This document shows positions 1-34,613 of a stretch of DNA of 34,613 bases, piece by piece (the stretch's first letter is position 1; every line of letters starts with the position of its first letter). The position numbers and the translations under genes were made by a program. The DNA is from Nitrosovibrio sp. Nv4 (lineage in GTDB: Bacteria; Pseudomonadota; Alphaproteobacteria; Acetobacterales; Acetobacteraceae): positions 1-34,613 of the forward strand of contig CALQHT020000030.1 in assembly GCA_943330455.2 (NCBI GenBank), given 5' to 3'. The notes beneath the pieces are model-generated. The model made no database searches. It worked only from the letters and a program-made list of their open reading frames with translations, and was not told the DNA's origin.

Positions 1-2
1 AC

Positions 3-134
3 AACAGGTTCGGTACCCAAGTCTGGAAGACCTACAACGACATTGTCCGCGCCTGCGCCAGGGCTTGGAATTGGTTCGTCTCGGACCCGGCGAGGATCAC
101 CTCGATTGGTACCCGGGAATGGGTGATTCTTTAA
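3..134 (+). pseudogene. IS630-family transposase, C-terminal end
   Basis: The frame is open from the window edge to TAA at 132-134 and encodes the last 43 residues of a protein ending in ITSIGTREWVIL. The pattern of an N-R-F/V start, then TYxDI, AWN, and the final SIGTREW block matches the C-terminus of IS630-family DDE transposases, which excise and reinsert their own element. The rest of the gene lies outside the window, so it cannot be said whether the element is intact. Its stop is in the same frame as the chemotaxis receptor remnant that follows, consistent with an insertion into that gene. The family call is from memory of the conserved C-terminal motif. Confidence 0.7.
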
Positions 135-148
135 GCGGGTTGGTATCA
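135..148 (+). repeat. probable terminal sequence of the IS630-type element
   Basis: The 14-mer GCGGGTTGGTATCA lies between the transposase stop and the point where receptor-like sequence resumes. The identical 14-mer recurs at 29589-29602. It is therefore a candidate element terminus, but the exact junction and target duplication cannot be fixed from one end. Confidence 0.4.
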
Positions 149-479
149 GATCAACGCGATCCAGCAATCGACCGGGGAAGCGGTGACCGCGATCAAGAGC
201 ATCAGTTCGACGATCGAGCAGGTGAGCAATATCGCCACAACGATCGCCTCGGCCGTGGAGCAGCAGGGCAACGCGACGTCGGAGATCGCCCGCAACGTGC
301 AGCAGACCGCCGCCAGCACGCAAGCGGTCGGGGAGAACATCCAAGGCGTGACCCAGGCCGCAAACGACACCGGCGCGGCGGCGTCCCAGGTGCTGAGTTC
401 GTCGGGCGAACTATCGAAACAGGCCGAGATGCTGACGGTCGAAATGGGCAAGTTCCTGGATCAGGTGCGCGCCGCCTGA
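147..479 (+). pseudogene. methyl-accepting chemotaxis protein, C-terminal remnant
   Basis: From about 147 the frame reads QINAIQQSTGEAV..., then IEQV-IA--IASAVEQQGNAT-EIARNVQQTA, and ends FLDQVRAA at the TGA (477-479). This is the C-terminal methylation helix and end of the signalling domain of an MCP, the coiled-coil receptor that controls CheA. The periplasmic, membrane, HAMP and kinase-contact parts are missing because transposase sequence directly abuts the 5' side. A GTG at 183 could start a 98-residue fragment, but there is no reason to expect it to function. The remnant is most simply read as a receptor gene interrupted by the insertion sequence to its left. Confidence 0.75.
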
Positions 480-515
480 TCGGGGCGAGGCCCGGACGGA
501 GCCGTTGCCTGTCGC

Positions 516-544
516 GATGAACCCGCCCATTGGGCGGGTTCATC
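516..544 (+). terminator. hairpin terminator after the MCP remnant
   Basis: Two 14-base arms (GATGAACCCGCCCA and its exact complement) are separated by a single base, then followed by the weakly T-rich TGTTTGCTGCTTC. It sits 36 bp past the MCP stop, between convergent genes, so it probably ends transcription from the left. Confidence 0.7.
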
Positions 545-678
545 TGTTTGCTGCTTCAGTGCCACGCGACGCCATCCGCGCGATCTGGTGGTGAGCACCG
601 GTGTTTCCCACGGCGTGGCCGGTGCGGACCCGCCATGAGGCGGTCTCAACACCAGATGTTGCGTGTCGCCTTGGCTCT

Positions 679-1818
679 TCAAGCGGAGACGGTCAGCTCC
701 GCCATGTCAAACCGATACACGCGTGCGGTGTTGCCGCCGGCGATCTTGGCCTGTTCGTCGTCCGGGACGCCGGTCAAGATCTCCGCCAGGATTTTCCGCG
801 ATTGGGGAAACGTTGACTCGCTGTGCGGATAGTCCGAACCCCACATCAGATTGTCGACACCGATGGCGTCTCGCAAGCGAATGCCGATGGCATCCTCCTG
901 GAAGCTCAGCACGACATTACGGCGGAAGAAGTCGCTCGGCATCATACCATTTTTGAAACGATAAATCGCCTCACCCTGGCGCTCGCGGTACGTGTAGTCC
1001 ATGGTCGAGAGTACATGGGGCGCCCAGGACAGTTCAAACTCAACGATAGCCAGTATTAGGCTGGGATGCCGCTCGAACACCCCCGAGAAGATCATGTCGC
1101 ACATCGACAACGCCGGGTAGAACGCCTTGGTCGCACGGCTGCTGGCGTCGCGCAGCGTTTTGTCACCGATCCCGCGGACCCTGCCCTGCCGCCGTGTCGC
1201 CGTGTGCAGGCTCAGTGGCATGTTCAGCGCCGCGGCGGCGGCCCAGAACGGCTCATACTCCGATTGGTCATAGCGCCGGTCCTCGAGTGGATACTCGGTG
1301 ATCATCGCACCGGCCAGGCCCAGTCGGGCGGCCCGCTCCAGTTCCTTGATCCCATCCTGAACGTCGTCCAGGTTGATCATCGCGATGCCCTTAAGCCGAG
1401 CGGGATCCGTGCGGCAGAATTCGGCGAGCCAGTCGTTATATGCACGGAATATAGCGGACATCAGCGGCGTGTCCGTCAGCTTGAAGTAGAATAGCCCTTG
1501 TGAGGGATAGATGACTTCACCGGCCACCCCATCGAGCGCCATGTCCTTGATGTGTTGCGCTGGGTCGTAGCCACCACGCAGCACGTCTTCGAATCGCCCC
1601 TGACCGGTGATGGTCTCGGGGGCGTCGAACCGCGCGCCTGCGTTCGAGATGAGGCCGATCCCAGAAAGGATCTGATCCGCCTCGACCACGATCTGATCGG
1701 CGCCATCGATCCGCTGTATCCGTGGCGCACGATCCCGGAACGGCGCATCGATGCGAGTCAGCCACAAATCGGGCGGTTCGAACACGTGAGAGTCAGACGA
1801 GAGAACCAGGGGCAGCAT
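679..1818 (-). CDS. amidohydrolase (amidohydrolase_2 / ACMSD-like metal hydrolase)
   Basis: This 379-residue protein has the TIM-barrel metal-hydrolase layout. An N-terminal SSDSHVFEPPDLW block carries the first metal-binding D/H (D9, H11). Further candidate ligands are H205 in SLHTATRR and H251 in ERHPSL, and D329 in WGSDYPHSES is the usual final catalytic Asp. Family members hydrolyse or decarboxylate small cyclic or aromatic acids; the substrate here cannot be told. An AAGGAG box (minus strand, complement of 1825-1830) lies 6 bases before the ATG and fixes the start. It is the last gene of a minus-strand run, 308 bp downstream of the ketopantoate-reductase-like gene, so it probably has its own promoter. 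Confidence 0.85.
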   Translation of the reverse strand: MLPLVLSSDSHVFEPPDLWLTRIDAPFRDRAPRIQRIDGADQIVVEADQILSGIGLISNAGARFDAPETITGQGRFEDVLRGGYDPAQHIKDMALDGVAGEVIYPSQGLFYFKLTDTPLMSAIFRAYNDWLAEFCRTDPARLKGIAMINLDDVQDGIKELERAARLGLAGAMITEYPLEDRRYDQSEYEPFWAAAAALNMPLSLHTATRRQGRVRGIGDKTLRDASSRATKAFYPALSMCDMIFSGVFERHPSLILAIVEFELSWAPHVLSTMDYTYRERQGEAIYRFKNGMMPSDFFRRNVVLSFQEDAIGIRLRDAIGVDNLMWGSDYPHSESTFPQSRKILAEILTGVPDDEQAKIAGGNTARVYRFDMAELTVSA

Positions 1819-1824
1819 CGACGT

Positions 1825-1830
1825 CTCCTT
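1825..1830 (-). promoter_or_regulatory. ribosome binding site of the amidohydrolase
   Basis: AAGGAG on the minus strand, 6 bases upstream of the ATG at 1818. It decides the start codon. Confidence 0.7.
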
Positions 1831-2126
1831 TGTGATCCGGCGCGAGCAGCACCTTTGGCAACCTGTCGATCGTCGTCAAGGTGGGCGCGGTTAGTGATCC
1901 ATGCCCGGCTGCCGTCAAGACTGCCTCAGGGTCCACTTAGACGATGACCAAGAATACCGAGTCAGGAGGCGACGGCACGTGCCTCTCCACGTCATGGCGG
2001 GTTCGGACCCACCATCCACGACTTGCAGCGTTGATCTCGGCAACGTCGTGGGTGGTGGGCCTTCGCCCGCCCTGACGGGATTTTGGCGTCCGTATCCCTG
2101 TCGGAGCGTTAATTCCTGGCGCCGTC
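1831..2126. other. intergenic region with one long imperfect hairpin
   Basis: No credible ORF is present. The 15-base arms 2008-2022 and 2045-2059 are complementary with one mismatch and enclose a 22-base loop. The structure lies about 70 bp past the stop of the minus-strand reductase gene and may slow or end its transcription, although no T-tract follows. Confidence 0.5.
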
Positions 2127-3191
2127 TTAGTTCAGCCGCAGGTCCAGGATGTGCTTCGGATCGGCCTGCAACTCACCCTTTTCGACGCGCTTGACGATAT
2201 CGACCAGCGCGGCGTTGGCGGGGGTGGGGATGCCGATTTCCTCGCCCTTGCGGACGATCAGGCCGTTCAGGAACTCGATTTCCGTGCGGCGGCCCTTGAC
2301 CATGTCCTGGCCCATCGACGGGCGGTGTTCGCCGCCGCCAGCCTTGGCGACCTCGGCCAGGCGGTGCTCGTCGTATTCCTTGATCGCGGCCGCGTCCCCC
2401 TCGCCGGCACGGGCGATGATTTCCGGGTCGATGTGGTGGACTTCCTCCAGCTCATAGCCGAGCGCCTGACCGACGCGGATTGCCTCGCTGCCCAGGCGGG
2501 AGCCGAAGCGGCGCAGCGAGTCGTTGGTCAGGATGGCCTTGCTGACCAGCCCGGTGGAGGCGGACATGCCGTTCGCCATCGCGTTGGTCACCAGCTTCGA
2601 CCAGCGCTCGCCCCAGATATTGGTGGTTGCCAAAGCCGAGTCGGACAACGCCACCAGACGACGGACTTCTTCGACCCGGTCGGTGATGCGGCCATGCACT
2701 TCGCCGGTGCGGAAGACGGTGTGCTTGTCACCGCTTTTGCCGGCGGCGCGCTTCACATGGGCGGGTTCGGCCAGATCGACGGTGATGGAGCTGGCGATGC
2801 AGCCGATCACCTTGCCCCAGCCGACGACGCCGGCGATGGTTTCCTCGTTCATGCAGTTCTGCAACGACACCACGAAGCCGGCCGGGGCCAGATACTGGGC
2901 GATCATGGTGGTCGCCCACTCGGTGTCGTAGGATTTCATGCAGACGAAGGCGATGTCGAAGGGCTTTTCCTTCGCCGCCTGCTGCAATTCGGTCAGGTGC
3001 AGAGCGCGGACCGGGGTCGACCAGGGTTCGACGTCTCGAAGGTGAGAGACCTTCAGGCCGTTGGCCTTCATGGCTTCGACATTGGCCGGCCAGGGGTCGA
3101 TGAAGGTGATGTCCTCGCCGGCCCGCGCCATATGCGCTCCGGCATAGGCGCCGACGGCTCCGGTGCCCATGACTGCGATCTTGTAGCCCAT
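2127..3191 (-). CDS. ketopantoate reductase family protein (ApbA/PanE-like)
   Basis: This 354-residue protein starts with a Rossmann fingerprint, GTGAVGAYAG (residues 9-18), for NADP(H). The C-terminal helical domain contains ERWSKLVTNAMANGMSA with the expected catalytic Lys199 and Asn203, then GRRTEIEFLNG with the substrate-contacting Glu near 304. PanE reduces 2-dehydropantoate to pantoate in CoA synthesis. This copy is about 50 residues longer than typical PanE and has no pantothenate neighbours, so it may act on another 2-keto acid. A GGGAGG box precedes the ATG. It lies upstream of the amidohydrolase on the same strand. Confidence 0.85.
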   Translation of the reverse strand: MGYKIAVMGTGAVGAYAGAHMARAGEDITFIDPWPANVEAMKANGLKVSHLRDVEPWSTPVRALHLTELQQAAKEKPFDIAFVCMKSYDTEWATTMIAQYLAPAGFVVSLQNCMNEETIAGVVGWGKVIGCIASSITVDLAEPAHVKRAAGKSGDKHTVFRTGEVHGRITDRVEEVRRLVALSDSALATTNIWGERWSKLVTNAMANGMSASTGLVSKAILTNDSLRRFGSRLGSEAIRVGQALGYELEEVHHIDPEIIARAGEGDAAAIKEYDEHRLAEVAKAGGGEHRPSMGQDMVKGRRTEIEFLNGLIVRKGEEIGIPTPANAALVDIVKRVEKGELQADPKHILDLRLN

Positions 3192-3267
3192 TTGGTTTCC
3201 TCCCGCTTCAGGATGCGTAGGCGCCTAGTGTGACGCGATGGACGGGAAAGGCAATGTCTGGGGGGTG

Positions 3268-3990
3268 TCAGGCGTGCGCGCCCTCCAGATAGGCGGCGCG
3301 GATTTCGGGGCGGGCCAGAAGTTCGGCGCCCGTGCCGGCCATGGTGATCGCGCCGTTCACCAGCACGTAGCCGCGATGCGCCAGCCGCAGGGCCTGATAG
3401 GCGTTCTGCTCCACCAGCAGCACGGTCAGGCCCGTGGCGCGGTTCAGGTCGCGGATCGCCCCGAAAATCTGTCGCACCACCAACGGCGCCAGTCCCAGCG
3501 ACGGTTCGTCCAACAACAATAACCGAGGCCGCGACATCAACGCTCGCCCGATCGCCAGCATCTGCTGTTCGCCGCCCGACAGCGTGCCGCCGCGTTGGGT
3601 CATCCGCTCCTTCAGGCGAGGGAACAGGGTGAAGACCTGCTCCATGACGGTGCCGATGTCGGTCTGGCCGGAGACTTCCGCGCCCATCAGCAGGTTTTCG
3701 TAGACGGTCATGCGGCCGAAGATGCGGCGCCCCTCCGGCGCCTGGGCGATGCGTTGGCGCATGATCAGGTGCGTTGGCAGGCGGGTGATGTCGGCGCCGT
3801 TATAGACGATGGACCCGGTGCGCGCCTGGGGATTGCCGCAGATGGTCATCATCAGGGTGGATTTGCCGGCTCCGTTGGCGCCGATCAGGGTGACGATCTC
3901 GCCTTCATGCACCTCCAGGTCCACGCCGCGCAGGGCCTGGATGGCGCCGTAGAAGGCGGTGACACCGGTCAGGGACAGCAGGGCGGTCAT
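3268..3990 (-). CDS. livF: branched-chain amino-acid ABC transporter ATP-binding protein LivF
   Basis: The protein is 240 residues, the normal LivF size. It has Walker [10 protein letters not shown] (37-45), the LSGGEQQ signature and Walker [14 protein letters not shown]. It powers uptake of leucine/isoleucine/valine or related amides on the cytoplasmic face of the inner membrane. The ATG at 3990 overlaps the livG stop by four bases (ATGA), which indicates translational coupling and settles the start. It is the last gene of the livM-livG-livF block. The start is placed by the overlap and by the conserved beginning of the domain, not by the longer upstream open frame. Confidence 0.93.
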
Positions 3991-4795
3991 GCGGCGACCT
4001 CGTCTTCGTCGCCTTCGCCCAGATAGGCGGCGATCACGGCGGGGTCGGCGCGGACCTCGGCCGGGGTGCCGTCGCTGATCTTCTTGCCGTGGTCCAGCAC
4101 CACGATGTGGTCGGAGATGCGCATCACGACGCCCATATCGTGCTCGATCAGCAGCAGGGAGCACCCGCCGTCGCGAATGCGTAGCAGCAGCCCGTTCAGT
4201 TCGTCGGATTCCCGCGGGTTGAGGCCGGCGGCGGGCTCGTCCAGGCACAGCAGGACGGGGTCGATGCACATGGCGCGAGCGATTTCCAGGCGGCGTTGCG
4301 CGCCATAGGGCAGGGACCCGGCGAGGTCGTCGGCGCGATCGATCAGACCGGTGGCGTCCAGCCAGTGGCGGGCCTTGTCCATGCCGGCGGCCTCCGCGGC
4401 TCGGTAACGCCCCAGACCGAGGACGGCCAGAACGCCGAACCCGGTCGCCGCCATCAGGGTGTTGTGCTGTGCCACCAGCAGGTTTTCCAGCGCGGTCATA
4501 CCGGCGAACAAACGGATGTTCTGGAAGGTGCGCGCGACCTTGGCGCGCGACGCGATCCGGTGGCCGGGCAGGCGATGCAGCGCGTGCGCTTTCCCGTCCG
4601 TATGGGTCAGGGTGATGGCACCGGTGGTCGGACGGTAGAAGCCGGTGATGCAGTTGAACACAGTGGTCTTGCCGGCGCCGTTCGGGCCGATGACCGCGGT
4701 GATGTCGCCTTCTTTGGCCTGGAACGACAGGTCGTCCACGGCTTTCAGGCCGCCGAACCGCATGGTCAGGTTGTCAACGGAGAGCAACGGGGCCA

Positions 4796-4796
<1 letters not shown>
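3987..4796 (-). CDS. livG: branched-chain amino-acid ABC transporter ATP-binding protein LivG
   Basis: The protein is 269 residues with Walker [10 protein letters not shown] (37-45), an [15 protein letters not shown] signature region (the usual LSGGQ is LPYGAQ, typical of LivG) and Walker [14 protein letters not shown]. It is the partner ATPase of LivF. Its ATG overlaps the livM stop by one base and its stop overlaps the livF start, so the three genes form a tightly coupled operon. The C-terminus carries the acidic-rich stretch [10 protein letters not shown]. Confidence 0.93.
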
Positions 4797-6106
<1,310 letters not shown>

Positions 6107-6450
6107 GCGTCTTGGGCGCCTGGTGGACGGGGTTTTCGGGCGAGGGGGTTGCTGTGCTGGGGTGCTGCCATGCGTAGTTGGTCGCATGGAGTGGAGTGGG
6201 GTTCAAGGTTGGTGGGGTTGGTGGGGTGGGATTGGTGGGTCTGCCCAGGTGGGCTTCCGTCTGGCTTTGGCAGTGTCCGGACATCGCTCGGGGCCACCAT
6301 GGATCGGCTTCCAGTCGCGGGGCGGAACCGGTTGGTCGCTTGGATCGTTCGTGCCGTGGTCATGAACGCCGCCGCCTGCTCGGCGTAGCGGGGTGACTCC
6401 GGGCGGCGGATCGTTGCGTTTTCAAAGACGCTGGGTACTATCTGGGGGTG
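6107..6450. other. intergenic region with G/T-rich low-complexity tract
   Basis: No gene is supported here. The plus strand at 6205-6240 is almost purely G and T. It contains four G-runs of three or more within 26 bases (6214-6239), which fits a G-quadruplex pattern. This lies 108-133 bp upstream of the livM start, where a promoter or lost livH/livK would be expected. Confidence 0.5.
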
Positions 6451-7029
6451 TTATCTGGCCTCGGCACCGTCCGGGTCTGACGGAAAGGCCAGGCCCTCAT
6501 ACAATTCCCCCAACGGCACCGCGGCGGCGATCTCCGGCAGGGGGAGGTCCACGTCGCCGATCAGGATGTGCCCGACCCAATCGTCCCCATCGCGGGAGAA
6601 CACCGTCGCGGCCTGGAGGGTTTGTTCCAGGATCACGTAGCGTTGGATGGATGGGGTGTCGCGGTATTCGCGGTTCTTTTCGATCCGGTCCGTGTCCGAC
6701 GTGCTGGCACTGAGAATTTCGAACACGATGACGGGTTCGGTGACGACCGTCGCGTCAACCGGGACGGGCGAGCACACGACGAACGCATCCGGGTAGCGAA
6801 TCCGCCCGGCCACCTGGATTTTCAGTTCACTCCCCACCGCTCGGCAGGGTCCGCCGCGGAGGCGATCCCGCAACGCGCCGATGAGGTTGACCTGGATGAA
6901 GGCGTGCGCGGCCGTGCCACCGGTCATGGCGACTGGTTCGAAACCGTCGAATTCATATTTCATGGGCTGGCGGTTTTCCCAGTCCAGGAATTCCGCCAGG
7001 GTCATGGTGTATTGCAGGGCCGCGCTCAT
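6451..7029 (-). CDS. Uma2 family endonuclease-like protein (copy 1)
   Basis: This 192-residue protein of the Uma2/DUF820 family has a PD-(D/E)XK nuclease-like fold common in cyanobacteria and some Alphaproteobacteria. Visible landmarks are MTLAEFLDWE near the N-terminus, YEFDG, then RIRYPDAFV with Asp81 and VIVFEILS with Glu104, the expected active-site acid positions. The end is ELYEGLAFPSDPD. The ATG at 7029 gives the same length (192) as the paralogue at 9934-10512, which supports this start over the longer frame. The function is unknown. It follows the Avd-like gene on the same strand, in the place where a DGR would normally have its reverse transcriptase. Confidence 0.85.
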   Translation of the reverse strand: MSAALQYTMTLAEFLDWENRQPMKYEFDGFEPVAMTGGTAAHAFIQVNLIGALRDRLRGGPCRAVGSELKIQVAGRIRYPDAFVVCSPVPVDATVVTEPVIVFEILSASTSDTDRIEKNREYRDTPSIQRYVILEQTLQAATVFSRDGDDWVGHILIGDVDLPLPEIAAAVPLGELYEGLAFPSDPDGAEAR

Positions 7030-7269
7030 GGGCGGGAGTATAGCACTGGCCGAGCGTCCGGGGATAACTGATTTGCAGTGCGGGTCGGACCTGCTTATCG
7101 GTCCTGAAGGCGGACCGGCGCCCGCCGCCGCAAGGGCCAAAGCGGACGCCGCCGTCAGGGGGTTGCCTTCAGGGGGTTGCCTTCAGGGCACCCCACTCAT
7201 CATGGGCGCCCCCGAACGCGGTATTGGCAAACCTGGGGTCGTCGTCCGGCCAGGTGCGGCATGCATCTG
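7030..7269. other. gap between Avd-like gene and Uma2, with a 14-bp tandem repeat
   Basis: Two exact copies of AGGGGGTTGCCTTC lie at 7157-7170 and 7171-7184, plus four bases of a third. No ORF with family resemblance is visible. In a complete DGR the template repeat would be expected near here, but I see no adenine-rich copy of the variable region. Confidence 0.5.
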
Positions 7270-7575
7270 TTATTTCCGCGCATCGATCAGGCGCAATTCG
7301 AACGACAGTCGCATGAAGTAACGCAGACGCTCCAGGCCCAGATTCGCTTCGACGAGCTTTACATCGCGCGCCTTCGTGAACGTGGCACCAATCAGCAATT
7401 CCAGCACGTCCAGCGCGGTGCTTTCGATCCGGTCGCCCAGCACGAATTTCTGCTTGCGCGGATATTTCTCCACGGTGGGAATCAGCCACAAAAGAACCTG
7501 GTACATCGCTTCCAGCGCTGGTCCGGTCGTTCGGGCATTGTTGGCGGTTTCGATCATGCGGCCATCCTGGCGCAT
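7270..7575 (-). CDS. Avd-like four-helix-bundle protein (DGR accessory)
   Basis: At up to 101 residues, it is all helix with the family hallmarks LLWLIPTVEKYPRKQKFVLGDRI, ALDVLELLIGA and LVEANLGLERLRYFMRLSFEL. This is the four-helix-bundle family (Avd/bAvd, S23-like) whose best-known members assemble as a basic barrel that binds the DGR reverse transcriptase and template RNA. The alternative start at M7 (7557) gives 95 residues. It ends LIDARK, apparently ten or more residues short of family members, so it may be truncated. It lies 126 bp downstream of the variable-region remnant, the classical target-avd order, but no reverse transcriptase follows. Free-standing family members exist outside DGRs, so context carries much of the inference. 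Confidence 0.7.
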   Translation of the reverse strand: MRQDGRMIETANNARTTGPALEAMYQVLLWLIPTVEKYPRKQKFVLGDRIESTALDVLELLIGATFTKARDVKLVEANLGLERLRYFMRLSFELRLIDARK

Positions 7576-7652
7576 AGGCCCCCGAGTCGGGAAACCTTAT
7601 TCTCTATCCACTCCAATCGTTGCAAATACGGTGTTTAATCCGTGAAAATTCC

Positions 7653-7671
7653 CCAGGGGCTACGCCCCTGG
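7653..7671. repeat. 8-bp GC-rich hairpin between the target tail and the Avd-like gene
   Basis: CCAGGGGC and its complement flank a 3-base loop. DGR target genes often have a hairpin just past the variable region. However, very similar palindromes occur at 22212-22466, so this may equally be a dispersed repeat. Confidence 0.6.
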
Positions 7672-7700
7672 ACCCCTTGCAGGACGTAAAGAGATAAAGA

Positions 7701-7898
7701 TCAAAGAGGTGAAAGCGTTCTGGCCACCCGGAAACCGATGCCGCCGCCCCGGCTGCCGGGGGAGTCCCCGAGGCGGGAGCCGGCGCGGACGCCCCACGGA
7801 ATGCCGTACCAGGAGCCGCCGCGCAGGACACACTGACAACCCAGGGTTGTATTTCGTGGGTTCTCATTTACGATCCGCGACTCGCTATAGGTCGGAAA
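7701..7898 (-). pseudogene. read-through tail of the FGE-fold gene with DGR-type variable region
   Basis: Directly after the in-frame TAG (7899-7901) the same frame stays open for 65 more codons to a TGA at 7701-7703. It resumes family sequence: VLRGGSW (from about 7823), then a glycine- and serine-rich stretch, then IGFRVARTL. RGGSW...GFRVA is the C-terminal signature of formylglycine-generating-enzyme-fold proteins, and in DGR targets the stretch between these motifs is the diversified one. The 23 codons at 7740-7808 between W and I contain only four adenines, as expected if template adenines were substituted. The tail cannot be made without stop read-through, so the gene is called broken here. 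Confidence 0.75.
7740..7808 (-). other. candidate DGR variable region core
   Basis: Twenty-three codons lie between RGGSW and IGFRVA. Residues such as YGIPWG, GSRLGD and SRGGG occupy positions that are Asn (AAC/AAT) in typical template-repeat translations of this family, and nearly all can be reached by changing adenines only. The assignment rests on family knowledge; no template repeat is visible for comparison. Confidence 0.55.
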
Positions 7899-9800
7899 CT
7901 AACAATCCGCGACCCATTGCCATGCATTGCCGAGCATGTCTTTCAGTTCGAAACCGTTGGCGGGGAAAGTCCCAACTGGCGAGGTGCCCTTGTAGCCGTC
8001 ATCGCAGGCGAAATAAGTTCCAAGATCCTTCCTCGCCGCATCGAGGCTACCGGCCAGAGATCCATCAGAAACATTGGCATACCGGCAGGCATTGTCCGAA
8101 TCCCAATACCGCGCGGGCGACGACGTCTTCATCACCCGCTCCCCCCTCGCCGCATACTCCCACTCCACCTCGCTCGGCAGCCGATATGGCCCAGTGGCAT
8201 TGCCCTTGTTAAGCCATCTCAGATAGGCCATCGCGTCGTCATAACTGGTACACACGATCGGATGCTGGTCCTTGTTGCCGACCGCCTTGTTCAAAGCATC
8301 GTCGAACGAGGCGAGGCATTTATCGATGGCATCGCGCGAGGCCTTGGGGAACGGCGAAGTCTTGTTGTCCATGAACACCGCAAACTGCGCCCGGGTGACA
8401 TGCGTGCGACCGAGATAGAATGGCTGCTGCACCGGCACCGCGCGCCGCTCACCGCCGGTTCGCGCCCAATCGGGAACCTTTTCCCTGTCGTTCTCCGCCT
8501 TGGTGACACCCAGGTTGACCATGCCAGCCGGGATCAGCACGAGTTCGAATTCGGGGCAGGTGTCGCAACCTTTAGCCCGGATGGCAGTGAACGGAGCAGG
8601 TTCCGGTTTGGCCGCCTGCGGTGGGTCCGGCGGTTTTGCCTGCGGCTTGGGGTCCGCGGCAGGCTGAGTGGTCAGCGCCGGAGGCTGGGGCGTGGCATCC
8701 GGTGATGGTGTCGGCGAAGGTTTCACCTGTGCGTCGGGTGCGGCAGCGGTTGCCGGCGCCGGAGGGTTCGCGGCTGGCTTCGGACCGGGGGAAGGAGCGG
8801 GCGTAGATGAAGGGGCCGCGGCAGGTGACGTCACCATCGCGACCTGGCCTGCTGGCTGATGTCCCGGGCCGATAAGGCCAGTCACCCAGACGCCCAAGAC
8901 AGCCAACACCGCCACCCCCGCCAGCCCCAGCATGGCCCGGCCCGGGAACGCTCGGCCCGTCGAGGTCCGTCCCGCTGTCGGTGTCGCAGCGAGAAAAGCA
9001 AGGTCGCCGACAAGGTCGGAAGTCAGCGATGTACCGCCGGATACCCGACCGCCACCCGCGGACCCCACCCCACCGAGCGAGGCGCCGCCGCCGAGCGAAG
9101 ACTGTGGCGATGATGCGGGATTGGCGGGGGCGACGGGTGCGGGGGGCGGCGCGGCCCCGCCCGCGACGGTACCGGAAAGCTCGGCGCCCGCAGGTGGGGG
9201 AGGGCCGATGAACGTGGTGCCCGCAGCGCCGGGGATCGCCACGGGTCCAGCGTTCCGCGACGACCGCGCCAGCCACGGTTTCCGCAGCGCGGCGTCGATG
9301 TCCTTCGCCAACGCGCCGATCCGCAGTGCGACATCCTCGCGTTCCTGGTCCCGGTTGCGCAGGTCGTGGAACTTGGTGCCCTGGCGGGACCGCAGCAGTT
9401 TCAGCACCTCCGGGTCCAGGCAGTCCGCCGATTGGATCGGCTGGACGTAGGATGTATCAATGTAATGGAACGGGAAAATCAGGTCGTTGCGGCCAAGTTC
9501 GATCTCGCGCTGGCGGAACAGCATCACTTCCTTGCAGCACATCTCGCTGTGCAGGAAGCCCGGGGTGACGATTGGGTTGAAGAACAAAGAACGGTCGATC
9601 GCCTGGTGGATCTGTTCCAGCCAGTCGGTGCCGCGCGGGATGAATTCCTCATCCTGCAGGATATCCACAATCGGACGGCCGACCAGAAGTTGCAGTTGCC
9701 GTTTCAGTCGCAGGCGGATGCGGGTCAGTTCACGATCGGAATTCTCGTCGTCGGAGCGGGTATAGCTCCAGAACCCGACCGGCCCTTCAGGTTCCGCCAC
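7899..9800 (-). CDS. TIR domain - proline-rich linker - membrane segment - FGE/C-type-lectin-fold protein, ending at an in-frame TAG
   Basis: The 633-residue product has four parts. Residues 7-165 form a TIR-like domain: FWSYTRSDDEN at the first strand, DEEFIPRGTDW, and SEMCCKEVMLF with Glu91 in the position of the NADase glutamate. Residues 200-240 are Pro/Ala/Gly linker. Residues 289-311 are one hydrophobic membrane helix. Residues 315-403 are a Pro/Ala/Lys spacer. From 416 an FGE-sulfatase (SUMF1) domain begins with LVLIPAGMVNLG, with YRLPSEVEWEYAARG and DMLGNAWQWVADC at the end. True FGE continues for about 60 residues past ADC; here a TAG intervenes. The layout suggests a cytoplasmic TIR effector tethered to an external ligand-binding lectin fold. 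No catalytic CxPSR motif of real FGE is seen. Confidence 0.8.
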   Translation of the reverse strand: MAEPEGPVGFWSYTRSDDENSDRELTRIRLRLKRQLQLLVGRPIVDILQDEEFIPRGTDWLEQIHQAIDRSLFFNPIVTPGFLHSEMCCKEVMLFRQREIELGRNDLIFPFHYIDTSYVQPIQSADCLDPEVLKLLRSRQGTKFHDLRNRDQEREDVALRIGALAKDIDAALRKPWLARSSRNAGPVAIPGAAGTTFIGPPPPAGAELSGTVAGGAAPPPAPVAPANPASSPQSSLGGGASLGGVGSAGGGRVSGGTSLTSDLVGDLAFLAATPTAGRTSTGRAFPGRAMLGLAGVAVLAVLGVWVTGLIGPGHQPAGQVAMVTSPAAAPSSTPAPSPGPKPAANPPAPATAAAPDAQVKPSPTPSPDATPQPPALTTQPAADPKPQAKPPDPPQAAKPEPAPFTAIRAKGCDTCPEFELVLIPAGMVNLGVTKAENDREKVPDWARTGGERRAVPVQQPFYLGRTHVTRAQFAVFMDNKTSPFPKASRDAIDKCLASFDDALNKAVGNKDQHPIVCTSYDDAMAYLRWLNKGNATGPYRLPSEVEWEYAARGERVMKTSSPARYWDSDNACRYANVSDGSLAGSLDAARKDLGTYFACDDGYKGTSPVGTFPANGFELKDMLGNAWQWVADC

Positions 9801-9933
9801 TGTTGCCCCTCTCCCGCCACTCCGGTCCCTCTCCGGCGTTGCCTCGGACTATAGGGGCGTTAAGGCTGGGAGGGAACCGGGTAGCCATGGATCGGTCGGA
9901 TTGGCAGGCGATCCATGACTGTTGCAGGTCGTT

Positions 9934-10512
9934 CTACGCACCGGTCTCCGCATCAGGGTCCGACGGGAACGCAATCCCCTCATACAATTCCGTCAGAGAA
10001 ATAACGACGCCGATTTCCGGCATCGACAGGTCCGCGTCACCGATCAGCACATCCGCCACCCAATCGTTCCCAGATCGAGCATAGACCGTCGCCGCCTGTC
10101 GCGTCTGTTCCAGGATCACGTAGCGCTGGATCGACGGGGTCAGCCGATACTCCCGGTACTTCCCGATCCGGTCGGTATAGGATGTGCTCGGACTCAGGAT
10201 CTCGAACACCACGACGGGATCGGTCACGACCTGTGTTCCCCGTAGTGGCGTCGAGCACAATACGAAGGCGTCCGGATAGCGAATGGACCCTGAGACCAGA
10301 ACTTTCAGTCGACTGCCCACCACGCGGCACCGGCCGCCGCGAAGCCTGTTCCCCAAAGCAGCGATCAGATTGACCTGAATGAACGCATGATCCGTCGTCC
10401 CGCCGGCCCTGGCGACTGGCCGGACTCCGTCGAACTCATACGGGAGTTCCTGGCGTTCTTCCCACGCCAGGAACTCAGCAAGCGTCATGGGTTTGAGCAG
10501 GTCGGAACTCAT
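9934..10512 (-). CDS. Uma2 family endonuclease-like protein (copy 2)
   Basis: At 192 residues it has the same length as the copy at 6451-7029 and aligns end to end without gaps, roughly two-thirds identical by eye: MTLAEFLAWE, YEFDG, SIRYPDAFV (Asp81), VVFEILSPSTS (Glu104), ELYEGIAFPSDPD. The ATG at 10512 is chosen because it matches the paralogue; the open frame continues upstream but has no family sequence. It lies just upstream of the TIR gene on the same strand, so the two Uma2 copies form a direct repeat around the DGR relic. Its molecular role is unknown. Confidence 0.87.
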   Translation of the reverse strand: MSSDLLKPMTLAEFLAWEERQELPYEFDGVRPVARAGGTTDHAFIQVNLIAALGNRLRGGRCRVVGSRLKVLVSGSIRYPDAFVLCSTPLRGTQVVTDPVVVFEILSPSTSYTDRIGKYREYRLTPSIQRYVILEQTRQAATVYARSGNDWVADVLIGDADLSMPEIGVVISLTELYEGIAFPSDPDAETGA

Positions 10513-10538
10513 GACCCGATCAGAGCACTCCCGCCCTG

Positions 10539-11705
10539 TCAGTAACTCCGCGGCATCCCCAACACATGCTCCGCCACATACGACAGAATCAAATTCGTGC
10601 TGATCGGCGCCACCTGATACAGCCGCGTCTCGCGGAACTTCCGCTCCACGTCGTATTCTTCCGCGAACCCGAACCCACCATGAGTCTGAATACAAGCCTC
10701 CGCCGCGGCCCAGGCAGCATCGGCGGCCAGCATCTTGCCCATATTGGCTTCCTCGCCCGGAGTCTGCCCCGCCTCGAACTTCGCCAAACCCGCCTGCACC
10801 ATCAACTCCGCCGCCCGCATCTGAGCGTAAGCCCGCGCGATCGGGAACTGAATGCCCTGGTTCTGGCCGATCGGACGGCCGAACACCACGCGCTCGCGCG
10901 CGTAATCCGCCGCCTTCTTGATGAACCAACGCGCATCGCCAATGCATTCCGCCGCGATCAGCAGGCGTTCGGCGTTCATCCCGTCCAGGATGTAACGAAA
11001 CCCACGGCCTTCCTTGCCGATCAGATTGGCGGCCGGAACGATCATGTTGTCGAAGAAAATCTGCGTGGAATTATGGTTCATCATCGTGCGGATGGGGGTG
11101 ATGGTCATCCCCTTGCCCAATGTTTCCCGCATGTCGACCACGAAAGTGGACAGGCCCTCGGTGCGCTTCTCCACCTTGTCCCGAGACGTCGTCCGGGCCA
11201 GCAACAGCATCAGGTCGGAATGTTCCGCTCGACTTGTCCAGACCTTCTGTCCATTCACCACGTAATGATCGCCGTCCAGACGAGCAAACGTGCGCAGCGA
11301 CGTCGTATCGGTGCCGCTGGTCGGCTCGGTCACGCCGAAGGCTTGCAGGCGAAGCGCGCCGGTGGCGATGCCGGGCAGGTATTGGCGCTTCTGGTCCTCG
11401 GAGCCGTGCCGCAGGATGGTGCCCATGATATACATCTGGGCGTGGCAGGCGGCGGCGTTGCAGCCCTCGGCGTGGATGGTTTCCAGGATCGCCGCGCCGG
11501 CGGACAGGGGCAGGCCGGCGCCGCCATATTCCTCGGGGATCAGGGCGCCCAGGTAGCCGGCCTCGGTCAATGCGCGCACGAACGCGGTGGGATAGGCGCG
11601 CTCCTGATCCAGCTTGCGCCAGTATTCGCCGGGGTAACGGGCACAAAGCTTCGCCACCTCCTCCCGGATTTCGGTATGGGGGTCAACGAGCCGAGGCTGG
11701 TCCAT
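10539..11705 (-). CDS. acyl-CoA dehydrogenase family protein
   Basis: This 388-residue flavoprotein has the standard three-part fold: a helical N-domain (IPEEYGGAGLPLS), a beta-domain (FGVTEPTSGTDTTSLRTFA, VVNGQKVWTS) and a C-terminal helical domain (RVVFGRPIGQNQGIQFPIA, THGGFGFAEEYDVERKFRETRLYQVAPIS). It should oxidise an acyl-CoA at alpha-beta, passing electrons to ETF. The medium-chain-type catalytic Glu in YEGT is replaced (YQVAPIS), but Glu246 in NAERLLI aligns with the catalytic base position of isovaleryl-CoA dehydrogenases. A short or branched acyl substrate is therefore plausible. GGAGAG lies upstream of the ATG. The nearest neighbours give no pathway. Confidence 0.9.
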   Translation of the reverse strand: MDQPRLVDPHTEIREEVAKLCARYPGEYWRKLDQERAYPTAFVRALTEAGYLGALIPEEYGGAGLPLSAGAAILETIHAEGCNAAACHAQMYIMGTILRHGSEDQKRQYLPGIATGALRLQAFGVTEPTSGTDTTSLRTFARLDGDHYVVNGQKVWTSRAEHSDLMLLLARTTSRDKVEKRTEGLSTFVVDMRETLGKGMTITPIRTMMNHNSTQIFFDNMIVPAANLIGKEGRGFRYILDGMNAERLLIAAECIGDARWFIKKAADYARERVVFGRPIGQNQGIQFPIARAYAQMRAAELMVQAGLAKFEAGQTPGEEANMGKMLAADAAWAAAEACIQTHGGFGFAEEYDVERKFRETRLYQVAPISTNLILSYVAEHVLGMPRSY

Positions 11706-11840
11706 GCTGCTCTCCGAACGCCGCCGCGGGGGCGGGCAGGTCTGTGGTGGGTCTGCGATCGGCCGGTCTTAGGGCGGCGGCCGGGTGGGGTGCAAGCCAA
11801 GGCCGATCGGGCGGACGCCCCCTCAGCCCATCCGCAGCCA

Positions 11841-12200
11841 TTATTTCGCGGTCAACCGCTGTACCGAGCCAACGTAGCGCCGCACGGGGTCGCCGGCTTG
11901 CCCTTTGGACACCCCCACGATCATCTCGGTGACCGCGGCCCCCAAGGCGTGCACGGCCTGGTGCCGATCCAGACCGCCGGCCACCAGACCGCGCAGTTTC
12001 CGCGCCACCTCGGGCGGATCGTTCAGCGCTACCTGATTCTCGACAACGGTATGAATCGTGGCATGGAGCACCATGTTTCCCGCGGTTTCACCCGCGGTCC
12101 GATGGTATTTCTCCACCAGTGCGGTGCGGGCCGACTCATCCAACGCCAGCCATTCAGCCGGGTCGGGGGCGATAGACGGGTCATAGGAATGGATGGTCAT
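11841..12200 (-). CDS. small protein resembling DUF1841 (copy 1)
   Basis: 119 residues. It starts MTIHSYDPSIAPDPAEWLALDE and contains a histidine-rich helical core, VLHATIHTVVENQVAL...GLDRHQAVHALG. The core resembles DUF1841 proteins (MHLAIREQL...GDRHEAEHAI), a family of unknown function; the call is from memory. GTAGGAG lies 8 bases before the ATG. It follows its longer paralogue by 24 bp and is probably co-transcribed. The two share the SYDP..PDP..W.ALD opening and the histidine core but differ at the C-terminus. Confidence 0.65.
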   Translation of the reverse strand: MTIHSYDPSIAPDPAEWLALDESARTALVEKYHRTAGETAGNMVLHATIHTVVENQVALNDPPEVARKLRGLVAGGLDRHQAVHALGAAVTEMIVGVSKGQAGDPVRRYVGSVQRLTAK

Positions 12201-12224
12201 CGGTCATCTCCTACGTTTCCATGC

Positions 12225-12614
12225 CTACATTGTCAGGGCCATGTATTTCCGTGCGTTCATCCGGCGCAGTTCCCTGAAATACCGCTCGTTCTGGTCGTCC
12301 CGCCGCGTGGTGTCCCGCGACAGCCGATACATGTGGCGCGACACGACAATGGCAATCGCGTGCACCGCGTGGTGGCGATCGAGCCCCTGCGCTATCAATT
12401 GCCGCAGCCGCTCCCGCACCGGCTCCATGGTCGCATCCATCGCCACCTGGTTTTCGACGATCGCGTGCAGGGTACAATGCATCTGCTCGTTCACGCCGCG
12501 GTCCCCGATGCTGTGATGATAGTCTCGCACCAGTGCAACCCGAGCCTCCGCGTCCAACGCCATCCACGCGACGGGGTCGGGCGGGTTCAGAGGGTCATAG
12601 GAATCAATCGCCAT
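12225..12614 (-). CDS. small protein resembling DUF1841 (copy 2)
   Basis: 129 residues from the ATG at 12614 (MAIDSYDPLNPPDPVAWMALD). This start mirrors the paralogue and is preceded by AAGGA. The core MHCTLHAIVENQVAM...GLDRHHAVHAIAIVVS repeats the His-rich pattern. The C-terminus adds a basic tail, NERYFRELRRMNARKYM, absent from copy 1. The conserved histidines could bind metal, but this is speculation. An upstream-extended frame exists without family sequence. It is divergent from the aldolase gene with 104 bp between the starts. Confidence 0.65.
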   Translation of the reverse strand: MAIDSYDPLNPPDPVAWMALDAEARVALVRDYHHSIGDRGVNEQMHCTLHAIVENQVAMDATMEPVRERLRQLIAQGLDRHHAVHAIAIVVSRHMYRLSRDTTRRDDQNERYFRELRRMNARKYMALTM

Positions 12615-12718
12615 CAAATGCATCCTTGGTGCAAACACGGGGGCCATCATGCCGACCCGGCCCGCCACCCGGCAAGCCGTTGGATCAGACAACGCCAAAC
12701 CACCAGAAGGAGACGACC

Positions 12719-13480
12719 ATGCTGAAACAGTCGCTGCAAACCAATGGCCGCGCGTTCGGCGCCATGGTCATGGAATTCCTGACACCAGGCATGCCAGCCA
12801 TCATCGCCGCCACCGGCGCCGAATTCGCCCTGTTCGACATGGAACACACCGGCGCCACCCTGGAAACCATGAAATCCATGGTCGCCGGCTGCCGAGGCCT
12901 CAACATCGCCCCCATCGTCCGCGTCCCCCGCGGCGAATACCACTTCATCGCCCGAGCCATGGATATCGGCGCGCATGGCATCATGGTGCCGATGGTCGGA
13001 TCGGCGAAAGAAGCCGCCCACATCGCGTCCTGCGCCCATTACCCGCCGGTCGGACAGCGCGGCGCCGCCTTCGGAGTCGCCCATGACGACTACAAGGCCA
13101 CCGATCCCGCCACCGCCATGGCCCGCGCCGCCGCCCGCACCCTGGTGATCGCGCAGATCGAAACCGTCGAGGGCCTCAATGACGTCGAAGCCATCGCCGC
13201 AACCCCCAACGTCGACGTCATCTGGCTCGGCCATTTCGACCTGAGCAACTTCATGGGCATTCCCGGCCAATTCCAGCACCCGGATTTCCTGGCCGCGGTG
13301 CGCCGGGTGGTCGCGGCGGCGAAAGCGCACGGCAAGATTGCCGGGTTCATGGTGGCGAATGAGGCCTGGGCCCAGGAATACTGGCGCCACGGCTACCGGA
13401 TGCTGGCCTATGGCGTGGATCACCTGATCTACCAGGCCGCCCTGCGAGCCGGCCTGGACCGGATGCGCGCCCTTGAATAA
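12719..13480 (+). CDS. HpcH/HpaI aldolase/citrate lyase family protein
   Basis: This 253-residue TIM-barrel class II aldolase cleaves or condenses 2-keto-acid aldols with a divalent metal. Visible motifs are GAEFALFDMEHT, RVPRGEY (substrate-carboxylate Arg), GIMVPMV, QIETVEGLNDVEAIA (metal Glu) and IWLGHFDLSNFMG (metal Asp with the unusual His-Phe before it). AAGGAG sits 6 bases before the ATG at 12719, overriding a longer open frame. It starts a plus-strand run with an HIBADH-type reductase and a split TPP decarboxylase, enzymes that could handle the same C3/C4 keto and semialdehyde acids. Confidence 0.88.
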   Translation: MLKQSLQTNGRAFGAMVMEFLTPGMPAIIAATGAEFALFDMEHTGATLETMKSMVAGCRGLNIAPIVRVPRGEYHFIARAMDIGAHGIMVPMVGSAKEAAHIASCAHYPPVGQRGAAFGVAHDDYKATDPATAMARAAARTLVIAQIETVEGLNDVEAIAATPNVDVIWLGHFDLSNFMGIPGQFQHPDFLAAVRRVVAAAKAHGKIAGFMVANEAWAQEYWRHGYRMLAYGVDHLIYQAALRAGLDRMRALE

Positions 13481-13529
13481 TCCGACATCCGGTCATCCCA
13501 TCCCGTTCGGCCCGTGCTAGGATCGCCCC

Positions 13530-14114
13530 ATGGCTGCAGTCCGCAAATACGCCTTCGCCCGGATGACCGTCGATGAGTTCCTGTCCTGGGACCCCAAGGA
13601 CCGGTCTGGCCGGTTATGGCAACTGATCGATGGGGAGCCGGTGGCGATGGCGCCAGGCTCCGATATGCATGGGTCCATTCAGAGCGAAATCAGCGGCCTG
13701 CTGCGCGATCACCTGCTGCGAAAGGGTAGCCCATGCCGTGTCGTAACCACCCCCGGAATCGTCCCCCGCATTGGCGCCAACCGCAATTATCGTATTCCTG
13801 ACCTGGGTGTCACCTGCGCGCCTCCGTCGCGGGAACTCATGATACCCGACCCCGTCCTGCTGATCGAAATCCTCTCCCCGTCGAACGAGGCCGAAACCCG
13901 CGCCAATATCTGGGCCTACACGACGATCCCCTCGGTCCGGGAAATCCTCGCGGTCCGCTCCACCCGCATGGAAGCCGAACTGCTGCGCCGCCGCGACGAC
14001 GGCTCCTGGCCGGAGGAACCCGAGCTGATCGGTCCCGGCGCGAACCTGTCCCTGGTCAGCGTCGACTTCGTCACGCCTCTCGCCGCCTTCTATCGGACGA
14101 CCGAACTGGGCTGA
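13530..14114 (+). CDS. Uma2 family endonuclease-like protein (copy 3)
   Basis: The 194-residue Uma2/DUF820 protein has MTVDEFLSWD, GEPVAMAPGSDMHGSIQSEI, RIPDLGVTC with Asp91 and LLIEILSPSNEAET with Glu113. It is clearly more distant from the two minus-strand copies than they are from each other, so it represents another subfamily and not a recent duplicate. It sits alone on the plus strand between the aldolase and the reductase, 49 bp after the former. Its role is unknown. Confidence 0.85.
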   Translation: MAAVRKYAFARMTVDEFLSWDPKDRSGRLWQLIDGEPVAMAPGSDMHGSIQSEISGLLRDHLLRKGSPCRVVTTPGIVPRIGANRNYRIPDLGVTCAPPSRELMIPDPVLLIEILSPSNEAETRANIWAYTTIPSVREILAVRSTRMEAELLRRRDDGSWPEEPELIGPGANLSLVSVDFVTPLAAFYRTTELG

Positions 14115-14170
14115 CCCAATTTGCTTCCCGGACGCCCCAGGCTACCCTGCCGGAAACACGGAGGGACATC

Positions 14171-15064
14171 ATGGAAGCGGGATATCTAGGTGTCGGCAGC
14201 ATGGGCCAACCCATGGCCGGCAAGTTGCTGGATGGCGGTCACCAACTGACGATCCACGACGTCAACGAAGCCGCCATGCGGCCATTGCTGGATCGCCAGG
14301 CCCGGCGTGCCAACTCACCGAAGGAACTGGCGGATCAGTGCGAGATCGTCTTCGTCTCACTGCCCACCCTGGCCGTGTTCCGGCACATCGTGTTCGGCGA
14401 GAACGGCCTGCTGCAGGGCAACCGGATGAAGATCCTGGTCAACACCTGCACCGTCGGCGTGCCCTTCGTGAAGGAAATCGAAGCCGCCATGGCCGCCAAG
14501 GGCGTCACCGTGGTGGATTGTCCGATCTCCGGCGGTCCCACCGGCTCCCGAGATGGCACATTGTCGGTGATGGTGTCGGGCGACGCCAAGGCCATTGAGA
14601 CGATCCGTCCGATGATCTCGCTGTGGGGCCCCACCGTGACGATCGCCGGAGACAAACCCGGCGTCGCGCAGGTCCTTAAGCTGACCAACAACATCCTGTT
14701 CGCGGTCTCGCTGATGGCTGCGTCCGAGGCGTTCGTGATGGGCGCCAAAGGCGGGCTCGATCCGGAGCTGATGCTGACCGCGATCAACGCCGGCAGCGGC
14801 GCCAACCGTGCGACCCAGGTCATGATCCCCAACGCCGTGCTGACCCGCGGTTTCGACTACGGCGCCGCCATGCACATCCTCATGAAGGACATCGACCTCG
14901 CCATGGAACTCGGCGAGGAACTTGGCGTCCCCATGTGGGTCTGCCAGGCGGCGAGGCTGGTGTTCAAGCACGCGATGTTCACAAGGTCCCCCAACGACGA
15001 CATGACCACCGTCATCCAGTCGATCGAGCAAGGCGCCGGCTATGAACTTCCCAAGACACGCTGA
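14171..15064 (+). CDS. 3-hydroxyisobutyrate dehydrogenase / tartronate semialdehyde reductase family
   Basis: The 297-residue beta-hydroxyacid dehydrogenase has an N-terminal Rossmann fingerprint GVGSMG (7-12), the family signature DCPISGGPTGSRDGTL (116-131) and catalytic Lys170 in LKLTNN with Asn174. It oxidises or reduces a 3-hydroxy acid / semialdehyde pair with NAD(P). In bacteria an adjacent HpcH/HpaI aldolase plus this reductase often process tartronate semialdehyde or related C3 products, though the substrate is not fixed by sequence. GGAGGG lies upstream of the ATG. Confidence 0.88.
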   Translation: MEAGYLGVGSMGQPMAGKLLDGGHQLTIHDVNEAAMRPLLDRQARRANSPKELADQCEIVFVSLPTLAVFRHIVFGENGLLQGNRMKILVNTCTVGVPFVKEIEAAMAAKGVTVVDCPISGGPTGSRDGTLSVMVSGDAKAIETIRPMISLWGPTVTIAGDKPGVAQVLKLTNNILFAVSLMAASEAFVMGAKGGLDPELMLTAINAGSGANRATQVMIPNAVLTRGFDYGAAMHILMKDIDLAMELGEELGVPMWVCQAARLVFKHAMFTRSPNDDMTTVIQSIEQGAGYELPKTR

Positions 15065-15157
15065 TATGATGGGGAATTCCAGAGGCAACCCCGCCTTCCG
15101 AACGCGCGTCCGGCATGCGATCTTGCCGGACGCGACCACCAAATCAGGAGAAGTCCG

Positions 15158-15871
15158 ATGATCACCCTCTACGGCATGGGCAGCCCCAACGTCGTCAAAA
15201 TCTATATCGCGCTGGAGGAATTGGGCCTTCCCTACACCGTCGCGCCGGTCGATGTGTTTACCGGCAAGCAGTTCGACGCCGAATTCCTGAAAATGAACCC
15301 GAACGCGAAAGTGCCGGTCATCGTCGACAGCGACGGTCCCGGCGGCAAGCCGTGCACTCTGTTCGAGTCCGGCGCCATCCTGCTGTACTTGGCCGAAAAG
15401 ACCGGCAAGCTGCTGCCCGCCGACATGGCCGCGAAGTATGAGGCCATTCAGTGGATGATGGTCCAGATGACCACTGTCGGTCCGATGTTCGGCCAGCACG
15501 TCCACTTCACCCGCTTCGCCCCGGCCGGCAACGACTACTCGAAAAGCCGCTACGCCACCCAGGTGCATCGCGTGTTCGAGGTGATCGACCAGCGCCTGGC
15601 CGCCAGCCCCTATCTGGGCGGCGCGGAATACGGCCTCGCCGACATCGCCACCTATCCCTGGGCGCGGAATATCCCTGTCCTGCTGGGTGCCGATGCCGCC
15701 GCAAAATTCCCCAACGTGATGCGCTGGGTCGGCGTCATCAACGAACGTCCGGCCGTGAAGAAGGCCCTGGCGCAGGTGGACGACATCCGCGCCCGGACCA
15801 CGCAATTCGACAAGGCCCAGCCTCAGGATCTGGACAAACTGTTCGGCCGGGGCACCTTCGCCGCCGCTTGA
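15158..15871 (+). CDS. glutathione S-transferase family protein (Nu-class-like)
   Basis: 237 residues. The thioredoxin-fold N-domain has YGMGSPNVVKIYIALEELGLPYTV, the cis-proline motif NPNAKVPVIVD and the glutathione-gamma-Glu motif FESGAILLYLAEKTGKL. The all-helical C-domain contains YGLADIATYPWA, the N-capping box region. These match YfcG/YghU-type GSTs with thiol-transferase or disulfide-reductase activity. CAGGAG is 7 bases before the ATG. It is on the same strand as the reductase 93 bp upstream. Confidence 0.88.
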   Translation: MITLYGMGSPNVVKIYIALEELGLPYTVAPVDVFTGKQFDAEFLKMNPNAKVPVIVDSDGPGGKPCTLFESGAILLYLAEKTGKLLPADMAAKYEAIQWMMVQMTTVGPMFGQHVHFTRFAPAGNDYSKSRYATQVHRVFEVIDQRLAASPYLGGAEYGLADIATYPWARNIPVLLGADAAAKFPNVMRWVGVINERPAVKKALAQVDDIRARTTQFDKAQPQDLDKLFGRGTFAAA

Positions 15872-15993
15872 TCCGTCGGCAGCGCCTTGCCGCTTGAAAC
15901 CTTGCCGCTTGGTTCATTGGCAAAGCGTTAGCCATCCCATGCAACCCTGCGGGCAATGCGATCCCCTCGCATACACCCGTAGGAGTTGTAGAA

Positions 15994-16299
15994 ATGCCAG
16001 ACTCTCCGCTTGATCGACACTACCCCGGCCCCTATGATCGGGACATGGAACAACGCGTTGCCCGGCTGGAGGATGACATGCGCGAGATGAAAGCCTCCGT
16101 CGTGCGCCTGGAATCGTCGGTCCATGACGTTCGGCAAAGCACCGCCCGCATTGAAGCCATGTTCGCCGCCACCGCCCCCCATCTGGCGACCAAGGCCGAC
16201 CTCGCGGACAAGCCGACGAAGACCTATCTCTGGGGCGTAATGGCGGTTCTCCTGACCTCCTATGCCTCGGGCCTGGCCGCGCTCGCCATCCTGAAATAA
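15994..16299 (+). CDS. small coiled-coil membrane protein of unknown function
   Basis: 101 residues. Residues 18-55 have heptad-like charged and hydrophobic spacing (MEQRVARLEDDMREMKASVVRLESSV... in outline), predicting a coiled coil. Residues about 78-100 (YLWGVMAVLLTSYASGLAALAIL) form one membrane helix ending at the C-terminal lysine. The arrangement is an N-terminal cytoplasmic coiled coil with a C-terminal anchor, similar to many small unnamed alphaproteobacterial proteins. AGGAG lies 8 bases before the ATG. A start at M18 is possible. Confidence 0.7.
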   Translation: MPDSPLDRHYPGPYDRDMEQRVARLEDDMREMKASVVRLESSVHDVRQSTARIEAMFAATAPHLATKADLADKPTKTYLWGVMAVLLTSYASGLAALAILK

Positions 16300-16329
16300 C
16301 GTTGCGCGGTTGCATGGCTGGGTGACCGG

Positions 16330-16381
16330 CCACTGGGACAGGCCACTGGGACAGGCCACTGGGACAGGCCACTGGGACAGG
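16330..16381. repeat. 13-bp tandem repeat, four perfect copies
   Basis: Four head-to-tail copies of CCACTGGGACAGG without any mismatch. It lies 88 bp upstream of the TPP-enzyme alpha-subunit start and 31 bp past the coiled-coil gene, so it sits in the likely leader or promoter of the TPP genes. Confidence 0.95.
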
Positions 16382-16468
16382 CCGCGCAACACATTGCCCC
16401 GAAAAGCGCCCCCAAACATTGCCCTCTGGCGCGCATCGGGGCAGAAAGCGCGTGGCAGAGGAGATCCC

Positions 16469-16987
16469 ATGGACAACCCGACCTGGCAGGAAAGCGTCTA
16501 CGCGGCGCTCAAAGCCGCCCGCATCACCATTCTGGGCTACGTGCCCGATGCTGGCCACGCGCACCTGATCAACGCCGCGCACGCGGACCCCGACATGCAG
16601 ACCGTCGTCCTCACCACCGAGGAAGAGGGCATCGCCCTGTCCGCCGGTGCCTGGCTCGGTGGGCAACGCGCGGTCATGCTCATGCAGTCGTCCGGCGTTG
16701 GCAACTGCATCAACATGCTGTCCCTGCCGCTGAACTGCCGCATGCCGTTCCTGACCCTGGTCACGATGCGCGGCGAATGGGGGGAGTTCAATCCCTGGCA
16801 AGTCCCCATGGGCGCCGCCACCCAACCCGTCCTGACCGCCGCGGGCGTGCATGTCCGGCGCGCCGACCAGCCCGATGAAGTGGCGGAGATGGTCGCCGCC
16901 TCCGCCGCCCTGGCATTCGACAGCCAGATCCCGGTGGCGGTGCTGCTCTCCCAGAGACTGATCGGCGCGAAGGTGTTTGTGAAATGA
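16469..16987 (+). CDS. TPP-dependent decarboxylase, alpha (PYR-domain) subunit
   Basis: The 172-residue single-domain protein corresponds to the N-terminal PYR domain of thiamine-pyrophosphate enzymes. TTEEEGIALSAGAWLGG (49-65) carries the Glu that activates the TPP aminopyrimidine, followed by LMQSSGVGNCINMLSLPL. Sulfopyruvate decarboxylase (ComD) and split phosphonopyruvate decarboxylases have this layout. GAGGAG lies upstream of the ATG at 16469, which overrides the longer frame running through the tandem repeat. It is coupled to the beta gene by an ATGA overlap. The substrate is probably a 3-carbon 2-keto acid bearing a second acidic group, by family analogy only. Confidence 0.82.
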   Translation: MDNPTWQESVYAALKAARITILGYVPDAGHAHLINAAHADPDMQTVVLTTEEEGIALSAGAWLGGQRAVMLMQSSGVGNCINMLSLPLNCRMPFLTLVTMRGEWGEFNPWQVPMGAATQPVLTAAGVHVRRADQPDEVAEMVAASAALAFDSQIPVAVLLSQRLIGAKVFVK

Positions 16988-17571
16988 GCCGCCCCAACGA
17001 TGGAACCCTGGACCGGCGTGACGTCGTGGCCGCCCTGATGCGCGACCCGGGCGATCTGCTGGTCGTCACCGGCCTCGGCGCCGCGACCTACGATGTTGGC
17101 GCGACCGGCGACCGACCGCTGAATTTCTACCTGTGGGGCGCCATGGGCGGCACCGCCATGATCGGGCTGGGGATCGCGCTGGCGCAGCCCTCCCGCCGGG
17201 TGCTGGTCGTCACCGGCGATGGCGAGATGCTGATGGGCATGGGGTCCCTGGCCTCCATCGCCGCCGCCGGAGCACCCAACCTGGCCATCGCCGTACTGGA
17301 CAACATGCGCTACGGCGAAACCGGGTCCCAGTACAGCCACACCGGCCACACAACGGACCTGCAAGCCGTGGCAGCCGCCTGCGGCTGGACCCGCACCGCC
17401 ACCGCGCGCAGCATGGACGAAGTGGAAGCCCTGCGGCCCCGCCTGCGCTCGGAGAATCTTTTCGCCGTCCTGCGCATATCGGCGGAAGAAAAGCCGCGCC
17501 ATCTGCCGCCGCGCGACGGGGCCTATCTGTCCGACCGGTTCCGCCGAGCCCTGGGCGTGGTCGTGGACTGA
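16984..17571 (+). CDS. TPP-dependent decarboxylase, beta (PP-domain) subunit
   Basis: At 195 residues it matches the C-terminal PP domain of TPP enzymes. The Mg/TPP motif runs from GDG (78-80) to Asn107, with the expected spacing, in GDGEMLMG...LDNMRYGETG. GAMGGTAMIGLGIALA precedes it. It should pair with the PYR subunit encoded just upstream (four-base overlap) to form an alpha/beta active site like ComDE. Active sites of such split enzymes need both chains, so the coupling makes functional sense. Confidence 0.85.
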   Translation: MSRPNDGTLDRRDVVAALMRDPGDLLVVTGLGAATYDVGATGDRPLNFYLWGAMGGTAMIGLGIALAQPSRRVLVVTGDGEMLMGMGSLASIAAAGAPNLAIAVLDNMRYGETGSQYSHTGHTTDLQAVAAACGWTRTATARSMDEVEALRPRLRSENLFAVLRISAEEKPRHLPPRDGAYLSDRFRRALGVVVD

Positions 17572-17801
17572 TCTGTTGCCTGCCGGTGTTGCCAGCCGGA
17601 CCGACACGGTTCGGCAGGCGCCTCGGGCTACGCTGCATTTCACACTGGAATTCGCGTTCAATTTCGGGGACAATGCAAGGCTTAGGAGATGTAACACCGG
17701 ACGCTACCGGCGCTTACAGACAGGGATAGGCAAGGAGGCACGGACGGTGACCCGGTGAGCACGGCTGGCTCGGGATGCCCGATGGCGGCGGAAAGCAAAA
17801 A
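17572..17801. other. intergenic region upstream of the RND efflux genes
   Basis: About 230 bp with no supported ORF. It is slightly richer in A/T around 17635-17700 than its surroundings and presumably holds the efflux promoter. I could not identify a convincing operator or terminator. Confidence 0.4.
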
Positions 17802-19022
17802 ATGACGGACAGGCGAGTGCTGACATGGCCCCGGGTCGTTCTGGCGGTTGTCGCGTGCATGGGCACAGCCGCATTTTTCGGCGTGCTGCCGATCGGCCAT
17901 CCGGAAGCCCAGGAGGCGCCCGCGCAGGCGCGTCCCGCCGGTCCGCCCTCGGGTCCAATCGTCCCGGTTTCTGTCACCAATGTCGTGCGGATGGATGTGC
18001 CGATCCTGCTGCGTGGCCTGGGCACTGTCCAATCGATGAACGCCGTGCAACTGCGCAGCCGCGTCGATGGCCTGTTGCAGGAGGTCTCCGTCACCGAGGG
18101 GCAGGAGGTCAAGAAAGGCGACCTGCTCGCGGTGATCGATCCCCGCCCGTTCAAGGCGTTGCTTGACGTCGCCCTGGCGCGCCGCAAACAGGACCTCGCG
18201 GCGCTGGAGAACGCTCGCACCGAGTTGGTCCGCTATACCACCCTGGCGCAGCGGGAGATCGCGTCGAAGCAAAAGCTCGACGCGGTGCAGATGCAGGTCA
18301 GCCAATTCACCGCCGCCCTGGGCGCGAACGACGCGCTGATCGCCGCCGCGGAGCTGAATGTGACGTTCTGCTATATCGTGGCACCGTTCGATGCGCGGGT
18401 CGGTCTGCGGCTGGTCGATCCCGGCAATGTGGTGCGCGCCGCGGAAGCGACGCCGATGTTCTCCCTGGCACAAATCCGCCCGATCGCGGCAACCTTCACC
18501 CTCCCGCAATCCGCCCTCCCCGCCGTTCAGGCCGCCATGGCGCTCGGCAGCCTCCCCGCCGTCGCCTTCAGCGCCGATGACAAGACAGAGCTCGACCAGG
18601 GCAGCCTGCTGACAATCGACAATGCGATCGACATCGCGACCGGCACGATCAAGCTGAAGGCGAGCTTTCCCAATGCCAATAATCGCCTGTGGCCGGGCCA
18701 GTTCATCAATATGCGGCTGAAGGTCGGCACCGATGCGGGCGCCCTGGTGGTTCCGACATCCGCCGTGCTGTCCGGCCCGATCGGGCAGTATGTCTATGTC
18801 GTAAAGCCGGACGCCACCGTCGCTCGCCAAGCCGTGGAAGTCGCGCGGGACAACGGCAAGACCGCCCTGATCGCCAAGGGGGTGGAGGAAGGGCAGACCG
18901 TCGTCACCGATGGGCAGTCGCGGCTGCAATCCGGCTCTCGCGTCGCGGTCAACGACCCCAAGCGCCCCGCCGCGGCGGCAACGCCGAGCGGCGGGTTGGG
19001 CGCCGGGAAGGCCGGGGGATGA
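17802..19022 (+). CDS. RND efflux periplasmic adaptor (membrane fusion protein)
   Basis: 406 residues from the ATG at 17802; an ATG nine codons earlier is also possible. An N-terminal hydrophobic signal or anchor (VVLAVVACMGTAAFFGVLP) is followed by a lipoyl half-motif (GLLQEVSVTEGQEVKKGDLLAVIDPRPF), a long alpha-hairpin (about 125-190), the second lipoyl half (IVAPFDARVGLRLVDPGNVV) and beta-barrel and membrane-proximal domains. This is the MdtA/MexE-type adaptor that links an inner-membrane RND pump to an outer-membrane channel. There is no lipobox cysteine. It is followed 70 bp later by its pump. Confidence 0.9.
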   Translation: MTDRRVLTWPRVVLAVVACMGTAAFFGVLPIGHPEAQEAPAQARPAGPPSGPIVPVSVTNVVRMDVPILLRGLGTVQSMNAVQLRSRVDGLLQEVSVTEGQEVKKGDLLAVIDPRPFKALLDVALARRKQDLAALENARTELVRYTTLAQREIASKQKLDAVQMQVSQFTAALGANDALIAAAELNVTFCYIVAPFDARVGLRLVDPGNVVRAAEATPMFSLAQIRPIAATFTLPQSALPAVQAAMALGSLPAVAFSADDKTELDQGSLLTIDNAIDIATGTIKLKASFPNANNRLWPGQFINMRLKVGTDAGALVVPTSAVLSGPIGQYVYVVKPDATVARQAVEVARDNGKTALIAKGVEEGQTVVTDGQSRLQSGSRVAVNDPKRPAAAATPSGGLGAGKAGG

Positions 19023-19092
19023 TGGGCTTTGGAATGAACCGGGGCGGATTGCGTCAGCACAGGCAGGACAGACGGGGCAGGCACGCATATCC

Positions 19093-22000
19093 ATGAGCAT
19101 ATCGACGCCCTTCATACGCCGACCGATCGCGACATCCCTGTTCATCGCGGCCATGGTGCTGGTGGGGCTCGCCGCTTATCCGTTCCTGCCGGTTGCGCCG
19201 CTGCCGCGCATCGACTTCCCGACCATCAACGTCAATGCCCGCTACCCCGGCGCCAGTCCGGAAACCATGGCCAGCACCGTGGCGCAACCGTTGGAGCGGC
19301 AGTTCGCCGCGATCTCCGGCATCACCCAAATGACCTCGGTCAGCGTGCTGGGACAGACCCAGGTCACCATCCAGTTCGAGCTGGATCGCAACATCGATGC
19401 GGCCGCGGGCGATGTGCAGCGCGCCATCAACGCCGCCAGCGGCCAGTTGCCGCGCAACCTGCCGAACGCCCCCAATTTCTTCAAGGTCAACCCGTCCGAC
19501 GCGCCGATCCTGATCCTGGCCGTGCAGTCCGACGCGCTGCCGATGATCGAGGTCAACGACTACGCCGACGCCGTGTTGTCGCAGCAGATCTCGCAGATCA
19601 GTGGCGTGTCGCAGGTGTTCATCGGCGGGGAGCAGAAACGCGCCGTCCGCATCCAGGTCGATCCGGCCAAGCTCGCGGCGATGGGCCTGACGTTGGAGGA
19701 CGTGCGCCCGGTGCTGATCAGCGCCACGGTCAACGCACCGAAGGGCACGATCGACGGCGAAACCCGCTCTTACGGCATCTATGCCAACGACCAGCTTACC
19801 AAGGCCGCCGAATTCAACGAGGTGATCCTGGGTTGGCGCAACGGCGCGCCGATCCGGGTTAGCGATATCGGCCAGGCGATCGATGCCGCGGAAAACCTGC
19901 AACTCGCCGGCTGGCAGAACGGCAAGCGCGGCATCATCCTGCAAATCTTCAAGCAGCCCGACGCCAACGTGATCGAGACGGTGGAGCGGATCAAGGCCGC
20001 CCTGCCCCAGCTCGAAGCCTCGATCCCGCCATCGGTGCGGGTCAGTGTGATCGTCGATCGGACCCAGACGATCCGCGCCTCTCTGCATGAGGTGCAGTTC
20101 ACCCTGCTGCTATGCGTCGGGCTAGTGGTGATGGTGATCTTCCTGTTCCTGCGCAATCTGTGGGCGACGATCATCCCGTCGGTCACCGTGCCGGTCGCGC
20201 TGATCTGCACCTTCGCTGTGATGTATGTGCTGGGCTACAGCCTGAACAACCTGTCGCTGATGGCGCTGACGATCGCCGTCGGGTTCGTGGTCGACGATGC
20301 CATCGTGATGTTGGAGAACATCTACCGGCATATCGAAAACGGCATGAAGCCGATGGAAGCGGCCCTGAAAGGCGCCGGGGAGATCGGCTTCACCATCGTG
20401 TCCATCAGTGTGTCGCTGGTCGCGGTGTTCATACCGTTGCTGCTGATGGGTGGCATAATCGGGCGCCTGTTCCGAGAATTCGCGATGACCGTCAGCATCG
20501 CGGTGCTGGTCTCCGCCGTCGTATCGCTGACCCTGACGCCGATGATGTGTTCCCGCTTCCTGCACCATCACCACGGCGGCCACGGGCTGATGTATCGCAT
20601 CATCGAGAAAGGCTTCGACCTTCTCGCCGCCGGATACCGAAGGTCGCTGGACGTGGCACTTCGGTTCCAGTTCGTCACCCTGATGGTCTTCTTCGGGACG
20701 GTCGCGCTGACGGTCTATCTTTATATCAACATTCCCAAAGGATTCTTTCCGACGCAGGATACCGGCGTGGTCATCGGCGTGACCGAGGGCGCGCAGGACA
20801 TCTCCTTCAAGCGTATGTCGGAGATTCAGCAGGCGCTGACCGATGTGCTGTTCTCCGACCCTGATACCGCCGGGTTCGCCTCCACCATCGGCGCCGGGGT
20901 CGGCGGGCAAACCGTCAACAACGGCCGCGTGTTCATCGCGCTGAAACCCTGGGAGGAACGCGTTGGCGGCAGCGCCCAGGCCTATATCGCCCGGATGCGG
21001 CCGAAGCTGGCCAAGGTGCAGGGCGGCGCGCTGTTCATGCAGGCGGCGCAGGATATCCGCGTCGGCGGGCGCATCTCGAAGACCGAGTTCCAGTACACCC
21101 TGCAAAGCGCCGACCTGGACGACCTGTATCGCTGGGCACCGCGTGTTCTGGAGCGGTTGCGCGGCCTGCCGATGCTGCGCGACCTGACAACCGATCAGCA
21201 GGTCGGCGGCACCACCGCTACCTTGACGATCGACCGCGACCAGGCGGCTCGGTTCGGCATCCAGCCGCAGGCCATCGACGACACGCTCTACGACGCGTTC
21301 GGGCAGCGGCAGGTCACCCAGTATTTTACCCAGGTGAACACCCACAGGGTGATCCTGGAAGTGATGCCCGGGCAGGCGTCGGATATCGAGACGCTCAACA
21401 AGCTCTACGTCAAATCCAACACCGGCCAGGCCGTTCCCCTCGGATCCTTCGTGACCTGGTCGACCAAGCCGGTGCAGCCGCTGTCGATCAGCCACCAGGG
21501 TCAGTTCCCGGCGGTGACGATTTCGTTCAACCTGGCGCAAGGGGCGGCGCTTGGTCAGGCGGTGGATGCCATCACCGCGGCGATGCGGCAGATGGGCGTG
21601 CCGATCACCGTCCGCGGCACGTTCCAGGGGACCGCGCAGGCGTTCCAATCGTCTCTGGCCAGCCAGCCCTATCTGATCGCGGCGGCGCTGATCACCGTCT
21701 ACATCATCCTGGGCATGCTGTACGAGAGCTACATCCTGCCGCTGACCATCCTGTCCACTCTGCCGTCGGCCGGCGTGGGCGCGCTGCTGATGCTGATGAT
21801 CGTGCAATACGACCTGTCGGTGATCGCCCTGATCGGGGTGATCCTGCTGATCGGCATCGTGAAAAAGAACGGGATCATGATGGTCGATTTTGCCATCACC
21901 GCGGAACGGCAGAGCGGTCTGTCACCCTATGATGCGATCCGAGAGGCATGCCTGCTGCGATTCCGGCCGATCCTGATGACGACCATGGCGGCGATGCTGT

Positions 22001-22221
22001 CCGGCCTGCCGCTGATGCTGGGGTCCGGCGCGGGGTCGGAACTGCGCAAGCCGCTGGGATATGCGCTGGTGGGCGGGCTGGCGCTGAGCCAGATTCTGAC
22101 GCTTTACACGACGCCGATCGTTTATCTGTATCTGGACCGGTTGCAGCATTGGCTGTCGCCGGGGCGGGAGGCGGCTCTGCCGACCCTGGCCGCGAAGCTG
22201 GGGGCGGCGGAGGGGGATTAG
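19093..22221 (+). CDS. RND multidrug efflux permease (MdtB/MdtC-like)
   Basis: 1042 residues, the usual HAE-1 RND length. It begins MSISTPFIRRPIATSLF. There are two repeats, each with a large periplasmic loop. The TM4 proton-relay motif GFVVDDAIVMLENI has Asp401/Asp402, and the TM10 Lys924/Lys925 lie in IVKKNGIMMVDF. It exports drugs, bile-salt-like or lipophilic compounds in exchange for protons. MdtABC systems usually carry two pump genes; here there is only one and no outer-membrane channel gene in the operon. The terminal TAG is shared with the palindromic element that follows. Confidence 0.93.
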   Translation: MSISTPFIRRPIATSLFIAAMVLVGLAAYPFLPVAPLPRIDFPTINVNARYPGASPETMASTVAQPLERQFAAISGITQMTSVSVLGQTQVTIQFELDRNIDAAAGDVQRAINAASGQLPRNLPNAPNFFKVNPSDAPILILAVQSDALPMIEVNDYADAVLSQQISQISGVSQVFIGGEQKRAVRIQVDPAKLAAMGLTLEDVRPVLISATVNAPKGTIDGETRSYGIYANDQLTKAAEFNEVILGWRNGAPIRVSDIGQAIDAAENLQLAGWQNGKRGIILQIFKQPDANVIETVERIKAALPQLEASIPPSVRVSVIVDRTQTIRASLHEVQFTLLLCVGLVVMVIFLFLRNLWATIIPSVTVPVALICTFAVMYVLGYSLNNLSLMALTIAVGFVVDDAIVMLENIYRHIENGMKPMEAALKGAGEIGFTIVSISVSLVAVFIPLLLMGGIIGRLFREFAMTVSIAVLVSAVVSLTLTPMMCSRFLHHHHGGHGLMYRIIEKGFDLLAAGYRRSLDVALRFQFVTLMVFFGTVALTVYLYINIPKGFFPTQDTGVVIGVTEGAQDISFKRMSEIQQALTDVLFSDPDTAGFASTIGAGVGGQTVNNGRVFIALKPWEERVGGSAQAYIARMRPKLAKVQGGALFMQAAQDIRVGGRISKTEFQYTLQSADLDDLYRWAPRVLERLRGLPMLRDLTTDQQVGGTTATLTIDRDQAARFGIQPQAIDDTLYDAFGQRQVTQYFTQVNTHRVILEVMPGQASDIETLNKLYVKSNTGQAVPLGSFVTWSTKPVQPLSISHQGQFPAVTISFNLAQGAALGQAVDAITAAMRQMGVPITVRGTFQGTAQAFQSSLASQPYLIAAALITVYIILGMLYESYILPLTILSTLPSAGVGALLMLMIVQYDLSVIALIGVILLIGIVKKNGIMMVDFAITAERQSGLSPYDAIREACLLRFRPILMTTMAAMLSGLPLMLGSGAGSELRKPLGYALVGGLALSQILTLYTTPIVYLYLDRLQHWLSPGREAALPTLAAKLGAAEGD

Positions 22222-22466
22222 GGCGGGGCTTTCAGCCCCGGACCCCGACCAGGGGCTTTGCCCCTGTACCCCACCAAAGGCGCGGCCTTTGGAATGCGAT
22301 ACTTTTGGGTGCCTTGCAGGATGGGGCCTACACGCACGCTGATACGTCCGTGTAGGCCCCATCCTGCAATGCACCAATGTTCCGGTTCCAAGGGCCGTCG
22401 CCCTTGGCGGGTCCAGGGCAGAGCCCTGGTCGGGGTCCGGGGCTGAAAGCCCCGCCCTAATCCCCC
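22212..22466. repeat. 255-bp nested inverted-repeat element
   Basis: Outer arms at 22212-22259 and 22420-22466 are near-perfect complements (GGGGGATTAGGGCGGGGCTT... at the left). A perfect inner pair of 21-base arms sits at 22314-22334 and 22349-22369 with a 14-base loop. Between these are small hairpins: CAGGGGC-TTT-GCCCCTG, CCAAAGGC-GCG-GCCTTTGG and CCAAGGGC-CGTC-GCCCTTGG. No ORF is credible. It covers the stop codon of the RND gene. It could terminate transcription, form a cruciform, or be a MITE-like mobile unit. Confidence 0.9.
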
Positions 22467-22526
22467 GTTGCCGGCGCAACCAGCGTCGCGCACACTAACG
22501 CCACCGACATCAAGGGAGGAACGACG

Positions 22527-23309
22527 ATGGAAGTCCGTCTAGACGGCCGCAGCGCAATCATCACCGGCGCCAGCAAGGGCCTAGGCTTCGCCATGGCCAA
22601 GGAATTCGCCGCATCCGGCGCCAACGTGGCCATCCTGGCCCGCAGCCCCGACAGCCTGGCCGAGGCCAAAGCCGCTGCGTCCGTGGGTGCCTCCGGCCGC
22701 GTCGAAACCTTCCAGTGCGACGTGTCCAAGGCCGCGGACATCGAAAAGACCGTCGCCGCCGTGATCGCAACCTTCGGCGGGGTCGACATTCTGATCAACA
22801 ATGCCGGCCTGTCCCGCGCCATGCCGTCCGACCAGATCACCGACGACATCTGGCAGGAAGACCTCGACCTGAAGCTGTTCGCCGCCATCCGCCTCACCCG
22901 CCTCGTCTGGCCAGGCATGAAGGAGCGCAAATGGGGCCGCATCATCAACGTCCTGAACACCGGGGCCAAGGCGCCGCGGGCGAACGGCGCGCCGACGGCC
23001 GTGTCCCGCGCGGCCGGCATGGCGCTGATGAAGGTGCTGTCCAATGAGGGCGCGCCGCACGGCATCCTGGTGAACGGCATGCTGGTCGGGCAGATCGTCT
23101 CCGACCAGATCGCGCGCCGCCACAAGGAAGTCGGCGCCAACACCACGTTCGAGGAGTTCGTCGCCAAGGCCGGCGCCGGCATTCCGATCGGCCGCATGGG
23201 CAAGGCCGAGGAATTCGCCGCCATGGCCTGCTTCCTCTGCTCCGACCACGCGGGCTTCACCACCGGCACCGCGATCAACATGGACGGCGGCGCGACGCCC
23301 GTCGTCTGA
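22527..23309 (+). CDS. SDR family oxidoreductase with non-canonical active site
   Basis: This 260-residue short-chain dehydrogenase has the cofactor motif TGASKGLG (13-20), NNAG (91-94) and a C-terminal GTAINMDGGAT. The catalytic YxxxK is replaced by T157-A-V-S-R161 (GAPTAVSRAAG), and the usual Ser in the preceding strand is Asn/Thr (NVLNTGA, 141-147). The fold and cofactor site look intact, so it may bind NAD(P) but use different chemistry or act as a non-enzymatic partner. A related PTxVSRAAG group seems to exist among bacterial SDRs, from memory. GGGAGGA lies upstream of the ATG. Confidence 0.85.
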   Translation: MEVRLDGRSAIITGASKGLGFAMAKEFAASGANVAILARSPDSLAEAKAAASVGASGRVETFQCDVSKAADIEKTVAAVIATFGGVDILINNAGLSRAMPSDQITDDIWQEDLDLKLFAAIRLTRLVWPGMKERKWGRIINVLNTGAKAPRANGAPTAVSRAAGMALMKVLSNEGAPHGILVNGMLVGQIVSDQIARRHKEVGANTTFEEFVAKAGAGIPIGRMGKAEEFAAMACFLCSDHAGFTTGTAINMDGGATPVV

Positions 23310-23329
23310 TACCGGTCGTCTGATGCCAG

Positions 23330-23428
23330 CCGCCCCTCACCGTCATTGCCAGGCTTGACCCGGCACCCCGCCGCCGCCATTGCAGCGCGGGTTGCCGGGT
23401 CAAGCTCGACAATGGTGGTCAGGGGCGG
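23330..23428. repeat. dispersed palindromic repeat, copy A
   Basis: Arms centred on CATTGCCAGGCTTGACCCGG and its complement face each other, enclosing a short GC-rich core. Close relatives lie at 28881-28974 and 31624-31721. It is of the kind scattered through alphaproteobacterial intergenic regions. Confidence 0.8.
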
Positions 23429-23477
23429 CCGGTGGGTCGGGCCGGTTTGTGCAACAGACGACGAACAGGACAGACCG

Positions 23478-24953
23478 ATGGCCAAGATCACCCCGGTTGC
23501 GACCTTCGACTGCGTCGTGTTCGGCGCGACCGGCGATCTGACCTTACGGAAACTGCTGCCGGCGCTATATCACTGCTTCCGAGACGGCCAGATGCCAGAC
23601 GATGCACGCGTGATCGGCGCCGCCCGCTCCAACCTGACCGCCGACGACTTTCGCCAACGCGCCGGCGCGGCGCTGGAGAAGCTCGTCACGCCCGACGACC
23701 TGGACGCGGACGTCGTGCGCCGCTTCCTGACCGTTCTGGACTATGCCCCGATCGACGTCACCGCGCCCGATGCCGATTGGACGGTGCTGTCGTCCCGGCT
23801 GGATCCGAACCGGGTGCGGGTCTTCTACCTGGCGACCTCGCCCGATCTGTATGGGCCGGTCTGCCGAGGCCTGGCAGCGGCCGGCCTGAACACGCCGCAA
23901 TCACGCGTGGTCCTGGAAAAGCCGATCGGCCACGATCTGGCATCCGCTCAGGCCATCATCCGTGACGTGGCCGCGGTCTTCACCGAGGCGCAGACCTTCC
24001 GCATCGACCATTTCCTCGGCAAGGAAACCGTGCAGAACCTGATGGCGCTGCGCTTCGCCAACACGATCTTCGAGCGGCTTTGGACCTCCGACGTCATCGA
24101 CCACGTGCAGATCACGGTGGCCGAGACAGTGGGGCTGGAAGGCCGCGGCGGCTATTTCGACAAGGCCGGCGTGCTGCGGGACATGGTGCAGAACCACCTG
24201 CTGCAACTGCTGTGTCTGATCGCGATGGAACCGCCGGTGTCTTTGGACGCCGATCGGGTGCGCGACGAGAAACTGAAGGTGCTGCGCGCCCTGCGCCCGC
24301 TCGCCCCCCATGAAATCCCGAGCCTGACCGTGCGCGGCCAATACGCCCATGGTGCGATCGACGGCAAACCGGTGCCAAGCTATCTGAAGGACCTGGGGCC
24401 CGACTCCAGCAGCGCCACCGAAACCTTTGTCGCGTTGAAGGCCGAAATCCGCACCTGGCGCTGGGCAAACGTGCCGTTCTACCTGCGCACCGGCAAGCGC
24501 CTGCCACGGAAAGTGTCGGAGATCGTCATCCAGTTCCGCGGCCAGCCTTTCTCGATCTTCCCCGCCGAGTCCGCCGAATGGGAACCCAACCGCCTGGTCA
24601 TCCGGCTGCAACCCGAGGAAGGGATGCGCCTGTCGATGATGACCAAGGACCCCGGTCCCGGCGGTTTGCGCCTGTCCTCCACCGGCCTGGACATCCGCTT
24701 CGAGCAGACCTTCGGCACCCGCTTCCCGGACGCCTATGAACGCCTGCTGATGGACACGGTGCGCGGCGACGCGACCCTGTTCATGCGCCATGATGAGGTG
24801 GAGGCCGCCTGGACATGGATCGAGCCGATCCTAAATGCCTGGGCCAGCCGTCCCGACCAGCCGCGCCTGTACCCGGCGGGAAGCTGGGGTCCAACCGCCT
24901 CCATCGCGCTGATCGAGCGGGATGGGCGCACCTGGTATGAGGATGTGGGATGA
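23478..24953 (+). CDS. zwf: glucose-6-phosphate 1-dehydrogenase
   Basis: The 491-residue protein has the N-terminal NADP motif FGATGDLTLRKL (15-26) and the family signature with catalytic residues RIDHFLGKE (175-183). The C-terminal region includes YLRTGKRLPRKVSEIVIQF and FEQTFGTRFPDAYERLL. It commits glucose-6-phosphate to the pentose phosphate or Entner-Doudoroff route and makes NADPH. The ATG at 23478 follows an AGGA box and gives the normal length. No pgl, edd or gnd neighbour is present, unlike many alphaproteobacterial zwf loci. It overlaps the following GST-like gene by four bases. Confidence 0.95.
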   Translation: MAKITPVATFDCVVFGATGDLTLRKLLPALYHCFRDGQMPDDARVIGAARSNLTADDFRQRAGAALEKLVTPDDLDADVVRRFLTVLDYAPIDVTAPDADWTVLSSRLDPNRVRVFYLATSPDLYGPVCRGLAAAGLNTPQSRVVLEKPIGHDLASAQAIIRDVAAVFTEAQTFRIDHFLGKETVQNLMALRFANTIFERLWTSDVIDHVQITVAETVGLEGRGGYFDKAGVLRDMVQNHLLQLLCLIAMEPPVSLDADRVRDEKLKVLRALRPLAPHEIPSLTVRGQYAHGAIDGKPVPSYLKDLGPDSSSATETFVALKAEIRTWRWANVPFYLRTGKRLPRKVSEIVIQFRGQPFSIFPAESAEWEPNRLVIRLQPEEGMRLSMMTKDPGPGGLRLSSTGLDIRFEQTFGTRFPDAYERLLMDTVRGDATLFMRHDEVEAAWTWIEPILNAWASRPDQPRLYPAGSWGPTASIALIERDGRTWYEDVG

Positions 24954-25576
24954 TTCTGATCGGACAATACGACTCGCCCTTCGTGCGCCGCGTCGCCATC
25001 GCGATGCACTTGTATGGGATGGCCTACGAGCACCGCCCCTGGTCGACCTTCGGCGACGCCGCCCTGATCGCGCCGTTCAATCCGCTGATCCGGGTGCCGA
25101 CCCTGGTGCTCGATGACGGTGAATCCCTGATCGAAAGCGGCGCCATCCTGGATCATCTGGACCAGGTCGCCGGCCCGGACCGCGCCCTGATCCCGCTCAC
25201 CGGGGCACCGCGGCGGCAGGCCCTGCGGGTCGTCGGGCTGGCCACCGGATTGGCCGATAAATCCGTCAGCCTGCTGTATGAGCGGCTGCTGCATCAGCCC
25301 GCTTCCCAGGTCTGGATGGAGCGCTGCCAGACCCAGATCGCTGGCGTGTTGGCCGCGTTGGAAGCCGATCGGGCGGCCCGTTCCAGTCCTTTCTGGTTCG
25401 GCGACCGGATCGGGCATGAAGACATCGCCGTGACCTGCGCCCTGCGCTTCACCCGGGAAGCCCATCCCGGCCTGTTCGACCCGACCCTGTCACCTTCCCT
25501 GGCCGCCCACGCGGCTCGGTGCGAGGCCCTGCCCGCCTTCCAGGACATCGTCCAGCCGTTGGCGCCACCGGCTTGA
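24950..25576 (+). CDS. glutathione S-transferase family protein
   Basis: 208 residues. The thioredoxin-like N-domain starts MILIGQYDSPFVRRVAIAMHLYGM with Ser9 as candidate glutathione-activating residue. The cis-Pro motif NPLIRVPTLVLDDGE and the ESGAIL motif follow. The helical C-domain has GHEDIAVTCALRF in place of the usual LTLADI box. The ATGA overlap with zwf implies co-translation, and pairing an NADPH source with a GST hints at redox or detoxification work. The substrate is unknown. Confidence 0.87.
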   Translation: MILIGQYDSPFVRRVAIAMHLYGMAYEHRPWSTFGDAALIAPFNPLIRVPTLVLDDGESLIESGAILDHLDQVAGPDRALIPLTGAPRRQALRVVGLATGLADKSVSLLYERLLHQPASQVWMERCQTQIAGVLAALEADRAARSSPFWFGDRIGHEDIAVTCALRFTREAHPGLFDPTLSPSLAAHAARCEALPAFQDIVQPLAPPA

Positions 25577-25579
25577 CCC

Positions 25580-25615
25580 AAAAAAATCGGCCCGACCTTG
25601 GGGAGATCGGGCCGA
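25580..25615 (-). terminator. intrinsic terminator reading on the minus strand
   Basis: The perfect 9-bp stem TCGGCCCGA / TCGGGCCGA (25587-25595 and 25607-25615) has an 11-base loop. On the minus strand it is followed by seven uridines (plus-strand A-run 25580-25586). On the plus strand no T-run follows, so it does not look built for the upstream GST gene. No protein-coding gene feeds into it from the minus strand. Confidence 0.75.
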
Positions 25616-25687
25616 GGAAGGTCCGGGTTGACCTGGGTCGCGAGGACCCGTCAGCAGGCACGGGTGTTGGGGCAGTGCAAGCTGAGG
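25580..25687 (-). ncRNA. candidate CRP-controlled small RNA
   Basis: Three independent marks line up on the minus strand. A CRP-type palindrome lies at 25721-25736. A CATAGT hexamer at 25693-25698 is within one base of the class II spacing for a -10 box. The intrinsic terminator ends at the U-run 25586-25580. The implied transcript of about 108 nt has no ORF of note, contains an internal GGGTC/GACCC pairing and a pyrimidine-rich CCTTCCTC stretch that could pair with ribosome binding sites. This is an inference from layout; no homologue is known to me. Confidence 0.35.
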
Positions 25688-25720
25688 ACCCCACTATGGC
25701 CACGACATTCCGGCCATACC

Positions 25721-25736
25721 TGTGACGTAGATCACA
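25721..25736. promoter_or_regulatory. CRP-type operator
   Basis: TGTGACGTAGATCACA matches the consensus TGTGA-N6-TCACA exactly on both strands. It lies 158 bp upstream of the nitroreductase start and 34 bp from the predicted minus-strand start site. A CRP or related Crp/Fnr-family regulator could act on either side. No regulator gene of that family is in the window. Confidence 0.6.
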
Positions 25737-25893
25737 GCTCGGCGTGAAATCTTGCGCCGCGTCGCATTTCAGCGTCCGAGGGGTCGAAACCCGGACAATA
25801 TCCCGACAACCTTCCCATCGCCGATTGCCCGACCCGGCCCGGTCGGGGATGATGCCGCCCCACACCCCTTTCCCGCCCAGACCGGAGATCAAC

Positions 25894-26748
25894 GTGTCCA
25901 CGACGCAAACATCCGACGATCAGGCCGCCAGCCTCCTGTTCCAGCGCAATCGCGACCCCTCCCTGCCGCTACCCGGCCAGTTGAACCAAGTGCGGGGGAA
26001 CCAGGTGCTGGAAACCATCCTGAACCACCGCTCGGTCCGCGGCTTCCTGCCCGATGCCCTGCCCGACGGCACTTTGGAAACGCTGGTCGCCGCCGCGCAA
26101 TCCGCCTCGACGTCGTCGAACCTTCAGGTCTGGAGTGTGATCGCGGTGCAAGACACCGAACGGAAATCCCGCATCGCCACCCTGGCCGGCAACCAGCAAT
26201 TCATCCGCGATGCGCCGCTGCTGCTGATCTGGCTGGCCGACCTCGCGCGCCTGGACGGCATCGCCGCGGATCGGCAATTGCAGGTCGAGGGCACCCATTT
26301 CCTGGAAGCCTTCATCCTGGGCATCGTCGACGCCGCCCTCGCGTCCCAATCCGCCATCCTCGCCGCAGAGTCGCTCGGCCTTGGCGGTGTCTATATCGGC
26401 GCCATGCGCAACCTGCCCGAGGAAGTCGCCGCCGAGTTGAAACTGCCGCCGCATGTCTTCGCCGTGTTCGGCATGTCGATCGGCTACCCGGATCCCGCCA
26501 AGGCCACCGGCATCAAGCCCCGACTGCCCCAGGACATCGTGCTGCACCATGAGCAATATGACAGCGGCCTGAAGCGCGACGCGATCGAGCGCTACAACGC
26601 CATCGCCCGCGATTATATGCGCGAACAGGGGATGAAGGAGCAGGATTGGACCGCCCAGGCCACCGGGCGCCTTGCCAGCCCCGCGTCACTGACCGGCCGC
26701 GACCGCATCCGCGAGGCCTTGCTCAATCTGGGTTTCGAACTGCGGTAG
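25894..26748 (+). CDS. nitroreductase family protein (NfsA/FRP-like flavin reductase)
   Basis: 284 residues from a GTG at 25894, chosen because GGAG sits 6 bases upstream; a longer frame to ATGs at 25849/25852 lacks such a site. FMN-phosphate contact HRSVRGF and the SASTSSNLQVWSVIAV strand are in the N-terminal half. ESLGLGGVYIGAMRN and the FGMSIGYPDP block follow. A C-terminal arm with YDSGLKRDAIERYNAIARDY is typical of NfsA/NADPH-flavin reductases. It reduces nitroaromatics, quinones or flavins with NAD(P)H. A CRP-type site lies in its upstream gap. Confidence 0.87.
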   Translation: MSTTQTSDDQAASLLFQRNRDPSLPLPGQLNQVRGNQVLETILNHRSVRGFLPDALPDGTLETLVAAAQSASTSSNLQVWSVIAVQDTERKSRIATLAGNQQFIRDAPLLLIWLADLARLDGIAADRQLQVEGTHFLEAFILGIVDAALASQSAILAAESLGLGGVYIGAMRNLPEEVAAELKLPPHVFAVFGMSIGYPDPAKATGIKPRLPQDIVLHHEQYDSGLKRDAIERYNAIARDYMREQGMKEQDWTAQATGRLASPASLTGRDRIREALLNLGFELR

Positions 26749-27057
26749 CGGCCCAACCGCGGCGGATGGGCCATTGCGGTGCGGTCGGCGGGTAAACGAT
26801 CCGGTGTTTCCGCACGGACGGCAACACCCGTCCGGGTTGGAATTCCAAGGCGGCCCCGATCGAGTTGTGGCTGCGGAGTACAACCACCAGATCGGAGAAA
26901 ATCCTCCCCCTCCCCTTGTGGGCTTGGGCCGTAAAGCGGACCAAGGTTGGGGGGAGGGGTTTCACGCAACACTCCTGCGGCATAAGCCCTCCCCCGGCCC
27001 CCTCCCACAAGGGCAGGGGGAGGATTTTCTCTTACGCCACAATATGTGACCGCCCCC
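26749..27057. other. intergenic region with 28-bp inverted repeat
   Basis: Arms at 26895-26922 and 27004-27031 are complementary with one mismatch and enclose about 80 bp of CCTCCCCC/GGGGGAGG-rich sequence. It lies between convergent genes (nitroreductase and hydroxyacid dehydrogenase), so it may serve both as a terminator and as a dispersed repeat. No gene is visible. Confidence 0.75.
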
Positions 27058-28011
27058 TTACCCAACCCGATGCAGCAGCGCCTGTCCGGTCAGGAACCGA
27101 CCGACATTGTCCCGCACCAGGTCCGCGATGCGTCGCCGCACCGCCGGACTGCCCAGACCGGACACATGCGGCGTAACGATCAGGTTCGGACAGGACCATA
27201 GCGGGTGATCGGTCGGCGGCGGCTCGGGGTCGGTCACATCCAGTCCCGCGCCAGCCAGGTGGCCGGAGTTCAGCGCCGCCACCATCGCCATCGTATCGAC
27301 AATCCCGCCCCGCGCGATATTCACCAGCACCGCCCTCGCCTTCAGTGCCGCAAAAGCCGCGGTGTCGATCATGCCCTTCGTCTCCGCCGTCAATGCCGAG
27401 GCAACAACCAGCGCATCCGCATGCGCCAGCACCGCGTGCAGATCGGACGAGGCCACGACCTCATCCGCGAATTCATCGGTGCGGGCGCTGCGCGCAATCG
27501 CCACCACATGCGCACCGAACGCCTTCACCCGGCGCGCGGTTTCCCGGCCGATCCCGCCGTAACCCAGGATCGCGACGGTGGCATCCTCCAACGTCGTTGG
27601 CGGCAAGGGGATGGCACGATCGAACACATGGCGGGCCTGCGGTTCGGCGAAACTGTGCAGCCGCCGTGTCAGCGCCGTCAGCAAAGTCACCGCATGTTCG
27701 GCGACCATTGGGGCATGGCTGTGTCCTGCATTGGTGACGGTGATCGGCTCCGGCACCCCGTGGAAGGAAATTCCGTCATACCCGGCCGTCGTCAATTGGA
27801 TCCACCGCATCCGGTCGGCGCGCGCCCGGATCAACTCCGCCACCGATGCCGTGTAGAAATGCCCCAGCATGACCATCGCCTCGGCCCCCGGCAGCGCCTC
27901 CGCCAGTTCGGCCTCCGAGCGCACACGGCGATAATCGACCCCATCCAGGGCGGCGAGCAGGTCCCCCAGATAATCGTCCAACGGACTCCACAACAAAATT
28001 CGGGCAGACAT
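27058..28011 (-). CDS. D-2-hydroxyacid dehydrogenase
   Basis: The 317-residue protein has the NAD(P) motif GYGGIG (150-155) and the three catalytic residues of the family: Arg234 in NIARGGIVD, Glu263 in DPEPPP and His282 in TPHVSGLG. It interconverts 2-keto and D-2-hydroxy acids, with glyoxylate/hydroxypyruvate-type substrates most likely. The ATG at 28011 is preceded by GGAG. It is divergent from the CMD-family gene across 80 bp, an arrangement often indicating a shared promoter region. Confidence 0.88.
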   Translation of the reverse strand: MSARILLWSPLDDYLGDLLAALDGVDYRRVRSEAELAEALPGAEAMVMLGHFYTASVAELIRARADRMRWIQLTTAGYDGISFHGVPEPITVTNAGHSHAPMVAEHAVTLLTALTRRLHSFAEPQARHVFDRAIPLPPTTLEDATVAILGYGGIGRETARRVKAFGAHVVAIARSARTDEFADEVVASSDLHAVLAHADALVVASALTAETKGMIDTAAFAALKARAVLVNIARGGIVDTMAMVAALNSGHLAGAGLDVTDPEPPPTDHPLWSCPNLIVTPHVSGLGSPAVRRRIADLVRDNVGRFLTGQALLHRVG

Positions 28012-28091
28012 GGCGGCTCCGTGCGGCTGGTGGACTTCGGTGCGAGATCGCGCGATCAGTATCGCAACATCATCACGCAGGAGGAAATGCC

Positions 28092-28835
28092 ATGACCCGC
28101 CAAGATCTGCGCGCGCAAGGCCGAGCGACCTTGACCGCATTGTTCGGTTCGGCTGAGCAAACCCCGGGACTGGCCAATTTGCTGACCGAGCCGGTGTTCG
28201 GCGGCGTCTGGAACCGCCCCGGCCTGGCTCGGGTCGATCGGATGCTGTGCACGATCACCGCGCTTGGCGCCGGCCCCCGCTTGCGCGCGCTGCGTCGGCA
28301 TCTGGCGGCCGGCCTGGATCTGGGCCTAAGCCCGGAGGCGATCCGGGAAATCCTGGTGCAGGTCTCGCTTTATGCCGGGTTCTCCGCCGCGGAGGAGACC
28401 TTGGCGCTCGCCGCCGAAATCTTCGCCGAACGCGGTCTGGCGTTCCCGGCCGACCCGCCGGAAGACGTGTCGTCGGAGGAACTGACACGGCGCGGTCAGG
28501 ATCTGATGAACACCCTGCACGGGGCTCGTGCTCGCCTGGGTTACGCGGCGCCGGATAATCAAGTGACCGGCGCGCTCTATCCGACCGCGATCCAGTATGG
28601 ATACGGGGAAATCTGGTTCCGCCCCGGTCTGGAACGCCGCCAGCGCGCGTTGGTCGCGGTTGCTGGCTTCACCGCGCTGCGTTTGCCCGAACAGGTCGGG
28701 AAGTTCGGCCAATCGGCGCTGAATGTCGGGCTGACCAAGACCGAGGTGATCGAGGCAATTATCCAGACCGCCCCTTATACCGGGTTTCCGCCCGCCCTGA
28801 ACGCGCTGGGGGCATTGAGCTCGGCGTTTGCCTGA
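28092..28835 (+). CDS. carboxymuconolactone decarboxylase (CMD) family protein, tandem domains
   Basis: The 247-residue protein has two CMD-like helical repeats. Repeat 1 is RVDRMLCTITALGA...HLAAGLDLGLSPEAIREILVQVSLYAGFSAA. Repeat 2 is ERRQRALVAVAGFTAL...HP-less FGQSALNVGLTKTEVIEAIIQTAPYTGFPPA. The family includes true decarboxylases and AhpD-type thiol peroxidases. The CxxC of AhpD is absent here, so a lactone or keto-acid role is more likely than peroxidase activity. It is divergently transcribed from the hydroxyacid dehydrogenase. Confidence 0.83.
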   Translation: MTRQDLRAQGRATLTALFGSAEQTPGLANLLTEPVFGGVWNRPGLARVDRMLCTITALGAGPRLRALRRHLAAGLDLGLSPEAIREILVQVSLYAGFSAAEETLALAAEIFAERGLAFPADPPEDVSSEELTRRGQDLMNTLHGARARLGYAAPDNQVTGALYPTAIQYGYGEIWFRPGLERRQRALVAVAGFTALRLPEQVGKFGQSALNVGLTKTEVIEAIIQTAPYTGFPPALNALGALSSAFA

Positions 28836-28880
28836 ACGGGCGACCCGTAACGGTTTCCTCGCGTTATCGATCTGTGCGCA

Positions 28881-28974
28881 GCCCTCATCGTTATTGCCGG
28901 GCTTGACCCGGCAATCCTCGCTTCAACGGCAGGGGGAGGGTTGCCAGGTCGAGCCCGGCAATGACGGTGGGGGC
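28881..28974. repeat. dispersed palindromic repeat, copy B
   Basis: Complementary arms ATTGCCGGGCTTGACCCGG... and ...GAGCCCGGCAATGACGG enclose a core of about 40 bp. It resembles copies A and C, and sits 45 bp after the CMD gene. Confidence 0.8.
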
Positions 28975-29025
28975 ACGCCATGGGTCAATGGTTCGGCCAC
29001 ACGGTATTTCTACGTAACGACCATT

Positions 29026-29071
29026 CCCGCGTTACTCCGTAACGACCAGCCCCGCGTTACTCCGTAACGAC
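29026..29071. repeat. 25-bp-period duplication at the RidA stop codon
   Basis: A 21-bp sequence (CCCGCGTTACTCCGTAACGA plus C) occurs at 29026-29046 and 29051-29071. The second copy contains the last codons and stop of the minus-strand RidA gene; the first repeats them just downstream. Confidence 0.9.
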
Positions 29072-29446
29072 AGCAATAACCTCCATCTCGATCAGAAAGT
29101 CGGGGTGGGTCAGGCGGCTAACCTCGACACCGGTCGAGGCCGGCGGGCTGGCGGCGAAGCATTCTTCCCGTACCGCCCAGGCCTGGCTCGCCAGGCCCAT
29201 GTCGGTCATGAACGCGGTCAGCTTGACCACGTGGCGCAACTCCGCACCGGCTTCCTGCAGGATTGCTTCCAGGTTGCGGATTACCTGCCTTGTCTGCGCC
29301 GCCATGTCGCCCTTGCCCACGACATTGCCTGCCGCGTCTCGCGCCAACTGACCCGACACGAAGATCATCGGCCCAATTTTTACCGCCTGGGCGAAGAAGG
29401 GCGGTGTCGCGGCGCAGGCTGGGCTGTGGATGGTTTCGCGTTGCAT
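29057..29446 (-). CDS. RidA family protein (YjgF/YER057c/UK114)
   Basis: The 129-residue protein is of the trimeric Rid family, which removes reactive enamine/imine intermediates from PLP enzymes. It has FFAQAVKIGPMIFVSGQLARDAAGNVVG, QTRQVIRNLEAILQEAGA and VVKLTAFMTD, and ends FLIEMEVIAVVTE. The Arg that binds the carboxylate in RidA proper (a conserved CRVQ-like position) is not apparent, as the segment reads FAASPPASTGVEVSRL. A divergent Rid subgroup is therefore likely. The ATG at 29446 follows GGAG. Confidence 0.87.
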   Translation of the reverse strand: MQRETIHSPACAATPPFFAQAVKIGPMIFVSGQLARDAAGNVVGKGDMAAQTRQVIRNLEAILQEAGAELRHVVKLTAFMTDMGLASQAWAVREECFAASPPASTGVEVSRLTHPDFLIEMEVIAVVTE

Positions 29447-29588
29447 GGTGGGATTCTCCGCGGGATGTTGGTCAGCCGAACAGGCCGAACCGTTTTGTAT
29501 TGCCCGATGTCGGGTCGGTAACGAAGCGGGCTGCCGGAACAAGTCCGGCAATAACGGCGAGAGAGGACGCCTATAGGGCATTGCTTCG

Positions 29589-29602
29589 GCGGGTTGGTAT
29601 CA
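29589..29602 (+). repeat. second copy of the 14-mer from the IS630-type terminus
   Basis: GCGGGTTGGTATCA is identical to 135-148. It overlaps the TGA stop of the minus-strand GNAT gene (29600-29602). No transposase sequence adjoins it here. Confidence 0.6.
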
Positions 29603-30130
29603 CGTCACGACCCCGCGTTCCGGCGCGGGATGGACCCACCGATCGGCGACCATGCCTCGCAATTCGACCTTGCCCTGCCGGACCGCGCCCAGTTTTTCCG
29701 CCACGCGCCGGGACCGGAGGTTTTCCGACAGAATGAAACTCGCCAATCCCTCAAAGCCGTAGGTTGCACAGGCCCAGTCGCGCGCGCGGGCGGCGGCTTC
29801 GGTGGCCAGGCCTCGGCCCCAGAACGATTGGACCATGCCCCACGCCAATTCCGGCTCGGGCCAATCCGCCGGATGCAGGATGCCGATCCGGCCGGCGAAA
29901 CACCCCTCGACTTCCACCGCGAACAGGCCATAGCCACGCAGCGCCCACTGGCCCAGGGACGCTTCCATCAGGCCCCAGCTTTCCTCCCGCGACAGCAAGC
30001 GCCCACCGAGCCAACGCCGCACTTCCACATCGGCGTTCATGGCGGCCAGCCCGTCCAGGTCGCTCGGACGGAAGGCGCGCAGGGTCAGGCGATCGGTGCG
30101 CAGGGTGGGTATCTGGAAAACCGTTTCCAT
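29600..30130 (-). CDS. GNAT family N-acetyltransferase (RimJ/RimL-like)
   Basis: 176 residues, beginning METVFQIPTLRTDRLTLRAFRPSDLDGLAAM, the common opening of RimJ/RimL-type acetyltransferases. The acetyl-CoA region is WGRGLATEAAARARDWACATYGFEGLASFILSENLRSRRVAEKLGA. It transfers an acetyl group from acetyl-CoA to an amine, perhaps a protein N-terminus or small molecule. It is divergent from selA with 57 bp between starts. The stop lies inside the repeated 14-mer. A much longer open frame upstream, antisense to selA, is not part of the gene. Confidence 0.88.
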   Translation of the reverse strand: METVFQIPTLRTDRLTLRAFRPSDLDGLAAMNADVEVRRWLGGRLLSREESWGLMEASLGQWALRGYGLFAVEVEGCFAGRIGILHPADWPEPELAWGMVQSFWGRGLATEAAARARDWACATYGFEGLASFILSENLRSRRVAEKLGAVRQGKVELRGMVADRWVHPAPERGVVT

Positions 30131-30187
30131 CCGCTTGTCCCCGCAGTTTTGTCCCCGCGGCTTGTTCCTGGGGACCAGCACACTACC

Positions 30188-31582
30188 ATGCGCCGGGTCA
30201 TGACCGCACCAACCAGCCCGCTTCCGTCCCTCGATGCCCTGCTCCGCTCCCCCCAGGCGATGGTCCTGCTGGAGCGTTTCGGACGCGCCGCCACCGCCGA
30301 CGCGTTGCGGGACGAATTGGCCGCTCGGCGCACCGCCCGCCGGTTCCACGCCCCGGAAGCGGATGTGCTGGACGCGGCCGCCGACTCGCTGGTTCGGCGG
30401 TTCGCCCCATCCCAGCGTTCGGTGTTCAACCTGACCGGCACGGTGCTGCACACGAATCTCGGGCGCTCGCCCATGCCGCCGGAGGCCGCGGCGGCGGCGG
30501 CGGAAGCGATGCAAAGCGCCACCAGCCTGGAATACGACCTCGACTCCGGCAAGCGCGGAGAGCGCGACAACCACATCGCGCCCCTGCTGTGCCGCCTCAC
30601 CGGCGCCGCGGCGGCGACCGTCGTCAACAACAATGCCGCGGCGGTGATGCTGGTGCTGAACACGCTCGCCCTGGGGCGTCAGGTGGCTGTGTCGCGCGGA
30701 GAACTGATCGAGATCGGTGGGGCGTTCCGGGTGCCCGATATCATGGCCCGTTCGGGGGCGGTGCTGCGGGAGGTCGGGACGACCAACCGCACACATCCGC
30801 GCGATTATGCCGGCGCGATCGGGCCGGAGACCGCCGCTCTGATGCGGGTGCATCAGGCGAATTATGCGATTACCGGCTTCACGGCGTCGGTCTCGACGGC
30901 GGAAATGGCCGAGATCGCGCATCGGGCGAAACTGCCGCTGATCGACGATCTGGGCAGCGGCAGCCTGGTCGATCTGGCGCAATGGGGCTTGCCACACGAG
31001 CCGACTCCGCGGGAATCTTTGGCCGCCGGCGCGGATATCGTGACGTTTTCCGGCGATAAATTATTGGGCGGACCGCAGGCGGGGCTGATCGTCGGGCGCG
31101 CCGATCTGCTGCGTCAGGTCAACGCCAATCCGCTGAAGCGGGCCTTGCGGCTGGACAAGGGGCGGTTGGCGGCACTGGAAACCGTGTTGCGCCTGTATCT
31201 GGACCCGGAACGCCTTGCCGAACGCCTGCCTTCGTTGCGGCTGCTGACCCGCCCCGAGTCGGCGATCCGGGCAACCGCTGAACGGATTGTGGGCGGCATC
31301 CGGGCGGTATTCCCCGACCGACCGGTAGAGATCGAGGCCTGTCGCAGCCAGATCGGCTCGGGCGCCTTGCCGGTCGATTTGCTGCCCTCGGTTGCGGTGA
31401 CGATCCAGGGACACGGGTTGGAGGCGTTGGCGGCAACCCTGCGCCAATTGCCGCGTCCGGTGATCGGTCGGGTTGGCCAGGGGCGGCTGTGGTTGGATTG
31501 CCGGTGCCTGGAGGAAGCCGAGGAAGCCGGGTTTCTGGTGCAACTCGGCCGGGTTCGGCCTGCGCGTTCAGGTTCGATTTAG
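30188..31582 (+). CDS. selA: L-seryl-tRNA(Sec) selenium transferase
   Basis: 464 residues, the normal SelA size; a second ATG four codons in (30200) is equally possible. It converts Ser-tRNA(Sec) to Sec-tRNA(Sec) using selenophosphate and PLP, as a large ring-shaped oligomer. Visible motifs are NLTGTVLHTNLGRS (81-94), SLEYDLDSGKRGER, VVNNNAAAVMLVLNTLA, EVGTTNRTH and the PLP lysine K291 in TFSGDKLLGGPQAGL. The tRNA(Sec) gene follows 263 bp downstream on the same strand, but selB and selD are absent from the window. Confidence 0.95.
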   Translation: MRRVMTAPTSPLPSLDALLRSPQAMVLLERFGRAATADALRDELAARRTARRFHAPEADVLDAAADSLVRRFAPSQRSVFNLTGTVLHTNLGRSPMPPEAAAAAAEAMQSATSLEYDLDSGKRGERDNHIAPLLCRLTGAAAATVVNNNAAAVMLVLNTLALGRQVAVSRGELIEIGGAFRVPDIMARSGAVLREVGTTNRTHPRDYAGAIGPETAALMRVHQANYAITGFTASVSTAEMAEIAHRAKLPLIDDLGSGSLVDLAQWGLPHEPTPRESLAAGADIVTFSGDKLLGGPQAGLIVGRADLLRQVNANPLKRALRLDKGRLAALETVLRLYLDPERLAERLPSLRLLTRPESAIRATAERIVGGIRAVFPDRPVEIEACRSQIGSGALPVDLLPSVAVTIQGHGLEALAATLRQLPRPVIGRVGQGRLWLDCRCLEEAEEAGFLVQLGRVRPARSGSI

Positions 31583-31623
31583 GTTTCATACCACCCGGCC
31601 TGACCATTGACCGATGCGCACGC

Positions 31624-31721
31624 CTCCCCCTCACCGTTATTGCCAGGCTTGACTTGGCCGTGCGCGCGTCGGTGGCCGGGGGCGGGTTACCGGGTCGAGC
31701 CCGGCAATGACGGTGGGGGGC
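31624..31721. repeat. dispersed palindromic repeat, copy C
   Basis: Arms CACCGTTATTGCCAGGCTTG and ...GAGCCCGGCAATGACGGTG enclose a core of about 40 bp. It lies between selA and the tRNA-Sec gene. Confidence 0.8.
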
Positions 31722-31845
31722 GAAGAGGGGCCGAGGGCCATCTCTGGGGTGGTGACCCTGTCGGGCAGGCAATGACGGGGCGCCGACGGGGGCGATCCGG
31801 TACCACGGCTTCCCGGCGCTCGGCACACGGGCCATACTCGGCGGT

Positions 31846-31938
31846 GGAGGAGAAGCGGCCCCGGTGGGTCGGCCGGACTTCAAACCCGGTTGGGGCCGCC
31901 GAGCGGTCCCGGGCAGGTTCGACTCCTGCTCTCTTCCG
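31846..31938 (+). tRNA. selC: tRNA-Sec (UCA anticodon)
   Basis: This 93-nt RNA closely matches bacterial selenocysteine tRNA. The 8-bp acceptor stem GGAGGAGA pairs with TCTCTTCC (one G-U). The anticodon loop ACTTCAAA has TCA at 31880-31882. The long variable arm contains TTGGGGCCGCC-GAG-CGGTCCCGGG, and the T-arm is GCAGG-TTCGACT-CCTGC. The discriminator G is followed by CCG, so the terminal CCA is not genome-encoded. It decodes UGA as selenocysteine together with SelB and a SECIS hairpin. It lies downstream of selA, as in several bacterial selA-selC loci. Confidence 0.95.
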
Positions 31939-32235
31939 CCGGGACATGTCCGCTGATGCATGTCCGTTGGGGAAATTTCAGACGACCGAGGTGGACGAGA
32001 TCGGATGTCCGGTTGTTATCCTGAGATATGGACTGTAAGTTTCGAAGGTGTCCCCGCCTGGGGGCGTAACCCCTGTGGCAGCTACGCTCTGACCCTGTTG
32101 CCGAAAAAGCACAAGTGACGTGAAACCCACATTGACCCCCTCGTCATGGCCATCGGTAATGGGATATGAAGTCTGCATGAGAAGCGCGGTTGCCTATCGC
32201 TCGCGCCGCATCGAACTTGAAATAGGAGAAAGCGA
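31939..32235. other. intergenic region upstream of the first OmpA-like gene
   Basis: No ORF is supported. The 3' end carries the ribosome binding site ATAGGAGAAAGCG directly before the ATG at 32236. The short palindrome GGACATGTCC (31941-31950) follows the tRNA. A promoter for the porin is expected here, but no box pair is convincing. Confidence 0.45.
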
Positions 32236-33315
32236 ATGAAGCTCCGAAGTGCTCTGGTAGCTGCCACTGTTCTGGCTCTGCCGGTTGCGGCCAACGCGCA
32301 GGCTGTCAACGGAATCTATGTCGGCGCTGGCGCCGGCGTGAACATCATGCAGCAAGAGTCGATCAAGTCGATTCCTGGCTTCACCACGACGAGCGGCAAG
32401 TTCGGCTCCACCGTCGGACCGGCTTTCGTCCTGTCGCTGGGCTATGGCTTCGGCAACGGCCTCCGCGCCGAGGTTGAAGGCGCCTATCGCTACAACTCGC
32501 TGAACAGCGCGAGCGGTTTCCCCGGCCTGAATGTGACCGGCGGCGCCCGTGAGCAGAAGTATGGCGGCATGGTCAACGTGCTGTATGACTTCGTCGGCCT
32601 GACCTCGATGTTCCAGCCCTATGTCGGCGCCGGCGTCGGCTATCAGGCGGTGAACCTGCAGAATGGCTATGGCGCCAGCACGACTGGCCGCACGGTCATC
32701 GGCAATGGCACCAAGGGCGCGTTTGCTTACCAGGCGATCCTGGGGGCGGCGATGCCGATCGCGGCGGCCCCTGGCCTCGCCCTGACGGCGGAATACCGCT
32801 TCATGGGTCTGGCTGGCGATCGTGAATACAGCGCCGTGACGATCCCGACGGTTGGCGCGGCGACCCGCGGCAATGTCACCCTGAACAACAACTACAACCA
32901 CTCCCTGCTGATCGGCGTGCGCTACAACTTCGGCCAGGCGCCGATGGCTGCTGCCGCGGCGACCCCGGCTCCGGCCGCGCAGGCTGCCCGCTCCTACCTC
33001 GTGTTCTTCGATTGGGACAAGGCGACCCTGACGGATCGCGCTCGCCAGATCGTGAAGGAAGCCGCGGACAACTCGACGAAGGTGCAGTACACCCGCATCG
33101 AAGTGAACGGCTACACCGACACGTCGGGCGCCAAGACCTACAACCAGGGCCTCTCGGTTCGCCGCGCTCAAGCGGTTGCCGCGGAACTGATCAAGAATGG
33201 CGTGCCGCGTAACGCGATCACGGCGACAGGCTTCGGCGACACCAAGCTGCTGGTGCCGACCGGCCCGAACACCCGTGAGCCGCAGAACCGGCGCGTGGAA
33301 ATCATCATTCGCTGA
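32236..33315 (+). CDS. OmpA family outer-membrane protein (copy 1)
   Basis: 359 residues. A signal peptide (MKLRSALVAATVLALPVAANA, cleavage after ANA) is followed by an eight-stranded-type beta-barrel domain (about 24-235; GIYVGAGAGVNIM, GYGFGNGLRAEVEGAYR, YVGAGVGYQAV, LTAEYRFMGL, NNNYNHSLLIGVRYNF). A short Ala/Pro linker leads to the OmpA C-terminal peptidoglycan-binding domain (RSYLVFFDWDKATLTDRA, NGYTDTSG, LSVRRAQAVAAEL, GFGDT, NRRVEIIIR). It anchors the outer membrane to peptidoglycan. AGGAG precedes the ATG. A terminator follows, so it is transcribed apart from copy 2. Confidence 0.93.
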   Translation: MKLRSALVAATVLALPVAANAQAVNGIYVGAGAGVNIMQQESIKSIPGFTTTSGKFGSTVGPAFVLSLGYGFGNGLRAEVEGAYRYNSLNSASGFPGLNVTGGAREQKYGGMVNVLYDFVGLTSMFQPYVGAGVGYQAVNLQNGYGASTTGRTVIGNGTKGAFAYQAILGAAMPIAAAPGLALTAEYRFMGLAGDREYSAVTIPTVGAATRGNVTLNNNYNHSLLIGVRYNFGQAPMAAAAATPAPAAQAARSYLVFFDWDKATLTDRARQIVKEAADNSTKVQYTRIEVNGYTDTSGAKTYNQGLSVRRAQAVAAELIKNGVPRNAITATGFGDTKLLVPTGPNTREPQNRRVEIIIR

Positions 33316-33347
33316 TCTTCGATCACGCGGACGACGATACGGGAATG

Positions 33348-33372
33348 GGGGCGCCGAAAGGCGCCCCTTTTT
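33348..33372 (+). terminator. intrinsic terminator of OmpA-like copy 1
   Basis: The 8-bp stem GGGGCGCC / GGCGCCCC has a GAAA tetraloop and is followed by five T. It lies 33 bp past the stop. Confidence 0.93.
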
Positions 33373-33515
33373 CGTTGTGGGGCTGGGTTCGCATCGATTG
33401 GGCCAACCGCAACGACATAACGTGACAAATCCCTGACGATGCGGCATTGAAGTAGCGACATTTTCCCCGCTCGCCGCTGACACCTCGTCGGAAAACGGCA
33501 GGCAGACACGCAAGG

Positions 33516-34598
33516 ATGAAGCTTGTGGTAACGAGCAGGTTTGTGGGCGCGGCACTGGCCGTCGCCGGGATCACCATGGGGTCCAATGCGTGGGCTCAGC
33601 CGTTTCAGGGCGTCTATCTTGGCGCGGGCGCGGGCTACAACCTGCCGCAGGATGTCACGGTCAAAACCCTGACCCCCACCAATCCCCGCACGCAGTTGCA
33701 GACCAACGGCCGCTTTGTCGGTCTCGGCAGCATCGGTTATGGCTTCGGCAACGGGCTGCGGCTGGAGTTGGAGGGCAATTACCGGAAGACCGGGGTCACG
33801 CGCGCCAACGGAACGGTCAGCGCACCGGCCAGTGGCAGCCTGGTGACCTACGGCGCCATGGTGAATGCGCTGTTCGACATGGATGTCGGGTCGCCGTGGA
33901 TCTATCCCTATGTCGGGGGTGGGCTCGGATATGCCTGGACCAACGCGCAGAACCTGACCATCAACCCGTTCCCCGGGGTCAGCAGCCGCACCGATGGCAC
34001 CAAGGGCGCACTCGCGGTGCAGGCCATCGCCGGGCTGTCCTTTCCGATGCCTGGGGTTCCGGGCCTGTCTCTGTCCACGGAATACCGGTTTTTCGGGGTC
34101 GTCGGGAACGAGACCTTCAGCAACACGATCAGCCCGGGTGGTGCTCGCCAGACGCTGACCTTGCAGAACCAGTATAACCACAGCTTCCTGCTGGGGGTGC
34201 GCTATGCCTTCAATGTCGCGCCGCCGGTGATGCCGGCCGCGGCGAGCCCGGCCCCCGTGGCGCAGGCGGCTCGGTCGTATCTGGTGTTCTTCGATTGGGA
34301 CAAGGCGACCCTGACCGACCGCGCGCGCCAGATCGTGAAGGAAGCGGCGGAGAATTCGACCAAGGTGCAGTACACGCGGATCGAGGCGAACGGCTATACG
34401 GATACGTCCGGCAGCAAGACCTATAACCAGGGCCTGTCGGTGCGGCGGGCACAGGCGGTGGCGGCTGAACTGGTGAAGAACGGGGTGCCGCGCAATGTGA
34501 TTACGGCGACGGGGTTTGGGGATACCAAGCTTTTGGTGCCGACGGGGCCGAATGCGCGGGAGCCGCAGAACCGGCGGGTGGAGATTGTGATCCGGTAG
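33516..34598 (+). CDS. OmpA family outer-membrane protein (copy 2)
   Basis: 360 residues with a signal peptide (MKLVVTSRFVGAALAVAGITMGSNAWA), a beta-barrel (GVYLGAGAGYNLP, GYGFGNGLRLELEGNYR, YVGGGLGYAW, LSTEYRFFG, NQYNHSFLLGVRYAF) and the same OmpA C-terminal domain as copy 1. In about 112 C-terminal residues I count only seven substitutions, while the barrels differ widely. It is probably a second envelope anchor with a different surface. Only a short AAGG lies before the ATG. The TAG stop (34596-34598) is the first three bases of a palindrome-like sequence that also begins after the RND gene. Confidence 0.92.
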   Translation: MKLVVTSRFVGAALAVAGITMGSNAWAQPFQGVYLGAGAGYNLPQDVTVKTLTPTNPRTQLQTNGRFVGLGSIGYGFGNGLRLELEGNYRKTGVTRANGTVSAPASGSLVTYGAMVNALFDMDVGSPWIYPYVGGGLGYAWTNAQNLTINPFPGVSSRTDGTKGALAVQAIAGLSFPMPGVPGLSLSTEYRFFGVVGNETFSNTISPGGARQTLTLQNQYNHSFLLGVRYAFNVAPPVMPAAASPAPVAQAARSYLVFFDWDKATLTDRARQIVKEAAENSTKVQYTRIEANGYTDTSGSKTYNQGLSVRRAQAVAAELVKNGVPRNVITATGFGDTKLLVPTGPNAREPQNRRVEIVIR

Positions 34599-34613
34599 GG
34601 CGGGGCTTCCGCC

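What the first reader, a model, noticed from the sequence alone, without database searches (positions are those of the whole stretch)
7270..9800. Relic of a diversity-generating retroelement with a TIR-FGE target and no reverse transcriptase
The minus strand reads target (TIR, membrane helix, FGE fold), variable-region remnant, hairpin, then an Avd-like four-helix-bundle gene. This is the standard order of the first half of a DGR. The expected template repeat and reverse transcriptase are missing; a Uma2 gene and a short tandem repeat occupy their place. Either the cassette has decayed or the target relies on a reverse transcriptase encoded elsewhere. TIR-linked lectin-fold DGR targets suggest a signalling or defence receptor with a hypervariable sensor.
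Basis: partly seen in the sequence, partly recalled or inferred. Interest (0 to 1): 0.75.

Follow-up and report, generated by a model that had tools for sequence, protein, structure and literature searches.

The report
Broken remnant of a hypermutation cassette
A bacterium carries the wreck of a gene-diversifying retroelement that probably once varied the tip of a membrane-anchored TIR receptor; its reverse transcriptase and template appear to have been cut out by a deletion whose scar is still readable.

Summary
The target (7899-9800, minus) is TIR, membrane helix, FGE fold; an in-frame amber at 7899-7901 cuts off its end with the variable region (VR, 7716-7823). The avd gene (7270-7575) has lost its fourth helix. 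RT and template repeat (TR) are gone: about 1.26-1.30 kb in four relatives is reduced to some nine bases. A conserved segment that follows the TR in related DGRs survives at 7108-7229 (33.4 bits, E 1.3e-8), so the cassette was once complete. No DGR-type RT and no TR were found in the genome (98.6% complete), so trans-diversification is unlikely. Five of 33 genus genomes hold this RT family; G267 has a TIR-FGE target with avd, RT and TR in cis, and G249 has two remote TIR-FGE genes whose VRs differ from its TR almost only at adenines. G272 holds a second relic. Degenerate DGR loci, trans-diversification and TIR-bearing targets are published (PMC10907252): a new member of a known kind. Most novel by-product: RT-less cassettes in relatives that keep their own TR and the conserved tail.

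The parts
7899..9800 (-). target gene remnant: TIR, membrane helix, proline-rich linker, N-terminal part of the FGE fold; ends at an in-frame amber
   Evidence: Pfam TIR_2 and FGE-sulfatase; stop at codon 634 of a 699-codon frame
9426..9662 (-). TIR domain (Pfam TIR_2 match, aa 47-125)
   Evidence: a stretch SEMCCKE is present; its role as the NADase glutamate motif is recalled, not tested
8868..8924 (-). predicted membrane helix
   Evidence: Kyte-Doolittle maximum 2.26 over 19 residues
7902..8546 (-). FGE-sulfatase fold, profile positions 4-192 of 255
7899..7901 (-). premature in-frame stop (TAG)
   Evidence: homologues continue through this point
7704..7898 (-). 65 stranded in-frame codons completing the FGE fold, with the variable region
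   Evidence: sequence; 64 of them searched: FGE profile 202-255
7716..7823 (-). variable region (VR) remnant
   Evidence: aligned with five relatives' TRs; against the G267 TR 21 of 28 adenines and 11 of 89 other bases differ
7653..7676 (-). GC-rich hairpin after the VR; member of a genome-wide dispersed family
   Evidence: 39 further listed places in the genome
7270..7575 (-). avd remnant, 101 codons, fourth helix missing
   Evidence: bAvd E 8.2e-10; 68% and 64% identical to avd of G156 and G212; alignment, model of the G156 homologue
7264..7272 (-). deletion junction: end of avd, RT and TR missing (1263-1297 bases in four relatives)
   Evidence: placed here if tail homology begins at 7263
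7108..7229 (-). conserved DGR tail that follows the TR in relatives (homology may begin at 7263)
   Evidence: nhmmer 28.0 bits E 5.2e-7 (model of 5 DGRs), 33.4 bits E 1.3e-8 (model of 23 tails); window in neither model
7161..7188 (-). 14-base tandem duplication inside the tail
   Evidence: sequence; one copy in the relative G274
6451..7140 (-). neighbour, not part: Uma2 gene (start probably near 7031)
   Evidence: PF05685 E 7.6e-24

Best explanation
This is a dead DGR. [quoted passage not shown] The RT with Avd copied the TR RNA with errors at adenines and wrote the copies into the VR (inferred from relatives and from known DGRs). A deletion running from helix 4 of avd to just past the TR removed the RT, the TR and the end of avd (supported by homology on both sides of the junction), and a nonsense mutation removed the end of the sensor (seen in this assembly). 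What remains can no longer diversify itself. The order of the two lesions is unknown. Inferred receptor logic: cytoplasmic TIR effector, membrane helix, outward hypervariable sensor; probably a defence or signalling receptor.
For: Homology to target, avd and tail of related DGRs in the same order. Relatives' TR/VR differences lie at adenines: G156 15 of 24 A, 1 of 88 other; G212 14/29, 2/90; G267 15/28, 1/87; G249 14/31, 1/89; G275 11/28, 3/92. Missing 1.26-1.30 kb. No DGR RT in the own genome: RVT_1 gives a group II intron RT (C314), a retron-like RT (C99) and a group II fragment in two pieces (C95) (classes judged by eye and from memory); a relative's RT finds only C314 and C95 at 27-30% identity; the same RVT_1 search finds the DGR RTs of G156 and G212. 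No TR: own VR DNA and a relative's TR find no second copy. Avd identity: Foldseek top hit 4dwl, Avd of the Bordetella phage DGR, E 1.9e-4, TM 0.74/0.87; sequence profile 4dwl E 0.002, 8ub7 Avd E 0.012.
Against: The genome is in 470 contigs and 1.4% incomplete, so an RT or TR elsewhere is not wholly excluded. The amber could be an assembly or consensus error. The VR alone is not diagnostic: ordinary FGE genes of the same genome also differ from relatives' TRs mostly at adenines (C282 against G267 TR: 25 of 27 A, 25 of 83 other), and a TIR-FGE gene without avd beside it, G266:C6, is about as close to the TRs at other bases (13 of 82 to 23 of 92) as the window (11 of 89 to 17 of 89). The first ~40 positions of the tail are not recovered by the profile, and a 75-column core model alone was not significant (9.8 bits, E 0.25). 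The Avd fold is shared with proteins that are not in DGRs (2gsc, 2rld).
Confidence: 0.9

Rival explanations
1. The target is a remote variable protein, still diversified in trans by an RT and TR encoded elsewhere.
For: Trans service probably occurs in the genus: the G249 TR at C16 matches VRs of TIR-FGE genes at C28 (14 of 31 A, 1 of 86 other differ) and C29 (17/31, 1/89). Published for Thiohalocapsa PB-PSB1 (PMC10907252, passages).
Against: No DGR RT and no TR found in the own genome, amber before the VR, avd truncated.
Confidence: 0.04
2. Ordinary TIR-FGE gene that was never a DGR target, next to an unrelated four-helix gene.
For: Matches to the target (TIR or FGE part) occur in 20 of 33 genus genomes; six fetched TIR-FGE genes (L060-L065, own C282 among them) have no avd or RT match beside them. 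The VR by itself does not separate the window from such genes.
Against: avd orthologue at the DGR position and the DGR tail.
Confidence: 0.03
3. The cassette never had RT/TR at this site: only target, avd and tail were duplicated or transferred here.
For: The G156 cassette lies at another locus (near gyrase-, coaD- and murA-like genes by eye), so cassettes move; relative G274 has the acyl-CoA dehydrogenase (98.7% aa) and Uma2 (88%) without target or avd between.
Against: A transfer would have to join avd, cut at helix 4, to a segment that lies just beyond the TR; an internal deletion does this in one step. G274 has a weak tail match at the homologous spot (10.1 bits E 0.17; 9.2 bits E 0.32), which hints at loss there too but is not significant.
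Confidence: 0.06

Closest known systems
Degenerate DGR loci of Thiohalocapsa PB-PSB1 (PMC10907252; passages and sections 5 and 7 read)
   Same: DGR loci lacking or pseudogenising RT or TR, C-type-lectin/FGE targets of conflict systems, a TIR domain among targets, trans-diversification by another locus
   Different: There RT genes at two loci were replaced by MITE-like arrays and each class has a complete locus in the same genome; here a deletion joins avd to the post-TR tail and no complete DGR was found in the genome
Target-gene remnants in Treponema denticola strains without RT/TR (PMC4891356; passages read)
   Same: VR-bearing target left after loss of the DGR core in some lineages
   Different: Many targets are lipoproteins; no avd or tail scar in the passages read
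Cyanobacterial DGR variable proteins with TIR-like domains and degraded DGRs (PMC7517822; passages read)
   Same: TIR-like domain joined to a C-type lectin VR, remote targets, degraded cassettes
   Different: Different host group; the degraded cassette named in the passages keeps only the RT
Bordetella phage BPP-1 DGR
   Same: Avd fold (4dwl), adenine-directed TR to VR transfer; a structured spacer follows TR and recruits RT-Avd (PMC12875486, passages read), to which the tail here may correspond
   Different: Order avd-TR-spacer-RT there, avd-RT-TR-tail in this family

Membership tests
Diversity-generating retroelement (functional) | DGR-type reverse transcriptase in the locus or genome | tested here: not met
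   positive control
Diversity-generating retroelement (functional) | template repeat differing from the VR mainly at adenines | tested here: not met
   no second copy found in own genome:
Diversity-generating retroelement (functional) | intact target with C-type lectin/FGE fold ending in the VR | tested here: not met
   amber before the VR
Relic of a DGR | target and VR homologous to related DGRs | tested here: met
Relic of a DGR | avd homologue at the DGR position | tested here: met
Relic of a DGR | trace of the lost RT/TR part | tested here: met
   tail at 7108-7229, deletion size
Relic of a DGR | past adenine-directed mutagenesis of this VR | tested here: inconclusive
   biased to adenines against relatives' TRs, but so are ordinary FGE genes; own TR not found
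Active trans target | VR variable among strains | not testable with these tools
   one genome per species held
TIR immune receptor | NADase or signalling activity | not testable with these tools
   domain match only

The most novel reading that the evidence does not exclude
In this Acetobacteraceae-type genus DGRs exist as autonomous cassettes and as non-autonomous satellites. The satellites keep VR, their own TR and the conserved post-TR tail but lack avd and RT, and would be served in trans by the RT-Avd of the genome, the tail acting as the recognition element. The window would then be a dead end product of such core loss, in which the TR went too.
Probability: 0.45. Interest if true: 0.65.

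Novelty: new member of a known kind. Interest (0 to 1): 0.45.

Why it matters
It shows, with a readable scar, how a hypermutating immune-type receptor loses its diversifier, and it yields a marker (the post-TR tail) by which lost or RT-less DGRs of this lineage can be found without an RT. Satellites with their own TR would make it testable whether one RT can serve several templates in a genome.

Tried and rejected
Rejected: current trans-diversification of the window target (no RT or TR found, broken target); a DGR role for the RTs of C314, C99 and C95 (group II intron, retron-like, group II fragment by inspection); Uma2 as replacement of RT/TR (it lies beyond the tail); the hairpin as proof of a DGR (dispersed repeat); the VR's adenine bias as proof (controls show it too; G266:C6 is as close as the window at other bases). 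TR/VR counts depend on the stretch taken: with 30 and 10 flanking bases G156 gave 15 of 27 A and 12 of 107 other, with the repeat alone 15 of 24 and 1 of 88. Led nowhere: the search for related loci with the window Avd in genome contigs, 54 pattern matches, none confirmed; paper search for DGR and Acetobacteraceae, 0 papers. A 75-column tail model gave the window only 9.8 bits, E 0.25 in 414 kb; the longer models gave the significant result. Pairwise tail alignments scored 39 and 47 against control maxima of 36 and 40 (293 and 289 random stretches). The G274 tail match is weak.

Full report
Observation. On the minus strand the window reads a 633-codon target (7899-9800; TIR_2 and FGE-sulfatase), an in-frame TAG, 65 further open codons that complete the FGE profile, a GC-rich hairpin, and a 101-codon avd (7270-7575). 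The target has one strong hydrophobic stretch at 8868-8924 between TIR and FGE, so a cytoplasmic TIR and an outward sensor are likely (inference).

Relatives. The window's Avd finds 3 of 249 sampled family genomes including its own. A relative's RT finds 3 of 397 sampled family genomes at E <= 1e-40 and 8 of 33 genus genomes at E <= 1e-20; five of the eight (G156, the query's own genome, G267, G249, G275, G273) match at 67-100% identity, the other three at 29-35%. With G212 of another genus of the family this gives six loci. In G156, G212, G267 and G249 the parts lie on one contig, in G275 on two, and G273 holds only an RT fragment with an internal TGA near a contig end. The order is target-VR-avd-RT-TR where it can be seen. 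TR/VR differences fall on adenines: 15 of 24 A and 1 of 88 other (G156), 14/29 and 2/90 (G212), 15/28 and 1/87 (G267), 14/31 and 1/89 (G249), 11/28 and 3/92 (G275). G267 is the closest intact counterpart of the window: TIR, membrane helix and complete FGE fold, with avd, RT and TR in cis. The G212 target has no TIR match, and the G156 target frame is interrupted in its assembly (by eye).

The scar. The TRs of the five (G156, G212, G267, G249, G275) are followed by a conserved segment (CATGCC...ATGATGA and a GC-rich stretch). RNAalifold gives it 37 pairs, 11 of them kept through changes on both sides in some sequence, but the total covariation term is not favourable (+0.56). A profile built from those five, without the window, finds the window at 7113-7229 with 28.0 bits, E 5.2e-7 in 414 kb, the only significant hit other than the five DGRs and duplicate loci of them. 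In 80 named RT loci (the best 80 kept of 535) the profile hits 24 at E <= 0.01, four of these being training DGRs, each on the strand of the RT and at or just beyond its 3' end. A second model from 23 tails (5 DGRs, 4 RT-less cassettes, 14 of the named loci), again without the window, gives the window 33.4 bits, E 1.3e-8 in 968 kb of 155 records; the other 10 records at E <= 0.01 are all named RT loci. The end of avd homology and the tail start lie 1263, 1288, 1273 and 1297 bases apart in G156, G212, G267 and G249, and nine bases apart in the window if the tail begins at 7263. So RT and TR were very probably there and were deleted together with helix 4 of avd. A 75-column model of the tail core was not significant (9.8 bits, E 0.25).

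No machinery elsewhere. RVT_1 in the own genome gives C314, C99 and two pieces at C95; by inspection (recalled features) these are group II intron, retron-like and group II fragment. The relative's DGR RT finds only C314 and C95 weakly. The same RVT_1 search detects the DGR RTs of G156 and G212. Own VR DNA finds itself, short stretches of two other FGE genes, the dispersed hairpin and one chance match; a relative's TR finds the window VR (E 6.5e-9), next best E 0.14.

The VR. Against five TRs the window VR differs at 18 of 24 to 25 of 31 adenines and at 11 of 89 to 17 of 89 other bases. Controls without avd or RT beside them: own C282 against the G267 TR 25 of 27 and 25 of 83; own C344, G270:C141 and G276:C64 24-29 of 83-92 at other bases; but G266:C6, a TIR-FGE gene in a genome without this RT, only 13 of 82 to 23 of 92. 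So the VR alone is not diagnostic (G266:C6 may itself be a former target); avd and tail carry the case.

Site. In G274 (84% complete), whose acyl-CoA dehydrogenase beside the locus is 98.7% identical, that gene is followed after about 1 kb by the Uma2 orthologue (88%), with no target or avd between; a weak, non-significant tail match lies in front of that Uma2. In G275 a Uma2 gene (46%) follows the TR, and in G268 a TIR-FGE gene follows the acyl-CoA dehydrogenase. Of 16 acyl-CoA dehydrogenase loci fetched from the 32 matching genomes, the other 14 (L081-L094) gave no TIR, FGE, avd, RT or Uma2 match, some reaching less than 1 kb downstream.

The wider pattern. G272 (99% complete; no RT at E <= 1e-20) has a second relic: complete FGE target with VR, hairpin, and avd homology that stops at residue 85 of the G156 protein, with no RT match or tail in the 5 kb fetched. 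G249's TR matches VRs of TIR-FGE genes at C28 and C29 (14 of 31 A, 1 of 86 other; 17/31, 1/89), a case for trans-diversification. Four loci (G156:C98, G254:C205, G275:C7, G267:C41) have a TR and tail (tail scores 88.7, 69.6, 67.9, 47.4) without an avd or RT match in the fetched DNA (1.7 to 11 kb). In three the VR is seen 322, 362 and 351 bases upstream, with differences at 12 of 24 A and 2 of 95 other, 10/20 and 8/103, 14/26 and 3/95; in the fourth the contig begins just before the TR and no VR is seen. At G156:C98 the TR is preceded by a stretch similar to the end of the RT region, and this TR differs from that of G156's RT-bearing DGR without adenine bias (7 of 24 A, 23 of 91 other). These look like non-autonomous DGRs; that they are served in trans is inferred. 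G156, G275 and G267 hold an RT; none was found in G254, which is 80% complete.

Known ground. Degenerate DGR loci, RT loss, trans service and a TIR/CHAT target are described for Thiohalocapsa PB-PSB1 (PMC10907252: passages, sections 5 and 7); core loss in T. denticola (PMC4891356: passages); TIR-like domains and degraded cassettes in cyanobacteria (PMC7517822: passages). In BPP-1 a structured spacer beyond the TR recruits RT-Avd (PMC12875486: passages). In the listings and in the passages read (also PMC8144416, PMC3521204) I saw no description of RT-less cassettes with their own TR; the full texts were not read, and the degenerate loci of PMC10907252 may include some.

Verdict. A real, well-supported DGR relic: new member of a known kind. 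Interest is moderate, raised by the scar, the tail marker and the satellites.

Noticed in passing
L112:1193-1787 (G156:C98), L104 (G254:C205), L107 (G275:C7), L114 (G267:C41): Cassettes without avd or RT that have their own TR and the conserved tail; in three the VR lies 322-362 bases upstream with adenine-biased differences. Possible non-autonomous DGRs.
   Followed up: partly
L063 (G249:C28) and L111:14-1642 (G249:C29): Two TIR-FGE genes on other contigs than the RT whose VRs match the TR at G249:C16 at all but one aligned non-adenine base each: likely trans targets.
   Followed up: partly
L119:1428-3083 (G272:C70): Second DGR relic: complete pentapeptide-FGE target with VR, hairpin, truncated avd; no RT found in that genome.
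   Followed up: partly
L064 (G266:C6): TIR-FGE gene with no avd or RT beside it whose VR is close to relatives' TRs at non-adenine bases (13 of 82 differ from the G212 TR); perhaps an orphaned former target.
   Followed up: no
L059:379-765 (G273:C252): DGR RT fragment (residues 3-131) with an internal TGA near a contig end; decaying or misassembled.
   Followed up: no
window:7653-7676: GC-rich palindrome of a dispersed family, 39 further listed places in the genome, several of them within about 100 bases of contig ends.
   Followed up: no
L002:450-2331 (own genome C99): RT of 315 aa beside a 314-aa gene that looks by eye like a retron effector (recalled; not searched).
   Followed up: no
window:6451-7140, 9934-10512, 13530-14114: Three Uma2-like genes; the first two (68% identical) flank the DGR relic on both sides.
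   Followed up: partly
L121-L200: Relatives of this RT are found in named genomes of many phyla; of the 80 loci kept, 78 have an Avd match, 67 an FGE match and 1 a match to the window's TIR.
   Followed up: partly
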